Positions 1-64,000 of a DNA stretch of 64,000 bases are shown here, piece by piece. How positions within the stretch are numbered: position 1 is the first letter of the stretch; each line of letters opens with the position of its first letter. The translations under genes and the position numbers were made by a program. The notes below the pieces were generated by a model that saw nothing but the letters and a program-made list of their open reading frames with translations, was not told where the DNA came from and searched no databases. The DNA is from Paracyclopina nana (lineage: Eukaryota; Arthropoda; Copepoda; Cyclopoida; Cyclopettidae): contig JAGUCH010000004.1 in NCBI GenBank assembly GCA_019096065.1, forward strand, positions 5,828,001-5,892,000. Reading direction: 5' to 3'.

Positions 1-1146
1 AAGCCAAATGACAAATCCTCTCTGGTACCTCTAAGTCGTAGAAAGCCCCGAAAGGCCACAAAGTTCTGAGAACTGCAGGTTTTACAACTGTTATCGAATT
101 CAATCTAGTCGAACACCGAGGATAAAGATAGGAAGTCGGGGACCTTTAAGCTGAAACGAAATTGGCAAGCAGTTTTCGTTCTAAATAGTTCAGCAATAAT
201 TTTTGAGGATTTGTTCCCGCGTGCATGAGTGTAGGTGACAGCTCAGTTCGAGCTTAAAAGAGGTTGCTGCTCTAGAGTTTAGAAAGGCCTAAGGTCTCCT
301 TGAGGAAAGGCCTAACCTTTGACGAAGGCCGCTGTGGGTCCTAGGAGAATCGAGATGTGAGTGACAACAACTTCACAAACAGAAGCTTATGCCACATACT
401 TAAATCCTGCAGAATAAATAATGGAAGAGAAGCATGAAGAAAGCCTAGCTTTAAGGTGTCATCATCTCACTATAGTCTATACTAAGGAGAGAAGGAAGCA
501 GTTTCTTAAGGATTCGGTTGGCTGGCAGCCGCTGCCACTCAAACTGATTGACTCTTGCTATTTCTGCTCTGACTAATTTGAATGGATTGCTTTTGTGCCA
601 TTTTGGCTGACTTCCAGCAAACTTCTCGCTCGTGCCTCTTCCAAATTGTGTCCGTTATCTTGGGATGCATTTTAACAAAGCCATTTGTCTGAGCCGAACA
701 GAGGGCTGAAAAATTCGCTTCTAAGGCTGCTTGACATGAAATGACATTACCCACGCCTGGCTCACTTTTCGTTTTCCTTCTCCTCCTCTATCTTGGAAAT
801 TTAGCCAGAATTTGAAGAAGTAGTTTGTCATACTGCGCCACTGGAGCGCACTTTGGTATGCCAACGTTGACATTTCATTTAACTCAGTCTCACAAACTTT
901 ACTGGCTCCAAACTTTCAGCTCACGCAAGATTACCTCACAGAGAATAAAATTGCGCATCTTCATTAATTTATTTATCATAACACTCTGAGCCTTTTCCGC
1001 CAAATCGTACCTCGTAAGTAAATTATTTCACTTTCCGCTAATTTCCCGCCATTTTTGTTTACTTTGAACGCTTACTCAATTTGAGCGAGAATCAGCAAAA
1101 ATCTTGAGCATCGAGTAGCGAAGAAGATTCATGAAAGTCATTCATC
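1..1146. other. intergenic, no gene recognised
   Basis: No open frame here starts with ATG and looks like protein. A good splice donor (CTCGTAAGTAAA, about 1010-1021, plus strand) lies 130 bases before the next plus-strand ATG and may end a 5'UTR exon of the 1147 gene. The rest appears non-coding. Confidence 0.4.
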
Positions 1147-1563
1147 ATGTCCGGTTCAATTGAGGATGAATATGTATCGCTTTATCATGACGAGAAGGCC
1201 GAGGAAAAGCCAAAAGTAAAAAACGAAGAAGAAGCTGAAAAGATTCGCGAAGAATTTCTTGACGAGCACATTGTGCCAAATGGCGATGAGAAAATAACTC
1301 TTTTGGAACACGAACAGCCTTCTCGGGAAGCCCTTCAGGTCCTTCCCGTCGGTGACCAGCCTCTGTTGGAATTCTCATCACATTCCGAAGACGAGTCCGA
1401 CTGGGGAGATGATGACATTGAATCTTTATTGAGCTCTTCCCCTAATGACATCATTTTCTATTACGATTCATCTGATGAGGAGTGCGTTGGCATAGAGTAC
1501 ATCGAAATGACAACCCGAGTCTGGTTCTACGAGGCAGAAGACAGTCGATTCTCGGAGGAATGA
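1147..1563 (+). CDS. acidic 138-residue protein of unknown function
   Basis: Single-exon frame starting at ATG 1147 in a good context (ATCATGTCC) and ending at TGA 1563. A polyadenylation signal AATAAA follows at about 1582. The protein is strongly acidic: a Glu/Lys-rich N-terminal third (EEEAEKIREEFLDEH), then runs such as SEDESDWGDDDIE and YDSSDEECVGIEY near the C-terminus. There is no signal peptide, membrane segment or domain that I recognise. It is convergent with Elongin C, leaving about 270 bases between the stops. The composition suggests a disordered nuclear or regulatory protein; that is inference only. The frame, Kozak context and poly(A) signal make a real gene likely, the function is unknown. 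Confidence 0.6.
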   Translation: MSGSIEDEYVSLYHDEKAEEKPKVKNEEEAEKIREEFLDEHIVPNGDEKITLLEHEQPSREALQVLPVGDQPLLEFSSHSEDESDWGDDDIESLLSSSPNDIIFYYDSSDEECVGIEYIEMTTRVWFYEAEDSRFSEE

Positions 1564-1836
1564 ACGATGAATGGCTCCATGAATAAATTATGAAAAACAG
1601 ACGTTCATCAAAGCTACGATAAAAGCCTATCTGTTTTTTCTTTCCATCTTATAATTTATTTGAGAAGCTAAGAAAGCAACATAATTCTAAACGTAGTAGA
1701 AGATTTAATAAGTTCATTGTCAAAAAGTTCCAGAGAAGGAGGCTTTGTTTCTTTTTCATCATCTTTCCAAAATTCCAATCCGAAAAGCGAATTACTGAAC
1801 CAAATAAGGAAGTAGGTGCGAAAGGCTGGTGGTTAT

Positions 1837-3341
<1,505 letters not shown>

Positions 3342-5475
3342 TCAACAGTTACAGTTCACATTTGAGGGCTGCGCATTGTCCAATCTTGTGCCCTTGTTAG
3401 TATTTAATGTAGGATCCGAGTCTAGACTTTCAGACATCTTGTCACAAATGATGTCAACAAGGCGTTCGAACACAGCCTGCAACAAAAAGGAGGAGAAATC
3501 ACGTTAAGCAACAATTTACAAAACTATAGCATAAGTATCACTGTTTTCTTTTCAGTTATAATTCATATTTATGGCCAGCGAAAAAATGCTTTGAATGGGA
3601 TATTGTGTAATTTAAAGGAGCTTAGGCCAAGGCAATATGGGCATTTTTATGGCCTCAAAAGTCCCGAGAACTTCCTAGTGGATATAGCAATATCTTATAT
3701 GTAACCATACAGACATTACTATTACCCTTCAGCGAGGAATCAACAGAGCAGAAACTGCAGCAAAGAAAATAGTATCTTGGACTTTTTATGCGAAAGCTTA
3801 GTTATGCAGCGCACAAAGGCCGTTTTTCTTTAGTAGCAAAGTTGTACTTTAGTGTAATGGGACTGAAGGCTTTAGCATCTGGATTTCTGAAGATACTTAC
3901 CCTAACATTAATGTTTTCCTTGGCAGACGTCTCGAAGAATTCGAGTCCCAAAGAATCAGCCAGCTGTTTTCCTCTTTCAAACGAAATAACTCGTTCATCT
4001 TCCATGTCACACTTGTTCCCCACCAAAATGACCTGTGCATTATCCCATGAATACGTCTTAATTTGTGTGCACCTGAAAAGAGAGATGCTTTAAAAAAGCC
4101 TGAAACGATCCCCAAGGAACAGCAATTAGGACGAAATAAGGAAATCTCTAGAGGATTTTCCAAAGGAATTGGCTCTTTTTTGGCAATCTCGATCCTTTTC
4201 ATCGTAGAACCCCAGCTGGGTTTTCCTCTCTCAGGTCTCATTATTTGGCCAAATCACACAGGGAGCTAACTTTGCAAAGCACATTATGACTCCTCAGGCT
4301 ACACTTAAGCGCAAAATAGTAGCAGAATATAGCCTAGCTAATTTTCTCTTTAGCTCAAGTAGCACTAATATACGAGAGAGCGAGAACACTTTTAATCAAA
4401 AACTTTTGGTAGACCTATTAAAAATGAACGATTCTCGGCCATAAAGTTTACTAAGGGGCACAAATGTGGAGGCGGACGATAAGTAATTCATTGTTTTGCT
4501 CACCAGTCGTGGACACTACTGAATGATTCTTCATTTGTCACATCGTACATAAGAATGAAACCCATAGCTCCTCTGTAATAAGCCGTCGTAATGGTTCGGT
4601 ATCGTTCTTGGCCGGCGGTGTCCTGAAAAGCAAACAACAAACCAGGCAATCAAATTAACCATTTCTCTTCTTCCTCGGTGGGGAAATACCAATCAATTTC
4701 CCACGGGAGAATAGTAATTCTAATCATATATTGTACGTAGCAAGCTCAATAGTGGCCTTCGTAATTCGAGCCTGAATTAAAAATAGACAACTTCCGTAGG
4801 GAATTTCTCTTTGAGTTTCATACATTTGAATTTCAAATAAGCCTTCTCCAACCCTTCACCACACATCATGCTAAGAATATTAAAGAGAAAGCAACAAGTG
4901 AATCCATTAGCAGTTAGCTACCTATCTAGCCCACTAGTGACCTCTGGCGGACGCACCATAAATCTTAGCAGCTTCAATTACAGCCATCGCAGTGTGTAAC
5001 ATACATGCTGGAAACTGCATTAGATCGAGAAACGAGGAAATGCACCAAATGCCTGACTGCAACTTTTCCGCTGCTGTGCTTAATGGTATATTCCTTACTG
5101 TACTGATACAAGGCCAAAAAACATGATTAGCTCAGCTGCGAAAGTTTCACTTTGGATAAGGACCTTAACCAAAATGAACATCAAAGAAAGTTGCGCCTGG
5201 AGGCAAAAAGAAGGAAAGCTCCTTTGCTAGCAAAATAATGAGTAGATACTCACCCAAATTTGGAGCTTGACCCGTTTGTCTTGTCGGAAGACCGTCTTGA
5301 CTTTGAAATCTATCCCGACGGTGGAGACGAAGGCCGAGGTGAAGGAATCATCGGCGTATCGGAAGAGAAAGCTCGTCTTCCCGACCGAGCTGTTGCCAAT
5401 GATCAGGAGCTTGAACATGTAGTCAAAGTTCTGATCAGCAGCGTCTTTCTGCCACGTTCCTCCTTGTGCAGACAT
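3342..5475 (-). CDS. Rab3: Rab3 small GTPase
   Basis: Four coding exons, in order 5475-5255, 4622-4504, 4073-3901 and 3476-3342, give 215 residues. Rab3 is the synaptic and secretory-vesicle Rab that controls regulated exocytosis with RIM and rabphilin. Visible motifs are the P-loop GNSSVGKTS, the switch I region [13 protein letters not shown], switch [22 protein letters not shown], the guanine-binding NKCD and the [10 protein letters not shown] loop. The protein ends in CNC, the twin-cysteine geranylgeranylation site. All junctions are GT-AG with consistent phase. The ATG follows a CAG acceptor directly, so a 5'UTR exon lies upstream. Length and motif order match animal Rab3; the divergent parts are the N-terminus and the hypervariable tail. 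Confidence 0.95.
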
Positions 5476-7401
5476 CTGTGGAGAAAAAGGAGATGTCATG
5501 TTGCATTGAGAAAAACACCTTTGATACACACTTCTTCTTTTGACCATATGATAAAAGAAAAAAGCTTTCAACATCAAATGAGAGCTGTGCTCCTGCAATT
5601 ATGCGCATTTTTATTATTACAAGTAGAAGTCCGGATCTATTCGTGGCACGATTTGGAAAAAGCCAAATCTACATTTCCCACAGTCTGACATGGCAGTAAT
5701 GCCATTTCCAGTGCCTGACACCAACTTATTGACTTTGTCATGCGCATTGCATATTTACTATCAGGACTATGAGAGAGTAGCTTTTTCCCATGATCATATT
5801 CAGCTAGATAATTCAGGAAAGCTCTGCTTCATAATGAGGGAAAATCACCCGCGTGTACACACACATGCTTCATACCTTGGCTTTTGTAGTGTATAGAAGT
5901 AGAGAATATATGCGCTATAAAGTAGCAATCCGAAATGTACATGCAGTTCTGCGCGACGCAAAACCTTCAGGGCAGTGTTTGTTGATATGGCTGAATTTCC
6001 AACTGATATGGGGGGCGACACACCGAAGAATGCTTCACACCGAGCTGACGTCCATTTTGAGCATGAAATTTGCGCTCTTGGTTAGCGGAAGAATGCAACA
6101 GCTGTTAACATGGTCTACTTCTCCCGTTGAACTACTAGTTGTAACAAACTACTCTGGCTGTAGCGCTGCAGACCTGAGTCAACGCAGAGCTGAAGCTGCT
6201 TTCTAATGCTAGAAAGGCTCGAATAAGTGAGCTTTTGGTACCAACTCGGCATGGACAGGCATCCCTTGAATGTGCCAGGAACAGCATAATTAGCGTCCTC
6301 AAATGGCTCACTCAAACTTTGCTATGATATACCCCATATCAGTAATTTTTTGGCAATACTATAGAAATTGACTCAAGCTAAGAAATGGGGAGCAAGGCTT
6401 GTAACCAATTCTTTGTTGCTGCTCCGGGCAAGATTTGGGCCGCAACAGCAGTGGGCCTTTCTGTCTACTGCTGCGAGGGCTTCGATCCATGCCAGGCTGC
6501 GAGCAACGCGAGCTAGGAATGCACGGATGTGGCAGAATTGTTGTTATCCAGAGAGAAATTAGAAAGTCTCTATATCAAGTGACGTCACATACCTGACATG
6601 CCATCTAGTGGCAAAACGAAGGCCTGCAACGGCCTCTTTTAGACAGAACGGGCATTTTTGTCGAGCACATTGACAAATGAAAAAAACACCTGCCTCAACT
6701 GACAGATCCTAGTTCCATACATCCAATTTAATTATTCTGGATCAACTAACAACACGCACACAACTGTCAATGGCTTTTTTGTGGACGTCAACAAGTCTCA
6801 TCACAATAGTGCTCTATAGTGGCATAAATATCCCTTTGCTGAAGCACCAATATTGCCAACAAATCGATGCATCCCTATGTGTATGCTAAAGGTATGGTAT
6901 TTTATGGCATACCTGGGTGAATGCACCTTAAGTGCACTTGTACTGCAATGTGTATGTGATTCACTTTCTCGACAGCAGGAAAATGTAAGGTTTTCTTTCA
7001 AGTTCTTGATGCAGCTTTTTTTATTAATGTGGCAGAGAGATGGCACGTCACATGCAAGTGCCTGTCACCACGGCCACGGTTAATTAGCTACGGATATGGT
7101 GCAGTTCTGTGGTATTTTCCAGTAGGTGTAACTAGATATGTGCAATAATAAAAGCCAACGTTAGTTTGATAAATAGTTGTGCTTTCTTCATATTAATAGC
7201 GCAACAGCTGCATCATAAATGTCAACTATTGTAGCCATTAGTAAAAAACCTTTTGCTTTCAGTTCACTCATGCAAAAGTCATTTTCGGAAGTTATACAAA
7301 TAATGATGCGAGGTGGTTTTTTTGGCCAATAATGGTATACTTTTGGCAGCAAACAAGTATCAAGTTTTCATTAAGTAGAAGCCACATATCTTGGCACCAC
7401 A
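5476..7401. other. Rab3 upstream region, no coding sequence recognised
   Basis: Because the Rab3 ATG sits at an acceptor, part of this interval is probably a Rab3 5'UTR intron and promoter. It could also hold downstream exons of the 9183 gene if the donor at about 7540 is used. I looked for exons of either gene and found none I could support. AT-rich, no obvious repeat. Confidence 0.35.
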
Positions 7402-9183
7402 TTATTGGAAACAAAAGCACCCTAGTTTCAAATAACTTTCAATAGTGCAAGCGTCTACACATCTTATTGTACCACTATCTGCCACCAATTTACAGGCAGC
7501 TACACACAAGGTAAGCATAATGGAAAAAACGGTCCAATTACTCACCATAGCGATTTTATCCATCCAGAAGAAATAATTACAAGAGCCCTCGATAATGAGG
7601 TTCCTCTTGAACAGCCTTTTTCTTTGTTTAAATTGAGCAAAAATGCGTTCCGCTTCCTGTTGGTCATCCAGGACTTGAGAGACAGAAAGTCCATTCACTA
7701 CAACCTCACAGCTCTTGTTAGCTTTACTAGCATTATTATCCTTCAATTGTCCAGAGGAAGTGGCCAGAGAAGAAGGTCCGCCAATAACTTTATTGTTATT
7801 GTTGTTCAGTACTCCATTACCAGAGGGCTTCTTTGTCATTGCAGCTGCTCCTGATGACAAAGCCTCCTTAGGAGTCAAGTCTGCAGCTTTCACTTGATCA
7901 GCAGTTTTATTAGATTGAGCATCATCTTTGTTTATCTCTGAAACTGCTGAGGGAAGAGCTGGGTCAGTTTTAGCTGCCTTCACAATGGTATCAGCATTTG
8001 AATAAGGCTTCTTTTGCTCTGTTGCTTTGTCAACTTCTGGGATTTTCTCAATATATTCCTTTATCCTAGTTGCAGCTGTTTCTGGATCTGAGGAGGGAAA
8101 AATCTCAGTTTTTTTAGTCTCAGCTTTTGGTGGAGATTTAGTCTCAGTTTTGGGCGAAGTTACAGTCTCAGCATTGGTTGAAATTTTATTCTCAGCTGTT
8201 GGTGAAGCACTTGTTTCGGCATTTGTCTCATTTTTTAGAGAATCCAGGGAGCTATTCTCAGCTATTTTTTCCTCTTTTATCAAAACTTTAGTCTCAGCTT
8301 TCAAGCATTCCTTTGCCTCGGCACTGGGTGAATCGACAGCTTCAACTTTGGAGGAAGGAGGATTCTCAGATAAAGGACAAGAAGATGACTCTGACCCACG
8401 TCTCATTGGTTTGGCAGTTGAAGTCTCACTTTTAGTGTCTGAATTTTCCTCCTTATCTTTAGTTGATTCATTTTTTTCTTTAGCAGGAAGCTCTTCTGTT
8501 ACACCTCGATGTATAAGCTCAATTTTAGGCTCAGTTTCCACTGATTCGTTTGTTTTGACGCCTTTAGCTTCCAGCATTTCTTGAGGCTCTACCTTTTCTC
8601 CGTCGTTAACTTTTTTGGCCTCAGATTTTCCACCAACTTCTGCACCAGCTTTTTCTGGCTTAAAACTGGTGTCATCATTTGCTAAAGCATTTTTGTCTGC
8701 AATGTCATTATCTGGAGGCTCATCAGACTTTGAGCTGTTGTCATTTCCAGCCTCAAGTTTCTCCAGTTTAGGGTCAGCTTTATCACTGCCAACAGAAAGT
8801 GAATTATTTGGAGCGCAAAAAGATTTCTCGTTTTCTGATTGAACTGGACTAGGGTGTTTTCTTTCTTTATCATTTTCAGTCAAGTCTTCTTGACTAATTT
8901 GTGGACTAATTTTCTTTGACACATCGGCCAAAGAGGTGCTGACTTTCTCAGAACTATCAGCAGATGCTTTTCTTTTTTGGAGCACCAAATCTCCATCTCT
9001 TGAGACTTCACACAATGGCTCCTGCAATGATAGCCTCTTTGTTTCTTCAATGCTTGATGCTTTCTTGAGAGTTTCAGCAACCTTGGGCAACTTCTTGCAG
9101 TCAATCTTCCCAATTGTGTCGGCCCTCCTGGGTGGCAAAGGGGGAGGCACACGCCCCCTAGGAGGTGGCTCTGGGGCATCCAT
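7402..9183 (-). CDS. long disordered Lys/Glu/Ser-rich protein with N-terminal SH3-ligand motif
   Basis: One uninterrupted frame of 593 residues from ATG 9183 to the stop at 7402. The first 20 residues carry a proline-rich SH3-ligand type stretch (PPPRGRVPPPLPPRR). Most of the rest is low-complexity, charged and repetitive: imperfect 10-12-residue units built on AETxxSPxxET recur around residues 280-370. A more ordered basic segment (QEAERIFAQFKQRKRLFKRN) lies near residue 515. The end is ambiguous. A strong donor (ATG/GTGAGT, about 7547) would splice to an exon I cannot find. Read through, the frame adds a hydrophobic stretch (NWTVFSIMLTLCVAACKLVA) that could be a C-terminal membrane anchor. 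No family recognised; the frame is certain, the 3' end is not. Confidence 0.65.
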   Translation of the reverse strand: MDAPEPPPRGRVPPPLPPRRADTIGKIDCKKLPKVAETLKKASSIEETKRLSLQEPLCEVSRDGDLVLQKRKASADSSEKVSTSLADVSKKISPQISQEDLTENDKERKHPSPVQSENEKSFCAPNNSLSVGSDKADPKLEKLEAGNDNSSKSDEPPDNDIADKNALANDDTSFKPEKAGAEVGGKSEAKKVNDGEKVEPQEMLEAKGVKTNESVETEPKIELIHRGVTEELPAKEKNESTKDKEENSDTKSETSTAKPMRRGSESSSCPLSENPPSSKVEAVDSPSAEAKECLKAETKVLIKEEKIAENSSLDSLKNETNAETSASPTAENKISTNAETVTSPKTETKSPPKAETKKTEIFPSSDPETAATRIKEYIEKIPEVDKATEQKKPYSNADTIVKAAKTDPALPSAVSEINKDDAQSNKTADQVKAADLTPKEALSSGAAAMTKKPSGNGVLNNNNNKVIGGPSSLATSSGQLKDNNASKANKSCEVVVNGLSVSQVLDDQQEAERIFAQFKQRKRLFKRNLIIEGSCNYFFWMDKIAMVSNWTVFSIMLTLCVAACKLVADSGTIRCVDACTIESYLKLGCFCFQ

Positions 9184-11193
9184 AATTAAAATATATCACT
9201 GATTATCACCACCAGCCTCTAATCACAAAACCTATCATGACTTGGTTCTCCAGCAGCTGATGGCATGCACAAAAGAGGGTCCATAAAAATTGGGGGAAAG
9301 TCTTGAGGATGTGAGCCCATGTGGTGGATTGGAGTACTATACTTGTGTAGCTTCAGCTGCTGTTTTCTAGTCATGCGCTTTTGCTGGGCCCTGCAAGTTC
9401 TATGTTCGAAGGCTCTCTGACGAGGCAAAGCTCGGCCACTGTATTCAGCCAAGAGCGCCGCCAAGAGCCTTTGCTTTGCAGGGTCGTGTGAGGCTTTAGC
9501 AAAAGCAAATGTCGAGAGAACGATCACATTTTGCTCGAAATACCAATATAATGTTCATCACTCAATTTGCTCCCTTTTTTTCGCATGCCAAAGTTTTTCA
9601 TTGCATGATTTAATCAAAGTTTTAATGCCCATCAATTTAGAGGTAACTTAAATGGCCAATACATGTATAGTATAAGGTGGAGGAATACATTATAGAGGAG
9701 AAAGTTTCATTGATTGAGAACTTGAGCGATACATCAATTTAGATGGGTTTCATGCCATGTTCATCAGGAGAAAGCTTTTTGGTAATGCTTCCTTCAAAAC
9801 CATTGCTTGTTCAATTGCAGAGATAATAGAACGCTTTATGTCAGCATGACGTCAAAGCTAGACCTGTTTAATTTTCTTAAATGGCCTTAGCCCCACTGCA
9901 GTGGAGTTGGAGTGATAGCACCAAAATAAACCTGCTATCACAGCAGATAAGCAGTAGCTAGGTGAAAGCTATTGCCTTCAGTCAATTAAAAAAACACAAT
10001 CGCATGTGAAGCTGATGAGTTCAAGAATTGCTACTGAGCAAATCAATACAAATTATCAGCCTTAGGCACACAAAGGCCACCATCTCGTGTTTTCTTTTCA
10101 GTCTCACAAGGCTTCTAATTTCCTGTTCGAAGCACTGAAAATGTAGGCCATGGTCGTAGCGCAAAAATCACGCGATACTGCAGCAGTCATTTTCTAGAGA
10201 ACCCTGTACGGTCGAAGTTGTGGACTCGTCGCGTCAGCCAAGAACGAATCTATATGGCATAAAGGCCGCTTCCCCCAAATAGTTCTTCTTAGCCTTGTCC
10301 CACTCTCCCACTGGGCAGCTCTGGCATCGATCTTCATTTTGGGGAGGCCAAAAATAAGTTCAGGTCCACAAATTCCACCGACAATTGCCACACACGTGTA
10401 CATTTGTTCAGTTGGAAATTGAGGAGATTACGTGTAAGGCAGCTCTGTTTTCTGTCTGCCTTATCTGCATAAAAACACAGCATCGAATGGACATTTACAC
10501 TGTGTTGAGGCTACACCCAAAGTAGCCTATCATAGAACACTAAATAAAGTGAAGAACTAACAATAGAATTCTTTTGAGGAGCAAAGTTGCCATAGTCTGC
10601 AATATTGATGTAGTTTTAATATGCAAAAGCCTTCTTTTGACATCTTCTTGATATCATCATGCCAAAACAAGGGACTGAGAGAAACAACAAAATTTTGTGC
10701 ATTCATTCTGCTAGTGGCAAAGCATGAAGGAGGTTACACAAACAGAGTAACATAAGGACACTGAAGCCCTACATGTGTGCTCAGCTGACTCAGGCCTTGC
10801 TAATGGCATCATTTATGCTGTTGGTACTGACAGCTGAAGTACAATCTGCAACTGCTTACTAATCTTTTAGTAAGCTACTTTAGTGAAACGTTATGAAGCT
10901 TTGGTCACATCATTACACGAGGCAATAAGCAAGAAACAATGCTCCAAGGATGCAATTTGTAATGCTACACTGCACATAAATCTTCCAAAATGAGGTTGAT
11001 GGCTGGATGATGAAGCTTCTTTTTTCAAGTCCGTATTAACATAAATAATCCCCAAGTGCCAAAAGGCTTTACTCAGCATATGGTTGCATATCACCAAGAG
11101 CAATTGCAAGTGTTCACTTTATTTACCTTAAAGCAATTTCTGTTGCCTGTCAAAGGCTGAATGGGAGGGCTGAAAAATGGCCCCAAATAGTGA
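9184..11193. other. spacer, no confident gene
   Basis: Upstream of the disordered-protein gene and downstream of the Ig-domain gene on the minus strand. It contains a GTG-initiated protein-like frame (9219-9527) and an ATG frame of 69 codons (10194-10403), neither of which I can place. I searched it for transmembrane or kinase exons that would extend the Ig-domain gene and saw none. Confidence 0.35.
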
Positions 11194-12550
11194 TTATCCC
11201 ATGACAGCAATCAGACATCCAATCCAGACATGGATGCGGCTAATGAGTGCAGTGAAACCTTTTGATGATGTGGCCTCAAAATCGTCATTACTTTGTGAAA
11301 TGTTTCTATAGGTTGAAGAACTTCCTCTCTTCTTAAATGTCTCAGTAGTGAGTTTATGATTATCTAGAACTTTCAGTTGAATCTTTCTCTTTTCTTCATA
11401 AACGTGGTAAGAGCTGAATAGGCAAAGATAAAGACCAGAGTGAAGGGTCTTGTTAGCTCTGTGGCAAATTGAAACTTGAGCTTGAATGGAATTGGGTTGA
11501 ATAGTAATCTCACCTCATGAAAATAAATCCCAGCCTTGGATGGAAGTGGTAATTGTAATCAAAGTTCACGTCTCCCCGTTTAATTAGAGTAACTTCAAAA
11601 TTGGGATGTGAAGGTCGACAAGGAATTAAGGCTCTTTGGCCTTCTTCTACCTCAACAACCAATCTTGTCAAATTTGGGAAATTTGTGGGAAAGCCAACTG
11701 GGCTTAAGGTGTCTTCAACATAAAGATGGATGTTTTCTGACAGCGACTCTGATGAGTTCGATTCAAAACACGAATAGGAGCCAACATGGCTACAAAATTG
11801 AGGCTAAATTATGGATGAGCACGAAGGCCAAGAATACATACTCGCTTGAAACATTGCTGAGCACCAGAGTGGAGAAGTAATTTATGTTGGCAAAGCTTAT
11901 ATTGGCACTCCACAATTCGAGCAGATCTCTAACTTCGTCCAACTCGTAATGAACCTTTGAAAAGTTTACAGGCATTATTAATTAAAAAAGTGGGGAAATC
12001 CTCCCTTACATGAAGGCTTTCACTAATCCTGAAATGAGGAGCTGTCACCGTCCACTCATGATGGTTTTGGGTTAAGCATGTAATATTTACAGAGCTGCCA
12101 GGAAGAGCTGAAAAAACAGCAAGGTTTTCATCATCTGCTGGATTGAAGAGGCCCTCTGATGGATCTGAAAGAAAAGCTGAATCAATTATGCAGCATTATG
12201 CAACATTAATCCAACTTGCTTCCTTCTATGGTGCCAAATGAGGATAGCGTTGATTTCTGCAAAACTTCACATCTTTTAGTGCAGTGGAGTGCAACAAACA
12301 TTTTTCTTTTCTCTTTGAACATTTCTTCAAAGTAATCCGGGTCCTCATATGCAATCCAACTGTATTCACTTAAAAAAAATAGCTAAATATCAGGGATTGT
12401 AAGCGAACCTTACCTTGAATTGACGCTGAATGAATATTCGTAGAACTCAGTTTCGTTTTGTGCTCCATCAATTTTCAAAGCTGATGCACTTTTTTGACGG
12501 AAAAATGCCAAGAGGAATAAAGTTAAGGCCACATCGCAGCTCGAAATCAT
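11194..12550 (-). CDS. secreted two-Ig PDGF/VEGF-receptor-like protein without kinase
   Basis: Six exons (12550-12414, 12368-12220, 12164-12010, 11954-11842, 11789-11514, 11458-11194) join in frame to 364 residues. A signal peptide (MISSCDVALTLFLLAFF) is followed by a first Ig-like region (SSVNITC ... HVGSYSC) and a second one that reads like Ig domain 2 of PDGF/VEGF receptors: VEDTLSPVGFPTN, EEGQRALIPCRPSHPNFEVT, HPRLGF, then SGLYLC. In PDGFR and VEGFR these two domains help bind ligand. After a Ser/Thr-rich stalk the frame stops with a short hydrophobic tail (IHVWIGCLIAVMG), perhaps a GPI signal. No membrane-kinase part is present. Intron 2 uses a GC-AG donor (AA/GCAAGT). An in-frame ATG at 12580 is an alternative start. 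Exon structure is well supported; family by recognition; decoy role is inference. Confidence 0.72.
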
Positions 12551-14142
12551 GACTTTTAACTGATACTTTCTTACGCTCATAGGGTAAATCCCTCGTATTT
12601 GTTTACAAAATGTAGCAAAAATAATCTTTCCTCCCTGAATTTTACGGTACACAAACAAAACACATGATGTTGAGAAATCTTTCTTAATGCCATAGAAAAC
12701 GATAGTTTTAATCTTTAAATGTTGTTATTAAAAAAGTTATTGCCAGATTAGCTGAGCAACTTTCGCGCATGTTAATGACAGGACCGCTATTTAGCTCATT
12801 TATGGCATAATGAGGTTTTGTAAATACCAACTAGTTTGTTCACATATGAGTTAGGCCGCAATACTAATTAAAAGGAACGTAGGAGTACAAACACATTATG
12901 GGCCTTTTTGAGCGTGAAATGAGCCAAAGTAGTGATTTATTAGATAAAAAGAGGAGCTTGCTATCAAAGCATAATGTGATTATTAGGCTTGAGAACACCA
13001 CTTAAGGAGATTCAATTTCTGTAATAGTCCATTAAGAAATGAAAAAGAGCGGAAAAGCGAGCCCTAAATCACATTATGTTCACTCAACATTTTAAAAGCT
13101 TGCTCGAGAATAACAAGTAGAAATTCGAGCATACACAAGCTGTAACCAAAATGTACCCAGCCTTGAGGATATAGAAAGCAATCATAAAAACAAAACATAT
13201 GATGTCACGTGGTACATTTGAGGCTAAGAGCCCATCAAAAAACAATGAAGTTTCAACAAATCCAAAAAAAAAACCTTCATCAACCATCAAGTCACGTACT
13301 ATTTGACAGCTATTGCATCTAGGATGGGAGTTTCCACTGTTAATGCTATTATGTGGCCTTCGGCATTTCATGATGCATCTATGACGACAGCCTTTCTTTT
13401 CATGAGAGCCTTTTACTCGAACAAATATACCTGACCTTGATCATATGATCGATCCACGTGTAATCTATAGCCTGCTTGTCATTGCATCCCCATAATGTAG
13501 TACTGACACAAGAAATTATTCCTAGCACGAAGATGAAGCTATTTACCAACAAAAACGCAGTACACCTTACAGGCATGTAAGAGCCAATATGAACAAAAAG
13601 CCCCTCAACTTTATCAAAATTACATTGAAGTTCCGCAAATGAGTTGTCATCAGAGTGGCATTCGACCTTTTCATCAATTACACAAAAAGAAGTAGCCTCG
13701 TGGGCTATTATGAATAGAGCGAACTATTTTGCCCATATCTTATCCATAAGGAAATAGATATGGATCAAAGCCACTCCAAATATGATGATAGAATGAATGC
13801 TTTCAAAGCCTATCAAGGTATTTTGAAAACATACATGAGCCACATGCATGCTGGTAAAAGAAGAAAAAGGAAAGCTGCAGCTATATAGCAGCAGCCATGG
13901 AAAGGTAGTAAAAATGCCTTCTAAAACGCCCTCGTGCGATAACTGCAGTGAACGTCCAAACTTTCGCACGCAAATCTTACGTCTAATATTTATGAGGTTA
14001 TGTTTAGTTAACAGCTTGTAGCCTACCTATCCAGTATATTCTAATTTTTCAAAAAGAAATCTAATTTGTTCAATATAAAGTAGTACATCAAACCTTAGAT
14101 TTATATGTTTAATCTCAAGCGATTAAGGAAATGTTTTCTTAC
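12551..14142. other. spacer, possible unassigned exons
   Basis: Lies between the Ig-domain gene and the last exon found for the basic-protein gene. A minus-strand stretch at about 13726-13400 stays open for about 110 codons without an ATG and contains a hydrophobic run (FLLVNSFIFVLGIISCV). I cannot link it to a neighbour. The 3' end of the basic-protein gene may also fall here. Confidence 0.3.
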
Positions 14143-15757
14143 CTTCGAGGGATTTGCTGAAATTGGAACTGGCCTTGGCCTTGGAGACTTGGATCTCGGC
14201 CTCGGTGCGGAATTCGCACCATGGGACTTGTATATTCCGTTTTGCATCGTGCTGCTTTCTTTTGCCTCTCTTTTGTTCTCGTCGCCTTTTCTGCAAAATT
14301 GTGGTTTAATGTCGATAAGAATAAGCATGTGCAATTTAGCCCGTACGCTTTTTACAAAAATGAAGAGCCTTCACTTGAAACGAGGTGAAAATCAATTCAC
14401 CCAACATCAAAAGCTGGTGTGTGAAAACGCGAGCAAAATTGACTGAGAATTTCCTGTGAAAATTATAGGGACTACCGCAAAAAGTAATAATTGAACTCAC
14501 CTCGTTAAAGCTAGCGTCTCAATCGAAGCCGCACTTTTCTTCACACTTTCTGCACCACCTGTTTCTTCTTTCTCAAGGCTCACCGTTTGGCCTTCACCAT
14601 AAAAAGGCCTGCTATTAGAGAAACTCGCAGACTTTTCCCCGCCCAGGTACTTTGGTGAATTGGGCTTGGCCCTCTCACGAGCTATTTTGGCCTTCACTGC
14701 ACCACTGCTATCTTTGTTGGTCACTGGCACAGCAGGGCTTTGATTAAAAAAGGCTGCTGCAGACTGGTGATGATAACCCTTTCTACCTCTGTATTTGTTG
14801 TTCATCAGCCGCCCATTTTTGTGATCAACTCTCGGGCAAAACAAGGGCACAATTTTGTCATCTATTGAAGAGGGCGAGGGGAAACTTTAAGGCGACTTAC
14901 TATCTTAGGCTGGGCCGAACTTGCCAAAAAGTTGTAAGCAGAGAGGAATCAGTGAAAATTGCAGAGATAAAATCCTTTCCCGAGCCTAAAAGTTAGTCGA
15001 GTGAAAGGTAAACACAGCAAGTTCCCATTCATGCGTATCTTTGCCAAGCATTAATTATCCAATCGAGATTGAATAGGATGAAAATGGAGCAAAGCTTCTG
15101 AATTGAAAGCTTTGCCACTTGCTCCAGCTGAAATCTATCAATCAGCCAAGAAAGCTTTTAGCAAATCTAGCTACATTATTGGATTGAGAACATCCACTAA
15201 GTCGATATCCTGAAGAAGTACCTTGTATCCAGATCGGATAAATGACCCGAAATACCATCACCCAAAAAACAGCTAGCTATTCATAAAGCATTTTTAGCAG
15301 GGATGTAACAATTTCAAAAATTAGCAGATAATCTAAAAATGCTTTAAAAGGAAGCTTTTCAATGGCACCTGAGTCTAAATCAACTTTGAACTGGTAAAAA
15401 TCCAAATGCTCCTTGAGAACTGACAACAAAAATGCACGGCTCCTTAATGAAATCCGCTTAAAATCGTTTCGGTCTAAGCTCGAGGGAATTGGCACTCGGC
15501 TAGCATTGCCATTTTTTTCTGCAGATGCCCTCTTAATCGGTCCTGCAAATATTGGAGCTTCTGGACCCACTCCAACTCTGCCAACACAATATTTTCCCTG
15601 TGGCTCTAATGGTAAATAGCTTTTGGACGGTTGCTCCAAGGCCTAAAACGAAACGGTATAGTAAAAAATGGCGAGTTATAATTGACCTTACTATTCTCGT
15701 CGACGATGATTTTCTGGGCAAAATATTTGGATTGCGCACGTTCGGATTGCTTGACAT
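14143..15757 (-). CDS. basic, probably disordered protein of unknown family (3' end unresolved)
   Basis: Exons 15757-15692, 15642-15369, 14861-14501 and 14290-14143 join with matching phases (0, 1, 2) to at least 283 residues, starting MSSNPNVRNPNILPRKSS. The second exon has a short ordered-looking helix region (FKRISLRSRAFLLSVLKEHL, near residue 85). The third has the motif RKGYHHQSAAAFFNQSP. The fourth is rich in Arg/Pro/Ser (APRPRSKSPRPRPVPISA). It ends at a good donor (AAG/GTAAGA, 14142); if that intron is retained, 13 codons follow before a stop. The start lies only 180 bases from the MCMDC2 stop, on the same strand. I considered a PNRC-like coactivator because of the GYxxSAAA motif, but the SEPPSP-type motif is missing. 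Function unknown. Confidence 0.55.
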
Positions 15758-15936
15758 TTTACGTCATGCTTCATGCTACGAAACGATGTAACAACAAGTG
15801 GACTGTCGCCAGAAAACTTTCCTCTGCATCGCATCATCAGTAAGAGGATTCACAAGTGTGAAAAACGGGTTCATTATTGACAGAAGAAGTCGCGCACACA
15901 CTTGTCATTCGATTCGTGGAGTGGTCTTATTCCCGG

Positions 15937-18900
15937 TTACTCCTCGTTAATGCTGATGCTTATGTTCAGGTCACCGACAAATTGCTCAAAAAAGGCCTCT
16001 AAGTTGGCCGCAAATTTCATCATTTCTTGGTTGTACTGAAACCAAAAACATTACACAACATCACATCATGCATAGAATGCATAAAAAATGTAGCTTACAG
16101 TTGCTGGAGGCTCGTCGTCGTAGTTCTCTGCACAATTTTCTTGGGGAATAATGAAGGAATAGCCGCATTGTCGCACCACATTCTCCTCGTACAATTTAAC
16201 AGCAGCCACGGCATCAAAGACGGTGACACTCTTTCGACACAATGATAATTTGGCATGACCCTCCGCCATGGTAGTACTGAAAAAAAATGGGCTGAATTGA
16301 CGGGATATCTCCTAGCTAGCTGCCAAAGATAGGATAAAAGAACATGATTCATTGCAAGATGCAGAGATATTCCCACATGACTAAGAAGCTGTCTCTGCCG
16401 GAATTGATAATAACCCGGTGCATTTCTTTTTGCGATGCAGCCATCTGCAACTACTCGGCGAAATTAATGTGAGCTCCTTTGAGCCACACTTAACTGCAAA
16501 AAAAGGGGCCACAAAGACCAACTATCTGCTGGTCGTCCCAACTTCTACATGTCAAGGAAAAATTGAAGAAGACTTCAAAATTGGCAGCCAATTTCATTTT
16601 TTGCAAGAGTGTCCATGGCCATAAAAAGTAATGGTATTTGATATTGTGAACGCGCTTAAGGCATTGGCAGCTACGGTAGCTTCATTGAGAATCATGTTAA
16701 GGGGTACTTACATAGTTTGAAGAGCCTTCATGGGTATTTCGGTCCCCTTCAAAGTTTCATTAGCACCCCTACGAGCCCTTCGACTAGCCACAAAATACTT
16801 TTTTAGCAGGATTGAAGCCTCCGTGTCCATTGGCAATCTTCTCCCACGTATCTGCTCCAATAGCTAAAAATAGAAAGCAAAGATAGCTCTAGCTGCCATT
16901 AACCTCAGTAAATTGAGGCATTCATTCGTGAGTCAACGCACCATTTGGAGACTTTGGTGAAAAGATTCATCTAGGTGAATTTCCCCTGGAAATAGTTGAT
17001 GAAAGAGAAGTAAAGGCGTGGCTAAAGTGTCTTCGTGGCAGATGTATAGAGTGCCGAAAACGCTGAAAAAGATGAGAAGCTGTTCTGATGTCGAGAGAGC
17101 CGAAATTTCTTTTAAAAGTTTTACTCGATGAAAGGTCTCATGCCCGAGCAAAAGTTCTTGATTTTCTCCTGCTTAGATTGCCTGTTTCGTCCACTTTTGG
17201 CTCCATTGATGGAGCAATGGGTCCAAATTGTAGACATAAGCGGATAGCACTCGACTGGTTGAGGATCACTACAGCCACCAGCATTGGGTGACGCGATGTA
17301 CAGCTGGCCACTTTCCAAAACTGTAACCATATAAAAGGGGCGAGTTGAAAAAAACAGAGGGGCAACGGGAGTATTGGGCTAGTGGCACCTGACTTAATTG
17401 AATCCAGAGCATCTTTTTTGTACTTGACGAGCTCGCCCAAATAGCAAACCGAGTCCTTGGCCAATATAAGATCTCCAGCAAAAACTTGGCTAGCAGCGTT
17501 GCCTTTCTTCGCTCCACCAGTTTGAGAAATCAAGGCCGACGAAACAGAAGAGTGATCGACAGGAGGTGCATCAGTAACAAGGCTAAGGCCATAGTGAAGT
17601 AACCTTGTGGGAAAATCAGAATTATCGGCAACCGCTACAAATAGTGGAAGCAAGCTGGGTTCCTGGAGAGAAGCAATTTTACTTTTTTCTGCATTTCATT
17701 GCTAACTCGTTTCTCAACGCATTACCTCAGGGTCACCCTTTGAAACAGCCAAGCTGAGTAATATTCCCATTTTCAGATGATGAAAAGTCCCCTTAGGAGC
17801 CACATGATCCGCAAACTTCAAGGTTAACTGCTGCACGAAGGTCCAAGGGCAGCTTTCGCTGAAGTTAAATGGCATGCTTGTGAGAAGAGCTAAAAATGAC
17901 ACGGGAAAGGCTTACCATGACAAGAACAGATTTATCAAATCCGAACTTAGCTCAATGGTGGGGCCAAGCCATTTTTGTAGCTCATATTCAAAGGGAGTGA
18001 GCGAGAGACACTCATAAGCCTCGATTCGAGGCTCCACTTTTACCACTATTTCATAAACTTGCCCTAAAGCAAGAGCATTGATAGCAGCATCTCTCACAAC
18101 TAGGCTTATGGCCTGGTTGAAATTCAATCCTTTATCAACTGCTACAAAGTCAGCGTGAACAAAGTGGGAAACTTCACGGGCTTCTAGCACTTCTTGGAGT
18201 GAATTCTGGCAGAAACCACACCTTTTCGAAGCCTACAATATAAAACATTATTATACACTTTAAACGGAATGTCCTCCATAAAAAGTCACTTTTGACATAG
18301 TTTCCGGATATGAGACTTCGACGAAATGGCTCCTTTGATGCGGCAAGCAGTCTTCGTGTAGGCAAAAGAATCTAGCACCAATGCTGAAACAGGATATTGC
18401 AAATCATACATTTAATCGTTCGGAAGAAATATGGCTGGAAAGCTTACGCATACTGAAACTTGACAGATTTCCCAACCAACTTGGCCTGAATAACAAACGG
18501 GGGAGAAGCACGAGTATTAGGTGGAAAATCCATAAAACTGCTCACTCGCAAGCATTGTGGAAGGTTCTCCAGAACTACTTGAATAGCAACCTATTGAGAA
18601 AATTAGAAGTATGACGAAGTTAGCAAACTTAATGGAGAATGAGAAACAATAAAGCCTTGATAACACCGAGGGTTTGTCGTCTTTATGTATTTCAAATCAT
18701 CAATGCATTGAATGAAAATTAAGAGCATTGAGTTAGAAGAAGTGAAGAATATCTTCAAGGATCGAGCCTTTGTACTGCCTCCCACTCATTGTTGAGGAAA
18801 AAGGCCTTTGCTAATCTTCCCACGGTAGCCTTTTCTTGCTTCCACGCCACCCAATCTTGCAACATTTTGTGAACAGCTTCAGACTGGGAGCGTGTTTCGG

Positions 18901-19879
18901 CCTCGAGGGCATCTAACTTGGTGAAGTTGAACTTGAGGGCATTTCCCAATTGACGCCATTCAGAGCCTACAGTTTTGCTGATTCGTAAAAGTTCGTCATC
19001 TTGTAAGACACGTCTTGATTTCAGGCACTTTTGAACATGCTCATCATTGGCCCGAGGGTCTGGCTCCTCGGACATTCCATTTACAATTGAAGTACACTCG
19101 GCCATGTCAGAATCGCTATCAGAGCTGTTGTTGGAACCTTGTGAATTCGGGCATTCAGAACTCATTTTGACCACTGGAGAGGAAACAATCGTTATGCGTT
19201 CTCGTTCTCAAAACATGAAGCTTACCTTTTTTGTGAACCTTCCGCAAGAGAACTCCATCCAGGATACATTGTTGGATCAATATTTTGTGTTGTGATGCTT
19301 CCAGGTTTCATGAGTCATGATACAGAACACAAAAGCATGTTAAGTGCCAGCAAAGCCTTAGAAAAAGGTCAATGCTTAATTTGAGAGAAGAATGGCAAGG
19401 CTTGGGACACAAAGGAGCCCAGAGGAAAAAACAATCTCAGTGCTTTTTCCAATACGCGAACAAAAATATTCGACAGACCGGCGACAGGTGCAAATAGCAG
19501 CCAACTACGAAACAGCGACCCCGCAAATTTAAACAGACCGCGCGAAAACAATTATCTGACAGCACTCGTACCTGAACAAAATGGCCAGCATGAACCTGCC
19601 TCAATTCATCCTCGATCAGTTGCTTGAACAGCCATGATCCTAAATCAGGATCTTCCAAGATGAAAGTCGCCAGTAGATCTTGAAAAAATAAAGAACATTG
19701 GTACATTTCCAATTACCTTAATTATGCAACTTACGTTCCATGTCAAAGAGTTTCACCACATCGATACTTATGGAATGTTTAGTAACTCTTTCTGACTCAA
19801 CTTGAGCCTTTGTTAGCCTCGGTATCAAGTCGAAAGTTTCAATATACCGCGCCGCGGCAACTTTGAGATCAAAATCCAT
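15937..19879 (-). CDS. MCMDC2: MCM domain-containing protein 2 (meiotic MCM-like)
   Basis: Twelve exons (19879-19735, 19678-19572, 18590-18448, 18371-18290, 18232-17916, 17876-17726, 17662-17389, 17320-17125, 17062-16942, 16863-16712, 16276-16099, 16035-15937) join in frame to 654 residues, close to the 681 of human MCMDC2. The match runs along the whole length: MDFDLKVAAARYIETFD start, zinc-binding FFCLHEDC ... CGFCQNSLQE, the degenerate ATPase core AGDLILAKDSVCYLGEL where a true MCM has its Walker B acid pair, KKYFVASRRARRG, and EGHAKLSLCRKSVTVFDAV. MCMDC2 and its fly relatives mei-217/mei-218 promote meiotic crossovers. Loss of canonical Walker residues is normal for this family. Intron 2 contains a separate death-domain gene. 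Confidence 0.93.
18755..19165 (-). CDS. death-domain protein nested in an MCMDC2 intron
   Basis: Single coding exon, 136 residues. A Ser/Asp-rich N-terminal half (SNNSSDSDSDMAECTS) precedes a death domain at about residues 55-133. Helix landmarks are DDELLRISKTVGSEWRQLG, FTKLDALEAE, AVHKMLQDWVAWKQ and ATVGRLAKAFFLNNEWEAV, the usual pattern of the fold. There is no second domain, so it resembles a stand-alone adaptor of the FADD/CRADD type, though I cannot name an orthologue. A 5'UTR intron is visible (donor AAG/GTAAGCTTC near 19230, acceptor CTCTCCAG just before the ATG). It lies wholly inside MCMDC2 intron 2 on the same strand. The frame is clear and the fold likely; partners and pathway are unknown. 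Confidence 0.8.
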   Translation of the reverse strand: MSSECPNSQGSNNSSDSDSDMAECTSIVNGMSEEPDPRANDEHVQKCLKSRRVLQDDELLRISKTVGSEWRQLGNALKFNFTKLDALEAETRSQSEAVHKMLQDWVAWKQEKATVGRLAKAFFLNNEWEAVQRLDP

Positions 19880-20085
19880 CTTGTGCAGCCCTCTTTCGGT
19901 CACCAGGATTAAGGGTGTTTCGGAAAATGTTCAGAACCACGCCAAAGCTACGCCTGTTTTGCAAAGTTTTTGAAATGTTTCAAATAACAACGCACAGGGA
20001 AATGGAAAACGGTCGGCTGTCGCAGTGAAAAATCACACGAGCAATTTCACGGAAAAATTCGGAAATTTTTTTTTCAACTTTTTCC

Positions 20086-21162
20086 CCGTATAATAAGGTC
20101 TCAGGACTTTTGCCCTTGGCCGTTTGCCCTTGGTCTATTTGCCCTTGGCCGTTTGCCCGTAGAGACTTTTGCCCATGAGACTTTTGCCCCTGGGAACTTT
20201 TGCCTGTAGGATATTTGCCCTTGAGACATTTGCCCTTGGGGACGTTTGCCTTTGGGGACCTTTGCCCTTGGGGACTTTTGCCCATGGGGACTTTTGCCCT
20301 TGGAGACTTTGTCTATTTTTGGGGACTTTTGCCCTTAGGGATCTCTTTTTTGCTCCTTAAGGGACTTTTGCCCAAATGAGGACTTTTGCTCCCTGGGGAC
20401 TTTTGCCCTGGGGACTTTTGCCTCCTGAGGACTTTTGCCCTTGGGGACTTTTGCCCCTGCCTGCCTTGGAGACTTTTGCCCTGGCCTTGGGAGACTTTTG
20501 CCCTAGGGGACATTTTATGCCCTTGAGGACTTTGCTTGAGACTTCTGCCCTTGAGAACTTTTGTTCTCCTAAACTTGCCCTTTGTGACATTGGCCTTTTG
20601 AGACTTTTGGCTGTGGGTCTTTTGGTTGTGGGGACTTTTGCCTATGAGGACTTTCTATTGGTTGCTTTTACTATGTCCAGTAGATCAATTGGCCTTGTAC
20701 ACGCACACGGACAAAATTCAGATTTAATTTTCATTATTCTCTAATTGTAGGTTAAAAGCAAACTATCAGAACTTCAAAAAAGTCTGAAAAGGGCAAAGGT
20801 CCCCAAGGGCAAATGTCCCCGAGGGCAAAAGTCCCCAAGGGCAAAAGTCCCTAGGGGCAAAAGTCCCTAAGGGCAAAAGTCCCTAAGGGCAAAAGTCCCC
20901 AAGGGCAAAAGTCCCCAAGGGCAAAAGTCCCCAAGGGCAAAAGTCCCCAAGGGCAAAAGTCCCCAAGGGCAAAAGTCTCAAGGGCAATAGTCCTCAAGGG
21001 CAAAAGTCCTAAGGGCAAAAGTATCTAAGGGCAAAAGTGTCCATGGGCAAAAGTTTCAAGGGCAAAAGTCTCCATGGGCAAAAGTTCAATGGGCAAAAGT
21101 ACCAAGGGCAAACGGCCAAGGGCAAACAGCCAAGGGCAAAAGGGACGCAGCCGTATAATAAG
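20086..21162. mobile_element. foldback-type element with inverted minisatellite arms
   Basis: The left arm (20098 to about 20660) is an array of 16-bp units of the type GGGGACTTTTGCCCTT. The right arm (about 20790-21150) is the same unit inverted, CCCCAAGGGCAAAAGT. About 130 bases of unique sequence separate them. The outer ends are also inverted copies (TTTGCCCTTGGCCGTTTG on the left, its complement on the right). A perfect 12-base direct repeat CCGTATAATAAG flanks the element at 20086-20097 and 21151-21162, as a target-site duplication would. The layout resembles the foldback elements of Drosophila. No transposase is encoded; frames across the arms are low-complexity artefacts. Confidence 0.8.
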
Positions 21163-23183
21163 CAACACTCCAAAATGTTGGGAAAATTGGGGCATGTGGA
21201 AATCACAGGAATTTGCAAGACCGCTAAATCGAAGAATATCATGGGCATCTAGATGTATCAATTATTGGTTACCTGAGGCAATGCTTCACCGGGGGGAGAA
21301 AAATTCGATACCATTATTATTAATGAGAGCGCTACGGCGGAAATTCCTCTCAGTCTCCACTCAACCTTTAACCTGAGCATCACCCTACTAGCCCACTTGC
21401 GGAAAGCTGTTTTAGCGTAAAAGTTAAGTGCATCATGTGAAAAGATGTCAAATAAAGCTGGACTGAATCCACTGAGAATTCTTGTCCATTTTTTTCATTG
21501 AGCAAATCTCGTTTCTCAGTCAACAGCTAACAAAGGGCGTTAAAGTGTGATTTTTAGCCGTCATCACGTGTGTCAGCCTCGAATGAAGGCTGTTGAAGCC
21601 CAAAAAGTGCATCAATAGCAGTTCAACGAAGACACGCTGAGATTGGCCAATTTATCTCGGTTTAACAAGTGTTAAAAGTGCAATGATTCATCCACTCCAA
21701 TACGCCTGTTCATGTATTTTCAGGTAAAAAGCAACTGACAGCCCTGTTCTTTTTGGCTGCTGTAGAAAAAAAACACGTGATTACCATCATGTGACCATTA
21801 GCATATTTTCGACCTTAAATTTCTCCCTGTAGTTAGCATAGAAAAACGATATTGTAGTCAAAAACTGCAGTAGACGACGAAGTCGAAGCTTTTAAGCCAG
21901 CAGAGTCATCTAATTGACTTATGTGGGCTAATGACCACTTTTCCTCCAAATACAGAGACTCTGTTTTCATAAGAACTTCGGTGGGTGTCACTTCTTCTCG
22001 TATATACAATAGCTGAAATTTTCTTTTGGGAAAGACAAGCAGCAGCAGGAGCAGCGTTTTTAAGCTCGTTTTTATTGGATTATTGGTGTCCAGTTTCATA
22101 ATGAGTGAAAAAACGTTTGAAGCCTGATCAAACACTCTGCAACATGAATGACAGCTTTTTATTTTTCAAGTGTTTGACTTCATCATGCTCTGAAAGTGTG
22201 AGAGTGTGTGCACAGTGTGGCATTCTTGGAGCATCTCTCATCGTTCTATAGAATATGTAAGAGTACACAATTTTACCGGCTCTGAAGCATAAATGAGAAG
22301 TTTGTGCGCCGTTTTTCCACTCAGTTAGTTATTGTTTGAGGGGAAGTGAACACACGCACTGTGGGACATTTGGAACTTTAAAACCTCGACTTTCAAGTCA
22401 TGCAGTAAGTTTGCAAAATTGGTAAAGAGTTATGGCATAAAAGCACTCAATGGGCTTATCTATATTCACGTCCAGTGTGTTGTGAGATATTATATTGGGG
22501 GCTGTTGGGCTACTGTGCACGAACAGAGCTCAACTATTAGTCTGGTGTCATTCTTCGTCATGAAAACTTGACTAGCCATATGTGGGTGATGCTGTTAGTT
22601 CGCACTACTGCACTGTGGGAACGGTTGCCCATCAATCTCCGCGTAAACTATTACGTGAGTTTTCTTTTTTTTCGCCCAAGCACATTATCATCAAGTTTTG
22701 GAAAGTTTGCAAATGTGTCATTATTTCGCGGTCAGCTTCTCGTTTTTCTGACCTGGAATTTCTTTTTTCACTGAGTGACAGCAACACTGTTTTCATTTAT
22801 TGTCAAACCTTTAACTTTTTCAATCTGATGTCACAATCGGAGGGATGTCGGATACGTTTTTTTGCAATCATTTCTGTTCCGCGTCTATTGTTTGCGCAAA
22901 AAAAAATATTTGTCTATTGTTCATTTGACTCTTGACTCGCCGCAAATGGCCAACTTTTTGTAAAACAATTAAGATTTTTTCCGAATCCAAAGATAAAAAG
23001 CGAAAATCTCGTCGTCTCACTTGAGAGCACTTTTTTTACAGCTCTTGCAGTTTTGTATAGTTGGGTGTGTTCTCGCTGTGTCACACATAAAGTAAATGCA
23101 CGAGTAATTTTTTAATTCCTCTCTATTTCAGGTGACATTCTGCCATAGAGATATTTTGAAGATGGGAAAATCATCATCATAAA
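21163..23183. other. DOCK upstream region
   Basis: No coding sequence recognised. An acceptor (TCTATTTCAG, about 23131) shortly before the DOCK ATG implies that a non-coding first exon and the DOCK promoter lie in this stretch. AT-rich with T/A runs. Confidence 0.45.
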
Positions 23184-26100
23184 ATGATGGCGTGGACGCC
23201 GACAGCAAAGGACAAGAAATTCGGAGTTGGTAAGAGCATTCTCATCTTCAGCTGTGGTATCTCTTTATTTTCGCTTAACAACCTAAACCTTAAATACTAA
23301 CTAAAAGCATAATACTACCCATCGATGACAAAGTAGGGATCTACGTCGATGGATGATTTCTCATGCTGGTCATCATGCTTGAGCATGGAAAAATCAATGT
23401 CCAAGATGTCATCTACATTGTCGTTATCGTAGTGTTCCGTTGTGTCCTCGAGGGCAGACAAGTCTCTCTTCTTCCTGTGCTGTTGCTGCTGCGTTGTCAG
23501 CACGTGGATGCAATAAAGCATGGACTGCCAAGAAGTGCCATACTTGCGAAGGCAATTATCCATGCTGTCCATATCCTCGTGATAACCATGCCTCTGCCCG
23601 TTGTCCATGATGATATTGAATTGCCCAAGCAGGTCGGCCATTTCTGGCGAATTAATGGCGTGCGACTGCAAGAGTGACGTATCTACTGCCGTAGCAGAGT
23701 TGGATTGTACTGGCTTTTCTGCTCCTAGATCGAAGTCAGAACACCTTTTGTCCATTTCTTCAACTGGGCTGGCTGTGGAGTTCCTTTTGAAAAGGGTGAC
23801 CGCGCAATTGTTGATGAAAGCTGGCTGGACTGATCTGTGCTCCATCAAGTCTAGAGCACTCTCAGAACAGGTGCACTCTAATTGACACTTTGCAAATTGG
23901 CCTAACCCATGTGGCTCGATTCGGAAGGCCAACGGCTTTCCCTGTGAATTCTGGCTGGCCAGCTTTTCAGCCTCGAAGAAATGGCTCCAATCCATGGTGA
24001 CAATGGCAATGTTGCACCCACTTGCTTTGTGCTCCAAAAGCGATTTGGGAAAGGACATGTGCTTGTCGTTGTAGGTGGCAAAGAGCAAAATGAGAGATTC
24101 TTCGTGAGATATGCTTGTGGATGCTGAAGGGCAGAAGGGCAAATCTCTGTTATGGCCAATTGCTGTGGAGGAGACAAATGCCAAATCTGCTCCATTTTCA
24201 AAACTGGAGGCTGAGCCATTGCTAATTTTCTGATGTTCCTCAACTGGATCAGAGGCCAGAAACTTTTGGGCAAATCCACATTTGTTGGTAGAACATTGGT
24301 CATCCCATTTGTAGATTGCACAAGCATGGCCATTGCTGTGATATGCATAGTAGGTGAGGTAGGCCAACCGATCTGGGCTAATTAAGTCAGTTTTGGCTGC
24401 TATAATAGAAGCTGCCAACTTTTGCTCCTTATTGTTGCCATTGACGAGAAATGACACCTTTTTGATAGCTTTTTCTGTTATGAAGCTCTGAAGTGTGTTG
24501 ATTATTTGGCCGAAGTAGCCCTGCTCCAAGTTGCTAGCGTAGCAAGATGTGCATGCGTCTTTTCCATCAGTCTCTGGCAGAGCTTCAATTGGACGAGAAA
24601 ACGAGTTGATGTCTTCTTCCAAAACATTTTGACTAAAATCTTTGGTTACTGTTGGGCCTTTGACTTGGCTCAGATTAGGCGCTCCATGGTTTTGCCCAAA
24701 ATTGCCCGTGACTTGATTTTTCGTTGAAGCTGTACTGCTTAATTTTCCTACGATGACTTTGTATGGGTTACCTTTGTAGCACAAATACGACTGATTATTT
24801 GCCACATCATTGTAGATTTGGCCCTCTCCTACCATTTTTCCAAAAATGTCGCAACAGCCCTCTTCGTGAATCACCTCGTGCCTTAATTCCACGCCAGACT
24901 CGGTGAAAACGCAAGATATTTGCCCACACGAGTCATAATCTTCTATTGGGTCTCCTGGGTGAATGCTCAGGCCGTTGTACTTGCAACATGTTAACTTTCC
25001 CACCTAAAATGGCAGATTTGTAGTATTTACGTCTCCCGCGCTACGGGAAAAGGAAATGTCAACAAAGAGCCACGTGTCTCTGTTTACATTTATTTTTACA
25101 TACCTCGTGGACCGGAATTAAGGGCGCATCTGGATCATTTAGGGGCACTTCGCACCGGACTACATCTTCTGAGCATTTATCGTCGGTTTCCAAGATGATT
25201 TCTGTTCCATAGACAATTTCGTTGCCACGATATTTGCAGCATTTATCGGCTTGAAACCGCTCTTCCCAAAAGTAAAATGGCGCGGCTTCTTTAGGATAGC
25301 AAATGTGCGTGTAACATGGCCTTGTCGGATCTGGATGCTCTTGGAAAAATGCAGCATTGGGAATGAATCTATGAGACAATCGGAGGAAGTTAGTCAGTCA
25401 ATGCATCTTTTTATATAGCTATTACATACCCTTCTATGCAGCCAGCTTCCGAATTCGCAGATTCTAGGGTATGTACATTCGTATCCAAGTTAGCAGGATT
25501 AAGGCCCAATGGCAGGAAAGCAGGTTTCAACGCTTCATACATGAATGGGTCGTTTTTTGAATCATGGCTGGCTGTTGGTAGGTTTCCAAAGATGCTCTTA
25601 AGGTCAATATTATGGTCGATTCCTGGCGAATCTCCAGCCGCTCGTTCTTTAAACGGGGCAAATATGTTTTCCAGCTGAAGGTTGCCAAGTTGTATTTGCT
25701 CTGCTTTGCTATTGTTACTTAAGCTCAGCAGTAGCAAGGAAGCAGAGAAAAATAGTATTGGAGCCACCATATTTTTTCCAGTTGCGAGCCCTTCTGCCAA
25801 TTAAGGACTGCCGATCGTGTCGGATTTTCTGCATAAAATAAACTTTGAGCCTAATTTTAATTTATGTCTTGCTGACATCTAAATTATGCCAGGTTTATTC
25901 CCATAATTTTTCACAAATTCCTGCTTAATTTATATTCTCCAGATTTTCATCTCTTACTTTCGGAGTGGCATTTTATTTTTGCCAAGAGTATTTATTTAGA
26001 GCACTTGTCATCAACTTCCTGGGAGAAATCATCATATTCATTGTTGACGACGACAGTTTTAGTATTTTTCCTGTTTGAGTGCAGCAGTTGCTACTCGAAA

Positions 26101-29100
26101 TGAGATAAATGAAACATTGCAAACAAATTACCCATTTTCTCTTGTGCATGCGACTATGGAAATCACTTTACCGCAGTGCAATTATTTCAACTTCAATTTT
26201 ATGGCACTTGCCTTCCGATACCATAACATTTTGTGCGAAATTTATTTTATTGCACATTTTTGTTGGCCTTTTAAATTTCGCCAAATGAAATTGGGAAAAT
26301 GGAATCAGTTTACTAAATTGTGACTTCCTCTCATTCATACATATACAGACACTTCTAGTGCAGGATGACCTCGATTTTTCAAGAGCAAATAAACACACTT
26401 GCCTTCATTTTGCAGTTGTCTACAACTTTTTTGGTGGCCAAAGTGACCACGAGCTGGAGATTCTCGACAAGCATTGCCTAAAGCTTAAAATTGGAGATCC
26501 TGTGTGCATACTCGAGGAGTGTGAAGGTGAGTGGGAAAACGCATGAGCTTTTGGACTGGTGAAAAAATGATTTCTTTTATCTTTTTACAGGATGGTTTCG
26601 CGGTTACAGTCTAAGAGATCCTTCCAAGAAGACTGGAATCTTCCCAACCAACCATATCGCAATTAAGCCATATTCCATTTACAACGGGTAAGTTGAAAAA
26701 GTCTCCTATGATTCGGGTTAAAGTTCGCGTTTGAAGCCGTGAATGCCATTTTTATTATAGTCTCCTGTTTTAAAAACGTATCATTGGCATTTGGAAATCT
26801 CCACTGTCAATTTAGCATTCTTGTATGGCTCCCTGTTGAAAAATAACGTGGGCAGCCACATTCCGGAATCCGAGGCTAGGACCAACTTGGAAGTTCCGGG
26901 CTCTTCAATTGACCGAACTTTTTCCTCAAATACCATCACCTTGCCGTCTTGGAACTCGATCTTCATTGCGTAGCTAAATTGCTTTGCTTGGGATGGCGAC
27001 AACGTAGTGTAAATTATCTTCTTTGTGACCAAGTTCATGGCAAATAATCCGCTGGATTTGGCAAGGAAAAACTTCTGGCCATCCTTAAGGAATTCAGAGT
27101 CGGAGCCTCCCAAGAGGAACTTGACCTCGCATACCTTATTTGTTTCTCCAACGTTCAAGGAGAACGGGTTATGCCTTGCTGACTCAAGGTGGTTCGAGTA
27201 TTCGTTGGCGACTATGGATCTTGGGCAATAGAAGCATCCAATCTTCCTACGGTCACATTCTGACTCGTGGATTTTCAACTCCTCCGGCATTTTTCGGACT
27301 TGGCAGCCTCGGTGCTTGCAATTTTTCATGAAAATTTTCTCCATGATTTTTTCGAGCTTCGCATTTCGTCTATCAGTCCAGTTGGCGAAGCATTCTGGAC
27401 ACGAGGCTTGAGTCACTCTGCATGAATTGCAGACTGAGTGCCCATTTTCGCACATAAAAACGGGAACGTCCAATTGCCTGTTGCAAATTTGGCAGTCAAA
27501 AATGGCTTTCAACTCCTTCAACGTAGACTCGGCCATCTTGATCTGTAGAAGATACTAGCTAGACTAATAGATCACGTAGCAATGCAATTGTGCTGATAGG
27601 TGAAATACTATAAGAATTGCTGACTCAAATTCTTAGAAAACTCAAAGCAGACTATTAAGTTTATTTCTTTGCAAATCAACAACAAAACTATTTGATTTTT
27701 CTTCGAGCTGCAGTGAGAACTTTCCTGACGTTGATCTTGATTTTGGATTTTTCTAAGATGCCACCCAAATCGTAGAATTCATGAGGAATCCATAACCCTC
27801 CAGTGGAAAATCCGAGCAAATTTTCCTTTTTGTCATCAACTGAAAGAACTCTACCAAAATACTTTTGAGGTAGTGAATTCGTGAGTAGAACTTCCTTGCA
27901 AAATTCAATGTTGATGGAGTAATGGAAATGAGCTGATCTCTCCTTCGGCATGACGGCATACATGAACATTTTCTTCTTGAGCCTATCCACGTAGGAATTG
28001 GGGCAAAAGATGAATGAATTCATTTCTTCATCAACCAGAATCGTGGAAGCGTATCCACTCACTATCAGGTCTTGGTTCCATCGTATAGGAATCTTGAACA
28101 GCAAATGACTTTGCATACTGTGGGATATCAATGTACCGAATGGAACTTGAAGTCGGCATGGCACAATGAGGCAATTGACAGGTCTCCATTGGCACTCCTT
28201 CTCATGACGACTGACTTGGCTACTCTTTAGCTTCACATTGCAGCCATCGCTTTGATACTTGCACGGCTTATGCTCAATGGCCTCCAAGACACTCTCCAAT
28301 TTGATATTTCTTCGCTTGGTCAAGCGGCCTCTGCATTCCGGACATTTAGTAACTTTTGTTAAGCAGGTGTTACATATTGAGTGCCCATTTTCGCACATAA
28401 AGGTTGGAGGCTGCAGAGAGTGAAAGCAAATAGGGCATTCCAACGCTTGCTTCAAATTCATCCAATCAATGTTGTCCATCATTTTCTTCTGAGCCGAGAG
28501 CCCGAGACAGATGTTGTAGCTGAAAATCCGAATATTTCCGAAATTGAGCTATTACAGCTGATGACATTGCTGCTGATTTATGACTCATTTTTTCCTGAGA
28601 GGTTTCTGCAAAATTTCTGTTCAAGTTCCGTAGTTACGTAACTTCATTGTTTTTTACTTTACAGAGGTGATGTTGAAAACGAAGACGCTGTCAGCCTCGA
28701 GGCTGCAGAGGTCATCCGAGAGTGGACAGAGCTTTGGCATGAGCTCTACCTTCTAAGGGACCATGAAAAGTTCAACCAGCTTAAGAAGCTCATGGAGCAA
28801 CTTTTGGACCTGAGAAGGCAACTGATCTCCGGACATTTGACAGGCCAGCAGAGAGCCGACCTGAAAATGAAAATTGTTGATAAAATCCACTTGGGCACCA
28901 GATTGCTCGATCTGGATATCGTGCCTCGCGAGCTTGACGGTCAGGCTGTCAATCCAAAGCTTTCATCTCCTGTTCACCTTTTCAATCGGGTAAGTGCATC
29001 TTAAAAATAATGTGTTCCTTTGATGGATTGCAATGCTTTTCAGAATGTGGATACAGCCCAGAAATTGCTGCATCCAGGAGAACGACCTTCCATGGCTGGT

Positions 29101-32100
29101 CTTAGTTCACACATAGAGAAGAAACGAGACTTGAGGAAGAATGTCAATCACCATCTCCATGTTAAGCTAACCGAATTTTCCTACCCTTTTTCTGAGGACA
29201 TGGAGATCTATTTGGCCTTGTATTCCGCGAAAGAAAACGCGTTCGTGTCGGAAAAATTCAGGGTGCATAATTTGGCTGTGATGGAAGACGCTCAAAGTGG
29301 AGCCATTTTTAAAGATGCTGGAAACTTGGATCAAATCCGGGATTTGCATTTGATTTGCCATGTGATCAAATCCAACCGAATGGGAGTTTCTGGCACAAAT
29401 GATGCTTTTAACACATTGACTTCGTCGACGCGAAAATCTACGTGTTTCCGAAGGCCTTTTGCCTGCGGCGTGATGAACATCTCCAAAATCATCACCAAGG
29501 GGCCTGGAAATGTTGTGGAGTTTGAAACCAAGTTGCAGATGGCCGACGACAAGGATTTCTACCATTTGCATGAGCAAATCATAAAAAAATCCAATGCTAA
29601 ATTTGGCCCTGCTCCTGGTGGCAATCCAGGAGCATGCATTAAAGCCACAGTGCGACTTTTACCTGGTACGTACTTGCATAAATTGTTCAACTTTGATAAT
29701 TGCCAATTTTCTCCTATGTTCAGGGGACGCCAATAACGCCATAAAGAGAGAGTACATCCTAAAACCAACACCGGAAGTTCCACGACTTGGATTTGCTAAC
29801 GTCATCATGCCTGGAGAAGTTCGTAACGACCTCTATTTAACGGTGGACCGAGGGAATTTCGAACGAGGTGGCAAAGCCGCTGCTCGAAACATTGAAGTGA
29901 CCGTATGCGTGGTAGATCAGGCTGGCCAAGTGATCGACAATTCGGTGTTTTACTCGATGAACCAGGGAAGCGCTAAATTAGCCTTACCCATTATTTACCA
30001 TAACAATTCACCCATATGGAACGAGTATGTGAGAATTCAGGTGCCAATGGAGAAGTTTTACCATGCCCATATTCGACTGGAATTCAGGCATTGTTCAGCC
30101 AAAGACAAGAGTGACAAAAAGCTCTTAGGATTTTCCTTTGTGCATCTGATGGAATTGGACGAGACCACAATCAAAGACGGCGTGCACACGTTATGCCTCT
30201 ATAAATGCGAGGATTCTCACCGATTGGAAAACTCTGGGATATACTTGGCCATGCCTTCAAAGCTGAACGAGGTCACCAGCTTAGAACAAGTCATCCTCAG
30301 CCATGGATTTGTTCGCAGTGCCAAAGAGAATGTGACCATTTCGACGAAATTGGTGTCCACTAAATTAACCCAGAATCCGGATTTGATGAGGTTGCTGAAT
30401 TGGAAATCCAACAATCAACAGTCCGTCATTGGTGACACGTTGACCAAAATCATGTCAATGAGTGGTGAAGACATAGTTAAGTTTCTACAGGACATTCTTG
30501 ACACGTTGTTTGCCATGTTTTCAACCGAGGACGGCAACTCGACACCATATTCCGGCTTGGTTTTTCATGTGCTCGTCTCCATTATTAGTTCATTGGAAGA
30601 GCCGAAATTCGAGCATTTCAAGCCCGTTTTGGATGCCTATATAGACCATCATTTTGCCGCTGCCCTAGTCTACAAGTAAGAAATAATCTATTGTATTCTA
30701 GCATATGATTTTCATTTTGAATTCAGGGGTCTTTTGAGCTGCGTTCGGCACTGTGCAGACCTAGTCACTTCCACAGAGCGGCAAGAGCCAATCCAGAAGT
30801 GCTTTCGATCTCTGGAATACATTTCTAAATTCATCATTCAGAGCCGCCAGCTTTTCGCTCGAGCAACCCAAGGCCAAAATGAAGATGGATTCCGCGTGGA
30901 TGTACATCTAGTCTTCAACTCGTTTAACAAAATGCTAAGTGTGTCGTATGACACGATTTTGCCTGCGCAAGTCCTCTTTTTGGAGCATATTGGCAAAACC
31001 TACCCTTTCCTTCTGAAAGAACTTGCTGTCTTGGACCTGGCCAAACTGGTGACTCTCATGTTCGACTCTGTCAGCACTTGTGGAGCTTTGATGCACGCCA
31101 AAATGGGCGCAATTCTGGAGGCCATCCATTCACCCATTTTCAATGACAACGAATCTCGATCACTCCTACTGCCCACGTGTTGTGAACACATCAGGATGCA
31201 TCTGCTTGCCAAAGAAGAGCTAAAACTCTGCTCTCAAGTCCTGGGAGAAATCATCTCGTTTCTTCGCCAAAGAAAATCCGAGAGCACGGCAGCCAATAAT
31301 GACCATGACCTGAATGCAGTCCAAAAAGATGTGGATGTCTTGGTCGAGAGTTTGCTTGTGACGTTGATTGAAGCCATCAGCTCTATGGATAAGCAAATCT
31401 GCTCCTTGATTGTGGTAACATTTTGGCACATAACTTGCGCTGCGGACATTCTATCTACAGCAACATATGCATATATATGCTTTTCTCGATTCTGTCAAAA
31501 GCCTACTTGGCTTTCGTCTAAAGAAAACAAAAGCTCTATCTAAACTTCCTTTTTTGCAAAAGAAAAAATATGGGCTGATGTTTTATGAAAAATTGGCGAG
31601 CACTATGTGCAAAGTTAGTCTGCTGTAATGACTTGCAAAAGTTTGCTTGGCAAAACGTCATTGGCTTACACATGCTTCATATGTCGATATGCGCAGGCCT
31701 ACACTATTTTAAAATGTAGATAGCACGCTATACATTGAGGAGTGACAAATGAGTGCACTTCTACATTTTCTTTCCTTAGGGTGGCTTGGTGAGTCGATTA
31801 TTGGGCCTGTTCGAATTGATGGATGAGCAGCCGCATTTCCTTCACCTTTGGGACCGTTTGGCAACCAGAGGAGCTGTCAAGGACTTTCTCCTCAATACTT
31901 TCCATCTGTTCAACGAGCTTGTCACCAAGGACGTTTATCCGCCTGAATGGGCCACCATGAGAGTGGTTGCAAACCACATTCTCATCAAAACGATAGAGGT
32001 ACGTAGTGCAGCGATTTTCGCATGTGCCTAACTGAACATATGCTGATTTCCTTGTCGTCCTTTGCAGGATTTAGCCAAGCCTCTAACGACGTATTTTCGT

Positions 32101-35100
32101 GATGAAGACCGATATTTCGACAGCCATCCTTGGACTGTCTATTTTCATTTGGGAGTCTCGTTCCTCAGCCAAAGTTCGCTCCAGCTGGAGAAATATTCAA
32201 ATTGCAAAAGACAAAGGGTCCTTGACAACTATGGCGACATGAGACACCAAATGGCGTGCCAGCTTTTGTCCCTATGGTCACATCTGGGACAGCTCAAACT
32301 GCATTTCATACCGGGTATGTATAGTACATTATTATATTGATTCATGTTAGGAATTCCTTTTGGCCTAGACTAATAGCGTTTTTTGTGTGCCTTTGAGCTC
32401 ATTGACAAGAAAGACAGGAATTCACTTAATGAGCTAGACTAACAAGGAAGTCGTTTTCTCTCTGCTTGTACTTAACCTCTTGTGTATTTAGTAGGAAAAT
32501 ATGCTGTTTCGGCTATGCTTTCAATTTAGCCTTGAAAACACATGGAATATTATTTGTTTTCGCGAGAATTGCACTTTTGTCAGAGCTGTAACATCCTTGA
32601 CTAATTTGTGAGCAGTAGCATAATAACTCTATTGCAAAAATATAAAGTCTGGTCAAATATTTCACGCTGAATGAACTTCTCGCTGATTTACGACTCAAAT
32701 ATAAATCGAAGCCTCAGAAGCTCACAGTGTTCAAAGGCCAACTTTTGCATCATGTAGAATTGTCGAGATTTTTTCCAATATTAGTATGACTTTCGTGCTT
32801 ACTAATCAGCCTTAAATTGCAGGCATGGTTGGACCTTTCCTTGAGATGACCTTGATTCCTGAGCCCGAATTAAGAAAAGCTACCATACCGCTGTTTTTCG
32901 ACCTTTTGGAATGTGAATATAAAGCAAAAGGAAGCTTCAAGCAGGTAAGCCCAAACACACACAGTACATTCTCTTTATCTACTCAATTTATATGGTTGAC
33001 AAGAGACGGAGAGAAAGCATTATTTTGTCTTGGATAATAATGACATTAGGCAAGATCAGATTTCTGGTCATCGTTACATTAATCATGTTAGCTTGAGCCT
33101 ATAATTAACTACTAGGATGAATTTACTAGCATTGCTACTCCATTACTTAGATATGTAGGATACATATTCTTGGTTGCAATGGATGGATGCCTTAGAGCTA
33201 CTTTTGTTATATGGCACAAAGTCAAACAGTAAGCCTAATGAAGCATGATAAGAAGCAACTTTTTGCGTGAGCAAATCAGGGTAGTAGGGAAAATTGCAAA
33301 AAATCGCGAGACCGGAACTGCCATTAAGATCAGACCGTGCCACACTAAAAATGAATGCGGGTCTTGTTTATGGGGAGCCATATAGTATATTAGTGGTACT
33401 ATTTTCCATGCTTCTAATTGCTTTTGGTATGCAAAAAGTATGTCTATGTTAACTAGAAAATTTTGACTTTACTAATTTGCCAAAGTTCAGTGGCTTGCCC
33501 GCAACTTTGGAATGAATGTTTGATCGAAAACAAATTATGCATAAGCGAAGGTGAAAGCACTTAATGCTAAAGCTCTCTAGAACTGCCCTATGATGTACAT
33601 TACCCATATTTTGGTTTTTGGCCCAATTTCTCAAGGGTGAATAATAATTCTGAATTTCTAGATGGCGAGGGAGAGTCTAGTTTCTTATTGCTGAAAGTTT
33701 TGGTTTTCTGCTTACAGACGCGTAGAATCAGTCTTTGGCACGTTTTATGTGCAAGGAAAGCGTTTCGTGTAATAAGCGAACGAGTTGTTCTTATTTGGCC
33801 TTTTGTTGCTGTAAAGCTTGTACACTATTGCATTGTGTTGCTCCTTACATTTGGGTGTATGGCACAATGTTTTATGCATTAGGCTATAATTGACACCTTC
33901 TGCCTAAAAACAAATGAGACAGTAGTTACTTTAAGTATGTTGTGCGACGAAAATTGTACTATTGAGCCTAGCATTGAATTTATTGCCTCCATCCTATTTC
34001 TTGCCCACGTGCTCGGGAAAGATTTATGTCAAACCGAAGAGCTCCCCACTGACCCAGAGCGTAACATTTGCAATTTCGCGGAAAACTAATCCCAAACGCG
34101 AAAAGTAAACAAATAGTGTAGCGTGCTTAATCTCAGTGTGGCAGCACTTTGTTTCTGTTGAGGCTTTTCTCACTATAATTCACGAGATTACGATCACTGG
34201 CTTTGTCGAAAGTTAAAGCTATTATGAAGCATAACGGAGGTACAAAAGCATTTTTTGATTGCTTTCTTGATAGGAGGCCAAAAAACTGCTCAGCGACTTT
34301 TTTTCAAGGATAGTATATCAGTTGCAGACAAGTCTTTCTTGAGCTATTACTGAGCTTCAACGTCTGTATTTTAGATCAAGATAGAGATGCACTTTTTTCT
34401 ATGTAGCTTTCTCTTTTTACCGTTGCTCTCCGTGTTGTTAGCAGAGTCCAAGCTTGAAGAAAATACTTCAGAATGTGGGAAGAGAAGAGAAAAAAAGCTA
34501 TATTGCTATAGTGACTGCAGAGATAATGTGACACTTCACGAGGAATGTTGAAGTAAATGCAATTATATACTCTCTCGTCTATTTTTTGTCTGTTTCAATC
34601 GCGGAGGGTTAAGCTGGAATAAAAAGCAAATACTTGACAAATTCCATGTGAGTGTTGGACTGTGTCTAGCTGCTCCTCTGTAAATATTGGTTGAAACGCC
34701 TCGAATTGACTCGAATTCAGCTCGGTGTGTGATTAATTTTGGAGATTAAATTTTTCCTTTTGGCCTCCTCACAAACTTGTTTTTTTAATTAGGCCTGGCC
34801 ATCAGATTTTTTCGGGTGAGTGAGTGATCATTTTTTGATTTCAATGTCATCCGATGAAACTTGATCTGTGTCTATGCATTGTTTGCCTTCTTATTTTATG
34901 GCGCATACAATTTATCATCATTACATCGATATATGCATGCATATTTCAGCAGCTGGGGCGCATCGACCAAACCTGTCCAAAGTGTAACTTTTTCTGTGTA
35001 CGTAAAAGCATGCATCTACTGCTCATAGCTGGGTCATTTTCCTTTTAGCTTAGTAGCACAACACCACCTTCCTACTTTGTACTGTATGAGTTTGGCACAT

Positions 35101-38100
35101 TTTTAGTTGGACATCCAGGCATCTTTTGTTGGAATCCTGATCAAACCTGGAGGAGTTGCCAGAAATTGTCTGGCTGCTTCTGATGTTGGAGGCTAGAAAA
35201 AATGAGAAATTGCAATGGAAGGGGGAAACTGAGCCCTAATCTGCTATGATGGCACCATGAGATTTCTTCTTCTTGGGAAAATGAATTGCTTCTCCTTCAG
35301 GATCCTCCTTCCACAAACGAGAGGAGCAAATGCTTCTTTGTGAAAATTGCACCCAATTTTCTCCAATTCTCATGATGATCAATATTGCCATTATTGTGTA
35401 GTAAGCAAAGGAGTTCTACTTTTCTTTTCCGAGGGAGGAATGGGAAATATCTCCTCATTCCGTCACTTGATTAACTAAAAGCTTTTTTCTACTGCTACAA
35501 GTGTTCAGCCTTCAGCCAAAGGTCAAAACGTGGCCTAGTATTTTGTCTTAACTTTCAAGCTAAAAGGTGTCTGTTAGCTTCGAATGAAATGCAAAGAATG
35601 CCCTTTGCTTGTGCAGAGTTGGGGTGGAAATAATTGCATTCCAATGATTCCAGCCTTTTTTTTCGTCAACTGGGTGACTCAAATTTGTTGTGAGTGTGTG
35701 TGCATGGCTGTGGATCGTTGTGCGCAAAAGGCAAAGCTTTGTTGTGAATTTTACTACCTTTGAAGTTGTGTTGTGGCATAAAAGTCATGCTCTAGATAGT
35801 TTTTCTCTTTTGAAAGCCCAGCTCAGGTCAGAAATGACAGATTTTCCATGAAACAGTCTGTAGTAACAGCAATGTGGCTCCTTTTTTGAAAGGGCCATTA
35901 AGGGCCATCATTTTCTTAATTGTGCTATTATGTGATGATGGAGAGAGCTTTTTTCTCTCCATTTTCTTTATTTTCTATGCATTCTTACAGCAAAAATCTC
36001 GTCCTCTCAATGCCTCTTCATGTTTCATATGGGGAACATTATGAACAATAAAAAAGAAAAAGTGCGAAAAATTTTCCTTTTCCTTGGAAAGGAAATTAAT
36101 TAAGTCATGAGGTTTACTGCGCTAATTACCCATTGTGAACCTTGTCATACTACATATGAGCTTATCGTTTTTTCCCGTGCCTTTTTCCTTATCTCTGTTG
36201 TTCTCGTGTTTAAAAAAATGCCTTTTAACGGCTGAATTTCAATTCAAGGCTAGCTTTGTAATGAGCTTACAAGTGACTGCAAAAGCAATAAGGCTTACCC
36301 TACTATGTATAAGGGTAAACAATAGCTTCCGCAATGACTAGAGAGAGCTTAAAGGCTTTTTCAGCAAAGTTTCTCCAAACTCAATTCTGCAGTCAGCCAA
36401 ACGTTAAACTTTGGTGAATGAATATTAAAAGATAAGAGCATATTTGCATTACTGCCGGAAAAACTTGGATTGCGTGCGTGTAACACGTTCTTTTTGCTGA
36501 AAACCACACAACCCAATCAAAGAATGCAACATTCTTGAGCAAGCCAAAAAATGAATGTGTGTGTGTGCATCTATGTGCAGTTTGTGCAGTTGAATAACTG
36601 TGAGTCCATAATACTATGTGCTCTTCGTGTGCTCATGCAAAAGCAAGCTTAGCGCTCTTCGAAGCTCTGCAATAGCTGCGTCTACTCTCAGAAATTCTCA
36701 GCAGTCTTCTCGCGCTCCACGTTTCGTGAGGGCCTACTTCTTTTTCAAGCAAGCAAAGAAAATAAACATGGCGCTTTCAGTGTCCTATTGGGCCCCCGTG
36801 GAAAAGCTGATTTTGCATCTGTCTCCTGTGGCAAGAAGGCGGACTTTGAAAAATAGCGGTGCCAAAAATAATACCAACAGTCTGGGTAGAAATATGGCCA
36901 AACATCGGACGCGATCAGAGCCAAATACGCGGAACAATAGCAGAGCTGCATCGATGAAAAATGTCAGTGTGCTCACAAGTGATTCGTCGAGCATTTCCAG
37001 CTCGGATTCCACTGCAAATTCCACCACTGCCAATCCTGTCAAATGTGATGTCAAAACTCTAAGACTGTTTTCTATACACAAGGTTGGTTTATTTGTTTTC
37101 TTCTTACATTATTTGGCGAGAAAAAAATTGGTGCAGCTTCAAATTCCTGTTCCTAATTTAAATGGGATAACCTGTCCCATATTTGAAAGTCTAAATATCG
37201 GTTGATAGCATATTTTAGAGTGGAATAATAATGAATGCCGAGTTGATTCAGTCCCAGCAGATCTGCATGACAATACTGGCCTAAGCGCTGTTGACACACG
37301 TGCTAATGGCCTTTTTCACTTGGTTGCCGTGCTCCTTCTTTGCCAATTCGTGTGTATTTTTGGTTGTTTGGCCACTCAGCAAAACTGAAAAAGACTTTTT
37401 CCACAAATGATAGCGTGGCTAGTTTTGATTGCATGATTGTAGGTCAAATTGAAGTGTCACTCATGTAACAGTTGCGAAAAAGAATGGAGCAATTTCATTT
37501 GGTGTCTTCTCATGACAAATGTCAGCTTTGCTTCGACACACATTATTATTAGCAGTAGCAGAACGAAAATCAATTATTCACTGCGGATTTTTTACCCGCC
37601 CCTTTCTATACATTTGTGTGCACTTTCGTCTCAGGAAACAAAAGGCCTTTTGTTCAAGATCCATATGAGGGCCTAAATTAGCCTTGCCAATTTCCTCGCG
37701 AGCCCATTCTTGAAAAAGTAATGAGAACTGACCAAGAATATTAAGTAGGGGAAAAAATTGGACTCTATTGGACGGCGAGCGCGAGATGCTTCCTCCTTTT
37801 TCCACGCAGTAAGAAGAAGATGTTGGGAAAAACTTCATTTATTCCTTGTTGGTTGGCCAGTTTTGGCAGAGATCTTAGTGCGAACGTGTTGAGAATAAAG
37901 TTCTTGTCGTTGTACAGCTACAAATAATGTGTGTAAATAGAGAACTCTATGCACCTAAAGACATGGCTTGACCATTGTGCTATTAAACTCTGCAAAGCAA
38001 ACATTGTATGTTAAGCTCATTTGCTTTTGAAAAGGTTCAATTTGCTGCAGCGATTTGGATAAAAGTACATATAGATGGCGTTAACGTCATTCCTGGTCAT

Positions 38101-41100
38101 TGATCAGTAATTAGCCCTATCAACATACAAAAGAAATAGCTAAAAAATACTCAATCATGGCAGCATGCACCTCATAATTTGTCATATTAATTAACCTGTC
38201 ATTGCTTTTCATTATACTAGTTGAGCTTAGAAAATGCTACTTTTGTTAACGTTTGGTGAATTTTCACTCCTTTCCCTGCGTAAGCAGTGCCCTAACGTAG
38301 GCTACATGTGACAGTGTGTTTATGTCATTGTTGTTTCTGTCGAGAACAAGAGGTTGTGCCTGTTCTTGGTGGGAAAATTTAAAGGCAATTTGTCAAAATG
38401 CGATGCTGAGCGATGCGGCATTTCGTGGTCTAAAAGAGAGCGCAAGCACTTTCCTCCAAAAATGTGCTTCCACTTTTAACCGTAGCTTTTCTTTACGTAT
38501 TCAATCCAGCAAAATGAGATTTCGCAACCAAGCCAGTTTTCCACATTCAAAGTTACTTGCTAATCATGGTGAAAGGAAGTTTGCCATGTAGTTGCATTAT
38601 TGAAATTAGGTCAAACTTTCCATTCGAGCAAACTTTAAAAAGCTGTGCATTCAGCATAGAAATCTTACGAAATAATACGCCTTTCGAGCTTAATAATATT
38701 GTAAGTGAAATGCTAAGCTAGCATGTAGAATTAAGCTGTTCCGGGCATTGTCCATATTGAGGATATTTTACCTTGAAGATATGACTCCAAAAAAATAGCT
38801 TCTCATTTTACTATTGTACAAATGTCGTTCATGGGTCGTTTTCCATTTTGTGCTCTCTTCGCAGTCAAAGCTATGTAGCTACTTTCCAAATGGGTCCTAT
38901 GGGACTCCTGTTTCAATTCCCCTCTTTGCCGATGAACCGAAACTTCATTCTCTTTCTTCTGAGTTCTGCCTTCTTTTATTTTGGCCCATTCTTATATAAG
39001 AAGAAGCTACAGTTGAATTTAGATTGGAAAAAAGGGAGCTGTGTTCTTGGTTAATTAGCAAGACTTGGCCAATAACCCATAGTCCCCATTTATTTCCTTA
39101 AGCCTTTAGTGTAAGCTGGAAAGATTTAGCTTCTTCTTCTGCTTTATAAGGGAGCAGGAGAAAGTAATTAGTGAAGGAGCTGAGCAAGTGAAATTATGCT
39201 CCTAAAAGGCATAGTATGTTCTTCTATAGAAGCTCCGCTGGCATGATTACATTGATCTGCTTTTCCCCTGATGTAAGTAGAGCAGTATTCGATCTGTGTC
39301 CCAGAGTTTCGAGCATAATGAAAATAATTGCATTCTTTCCCCCCAAGAAGCCAAGCATTTGCTATAATTTGCCCTAACGAGGCCATTTCTGCACACACAA
39401 TCCTAAACAAGTGCAGCACCACTGACTTTTCAAGATAATGTGCCTTGGCATAAAAGTCAAGTAAATGTGGTTACAATTGAGACTTGCAGGGGAATTAATG
39501 AGATGACTCGGCCTAATTGACTCCTAATGATGACATACTGCCCACCTAATTGTACTAGTCAATTCACACTCCTGTTGTTCTTCAGGACCATTGTTTGTTG
39601 TACAGCTCAATGTCATGAAAATCCCCCATTTTTTCACTTTTCAGCCAGCTTGACTTCTTGAGACTGTTTGCCCATGCTGTCATGCTGTAAAAGTCTTTTA
39701 TGATGAAGCTTCCCTCCACTTCAACCACAAAGAAACTCTATTTTTCGTGGTCACGGCGAGCGCGCGCGGCTCGCTTACTCAATTTGGTTAAAAAGCATGT
39801 ATCTTCGTAGAGCAATGGGAAAAGCTTGTTTCCTGCTAAAAATAGGCTCTCCTTTTCCGTAAGGTTGGCCCACTTTTTTCAATTCACTTAACTTGAAAGG
39901 AGTAATGTAAGTTCACCTTGACAGACTGCCGAAATTGGCTCTGGAGTGTGCTTGAAGAAAAGTCAAATTGGAATTTGATTGGGAAAGTCAATTCAATATC
40001 TTGAGAGAGAAACTGAAGAGTTGGAACTAGTTGATTGATTTGAGCAACTCTGCACAATGGGATTAACTTTCACCAAAGCAGAATTTTTAATTCTGCCAAA
40101 AAATCCTCCTTATTCATATGGATTCTGTTATCTGCAGTTTTAGCCATTTTACGGGCGTGTGGCAAAAATAGCTATTACGGAAAACAGCGCCCTCTACTTG
40201 ATTTGTGAAAAAATCTCGGCTTTGGAAAGTTCTCTTTTGGATACTTGAGTAACTTCCTAGCTCTACCATTTTGGGTGGCCTTATAAGAACAACAAACCAA
40301 AGCTAGCCGAAGCTGTATAGCAAAAAAGGGTGGCGAATTGAGGAAGATGTTGCCTCAAACCAACAACACCCAACTTGAGATTTTCACTATGACAACAAAG
40401 GAGCTTTAGCACACATTTTGGCATGCTTTTTTTTAATCAACGTCTGTCTGGATTTAGACTCAAGTAGCCAAATGTCACAATCTAAAAGGGCGAAAAAAAG
40501 GCACAACACTGATTTATAATGCCCTTGTTTTTTTGTTCTTCTTTCAGGTTGAGTCGGAGCTGATTGACAAGCTCGACATCCTCGTTAGTGAGAACAAAGG
40601 CGATGAAGATTACAAACTTTTGTTCAATTCAATGTAAGTGTTTACACGATTCGTCCTGCAATTATTATATGCAGTGACTAAATCTGTGCTAATTGTCTTT
40701 CAAAAACGCGCTCTAACTAATGCAGAGACATGCTCAGTGATGCGTAAGTGTACATTTTAACTCTGTTTTCTTCTCTCCTTGTTCCTTGCACATACTTTAG
40801 TTTGCTAATTATGCTTTAAACTCCAATTTTGTCTAATGCGAGACTGCAGAATAGCAAAGCTGCAGAAGCTAACAGCCATTTTGTTGTAGCTTCTGCTCAA
40901 AAACTTTGCGGGTTTTGCCTTCTTTGCACAAAGATAAAGTTGCAGGGAAAAAAATAAAGATGCCTCCTCCTCCTAAACATCTCTTTCTGAAATGATTTTT
41001 CTTCCTCTATATTTTTTGTTTTTGTCCTATTTTTTTGTTGTTGTGCCTTCTTTTGTTATTTCATGCATTTTCTTACTGGGATTTATCTTTGCTTTACGTG

Positions 41101-44100
41101 TACGCAACATTGAACTTAGCATAGTCCAGCAGAAAAAAGGAAATATGCAAAGCTGCATGAGGTGGGGGCAAAAATCTCCCTTAATCCTGAAATAAGAAGT
41201 AAAAGCTCCAAATTTTCCCTTGGGACCTTCAGCCTGATGCAGCAATGAATTCATGCAAACAAAAATGACAGCAGATGCTTTCCTTTGAAAAATGGCTCCC
41301 ATGTAATTATCATTTTCCCACCAGAAGAACACACCTTCCCTTTAGCTGAGCCTCGTTTTTGACCCAAAGCTGCTTTCTCTAATTCTGCGAACTAAACTTT
41401 CCAGATTAGTGGATAATTTGACACAGAAAGATCCCGTATGGCGAGAGAACGGCAAATCCTTCGTGGACTCGGTAACCCGGCTATTGGAACGATTATTGGA
41501 TTACCGAAATGTGGGACAGGTAAGGATTATTATTATTACTATCGTCGTCAGGGAAAAGTGTCATAACCAGGCAAACTTTATTTTTTGCAGGGCGAGGAAA
41601 ACCGGGACAAGAGGATGTCATGCACAGTGAATTTGCTGAATTTCTACCGCTCCGAGAAGAACCGCAAAGAAATGTATTTGCGATACATTTACAAGCTGCA
41701 CGATTTGCACATTCCTGCTGGAAGCTTCACCGAGGCTGCTTTCACGCTGAAACTTCATGCAGATGATTTGGAGTGGTCCAACAGACCACTGCATTCAGAC
41801 CTGAGGTATCCAACACAATTTCCGAGACTGTGTGTGTGTGTGTGTCTATTGATTTCGAGCAAATAAGACGCGATGCGCTTCCATTATGATTATTTGGTTC
41901 GAAATGCAGTTTTGGAACAGCAAGTTTTCCTCCTGTCGCAATTTTCATCCTGAATCTTTTGCATATAGGGTCCACTTCGTGAAAAAGCAAACTTCTCTGA
42001 AAAAAGACTGAGGTGGAATCAGAGACTGTTTTATGAAAAAAGCTTAAAACTTTTAAAACTCGCATAAGATTTTAATCTAGTTCACTTTCTTAAGAATCAC
42101 ACTCTAAAAAAGAAAATGTGATTGCGAGGAGTTGAAAGATGCATCTTTTCAAGAAAAGTTGCTGTGAAGCATTAACTTTTTCCCCCTCTCCAATAAGTGG
42201 TGCTACATTCCACCATTTGCTCCAAGCAATATCTGGCATGAAAACTATAGTTTATCTTGCTTTTTTGTTTACAGATATCCTAGTCAGAAGGAGTGGCAAC
42301 GCAAGGAGCAGCTGTACCAGAAAATCATCGAGTACTTTGAAAAAGACAAGCAATGGGAGTGTGCCATTCCTCTGTGCAAAGAATTGGCGCAAGTGTACGA
42401 GAAGCGCATTGTCGACTATGCCAAATTGGCTGACATATTGCGCAAACAGGCCTCGTTATTCGAGAAGGTCATCAGTTCCACGGAGGAAGGATTGCGCTTT
42501 GATCCCGAATACTTTCGAGTTGGATTCTACGGACAAGGCTTTCCACTTTTCCTACGGGTAATTTGAAAATGTCCCAAGGGACTCGTGTCATGTCATATCT
42601 TGGACTTTGCGACTCGGAAGAGCGTCGACTGAAAAAGAGTTTGGGCAATTTTTTCCTTGAGGATTTTCCTCCTCGTGCACATTTTATGTTCTTTACTCTT
42701 CGCAAAGTGCAAACATCTTGGTTTTTTTCTACACAATTCCCATAAAAAGAAGTAGTAGCATTAAAAGTTTGTCTGCATTAAATAGTAATGAAATTCCGTG
42801 AGTTTTTTTTTTGCGCACGACCATGATAAGATACATTTTTTCACGTTCCAGAACAAGGATTTCATCTATCGAGGCCAGGAATTCGAGAAAATCTCGACTT
42901 TCACCCAACGTTTGTCCGCTGAATTTCCCCATGCACAAGTTTTGACTTCCAACTCGCGAGAGCCGGACGAAGCCTTGAAAAGTGAGGATGGTCAATTCGT
43001 GCAAATTTGCTGCGTCAAAGCCTTGAGCAGTTCACTGGCCAAAGAGTCGGCTGCTTCTGCTGTGGCCACAATGGACGGTTACGAGATTCCGGAGAAAATC
43101 CGCAAGTTCCACCAAGTCAATAACGTGGACCAGTTCCAGTATGACCGGCCTTACCACAAGGGCAACAAAGACAGGGATAATGAGTTTAAGGTAACTTTGG
43201 CCAACAACTTCTAAACCTGCTGTGCAACCGTAACATGTACAATATATGGCATGTACTAGCAGAAAGTTGTGCAAAAATGGCTTTTCCTAAAAAGGGATGT
43301 CAAATCATAAATATATGAGTATTTGCTATTTTCAGACCTTGTGGATCGAGAGGATCACATACACAACGGAATGTCCACTTCCTGGAATTTTACGATGGTT
43401 CGAAGTTGTCAGAAGCAAAAGCACTCACATATCCCCCATAGAGCACGCGTGCGAAACGATCAAAGCCAAAAACACGGAACTTCGAGGGCTCGTATTGGAT
43501 CCGGAGCCAGTCTTGAAGCTCACCCAAAGTCTCCAGGGAGTGATTGACGCTGCTGTCAATGGAGGATTGGCCAAGTATCAATCGGCCTTTTTCCATCAGG
43601 AACTCCCTCCAGATAAGGTCGCTCATTTACAGTCTCTCATGACCGAGCAGGTCAACATTCTTGAGGCTGGCCTCGATGTGCACAAAAATCTTGCCTCAAA
43701 CGACCTCCAGCCACTGCATTGCCACCTTGTGGAACGCTTCGCCACCATGAAAAATTCCATCATATTGAAGAACTCGTCGTCCTCCAAAATTGTCAACACT
43801 CCTTTGCCTCCAGTGCCAATGACAAGTTCTGGTGGATCCAACTCCTCTGTGCTTGAGTATGAGGGCATCTACAGTAAACCGTCGGAGCTAGTCACGTCTG
43901 GAACCTCGAGTTTGTCCTCGTCCTGTTACAATTACGTTTGGAGCAGCAGCCTGGACAATTACTCACCACCACCTCCAAGGCCACCTTCGACTCGAATGAA
44001 AGCATACAATGAGGCCACGAATCATCATCATCATTACCACCATCATCATAGGGACTCTGGCATTCATGTGTCAAGCATTGGCAGCTCGGAGGATGTGTCA

Positions 44101-45053
44101 GCTCCGCCGTTGCCACCGCGAAGTTCATGTGAGTTAACCTTAGGCCTGTCACATCTGTTGTGCAAGGAGGCTGTCACCTGTTTCATGAAAATTTCACGAA
44201 TATGTTCACATCAAGTTTCTCTACGAAAACTAGGGTCAATCCGGAACAAAATTATGGGAGGTCCCTCCTCCAGAATGGCAAGCTGGCAAATTATGGGGTA
44301 TAGGGCTCACCAGTATGGTCCGTGTTTTGAGTCATATTTGCCTGTGCCAAGCAAGTAATTAAAATTATCAGCTCACGTACATGGTGGCTGCACAAGGAAC
44401 ACTTGCATACACTACTTCATGGTGGTGACAGGGGCATTTTCGCCGACTCACAAACACACAATTCATTTATACATTTTTGGGTGCATGGCCGACATCGTTT
44501 TCATATTAATTCAGGGGAAATTGGTTATTAGCCCATTTTTGGGGAGGGAAATATTTGCCACAACGGTATGGCCTTGAGACAAAGTGTTATTTTCGACTTT
44601 TTCTCCCTTGTCATGCTAGATTCTCTTCATTCTTTCAGACGGATCCATGACGTTTTCCAGCAGCAGGAGTAGCCGTTTGAGCACATTTTCTTCATTAACT
44701 GCAATGGAGTCGACTTCTGTGGCCATAGCAGAGGCAAATACGTTGACGACATCTCCGGTAAGCTCCTTATGCAGAACCCTTACATTTATGGAAAAGCAGC
44801 TTTTAGGAGAGAGCAAATCTACTACATGCTACCACTTCACCTTAATCCATCCAGATTTTTCCCATTGAGGTTAAGCCCTAATCTAGTTTTCTCCAATTTG
44901 CAGAGCAGCAGCATAAATTCCGATGAGCAACAGCCTCCGAAATTGTCTCCAAGATTGGCTGAACTGGTTCACCACCAGGATGTCCACCATTTGCCTCCGC
45001 CTCCACCCATTCCACCAAAGAAGGCAATTCAAGAAAGTAGTGGCATTTTATGA
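23184..45053 (+). CDS. DOCK3/4-type guanine nucleotide exchange factor (sponge-like)
   Basis: Eighteen coding exons close in frame to 1842 residues: 23184-23229, 26416-26526, 26591-26687, 28665-28989, 29044-29665, 29724-30675, 30727-31414, 31780-31998, 32068-32314, 32823-32944, 40548-40633, 41405-41519, 41591-41805, 42275-42557, 42852-43190, 43336-44128, 44639-44757, 44904-45053. Order: N-terminal SH3 ([15 protein letters not shown] ... WFRGYSLRD), DHR1 lipid-binding domain near 410-600 ([20 protein letters not shown]), helical repeats, DHR2 GEF domain near 1200-1600 ([53 protein letters not shown]), and a tail with a His run and PPLPPR / [10 protein letters not shown] ligands for SH3 domains. 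Loop sequences match DOCK3/DOCK4 (fly sponge) rather than DOCK1. Such proteins activate Rac/Rap with ELMO. Introns 1 and 3 hold antisense genes; an optional 18-nt exon lies at 40726. Confidence 0.95.
23315..25770 (-). CDS. secreted protein with two VWC-like cysteine modules, inside DOCK intron 1
   Basis: Exons 25770-25430, 25368-25104 and 25003-23315 join to 764 residues. The upstream in-frame extension begins at TTG, so ATG 25770 is taken; it starts a clear signal peptide ([18 protein letters not shown]). Two cysteine-rich modules follow that look like divergent von Willebrand factor C domains: [10 protein letters not shown] ... [11 protein letters not shown] ... CSEDVVRC, then [20 protein letters not shown] ... 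CGQISC ... [17 protein letters not shown]. The large last exon encodes a long extracellular region with scattered cysteines. Near the end, a short Gln/His run precedes a furin-type site (RKKR) that would release an acidic 49-residue tail. It lies wholly within DOCK intron 1 on the opposite strand. I recognise no named family; secretion is a firm inference, function unknown. Confidence 0.75.
26781..27536 (-). CDS. SIAH-like RING protein 1 (intronless, inside DOCK intron 3)
   Basis: 251 residues from ATG 27536. An N-terminal RING ([20 protein letters not shown], then VCNSC and CPEC, residues 15-49) is followed by a SIAH-type zinc finger ([10 protein letters not shown] ... [16 protein letters not shown], about 73-106). 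The remaining part corresponds in position to the SIAH substrate-binding beta-sandwich but is divergent. Seven-in-absentia (SIAH) proteins are E3 ubiquitin ligases; the conserved RING cysteines and histidine suggest the enzyme is active. It has no coding intron and lies in DOCK intron 3 on the opposite strand, next to a paralogue. Ligase activity is inferred from the motif; substrates cannot be guessed. Confidence 0.85.
   Translation of the reverse strand: MAESTLKELKAIFDCQICNRQLDVPVFMCENGHSVCNSCRVTQASCPECFANWTDRRNAKLEKIMEKIFMKNCKHRGCQVRKMPEELKIHESECDRRKIGCFYCPRSIVANEYSNHLESARHNPFSLNVGETNKVCEVKFLLGGSDSEFLKDGQKFFLAKSSGLFAMNLVTKKIIYTTLSPSQAKQFSYAMKIEFQDGKVMVFEEKVRSIEEPGTSKLVLASDSGMWLPTLFFNREPYKNAKLTVEISKCQ
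27688..28482 (-). CDS. SIAH-like RING protein 2 (intronless, inside DOCK intron 3)
   Basis: 264 residues from ATG 28482, tandem paralogue of the preceding gene with a gap of about 150 bases and the same orientation. [46 protein letters not shown]-type finger: [11 protein letters not shown] ... [17 protein letters not shown] ... HSMQSH. The C-terminal half is only loosely similar to the neighbour, so the duplication is not recent. It ends in a basic tail (AARRKIK). The divergence of the C-terminal, substrate-binding half against a kept RING suggests the two copies target different proteins (inference). Both sit inside a DOCK intron on the opposite strand. Confidence 0.85.
   Translation of the reverse strand: MMDNIDWMNLKQALECPICFHSLQPPTFMCENGHSICNTCLTKVTKCPECRGRLTKRRNIKLESVLEAIEHKPCKYQSDGCNVKLKSSQVSRHEKECQWRPVNCLIVPCRLQVPFGTLISHSMQSHLLFKIPIRWNQDLIVSGYASTILVDEEMNSFIFCPNSYVDRLKKKMFMYAVMPKERSAHFHYSINIEFCKEVLLTNSLPQKYFGRVLSVDDKKENLLGFSTGGLWIPHEFYDLGGILEKSKIKINVRKVLTAARRKIK
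32945..40547. other. 7.6-kb DOCK intron
   Basis: Largest intron of the DOCK gene. Most of it is AT-rich with no recognisable feature. One plus-strand frame (ATG 36768, about 105 codons before a weak donor at 37083) looks protein-like and is treated as a separate observation. Nothing else I would call a gene. Confidence 0.5.
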
Positions 45054-47422
45054 CTGTAATTGTGCGACTCTCCACTTGATGATAAAAATGCTGTGATATT
45101 ACATTTAGGCCCTGTTCACCTCCATTATTATCAGCAAAATAACGCGCGATATTATGATGAAATTTGCAAATATCTGGTATTTGTAAAATCCAAAATCATT
45201 TTTTAGATTTTGACTTCGGAATCGGTCGATTGGTACCAAAAGCCATCCTACACCAATATAAAAAATCTCAGTTTCTCAGTATTTCTCTCCAATATTTTGC
45301 CAAAATAACGGCCATAATAAGCAGGTGAACAGGCCCTTACTAAGCAACTTTATAATTGAATGAACGCATCGTATTATGTCATCATTTGGTGAAATTAGGC
45401 CAAATTGGAGGGCTCTTCTTACATAGTAGAGAAAAGCCTCATATAGGGAATCGAGTGCTTTCCCCGACCCCCTTGCGAAAGTTGGATACAGCGTGGCTCG
45501 TAATGAAGTCTTATAGAGTCACCCTGTAGCTTTTTTCCTACCCCAAAGCTCCTTCTCTCTCTGGCTGACTCGCCATCAATATGTTGTTAGGAACGGCTGC
45601 TTCTGTGGTGTTTCCGTCCTCAATTTGATGCCTGATTGCTCAGAGTGGAAAAAGCCATTTCCTCTTTATAAAGGAACCAGCCTTTTTTTCAATATTGCAT
45701 TTTTCAAAAGGAGGCCGGAGGGGGCTAAATTGGAATGAATATTTAGAACCCTGGAAACTTTAGTACACACGTATGTAGCATATACCAGGTAGTGAACTTT
45801 TTGCTGTTCTTCGAGCGGAGGAAGTTTTGTGCCGGCTTTTTCCAAACTATACCATGTGTGGCACACATATAAAGTAGTACAGCATAGGACGACGTGTCAG
45901 GCCCTTTCTCCCACTCCGTCGAAGCTCTCTCCCCCTCCGAGTTGGAGAAGAACCAGAGACTACCTCAGTTTCTTACACCACTCCGGCACCGTAGATCTTC
46001 AGTCAGGCTGTCACAAGATGCCTCTATAAAAGCATAGAGTGAACAAAATACTGAAACTGCGTCATTCATCCATACATATCAGAGGTATGTATACATATCT
46101 ACCTAAGAAAGATTAGCTTACTAATGCTACGCATGAAAGGTGCAATTGCTGCCGTCACGTACATGCCTAACTTATTTCCATTAGTATGATTCCTGGCGGC
46201 TTTCTTACACTATATGCTTTATATGTATACAATCTTAAGCATAGCAAATTAATGCCTGCCTTCTGATTCACATTCCGGATGAAGTACACAAGTAATATTA
46301 GCGAGTCTATTTATCTTTTATTTATGATATTTTACGTATTCTTGGTTTTTGGTGAGCGGAGAAAAAGGTGAATGGAGAAAGCTTCTCGGTTACAAGACCA
46401 AAAATAGAAATATTCGAAACCGTAAAAGTGCAGCTTTCATTCGTATAATCGACCATAGATTGCAAAATGCATGCGTTAGCAAATATGAATATCTTTCGGG
46501 AGTATATTTGCATATATTCATTGTTCGATATAAATGCAAATATGGCAAAGCTGGCAACTAATCTGGAAAAAATTACAGGATTTTCGTTCGTTTATGCAGT
46601 CTTGTTGCAGGTAATTGAAGTGTCACCAAATTACGCAAACGGTCTCTTCTGAACACGTACTAAGCAAATATTTTCCTCGAAAGCCGCTCTTAACCTTCAA
46701 AAACTCCGACTTGCACTTGAAGGCCAAAGCTGCAAACAAAGCAGTGACACTGGGAGAAAACGTGGCCTTCTTTTGGGCATTCGCCCACGCCACATCAGCA
46801 TGAAAAGGATCACTTAAACTGTCGCCGAGAAAGCTCAGACAAATCTCGCAAGGCCAGATAAAAGGAGGCCTTAAACTGAGCAATTATACGAGCATTTTTA
46901 AGGGACATGGCAGTACACTGTGCTCTCCTCTAATCTCAAAGGCATAAAAGTGGAGAAAGCTCAAAAACAGGCTACAACAATTAGAAAGTCATTCTCATTT
47001 GGAAAGCAAAGAATCCTGCCTCAATTCAAAAGTTGCTCAACTCATGCAATCCTGTTAAAGTTAATTAAAATGACGGTCACAGAGAAAGAGGACATTAAAT
47101 TTGATGTCAGTCTATTTTAAAGGTCCTTAAGTAAGATCCTTTTGAGCGCGTACGCACACAAAGGCTATGTACTAAGCCTATATGTAGCTAGGGCTTTCTT
47201 TTCCGCGCGCGCGCGAGCTCAACTGAACCAGTGGTGGCGGTGGCCTTTTGCCAAGGCCAACTCGCCCTTGGCGGCCTTCGACCGAATTCAAGGCCAGCCT
47301 TTCTTGTCGTCGTCGGGCCTAGCCTTGCTCTTGAAAGAGCAAAAATAGAGGCCTCAGATCTGGAAATCTGTTCAGCCAGTTAGTACACACGCGCATTTTC
47401 AGGACTACTACACACACATACA
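45054..47422. other. spacer between DOCK and Di-Ras
   Basis: Contains the DOCK 3'UTR, a short inverted-repeat element at 45108-45336, and presumably the Di-Ras promoter. A GC-rich, CG-alternating patch (about 47204-47216) lies 200 bases before the Di-Ras ATG. No further coding sequence recognised. Confidence 0.45.
45105..45339. mobile_element. MITE, PIF/Harbinger-like
   Basis: A 229-bp stretch (45108-45336) with terminal inverted repeats: GGCCCTGTTCACCTCC on the left, and on the right the complement of GGGCCTGTTCACCTGC. The repeats continue imperfectly inward (ATTATTAT / TTATTAT). TTA directly repeated on both sides (45105-45107 and 45337-45339) fits the 3-bp TTA/TAA target duplication of PIF/Harbinger elements. 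No coding capacity. The class is inferred from the target duplication and GGG/GGC termini. Confidence 0.65.
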
Positions 47423-48532
47423 ATGCCAGAACAGAGTAACGACTACAGGGTCGTGGTCTTTGGGGCCGGGGGCGTGGGCAAGACCAGCCTTGTCCTCAGA
47501 TTCATCCATGGCACATTCAGGGACTCGTACATCCCAACCATCGAAGACACTTACAGAAAGGTACGATATATTATTTAATTAGCAGCAGCTTGCGAGCAAT
47601 TTTTTTTAGGTAATTTCATTGTAGCTGAAAAGATATATGCGCAGTTTATTTGAGTGCTGCAGCAAAAATGTACCTACTAAATTCCAACCTTATGGTTGGC
47701 ACAGCAAGCAAAAAGCCAATACATTGGATATATGGTTCATTTTTGGTAATTATAGGTGATCTCATCGAACAAATCGATATGCACGCTCCACATCACAGAC
47801 ACAACTGGTTCACATCAGTTCCCAGCTATGCAGAGATTGTCCATTTCCAAGGGACACGCATTCATTCTGGTCTTCTCTATTTGCTCCAAACAAAGTCTAG
47901 AGGAACTCAAGCCCATCTTGGAACTCATCAATGAGGCAAGAATTTACAAAATTGCCTTTTTTAAAATTGTATTGACATCAAGTTTTTTCCTTAAAGGTGA
48001 AAGGAACCTTGGAGGGTTATCCCTTGATGCTGGTGGGCAACAAATGCGACGACAATGATAAGCGAGAGGTGAACAAGAAAACAGGAGAAGCGCTCCAGGT
48101 AAATAGGGCAAAAAAGCCTGATGTCAAGTCATATTCTGTATTGTAAAGTAAGATATGTATCGACAAGCGCGCGTCGAAAAAAGTGATTTTATCAGCTTCC
48201 AAGTCAATATTGAATTGCCTAATTACTCTACATTTAGAACATCATTTTCATGCATGATCAAAATAGCAAGTAATTGAATTTCACGCAAGTGCTATAAGAA
48301 ATAATGGTATATATAGCTTTTCCCGCTTTCTGATTGCTTTTCTGCTCTTTTGCAGAACATGTGGAAGTGCAAGTATATGGAGACGTCCGCCAAAGAAGGT
48401 ACTAATGTGAATGAGCTCTTTGAGGAGCTGCTGAAGCTCGAGACAAGTCGAACCCTGAGCCTCCAGCCCATCGAGGAAGCCGAGAAGAAAAATGGTGTGA
48501 AAAAGATGAAGCAGAAATGCAACCTTATGTAG
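47423..48532 (+). CDS. DIRAS2: Di-Ras small GTPase
   Basis: Four exons (47423-47560, 47756-47935, 47997-48098, 48356-48532) give 198 residues. The start [20 protein letters not shown] is close to identical to vertebrate DIRAS2, followed by [12 protein letters not shown], the characteristic [20 protein letters not shown] in place of the usual Ras DTAGQE, NKCDDND and ETSAKEGTN. The C-terminus is basic ([11 protein letters not shown]) and ends in the prenylation box CNLM. Di-Ras proteins are brain-enriched Ras-family members with low GTPase activity, consistent with Thr replacing the switch II Ala-Gly-Gln. Intron 2 is only 61 bases and starts GC (GAG/GCAAGA), a GC-AG intron forced by the protein reading. 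DIRAS1 and DIRAS2 cannot be separated in an invertebrate. Confidence 0.93.
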
Positions 48533-48864
48533 GAGAAACGAAGGCCACTGCATTTCATCCGAGCTCATTTTGATCTCTACTTCTACCACTAATATATACA
48601 ACAACAAAAAACTAAGAAAAGCTTGCACAAGAAAAGCGAAAAAAGAGTAACCGTTACCATTATTACCATAGATAATATTCAAAGCCCTTATATTGTATTA
48701 TTAATGTTATAATTAATGTTCGATAAAAATTGCTACGACGGACCATAGAAAAAAAGCATCGGGTTTTTTGGGGTTAGTATTTTTTTCTTTATTTTGCAAT
48801 TATGGGGTTAGTATTTAACATGGAAGTACTGTGAAAAAAAGGGACATATAGAGATACTACAGCA

Positions 48865-50890
48865 TTATTTGAGGCCCGTTTGCCTCATGATTTCCTCGTA
48901 GACTGTCCAAGCCAGGGCTGACATGAGCGTTCTGCGAAGCATTCTTGGGGCAATGCCCACCAAAAATCCCTTGGGGCCGTTGAAAATCCAAATTCGCTTG
49001 CTGGCCTTGATGACAGATGGGTAAAGCGTGGGCTCCAGTTGCATCTGTGTCTTGATTACATCTGCTGGATGAGTAACCTTCAAAGGGAATAATTTAACAA
49101 TCTATATAGCTTATTTTGGTAAAAAAATTGAAGATTTTCCTATAGCATATTCTGGCCTAATTACGTGGGGAAAAGGCCATATTTCCTCTACTAATACAGA
49201 TTTGTGTGCCACGTTAACTATTCAGATATGTCACAGTATAGCGTGTATGTCACGCAATGCAGAAGTAATTTTAAAGGAATATTACCAGGCTTGCAAGAAG
49301 GCCAGCAGCGATGCCGCACGAAAAATGAGTGATGCTTGCGTAGCAGCCGTTGGTTTTGGTGACGTCATTTCCGGCGAAAAATATGGCGGAAATTGGAGGA
49401 AGAACCTGTTGCTTGAGCTGAGAGTAAAACATCAAGTATAGGCCAGAGTAGGGAGCATCGCGCAATAGAGTTGGAGTGAGGCCGCAGCAAAGGCCGCGAA
49501 TCCCCTCGCGGCTGTAGATTTCCAGCAAGGCTGAGTACATGTTGGTATATGCATACTTTCCAGACTCGAAACGAGTTTTCAGCACCGTTATGGGAATCAT
49601 GGCGCAGCCAGCCACACAGCGTGCAGTCATACCTGAAAAGGGGCGTTTGTCATCAAAATTTGGCTCTTTTGTGATGCGACAATTACACAGTCCTCAACCA
49701 GCTCTAAATCAGCTCCGCTCTGTAGTGATAGAACGAGCCGGAAATTTTCAGCTTGATCAAGCTTCAAGCTTTTTGAAAAGTGTTCGAGCGATCCCAAGCT
49801 TTTGAAGATTTTTATCAAGCTTTTTCAAGCTCAAAATTTCTCATTTCAAGCTTTTTTCAAGCTTTTCACTTTTTTATTATTTTAACATAAAAAAGGGTGA
49901 TTAGTCACCAGATTTGAAAAAATTATCCAAGAAACGCAATAAATGACAGAAGTAGCTTTAACTTAGAATTAAGTACTTCACTCCCTTAAGTAATTGCTAA
50001 TTTTAAAATCAGCCTTTTTTTCTTTTGATTAAAAATGGAAAAAGTGTTGAAATTTTTTGGTGTCAAGCTTTTTCAAGCTTTGCATTTTTTGGGTTTCAAG
50101 CTTTTTCAAGCTTTTCCAAATTTGGTTCGAGCGATCCCAAGCTTTTTGCTTATGTAGCTCAAGCTGGGTTTTAGCTTCAAGCTTTCAAGCCAAGCTGAAA
50201 CTCGTTCCATCACTACCGCTCTGGGCAGCTGATTTTAAGCATATTTCAAAGAAGAGTAGTAGGAGCTAATTATCTATGAAATGAAGGCGCTGAGAAAGCT
50301 GATTAGATTTTTGAAAAGGCAGCGAAAACAATCCGATTAGCTTCAGCTAATTAATAGTTGTTAACCCCGGGCTAAAATTGTTTGCTTTTGCTTTCCTCCT
50401 AATTTCCACCAGCTTTACTAAATAATCCGAGTGCTTGTTAATGTTAAGGAGAGCAAGCACTAATTGTGAAAGCTGAAGTGCTTAGCGTTTTATTAATAGC
50501 AGCAGTGCTATTTGTACAAAAAAGCTTACCTAAACACATGGCTTGCAGCGGTCCTGGTTTGTCTGTGTTGCCTCCGAGGCTCGTTTTGAGCCAATGCAGG
50601 GAGGCAAAATAGAGGCCTACCCCAGGCACTGTTCTGGTGATGGAAGGTGTCATCCCTTTCCAAAGACCCGACACAGTTTCGTTGGCTATGACGGCTCTCA
50701 GCGTCGAGTAGATGCCCGGTTTGGCCACAGCCACGCCCTCAGTGGCTGAGATTAGGGTGGCACTGTAATGAGCCTGTTGGATCCTGGTCTTGACCAGGTC
50801 CAGGGGCTGGAAGAGAATTGTGGAGCAAGTGCCTGAAAATGAGCCAGCCAGGAAGGACTTCACCAAAGGGTTGCCCATCAGGGTGTCCAT
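48865..50890 (-). CDS. SLC25A38: mitochondrial glycine carrier SLC25A38
   Basis: Three exons (50890-50530, 49632-49286, 49077-48865) give 306 residues. The protein has the three tandem repeats of the mitochondrial carrier family, with their signatures visible as [21 protein letters not shown] and [10 protein letters not shown]; each is followed by a G-containing second motif ([52 protein letters not shown]). Overall spacing and wording match SLC25A38 (yeast Hem25), which imports glycine into mitochondria for the first step of haem synthesis. Length is that of the family. It converges with Di-Ras, about 330 bases apart. Intron 1 contains a hAT-like MITE. Identification is firm. Confidence 0.93.
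49715..50223. mobile_element. MITE, hAT-like, in SLC25A38 intron 1
   Basis: A 493-bp element (49723-50215). Left end TAGTGATAGAACGAG; right end CTCGTTCCATCACTA, its inverted copy with one mismatch. Inverted TTCAGCTTG / CAAGCTGAA follows a few bases inward. The 8-base direct repeat CCGCTCTG flanks it at 49715-49722 and 50216-50223, the target-site length of hAT transposons. The interior is full of TTCAAGCTTTT units and carries GTTCGAGCGATCCCAAGCTT twice in direct orientation. No transposase. Confidence 0.78.
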
Positions 50891-52401
50891 CTTGAGAGCC
50901 TTTTATTTTTTGCACTCACACAAATAAGTCTGAGGTTGGCTCAAGTGTCTTTTTATAGATTTTTATAGAGTCAATGATATGGGTGTTTTGATGCACTTTA
51001 AGCAGCAACAGCCATGATTGTGTTAGGTGCTGTTGTAGTTCCAGTCAGTGTAGTCACTGTACGAAATCGAGACTCCAGGCAGGAAGATTCTCATGGTGTA
51101 GTCAACTTGGCAGTCACCAACGACGAAAAAATTGTTCTTCATTTTCATCGGGTTGGGGCCGTCAGACTGTTTGGACATGGAAGCACAGGACATCATTTTG
51201 GAACGAGGGAATTTTCAGCACTCTAAACGAAAAACCTGAAAAGACACACTTTAATATTTTGCCATCTAGTAATTTAAAATAATATTTTTTTACCTTTGGG
51301 AACACCCAGATAATTGTTAAGAATTTATAGATCCTTCAGTGAAAAAGGAAACAAAATGGAGGATGTGTAAGCACACGCAATACGTAAGTTGTTTGTTCTC
51401 TGTTTGACCAGCAAATTCAAAATGGAGCCCGTTGCTAGCATGCCTGGCCCTTTTAAAGGCAAAAGACGGTCCTGCGATAAGGTAAACCGGTTTGCGACAA
51501 ACTCTTGCAACCTCTACGCAACTGATTTTTTCTTTGGTGCAAAAGCATAAAAGTTCCACTTGTATTTTAGAGTACAAAAAGCGATTACAGAGTACATTTG
51601 CCTCATCTTTCGGATTCCTGGTACAAATGCTCAAATTGACTTTTGTATGAGCTGAAAATAGCTCAAATGCTACAATAAGTACAAGGCTAGTTTTCCTGTT
51701 GCAGGGAGTTCACACCAGATTTAACCAGACTCAGCACGCAATATAGCTCTATATATTTAGGAAGAATAGGCCCAACCGGATTTTTTAACGCTGAAATCCA
51801 CCTATATTTAAAGAGAGCTGAAATCATTGACGTGGCAACAGTAAAAATAATTTTTTTTCGCCATTCATGCAGTTCTGGTTCTTCTTTGACGACGTCAATA
51901 CACTAAGAGCCAAAGAGGCTCCAAAAATTCAGATTCAAAACTTTTATGATCCTTTTTCAGCAAAAAGAATACTATGTGAGCTTAGAATATGAGCAGGCTC
52001 TAACATACACCAAAAAAGTTTTCCCTGGTTCTCAGACAAGGAAAACTGAATGTGCACACTGTTTCACTCACTGGAGGAGTGATGGAAAATTTCGGTACGT
52101 TTTTACCAAGGCTGCACTTAAAAGGTGCACAGTTCAAGAGGATCCAATAAAATTATCAGCCAAGCCCTGACTCTAAAATACTTGTTATGACACCAGCTTT
52201 CACTAAACACATCAATAGAGAAGTGTTTTTCTATCCAGCATTAAGAGAGTGTGTTTAGAGAGCTATGATGGAAAAAATCCAGTTTGGTTACTAGGCTGAA
52301 AAAGAAAATGCATGGTTTCTTTTTTGGCATCCTTTATTCCATTCAATTTTACAAAAGATCAACAATTCTCATACAATTAGTAAGCAAATATGGCAAAAAG
52401 C
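50891..52401. other. spacer, one small ORF
   Basis: Upstream of SLC25A38 and downstream of the first CUB gene, both on the minus strand. Apart from the 57-codon ORF at 51023-51196, frames here are short; a plus-strand frame at 51946-52170 starts at an A-rich ATG next to a possible acceptor but matches nothing I know. Confidence 0.35.
51023..51196 (-). CDS. small ORF, 57 residues, unknown
   Basis: Frame from ATG 51196 (context AAAATGATG) to TAA 51023. The sequence includes MKMKNNFFVVGDCQVDYTM and ends DYTDWNYNST. The reading frame upstream of the ATG is closed by a TGA, so this is the first in-frame start. A 3' splice site (GTCTTTTCAG, near 51237) precedes it, as in other genes here with 5'UTR introns. 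It lies 130 bases upstream of SLC25A38 on the same strand, so it could also be part of that gene's leader. No domain recognised. Coding status is uncertain. Confidence 0.35.
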   Translation of the reverse strand: MMSCASMSKQSDGPNPMKMKNNFFVVGDCQVDYTMRIFLPGVSISYSDYTDWNYNST

Positions 52402-54587
52402 TCAGCATGCAATTTGTTGGTAGTTCAAGCAAACACCTGTAAATAGAAAAATGTATCATTTTTCCGTAAAGACTTGGAATGCAATGCGAAAATGAAGGAA
52501 TGGCAATAATATAATCTTTTTCACATAATTTTTGCTTTACCAAAATGCATAATTTCTCAAGTAACATAATGCAAATCTGCCAATGCTTTGTTGTTTAGCA
52601 TGGGTCCACGGTCAACGTGTACGTGTCACGTGATTCGACGCTTCTTATTTTTCTTAAGGTGGCATAACATTTTAGAAAAAATGAGTAATCCCAAAAAGTT
52701 TTACAGTTAGTTGCCATAAAATTGAACGGATTTGATGTAATCTAGCTACATAATAAATCTATTCAGAATCCCTTAGTGATTAAACATAATGAAGTACCTC
52801 TTGCTTCAGTAGCCGCTGCAGGTGCCATTCCATCATTGGTCAAATCAGTGACTATTTGCACTTGAAACGGAGCAGAGCAATCTGCAAAAGCCAGGTTTTT
52901 AAGGTTTACTTCTTTTTTTTTTAATCATCTGAAATCATCGTATATCTTACCGCAAATAATTCGAGTGTTGCCAATGTTTGCAGCATCTCCAATCACAGCT
53001 CCAAAAAAATCTCCACAAAAGGTGTTATAAATTGGCTGATTTGAGCCACGTGAGCAAGTGTTGCCTCCACCTACGTACAAACAAAGAAAGGCAACGATAG
53101 ACATGGACAACTACAATTTTGTTGTGCTCTTGGTATCAGTACCTGAAATGGAAATGTAATCTTGACTGCAAGCTGATCCAAGTTCTGCAGTCATTGCAGT
53201 AGCAGATTTGTTATCAAGGGACCATGACCTCACATCAGGGCAAAGACTATAAGCAATACAGCAGTATCCAGCTTCTTGGCGAATACATACGTTGTAGCTG
53301 CAAATACATTTTGCCTTTTCTGATAAAAAACGGACAAACTAAATATCACACACTTTTGGGACGGCAAATGCTGCCATTTGTTGCTAGAGGGCTCATTAAA
53401 GTTGAAGGTTTGTATTCTTCCTGTAATGCCCTCGTGATATTGTAAGCACCCCAAATCCAAGGGCCTAAAAAAGCAAATTAGTCCAACAAGCTTGTCAACA
53501 CACACATCAAGTTATTTAACCTCGATGGAGAGTAGCATGGAATTTGAGTTACTTTGATTTCCCACTGTCGAATTGTGGAAGGTAATGCATTGAATGCAAA
53601 ATTAATTTGACCTGTGCCTGTAGGACTTTGGCTGATATCCATATACACTATTAAAGAAAATTAGCATTTGTGACAGCAAATAAATCAATTTAAATTTACA
53701 GTGTTGGCCAGTGTTGATGCCACAAATCACTGGTGAAGTAAGGCCAGATGACCCCTGTAGGGGAAATGTGACTTTCTTTTCAATTCTTAATACACATAGT
53801 GAGGAAAAATACCTTGAAAGTAAAAGAGTCTTGGCAAAGGGCTGTGGCAGCTTCGTCAGTTGTCACAGGGCCCAACAAGCTAAACGTCTCAAAATCCAAC
53901 CTGATTGCACAGACATCTGGAATTGGATGAGCATAATGAATATCCAAGGACGTTAATTTTCAAATCATACCTGGAGAACACTTTGCTATGGTATAAGCAA
54001 TGGCAGAAGTGGACGTCAAAGCAGTGGGATATCCAGGATTTTGGATGTAGGTGCAGTTTTGTGAAATGGTCGTTCCAGAGGCTGACACGACAAAAAGGCA
54101 GCAAACTCCAAACCTGCAATCACAGCAATGATTTCACCAGGAAATGCTAGTACATTTGAGTCAATTAGTGCTCATTAGATTCACCCTAAAGCGCAATTTC
54201 CACTTGCTTTTCCTCCTCGATCTTGGCACTCTTGGGATGTAAAACAAGTTCCATTTCGGTGAGACCTAACCATATTTCTATGTCAAAATCGAACATACTT
54301 CCATATACATTAAAATTTTCCTACCCTGATCCAGAAGATCCACTGTTGGACACACATCCAGAATTTTTGAACGTCACCACATTGAACAGGGAAAAAACTG
54401 TGATATGACAAAAATAGAGCAAATTAAGTGGCATTAGTAAAAAATAAGGCACACATTTACTTCTTCCTTTTGGCTGCTCTGCTTTTGTTTCTTTTGTCTC
54501 TATTTCTTTCTCTGCTGCTGCACTCTTGGTAGACAAAGAAAGCAAAGTTAAGGTAACTAGTATCAGGAAAAGTAGTGAGTAATTCAT
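52402..54587 (-). CDS. secreted CUB-domain protein 1
   Basis: Twelve exons (54587-54461, 54397-54325, 54265-54185, 54113-53971, 53916-53813, 53754-53700, 53647-53521, 53464-53354, 53297-53143, 53070-52951, 52881-52798, 52436-52402) give 404 residues. Signal peptide MNYSLLFLILVTLTLLSL; cysteine-rich lead-in (SLFNVVTFKNSGC ... NGTCFTSQEC ... GNCALGFGVCC); CUB domain with NCTYIQNPGYPTAL, CAIRLDFETFSLLGP and VICGINTGQH; then the segment seen across arthropod CUB proteins (RPLDLGCLQYHEGITGRIQT, YNVCIRQEAGYCCIAY). The last 11-codon exon encodes the conserved ending GVCLNYQQIAC. Such proteins are secreted and usually of unknown function. This copy keeps the canonical CUB start (NCTYIQNPGYP), which the two plus-strand paralogues have changed. 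Confidence 0.85.
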
Positions 54588-55126
54588 GATATTCGGTATA
54601 TCTTCTCCCTGTTGAGTTTCCCTCGCAAGTGCCAAACTTTTTGCAGAGCCAAAAACTACTATCTTTTGGTAATTGTATCAATAGCTTCCACTCACATGCA
54701 ATTTCGGAACGAGCCAGTGCATAAATAATATACACTTTTTATGCACCACCCTCAAGCATTTTGGAGAATTGATGCATCGCATATTGCCACTTATTGAAAA
54801 AGCCCATATTTTCACGACCAACTATGATATCAAAGATTCTTCAGCTGATATCTAAGAAAGTATAGATCTACTTTAACGATTATAGTGATGGCAAGAATCT
54901 AATTTTTGAAACAGCCTTTTCTATAGATTTTCCAACTCTTTCCAAGATTTTCAAGATTTGGGGAAACAGCTACTTTGTTTTGCAACCCTATTATTGCACT
55001 TTTCGCACAAAATGAAACTGCAAAGGTAGAGCCAAATGTAGCAGCCGCAATGAAATGTCATTGAACCCTTAAAAAGTTATGTGTAGAAGTCGATCACCAC
55101 ATTCACTCTTGCAGTTCCAAACGAAT
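54588..55126. promoter_or_regulatory. shared divergent promoter region of two CUB genes
   Basis: The minus-strand CUB gene and the first plus-strand CUB gene start head to head, 539 bases apart. On the minus strand a TATA-like CATAAAAAG lies at 54735-54743, about 150 bases before the ATG; a weaker CTTAAAAAG lies at about 55067 on the plus strand. Shared regulation is inference from the layout. Confidence 0.4.
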
Positions 55127-57011
55127 ATGATCAACCGATTGCGATTTGTGAGTTGTACTTTAAATAAAACTGCATAATAAATCATTCAAGTTCTGCGTAC
55201 TTTTCAGTTAATACCACTTTGCTTCAGTTTTGCGGTCGCAACCAAACGACTGCCAAAGCGTAAGATTAAAACACAATTTCAACTCAATTTCTTAATCGTT
55301 CTAATCAGAATTTTTTGCTTACAGTAACAGTTTTTGAAATTCTTAGGTTAGTGATTTGTATCCTTGAGCGCTTTACTGTTCATACTAATGCTTGTTAAAA
55401 TTATATAGGTTTCCTAATGATCCTTGCATCACATCATCTACCAAAAATGGAACTTGCTACACATCGTAAGTCTGCAAATAGCTTATAACGTAACTATTAT
55501 GTAACAATTTTGCTTCTATTATAGAGACGAGTGCTCTCAAAAAGGTGGAGTGAGTGGAGGGTCATGTGCGCAAGGATACGGTGTTTGTTGCATATGTATG
55601 AAAACGAAACGATCCTAATTATGCATATAAGCTGGGGTACTCATAAAGTGCATTTTTTATAGTCACTGTGGGATGTGGATCAACCACAAGTGAAAATTCC
55701 ACCTACTTTGAAGCATCCGGACTTGGTGCTGGGCAATGCAGGGCCAAAGTGTGCCCATGTTCTAGCAACATTTGCCAAGTATGTTTGTAGTATGCCCAGA
55801 AAAAACCAAAAGTTTTTAATTTCTCCATTGAATTTGAGTGAATCAATTTAGATATTAATCATTAGATAAGACTAGACTTCAACACTTTTGTCATCACTGG
55901 GCCATCCACCGAAACCACATCTAGATTCAAAACTTTAGGTGGAGCTGATGTTGGCGCGGCTGGAAAAGATTCCACTCATGCCACCACTTGTGCCACGGAT
56001 GTATTTTCAATCACTAACGCTCCAAATTTGCCTGAGCTCTGTGGTGTGCTAACTGGGGATCATGGTAAGAAAAAAAGAGTTCACTTAGGCAATCTTATTG
56101 CAGTGAAATTAAAGAAACCATTTTTAGTGTATTTTGATGCCTCTCAAGCTTGTCATGATTTGGGTCTGGCTTTGGGACAAGCTGGCATTGATGCCACAAT
56201 TCCAGCAAACCGCATGGTCAACATCAAGGTGCTGGCTAAGTCTTTCAAGATTTTAAAACAGCTTCAAACTTCAAGTTAATTTGAATTTCAGATAACTCAG
56301 TACTCTTGCGACTACACCAACTTGGCTCCTCAAGGATGTGATCAATGGTTTTTTGGCACAGAGGGAACAGGTGTAGTAAGGACTTTTAATTTCAACAATG
56401 GTCCTCACTTGGCCAATCAAAAACAAAATATTTGCATTAGGTAAAATCACTTGTCATTATATACGAGGCTCCTTTTAAGAGGCCATTCATTGCCAATTTT
56501 CTTAGGAGAGAAGCCAACAAATGCAAGGCTTGCTTTTATGCTCAAGCTGTCATTGATGTCCAATTATCTGGAAATGCTGCTGCAGCCGTCACAAAGGTTA
56601 AAAATAAAAATGTGTTTTTTTTGTCTTTTTCTCATTTTTACAACTTTAAAGGCATCAATTTGTTGTGGTTATGGGCAAGGTGGAGTGAAAACGACAGGAT
56701 ATGATTGCCTCATGATTCCTGGCGCTATGCTCAATACAGCTAACCTAATGCCTAAGGGTGCCACTCAATGCGGATCTGGAGCTGGAATAGCTGGAGTTGC
56801 AGCCACTGCAAGCACAGTGTGCAGTGAGTTCGAACTCCAAATACATTGTAAATGCTCCTGTCTCAAAACTTCAACTATTTCATACCTTTCAGCCTCAAGC
56901 ATGCCATTCCGGATTGACTTCTACTCAGATGGATTTGAGTTTAAGAATGAAGCTGCAAAGCTCCAAAAAGGCTTCAAAATTGCTTACTTTGAAACTAACT
57001 GTGTTAATTAG
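55127..57011 (+). CDS. secreted CUB-like protein 2
   Basis: Twelve exons (55127-55147, 55208-55259, 55325-55346, 55409-55465, 55525-55595, 55663-55778, 55866-56064, 56128-56228, 56292-56440, 56506-56596, 56652-56823, 56893-57011) give 389 residues. The first two exons encode a signal peptide (MINRLRFLIPLCFSFAVA). The third is a 22-nt microexon (LTVFEILR). The lead-in has the family cysteines (NGTCYTSDEC ... CAQGYGVCC). In the CUB domain the usual CTYxxNPGYP is replaced by STYFEASGLG, with CRAKVCPCSSNICQIRLDF after it. Later: LCGVLTGDHVYFDASQACHD, NLAPQGCDQWFFG, NICIRREANKC, GYDCLMIPGA. The protein stops after MPFRIDFYSDGFEF ... NCVN. Paralogue of the neighbour at 57251, with nearly identical exon lengths in the middle. 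Confidence 0.85.
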
Positions 57012-57250
57012 CTGATCACATTTTCAAGTACTTATTTCTTATTTCTTCTATTCCTGCATGAGGCATTTACTCCATTCAATTTAATAAATATCGACAAAGC
57101 AATCTTAATTGAGCGTGCATCCTCTTTTCTCTAACGTGATTTTGCAAAAGTTTTGTGATTGCGCTGACATTTGATGGAACAATCAAGACAAAGTCCACCT
57201 TGATTTCCAATTTGCAGTATGTCAGCGGTGCTCTTGGCACCAAGACCATA

Positions 57251-59082
57251 ATGATTGTGAGTTGCCCTATCTTGACAGCTATTTCTTATGACGCTTATAC
57301 TCATTTTAGGTTCATTATTGGATGTTTTTTGCCATTTTTGCAACCACTTGCCAAGCAAGGAGGAATGACAAAGTTGCATTGACTCCAAAATCAAGCAGAG
57401 ACGACAAAGTCTTGCCAGTTTTTCAAGTTGTCAGGTATCAGCATTTTCATCTAATTAATGCATTGAATAATGATTCAAATTGCCTTCTTCCAGATTTCCA
57501 AATCTGCCTTGCTTAGTCAGTGGAGGCTCCAAAAATGGGACTTGCTACACTTCGTAAGCTACTTTTAAAAAGTATATTTAATCACCATTACCAAACTAGG
57601 GTTGATTTACAGCGAAGAGTGCGCGAACAAAGGTGGATCTTCCATTGGAACTTGCGCTCAAGGATTCGGCGTCTGCTGCGTTTGTAAATATTTACTTGAC
57701 TAAGCACAGTTACACTGCAAAGTTCTCTTAGCATTTCACGCAACCTCGATCAACAATCATCTTAAAGCAGTTAACATATTGTTTTTTAGTTACTGTGGGA
57801 TGTGGGGGACAGTCATCAGAAAATTGCACTTACTTTGAAGCCAATTCTCTGCAATCCGGACAATGCAGGATGAAAATCTGCCCATGCAGCTCCAATATTT
57901 GCCAAGTGCCAGAATATAATTTTAGTGTTTTTCCCCACTAAGCATAACTTTTTCATAGATGAGACTTGACTTCAATATGTTTACCATCACTGGACCGTCC
58001 ACTGCCACAATTTCTACTTTCTTGACCTTAGGTGGAAATTCAGTTGGAGCAGGAGGAAAAGAATCTAACTATGCCACTACTTGTGCAACTGACATTTTTT
58101 CAGTCACTAATGCTCCCAGTTTGCCATCTTTATGTGGAACTCTCACAGGAGATCATGGTATTTTTTAAATGATATCAAAGACTTCCTTGCTGAAAATAAT
58201 TAAAATGCTTTCAGTCTACTTTGATGCTCATGAGGGCTGTCATGATCTTGGCTTTGCTCTTGGTCAAAGTGGAATGGATGCCACAATTCCAAGTAACAGA
58301 CAAGTCAGCATAAAAGTAATAAAAAAACTTACCTTAGTTAGTGAATACTAGTAGAACTTAATTACTTTCTTAATGTCATAGATCACGCAGCTTTCGTGTG
58401 ACAATTTGAATTTGGCACCTCAAGGGTGTGATCAATGGTTTTATGGGGACTCGGGCATGGGTTACATCAAGACCTTCAACTATGACACACAACCTCATTT
58501 AGCAAATCAGCATCAAAACATTTGCATAAGGTAACTCCAACCTCATTCGAAAGACTTTGCTAAATGAGTCCTATTTTCAGGAGGGAAGCTGGAAATTGCA
58601 AAATCTGCTATTCAGCAGATACCATCACTGATGTTAGCCTATCCAATAAAGTTACTAAAGGTTTTGTTAAGGTTGAAAACTTATATTTTTGTCCCCTTTT
58701 CTTCAATAATATGTGACAATTTCTCTCCAAAAGAATTCACTTTGTTGTGCCTATGGTACAAGTGGAAAGAAGACGTCTGGATACGATTGCCTCATGATTC
58801 CAGGAGCAATAAAAGCCACCACCAAAGCCTCTCCTATTCCTGTCACTCTTTGTGGAGGTGGAAAAGGATTGAATTCAGCAACTGGTGGAGCCTCCATTAC
58901 CGTTTGTTGTAAGTGTCAAAACTAACTTGAAGTGACTTCAATCAATGATATTACCAACTATTTCAGCTACCTCGTACCCATTTAGAGTGGATTTTATTTC
59001 TGATGGGTTTGAGTATATGGCTGAAGAAGCCAAGGCAAAGACCAAAGGATTCAAGCTTAAGTATTACCAAGTTGGATGTTAG
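57251..59082 (+). CDS. secreted CUB-like protein 3
   Basis: Eleven exons (57251-57256, 57310-57434, 57494-57553, 57613-57683, 57790-57905, 57959-58157, 58215-58315, 58382-58530, 58581-58660, 58734-58908, 58968-59082) give 398 residues. The first coding exon is only ATG-ATT; joined to exon 2 it makes the signal peptide MIVHYWMFFAIFATTCQA. The tiny exon is inferred from its donor (ATT/GTGAGT), phase, and analogy with the neighbour; without it the ATG at 57322 would serve. Then NGTCYTSEEC ... CAQGFGVCC, GCGGQSSENCTYFEANSLQS, CRMKICPCSSNICQMRLDF, LCGTLTGDHVYFDAHEGCHD, NLAPQGCDQWFYG, GYDCLMIPGAIK. Exons 5-8 equal those of the upstream paralogue in length (116, 199, 101, 149), a clear tandem duplicate. 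Confidence 0.83.
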
Positions 59083-59292
59083 ACCATTGTTTAGAAATTG
59101 CTGTATTTTCTCTTCAGTCATTAAATTGATACACTATTTGCAATTTTATCAGGATGAGGGATTTTATTTCAAAATGTGCACCACAGCAAAAATGAGTTAA
59201 GTGCAGAAGGTAGTATTTAACAGACTTAATTAATGTGATTTCAATGAAATACCTATACTTTACATTAAACTGACGTGCTACATGTCAGGGAG

Positions 59293-60351
59293 TTAATTTT
59301 TGGTGGTGAAATCAAGGTCCACATAGTGTTCAGTGACTTTCATCTCTTCCTTGATCTTGTTGAAAATTTCTTCATTGATGTCATTGCTAGTGGTGTCATT
59401 CTTGACAAATTCACTGCCAGAGTCAAATCCTCCAAAAGACACCTCAACTTGGTCCTCAGTAGTGTAGACATCCGGAATAATGTTGAAAATAGAGATGGGG
59501 CATTCTGGATAGAAAGACCAGCAATCTCCTTGCTCTTCTCCAATTTTCACAGCTCTTTTGTACTCCTCAAGAACTTTGTGAGTTCCATTCTTGGGCCTGA
59601 AAAACATGTTTTAAAATTTCGTGGTGTCAGTCATATCATATTTGGGCAGCTTACATGAGAATTGTGTTGAGCAATTCTCCAACAATGGTCCAGTGGTGAA
59701 TGGGTGTTTCAGTTAGCTCACAAATTGCTCTGAGCACACACTGTCTTCCTGCCATGCCACCTTTATCAAGTGAGGATTCAATTTTCTAAAAGATAAAATT
59801 ATGTTGAAAAAAAAACCACATTCTCAGCTTCTATTAAAGAATACCCCTAAAATGTCAATTTGGTCATCAACCACAGTTCTTTTGAGAATATTGGTGATGT
59901 CATCAGGAGTCGAGAACGATCTGCCACTGCCAAATCCTGCAGCAATGACGCTGTTAGCATCTCTAGAAAGGGAAAAAGGGTCATTAGCTTGTGCTGCCCA
60001 ATTGAAAAAGACCATGAAAAAAGCCAGCCTTTTTTTCTTGCCAGCTGCTTGAACAGCCTGTGCTTCAGCCGCTGCGTTGGCAGCAGCAAGAGCAGCATTG
60101 GAAGCAGCCTGAGCTGCATTGGCAGCAGTGATGGCTCCAGCCAAGGCAGTAGTCCCACCAAACAAGTAGTCCATTCGGTAATGTATGACATGGTCGTGTC
60201 TCAGCTCAAAATCTGCTCCAATCAACTCGATGCCAATCATCAAATCCCACACTGCACCAGGAGCAATGAAACGACGATGCCTGGAGTGAACTCTCTTCAC
60301 CGGGATTGGCAGCGTGAAATCTGCCAACATTTGGCCGATTTGAGACACCAT
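59293..60351 (-). CDS. DM4/12 family secreted protein
   Basis: Exons 60351-59845, 59785-59655 and 59596-59293 join to 313 residues. DM4/12 proteins are an arthropod family of secreted proteins of unknown function. The hallmark is the C-terminal module, here RQCVLRAICELTETPIHHWT then VGELLNTILM, and a final pair of cysteines (GDCWSFYPECPISIF). The N-terminal half has the basic cleavage-like RHRRF before IAPGAVWDLMIGIELIG, then an alanine-rich stretch of about 40 residues (near 70-110). The frame stays open upstream of ATG 60351 (ALIQSIFWLFVMVSQIG), which would make a better signal peptide if an upstream start exists. Two TATA-like boxes lie just before it. Family assignment is firm, start uncertain. 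Confidence 0.8.
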
Positions 60352-60394
60352 CACAAAGAGCCAAAATATGGACTGAATCAAAGCCTATATAAAA

Positions 60395-60430
60395 CTTTTT
60401 ATATAGATGCTGAATAATGACTCTTTTATA
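60395..60430 (-). promoter_or_regulatory. TATA boxes of the DM4/12 gene
   Basis: On the minus strand TATAAAAG at 60430-60423 and TATATAAAAAG at 60405-60395 lie 72 and 44 bases before ATG 60351. The first would put transcription start near 60395, giving a short leader. This favours ATG 60351 over an upstream coding exon. Confidence 0.5.
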
Positions 60431-60494
60431 GGATCGAGGCTGCTGCTGAGCTGAACTAAAAGGCTGGCTTTTTCCTGGGTATCTAGACACTCAC

Positions 60495-60790
60495 GTGATT
60501 GTGGACTCTGTGAACATAGGCCTAACGAAAAACCTGACTCTGATCCAAATGAGGTAGAGGCCGACTGGAGGCTGCGGCACAAACAACCTACTCTGCATGG
60601 TAAGCGACGTCTGATTGGGCAGAGTGACCACACGCTTTTTTCTTGACAGCTTTTCCTCTGATTTGGTGCAACTCTCAATGCCATCTTTGAGTGAGCATTT
60701 CCTACTTTTGCCCTTTTTGTCAGCCTCAGCCGCAGCCTCACAAATGATCACTGCAAGAGCAAAAATGAGCAGAAGTCTTACGAATTTCAT
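60495..60790 (-). pseudogene. DM4/12-like first exon without the rest of the gene
   Basis: From ATG 60790 a signal peptide (MKFVRLLLIFALAVIICEA) is followed by a cysteine pair, a dibasic site (SRKKRVV) and LPNQTSLTMQSRLFVPQP, the pattern of DM4/12 N-terminal exons. It ends at a good donor (ATCAC/GTGAGT, 60494) in phase 2. Only 143 bases later the next DM4/12 gene starts, and its exon-1 acceptor is out of phase with this donor. I find no matching second exon, so the copy looks truncated, or it splices to an exon I missed. Called a partial gene or pseudogene; the exon itself shows no stop or frameshift. Confidence 0.5.
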
Positions 60791-61479
60791 GGTGTTGACC
60801 CGAAGAAATCCAAGATGGAACTGTGAGCTTTTGGGTGAGCAGCAACCCCTCATAAATAAGATTTTTCGCTCCACGTGAGCTTATACTATTTCCCGTGTAA
60901 TGATGCGACAAAATTGCCCAAGAGGAGCTCAAGATGACCCAATTGAGTTGTCTACTTTTACTTTCAAAATGTAGGTACATTCTGGGGTACATGTCATCCG
61001 TGTACTCCATCATCGTGGATTAGAAAATTATCTTTTCGCCAGATCATTTGACCAAAAAGATGCAGCTGCACTGTGGCAATGGCTATTATAAGATTTACAG
61101 GCTTATTAATCAACATAACAATTTCATTAACAACAGTCAACATATGGTTGAAGCTGCTTAAAATGGCATCCCAAATTGCATTCATTGTATTATACTATTT
61201 TTGAATTATTTTGCCTTCTCCATTGAAAATTGACCACAAAAATAAATCTGTCATGATTAACTTAATTTCTAAAAAAATGCAAAAATGACTGCTTTTTCAA
61301 TAATTGAGTATCACATTTCCTGTCTGGAAAAAGGTAAACAAGTATAATCATGCTCTTAGACAGCTCCTGATTGTTGGAAAAGTGTCTCAAGGCCACAAGA
61401 AAGGCTGACCTTACTTTTACACATTTCTTGGCAAGAGCTCAACTTCTTGAGCTCAGTGTATGATAGGCCCAGATCAATC
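60791..61479. other. intergenic between DM4/12 fragment and nucleoredoxin-like gene
   Basis: Divergent promoter region of the two flanking genes. The minus-strand frames at 60994-61185 begin with ATG but encode nothing familiar. No RNA gene or repeat seen. Confidence 0.4.
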
Positions 61480-62481
61480 ATGGATATGCTACTTGGTCAA
61501 CAGCTCCTGAAGAAGACAGGAGAAGTGGTAATAGCAGATGAGGCCATGAAAGACAAAAAGATCATTTGCTACTACTTTTCTGCCCACTGGTGTCCACCTT
61601 GCAGAAACTTCACTCCCATCTTGGCAGACTTTTATAGCGTGAGTAAAATTACGCAGTTTACAAGTGGCTTTTCACAAGTTTTTGGAATACCTAAACCCTG
61701 ATTTCTAAAATAAAATCTGGGCCCCAAAGAATGTAAGCAATGCAGGCTATTGACCCGAATTCAATTCAAGGTTGCTTTTTAGCAAGTGCTATCCAGTAAA
61801 AGCAGCTTCAATGCATAAAAGCTGTAGTAGAATTTTTCCTAACTCCTAACGGAATTTTCCTGGCTTCAATACAAACGGAGGAAGGAAATGAAAAGGCTCT
61901 TCCGGAACAATGGCAGCGAAATATGCGCGTTAAAAATGATGATCTTCTTCTAGGAATTAACAATCGACTCATCAGAGCCTCTTGAAATCGTGTTTGTCAG
62001 CTCGGATAACTCACCTGAGGAATTAATGGCATACATGAATGATTTGCATGGAGACTGGTTAGCAGTCCAGCATGGAGCTGCTTTAGCAGAGTAAGTCAAC
62101 ATCATAATTATGTCGCGCCGGGTCGCAATTGTTTATAAATAAAGCGCCACCTACAATTTAGCGATATTTCAAAAACTTTATAAAATAAAAATAAAGAGGG
62201 CGCTGTTTGTAAACAAAGCCATTCGAATTGACCCAACGCATGCCTTTATTTTTTTAAAAGTTTTTAAAATTGTCTTTCCTTATGATTGCAGGGAACTTAT
62301 GGCAAAATATGAGATTGCAGGCATTCCCAGCTTGGTGGTCGTGAGCAAAGATGGCCGACTCTTGAGCATCAACGGTCGAACTGAAGTCACGGAGAAGGGT
62401 CCCAAAGCATTTCAGATGTGGCTTCAATGTGCCAATTCCAGAAGCAAATCAATCGTGTCGAGGATGTCAATGTCACATTGA
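61480..62481 (+). CDS. NXNL2: nucleoredoxin-like protein (thioredoxin fold)
   Basis: Three exons (61480-61638, 61954-62090, 62292-62481) give 161 residues. The thioredoxin-type active site WCPPC is at residues 37-41 within YYFSAHWCPPCRNFTPIL; then come IVFVSSDNSPEELMAYMNDL and YEIAGIPSLVVVSKDGRL with the cis-proline. This is the nucleoredoxin / tryparedoxin pattern, and the short length fits nucleoredoxin-like 1/2 (rod-derived cone viability factors in vertebrates). The dithiol is intact, so an oxidoreductase role is likely. The frame extends upstream from TTG, so ATG 61480 is the start. No signal peptide, so cytosolic. Symbol is the closest match and not a proven orthologue. Confidence 0.85.
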
Positions 62482-62743
62482 AATTCTTAGTACTTTTGCA
62501 ACCGAATTTGGGCTATCAATACAAGAAATAGAATGGAGGAAAAAGTGAAAATCATCCTCCTCGGTCACTGCGACAATTTTCCAAATGAGTAGCGCCAATT
62601 TTTGAGTTGTTGTTGCTCCATATTGAAATGTACTCAAACATGAAAAATTGACCCTAATAATTTAATAGCAAACCGACGAGCTCACTTTCTTCTATCATGG
62701 TTAATATCTGTGTCGTCCACCTAGCAATTCAGTTGTGAGGAAA

Positions 62744-63992
62744 ATGTCATCTCATAAACATCTCACGATATTGGGTCTCATATTGGCAGCATTTTTGCCT
62801 AGCCTTAACTACGGGTATGAGGACGCTTCTGACCTCTTTGCTGGATATTTCATTGATACCGGCTATGGAGACAGTTTTTTGGCTGAGCTTCTATCTGCCA
62901 AATTCATTATGAAAAATGGACGTAAGTTATCATCTTTGAGTTAAGTTGAAGCAAGAAATAGCAATTTTTTACCACCATAGCTTATGCACACCTTCTGGAT
63001 GATCTATTTCCTGATTTGGAACGAGTAAAGAGAAGCATCAAAGAAAAGCCAAGAATCACCCAAGAGCCCAAATATTACAACCAATCAGTGGTGAAAAATT
63101 GGAGGCCCATTGAGCATGCTCAAAGGTTACACAATGCTAAACCCTCTCCTGTTTACCAGCCTAAAAAGCTGTATGGAAATAATGTTCAGTATGGAAATCA
63201 CACCTACAAACTTCAAGTTTCAAACAGTCAAGCACCTTACAAGAAAACTCCCTATTTTCCACCTCCATCTTACTCAAAAAAGCCCATCGGCCAACTAGGC
63301 GTTCAACTCAAAAATTCTACTTACCACCAAAACACAACAATTAAGAGAAATGACCTGACTCCAGTGTATCACAAGTAAATTCACCCATTTCCAAATTAAG
63401 AACACCGATTTAAAAATGCAAATATTTTATTCAGGCCTCAAGTGAGAAGACCAGTTAACAAACATAGGTTTGTAGATAAAAATCCATTTGTCACTGAAGT
63501 CTTGGAAAGGCCCAAAAGCCCTTATTACTCGAATGTCATTGAACTTCCTGATCATCAAACCAAGTTTGAATATTTACCAGACAACATCACTGTCTATGAA
63601 AAGAAGAAGCTTCCCAAGGCCATCCCACCTTTCCCATTCGGATTTTTTACCAAGGATCCAGTGAGGCCTTTTCCCCCAGGTGCACTATTCACAGCTATGC
63701 CTGCCTGGATTGTCCCATTTGTGCCTTTTGGAATTTGGGAGCTGAGAATCCCCATTGCTTGGGATATGAACTACATTGTGGAGAGCTTGAATGGCTATAA
63801 TGATGATGACTTCACTTATGGAAGAAGTTTCTCCAATCAACAGCTCAACTTTTATGGATGGATTGAAAACCTACTTGGCACAACTTTAGGCATGAATGGA
63901 AAGGCTTGCGTGCAAAGGCTCATTTGTGAATTGGCTGAGGCTCCAATCGACCAAAGAAGCCTCATGGGAGAAATTTTACACCGCATAGTAGA
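62744..63992 (+). CDS. DM4/12 family protein, runs off the window
   Basis: Exons 62744-62921, 62981-63374 and 63435-63992 join in phase (1, then 2) and end at a donor (GA/GTAAGC), so at least one more exon lies beyond the window. Signal peptide SHKHLTILGLILAAFLPSL. A linker rich in Tyr, Pro and Lys follows (YHNKPIGQ-like composition, low complexity). The third exon carries a Pro-rich hydrophobic block (PAWIVPFVPFGIWELRIPIA) and the DM4/12 hallmark KACVQRLICELAEAPIDQRS then GEILHRIV. The last cysteine pair must be in the missing exon. It is plus strand, opposite to the DM4/12 genes at 59.3-60.8 kb, so the cluster has been rearranged. Confidence 0.82.
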
Positions 63993-64000
63993 GTAAGCCT

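Follow-up and report, generated by a model that had tools for sequence, protein, structure and literature searches.

A kinase-less gene with two PDGFR/VEGFR-type immunoglobulin domains in the copepod Paracyclopina nana

Does the genome of Paracyclopina nana contain a gene that encodes the outer Ig domains of a PDGF/VEGF-type receptor separately from any kinase, and if so, what might its product do? The question is raised by a locus on the minus strand (12550-11194) of the window, by which we mean the whole 64,000-nt stretch of DNA analysed. The original prediction had six exons splicing in frame at this locus into 364 residues, comprising a signal peptide, two Ig regions, a Ser/Thr-rich stalk and a stop.

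Structure of the two-Ig gene

Reading the minus strand from 12620 to 10900 in three frames and then joining the exons gave exactly this product. The six exons, of 137, 149, 155, 113, 276 and 265 nt, join in frame into 364 residues and are separated by introns of 45, 55, 55, 52 and 55 nt, four of which are of the GT-AG type and one, intron 2, of the GC-AG type (donor GCAAGT). Exon 1 (12414-12550) opens with a start codon at 12550-12548, encodes a signal peptide of approximately residues 1-24 (ending in KSASA, followed by LK) and is spliced in frame at GTAAGG; an alternative in-frame start codon lies at 12580, ten residues further upstream. The signal peptide was judged by eye and from hydropathy, hydrophobic 12-mers near the N-terminus having KD values up to 2.27, and its cleavage site was read from the sequence. 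Exon 2 (12220-12368), also in frame and with the GC-AG donor at its 3' end, encodes an N-terminal extension ahead of the first Ig domain with the cysteine pair CTKRC, and might alternatively use an acceptor nine bases further in. The first half of Ig domain 1, with the B-strand Cys125 and a Trp, is encoded by exon 3 (12010-12164) and strands E-F by exon 4 (11842-11954), the end of which aligns to CSF1R and VEGFR1. Exon 5 (11514-11789) completes Ig domain 1 (GSYSC) and holds most of Ig domain 2, including the PDGFR-type wording, ALIPCRPSHPNFEVT and HPRLGF, to which the original prediction had drawn attention. Exon 6 (11194-11458) encodes the end of Ig domain 2 (LYLC), the Ser/Thr-rich stalk, a hydrophobic C-terminal tail and the stop codon TAA, and a poly(A) signal, AATAAA, is found 70 nt past the stop (11118-11123, minus strand). 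Eight cysteines are present in the protein: residue 5 in the signal peptide, 75 and 79 in the extension, the pairs 125/192 and 242/289 in the Ig domains, and 358 in the tail.

Exon 5 lies inside the phmmer matches described below, and the joins between exons 4 and 5 and between exons 5 and 6 are backed by homology, since both fall within residues 175-290, which align to CSF1R. Exon 3 is backed by its splice sites and by profile alignment (hhalign against D1-D2 of the three receptor-like genes of the genome, 98.8% probability). For exons 1 and 2 the support consists of the splice sites and the signal peptide, and a search with the protein found no match to them elsewhere in the genome. Exon 2 is the least certain exon, and the predicted gene model is at its weakest in the N-terminal extension and at the GC-AG splice. 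Codon usage was dropped as proof of the exons, as an initial result in which the right frame won in all six was an artefact of the stop-codon penalty; with stop codons left out, the right frame ranked top in three of the six.

Absence of a kinase, and the other Pvr genes of the genome

The two-Ig gene has no split tyrosine kinase, and its product lacks a membrane helix with a cytoplasmic part, the hydrophobic end being followed by one to no residues. That no kinase or membrane exon would lie downstream had been predicted, and the wider searches bear this out. Downstream of the gene, Pfam matched none of five small ORFs at E 0.1 or better, nor, at 0.001, the next large minus-strand ORF (9195-7402) lying past them, and pieces of receptor kinases compared with the whole window reached E 0.69 at best. 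A tyrosine-kinase family search of the genome gave at least 152 matches (best 135 of 412 candidates scored), and among the matches listed there was no tyrosine kinase in C4 from 5,339,301 to 6,098,414, a region that brackets the window. These results bear on the reading of the locus as a truncated pseudogene, or as a piece of a larger gene that continues in distant downstream exons, which we consider exceedingly improbable. The gene is known from DNA alone and has a GC donor in intron 2, either of which could be taken as a sign of such a fragment, but all exons are free of internal stops and the splice sites are of consensus type despite high divergence from the receptors. The position of AATAAA and the lack of a Pfam match in the tested downstream ORFs likewise speak for a complete gene.

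Elsewhere in the window, two adjoining minus-strand ORFs (26781-28548) were seen to carry Sina-type RING domains, the first of them without a Sina zinc-finger match at 0.001, and a further ORF carries a DM4/DM12 domain, which suggests an arthropod.

A search for a full-length Pvr outside the window, as the original prediction had proposed, led to two receptor kinases arranged in tandem at C5:3771649-3781621 (L018, L019), here called PvrA and PvrB. Each combines Ig domains with a tyrosine kinase that is split by a long insert, and each has a transmembrane segment, which was computed for PvrA and judged by eye for PvrB. A third Pvr-like gene, at C3:1994922-2000120 (L021, L022; the C3 gene), encodes several Ig domains with the D1-D2 pair of the family, and the models for the fifth Ig domain of VEGFR and the fourth Ig domain of PDGFR match it above their cut-offs. 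A strong transmembrane helix is followed by a tail of 192 residues that ends in a stop, and no kinase match was found within the 20 kb searched. The C3 gene and the two-Ig gene thus have in common a Pvr-type D1-D2 and no kinase found, and differ in the greater number of Ig domains, the strong helix and the long tail of the former. From the C5, C3 and window loci, the genome holds two kinase receptors, a kinase-less membrane receptor and a kinase-less two-Ig protein. On the ligand side, a PDGF-domain search of the genome gave seven matches, three of them above the curated cut-off, which denote places rather than gene models.

Family identity of the Ig domains

In Pfam the two-Ig protein matched the Ig domain PF00047 above its cut-off (1.6e-6), and other Ig matches were weaker. 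On the second Ig domain, the VEGFR-1-like Ig model PF21339 scored 20.7 bits (E 3.5e-4) without reaching its cut-off of 27, and this is in line with the three receptor-like genes of the genome, whose scores on the same model (21.0, 18.1 and 22.6) are likewise below the cut-off. The model of the N-terminal Ig domain of VEGFR (D1), PF22854, was significant for PvrA and the C3 gene and not for the two-Ig protein (E 0.077). Among solved structures, phmmer placed CSF1R (2.4e-9) and VEGFR1 (8.9e-9) first, followed by contactin-2 (5.3e-5), level with PDGFRa (about 5e-5), and then PDGFR beta (5.2e-4) and titin (8.1e-4); Dscam was also matched, at a weaker E-value than CSF1R and VEGFR1. The region matching CSF1R, VEGFR1 and PDGFRa (2.4e-9 to 5.3e-5) is residues 172-290, from the end of Ig domain 1 through Ig domain 2, and the CSF1R match spans two exon junctions. 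As contactin-2 and titin match as well, part of this signal is generic to Ig domains. When the four D1-D2 sequences found in the genome were combined into a profile, VEGFR1, VEGFR2, PDGFRa and CSF1R came out on top (E 1.3e-37 to 1e-22) among 784 chains matching at 0.01; because three receptor-like genes are included in it, this profile informs on the set more than on the two-Ig protein.

With the two-Ig protein as query against the 92-Mb genome, nine matches were obtained at E 10 or better, five of them its own exons. The non-self places better than E 0.05 were C5:3777040 (5.7e-4), C5:3772429 (0.0099) and C3:1995168 (0.011), which belong to the two C5 kinase genes and the C3 gene only; taken singly, these paralogues match weakly. 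The fourth non-self match, C4:3212708 (E 0.32), was rejected, as it sits in what by eye is a Dscam-like gene with Ig and FN3 domains. In the reverse direction, D1-D2 of PvrA reached the two-Ig locus at 5.1e-4 and D1-D2 of the C3 gene reached it at 0.0071, both ahead of unrelated places. PF21339 run over the whole genome gave three places, all under the cut-off: PvrA, the two-Ig gene and PvrB. The C3 gene, whose second Ig domain is split by an intron, was missed. When the D2 pieces of the receptors were compared with the window by tblastn, exon 5 was found at 8.6e-6 with PvrA and at 2.0e-4 with the C3 gene, and the Ig piece of PvrB reached E 0.57 at best.

As a separate observation on Ig domains in this genome, C8:5000859-5009461 contains 18 Ig matches in less than 9 kb, a dozen of them about 375 bp apart, which may be an array of exons like that of Dscam or, equally well, a single giant protein with an Ig domain in each exon; for that reason the cluster was discarded as a sign of a cladoceran.

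A model (A2) was also built from the three receptor-like genes alone, leaving the two-Ig gene out, and was run against 1128 ORFs from 53 records together with the spliced two-Ig protein. The spliced protein scored 64.9 bits and the exon-5 ORF 45.9, compared with 40.4 bits for the best ORF outside the family (L043, which by eye is a short Dpr-type protein with two Ig domains) and 22.0 for the runner-up. The fair comparison is that of single ORFs, in which exon 5 exceeds L043 by 45.9 to 40.4 in total, the latter collected over two domains, and by 45.6 to 25.3 in best domain. The control set is a hard one and not a random one, as its ORFs come from loci fetched for Ig, kinase or related domains. 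The score of the Dpr-like ORF, and the weaker matches to contactin, titin and Dscam, could suggest a generic two-Ig surface protein in which the likeness to VEGFR arose by chance or convergence. This reading is already disfavoured and very unlikely in our estimation, given that the C5 and C3 receptors are the only places in the genome, apart from the gene itself, that match better than E 0.05, and that PvrA and the C3 gene, used as queries in the opposite direction, reach the locus before anything unrelated. The presence of a PDGFR/VEGFR-type D1-D2 in the protein is well supported by its best structural matches, by the profile alignment and by the A2 score.

The two-Ig protein is 25% identical to PvrA, 26% to PvrB and 21% to the C3 gene. 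That the four Ig cysteines, the reading frame and the splice sites are intact in spite of such distances argues for a function kept over a long time, and the same divergence leaves room for that function to have changed. Intron positions within D1-D2, compared by eye, do not coincide between the two-Ig gene and the three receptor-like genes, and a recent origin is thereby neither supported nor excluded.

Anchoring and possible function

The stalk covers residues 309-350, of which one-third are Ser or Thr, and the highest 19-residue hydropathy of the protein (1.81, residues 345-363) is found at the extreme C-terminus. A candidate GPI-attachment signal was delineated here, at 11197-11256 on the minus strand (residues 345-364, FTALISRIHVWIGCLIAVMG). 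The tail proved sufficiently hydrophobic over its last 19 or so residues for the GPI signal envisaged in the original prediction, and the protein conforms to a simple GPI rule of our own making, distinct from a trained predictor, for small omega-site residues, a spacer and a hydrophobic C-terminal end; so do 10 of 341 ORF ends in the window, the 341 including the gene's own last exon (ORF 11194-11514). The protein may well be GPI-anchored. Free secretion as a decoy without a membrane anchor, in the manner of the soluble splice form of VEGFR1, is an unlikely alternative: the signal peptide and the lack of a transmembrane helix with a cytoplasmic tail would fit it, but the most hydrophobic stretch is at the C-terminal end, which is the layout of a GPI signal and makes an anchor likelier than free secretion. 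A GPI protein could still be shed.

We read the locus as an old and diverged gene for a Pvr-family ectodomain whose binding to PVF or Pvr tunes signalling, a reading for which we see about even chances. On this view, a signal peptide and an N-terminal extension precede two Ig domains, D1 and D2, of Pvr type, and these are followed by a short stalk and probably a GPI anchor. At the cell surface or after release, the protein would most likely bind PVF through Ig domain 2, or pair with Pvr. Ligand would be sequestered or presented in this way, and signalling by the two full Pvr kinases would be tuned. Being without a kinase, the protein would compete for ligand or concentrate it for the Pvr kinases, and inhibition cannot be told from assistance by the sequence. 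Of the kinase-less PDGFR/VEGFR-like regulator originally envisaged, the type of D1-D2, the lack of a kinase and the GPI-like tail are borne out, and the decoy role, together with expression, anchoring and ligand binding, is what we infer from them.

Alternatively, a Pvr descendant may have been recruited elsewhere, to cell adhesion or immune recognition, and have lost the binding of PVF, which we regard as the less probable course, if one to be taken seriously. Adhesion proteins with Ig domains often carry tails of the GPI type, the two-Ig protein is just 21-26% identical to the receptor-like genes, a third Ig domain is absent and the N-terminal extension has no relatives in the genome. However, the best-matched part of the protein is the D2 core (PCRPSHPN...), the ligand-binding domain in VEGFR, and a drifting adhesion protein need not have kept it.

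Retention of ligand binding must itself be viewed with caution, since the second and third Ig domains of VEGFRs carry high-affinity ligand binding (PMC5671940, PMC7765180) and are needed for it according to PMC5671940, and the two-Ig protein ends after the second. Table 2 of PMC7765180 nevertheless lists crystallised complexes of VEGFR1 domain 2 alone with VEGF-A, PlGF and VEGF-B, so that a fragment bearing D2 can hold ligand, and yeast two-hybrid assays in shrimp showed an interaction of Ig domains 1-4 of LvVEGFR2 with two VEGFs out of three (PMC5671940). By analogy with these two cases, a D1-D2 protein can plausibly hold a PVF dimer, perhaps weakly.

The two-Ig protein has the decoy layout of sFlt1 and Sdr, a kinase-less receptor ectodomain with a signal peptide. 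It shares the D1-D2 Ig pair, by sequence, with the arthropod Pvr/PVR kinases and is without their further Ig domains, helix with cytoplasmic tail and split kinase. The vertebrate PDGFRL (PRLTS) is likewise a PDGFR-like protein of two Ig domains, with no kinase and of similar length. The GPI-like tail is a feature of the two-Ig protein, and the two are likened by description only, with no common descent implied. Drosophila Sdr is of the insulin-receptor family and is not known to have Ig domains; its function has been tested, whereas that of the two-Ig protein is proposed here. According to PMC12398695, Sdr is encoded by a separate gene for a receptor-like ectodomain without kinase or transmembrane segment and interacts with the ligands of the receptor kinase; it offers a tested precedent in an arthropod. 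In vertebrates, VEGF is limited by soluble receptor forms, among them the decoy sFlt1, a kinase-less ligand-binding Ig region (PMC7765180). The receptor gene itself yields sFlt1 by splicing, in contrast to the two-Ig protein, which comes from a separate gene, is shorter and has a likely GPI tail.

Tentatively, the PVF system may be layered over separate genes, with two tandem Pvr kinases for signalling, a transmembrane Pvr that has no kinase, and a two-Ig, GPI-anchored Pvr serving to present or trap ligand. Such a system would provide a gene-encoded invertebrate counterpart, independently evolved, of the soluble VEGFR decoys of vertebrates. If dedicated kinase-less Pvr genes were common in animals of this kind, the PVF signals that serve blood cells, immunity and growth would be under an additional layer of control. 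In the parts of the 2024 survey of crustacean receptor kinases considered here (PMC11024359), a kinase is present in the PVRs that are described, and sequences without RTK domain organization were removed according to the methods, by which kinase-less Pvr genes could have been filtered out. The words soluble and truncated do not occur in PMC11024359, nor soluble and decoy in PMC10328876, and the extract of PMC10848406 names a spider VEGF-receptor-like gene and nothing more. Among the matches listed, consisting of titles and the starts of abstracts with subscription papers mostly outside, there was no kinase-less or soluble Pvr gene from an arthropod, which is weak evidence of novelty.

A minor observation concerns kinases of another kind, the guanidino kinases, whose matches among solved structures gave no pointer to a particular animal group. 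For a guanidino-kinase piece at C3:8268781-8269529 (L050), a double-domain arginine kinase, a taurocyamine kinase and creatine kinases outrank all single-domain arginine kinases among solved structures.
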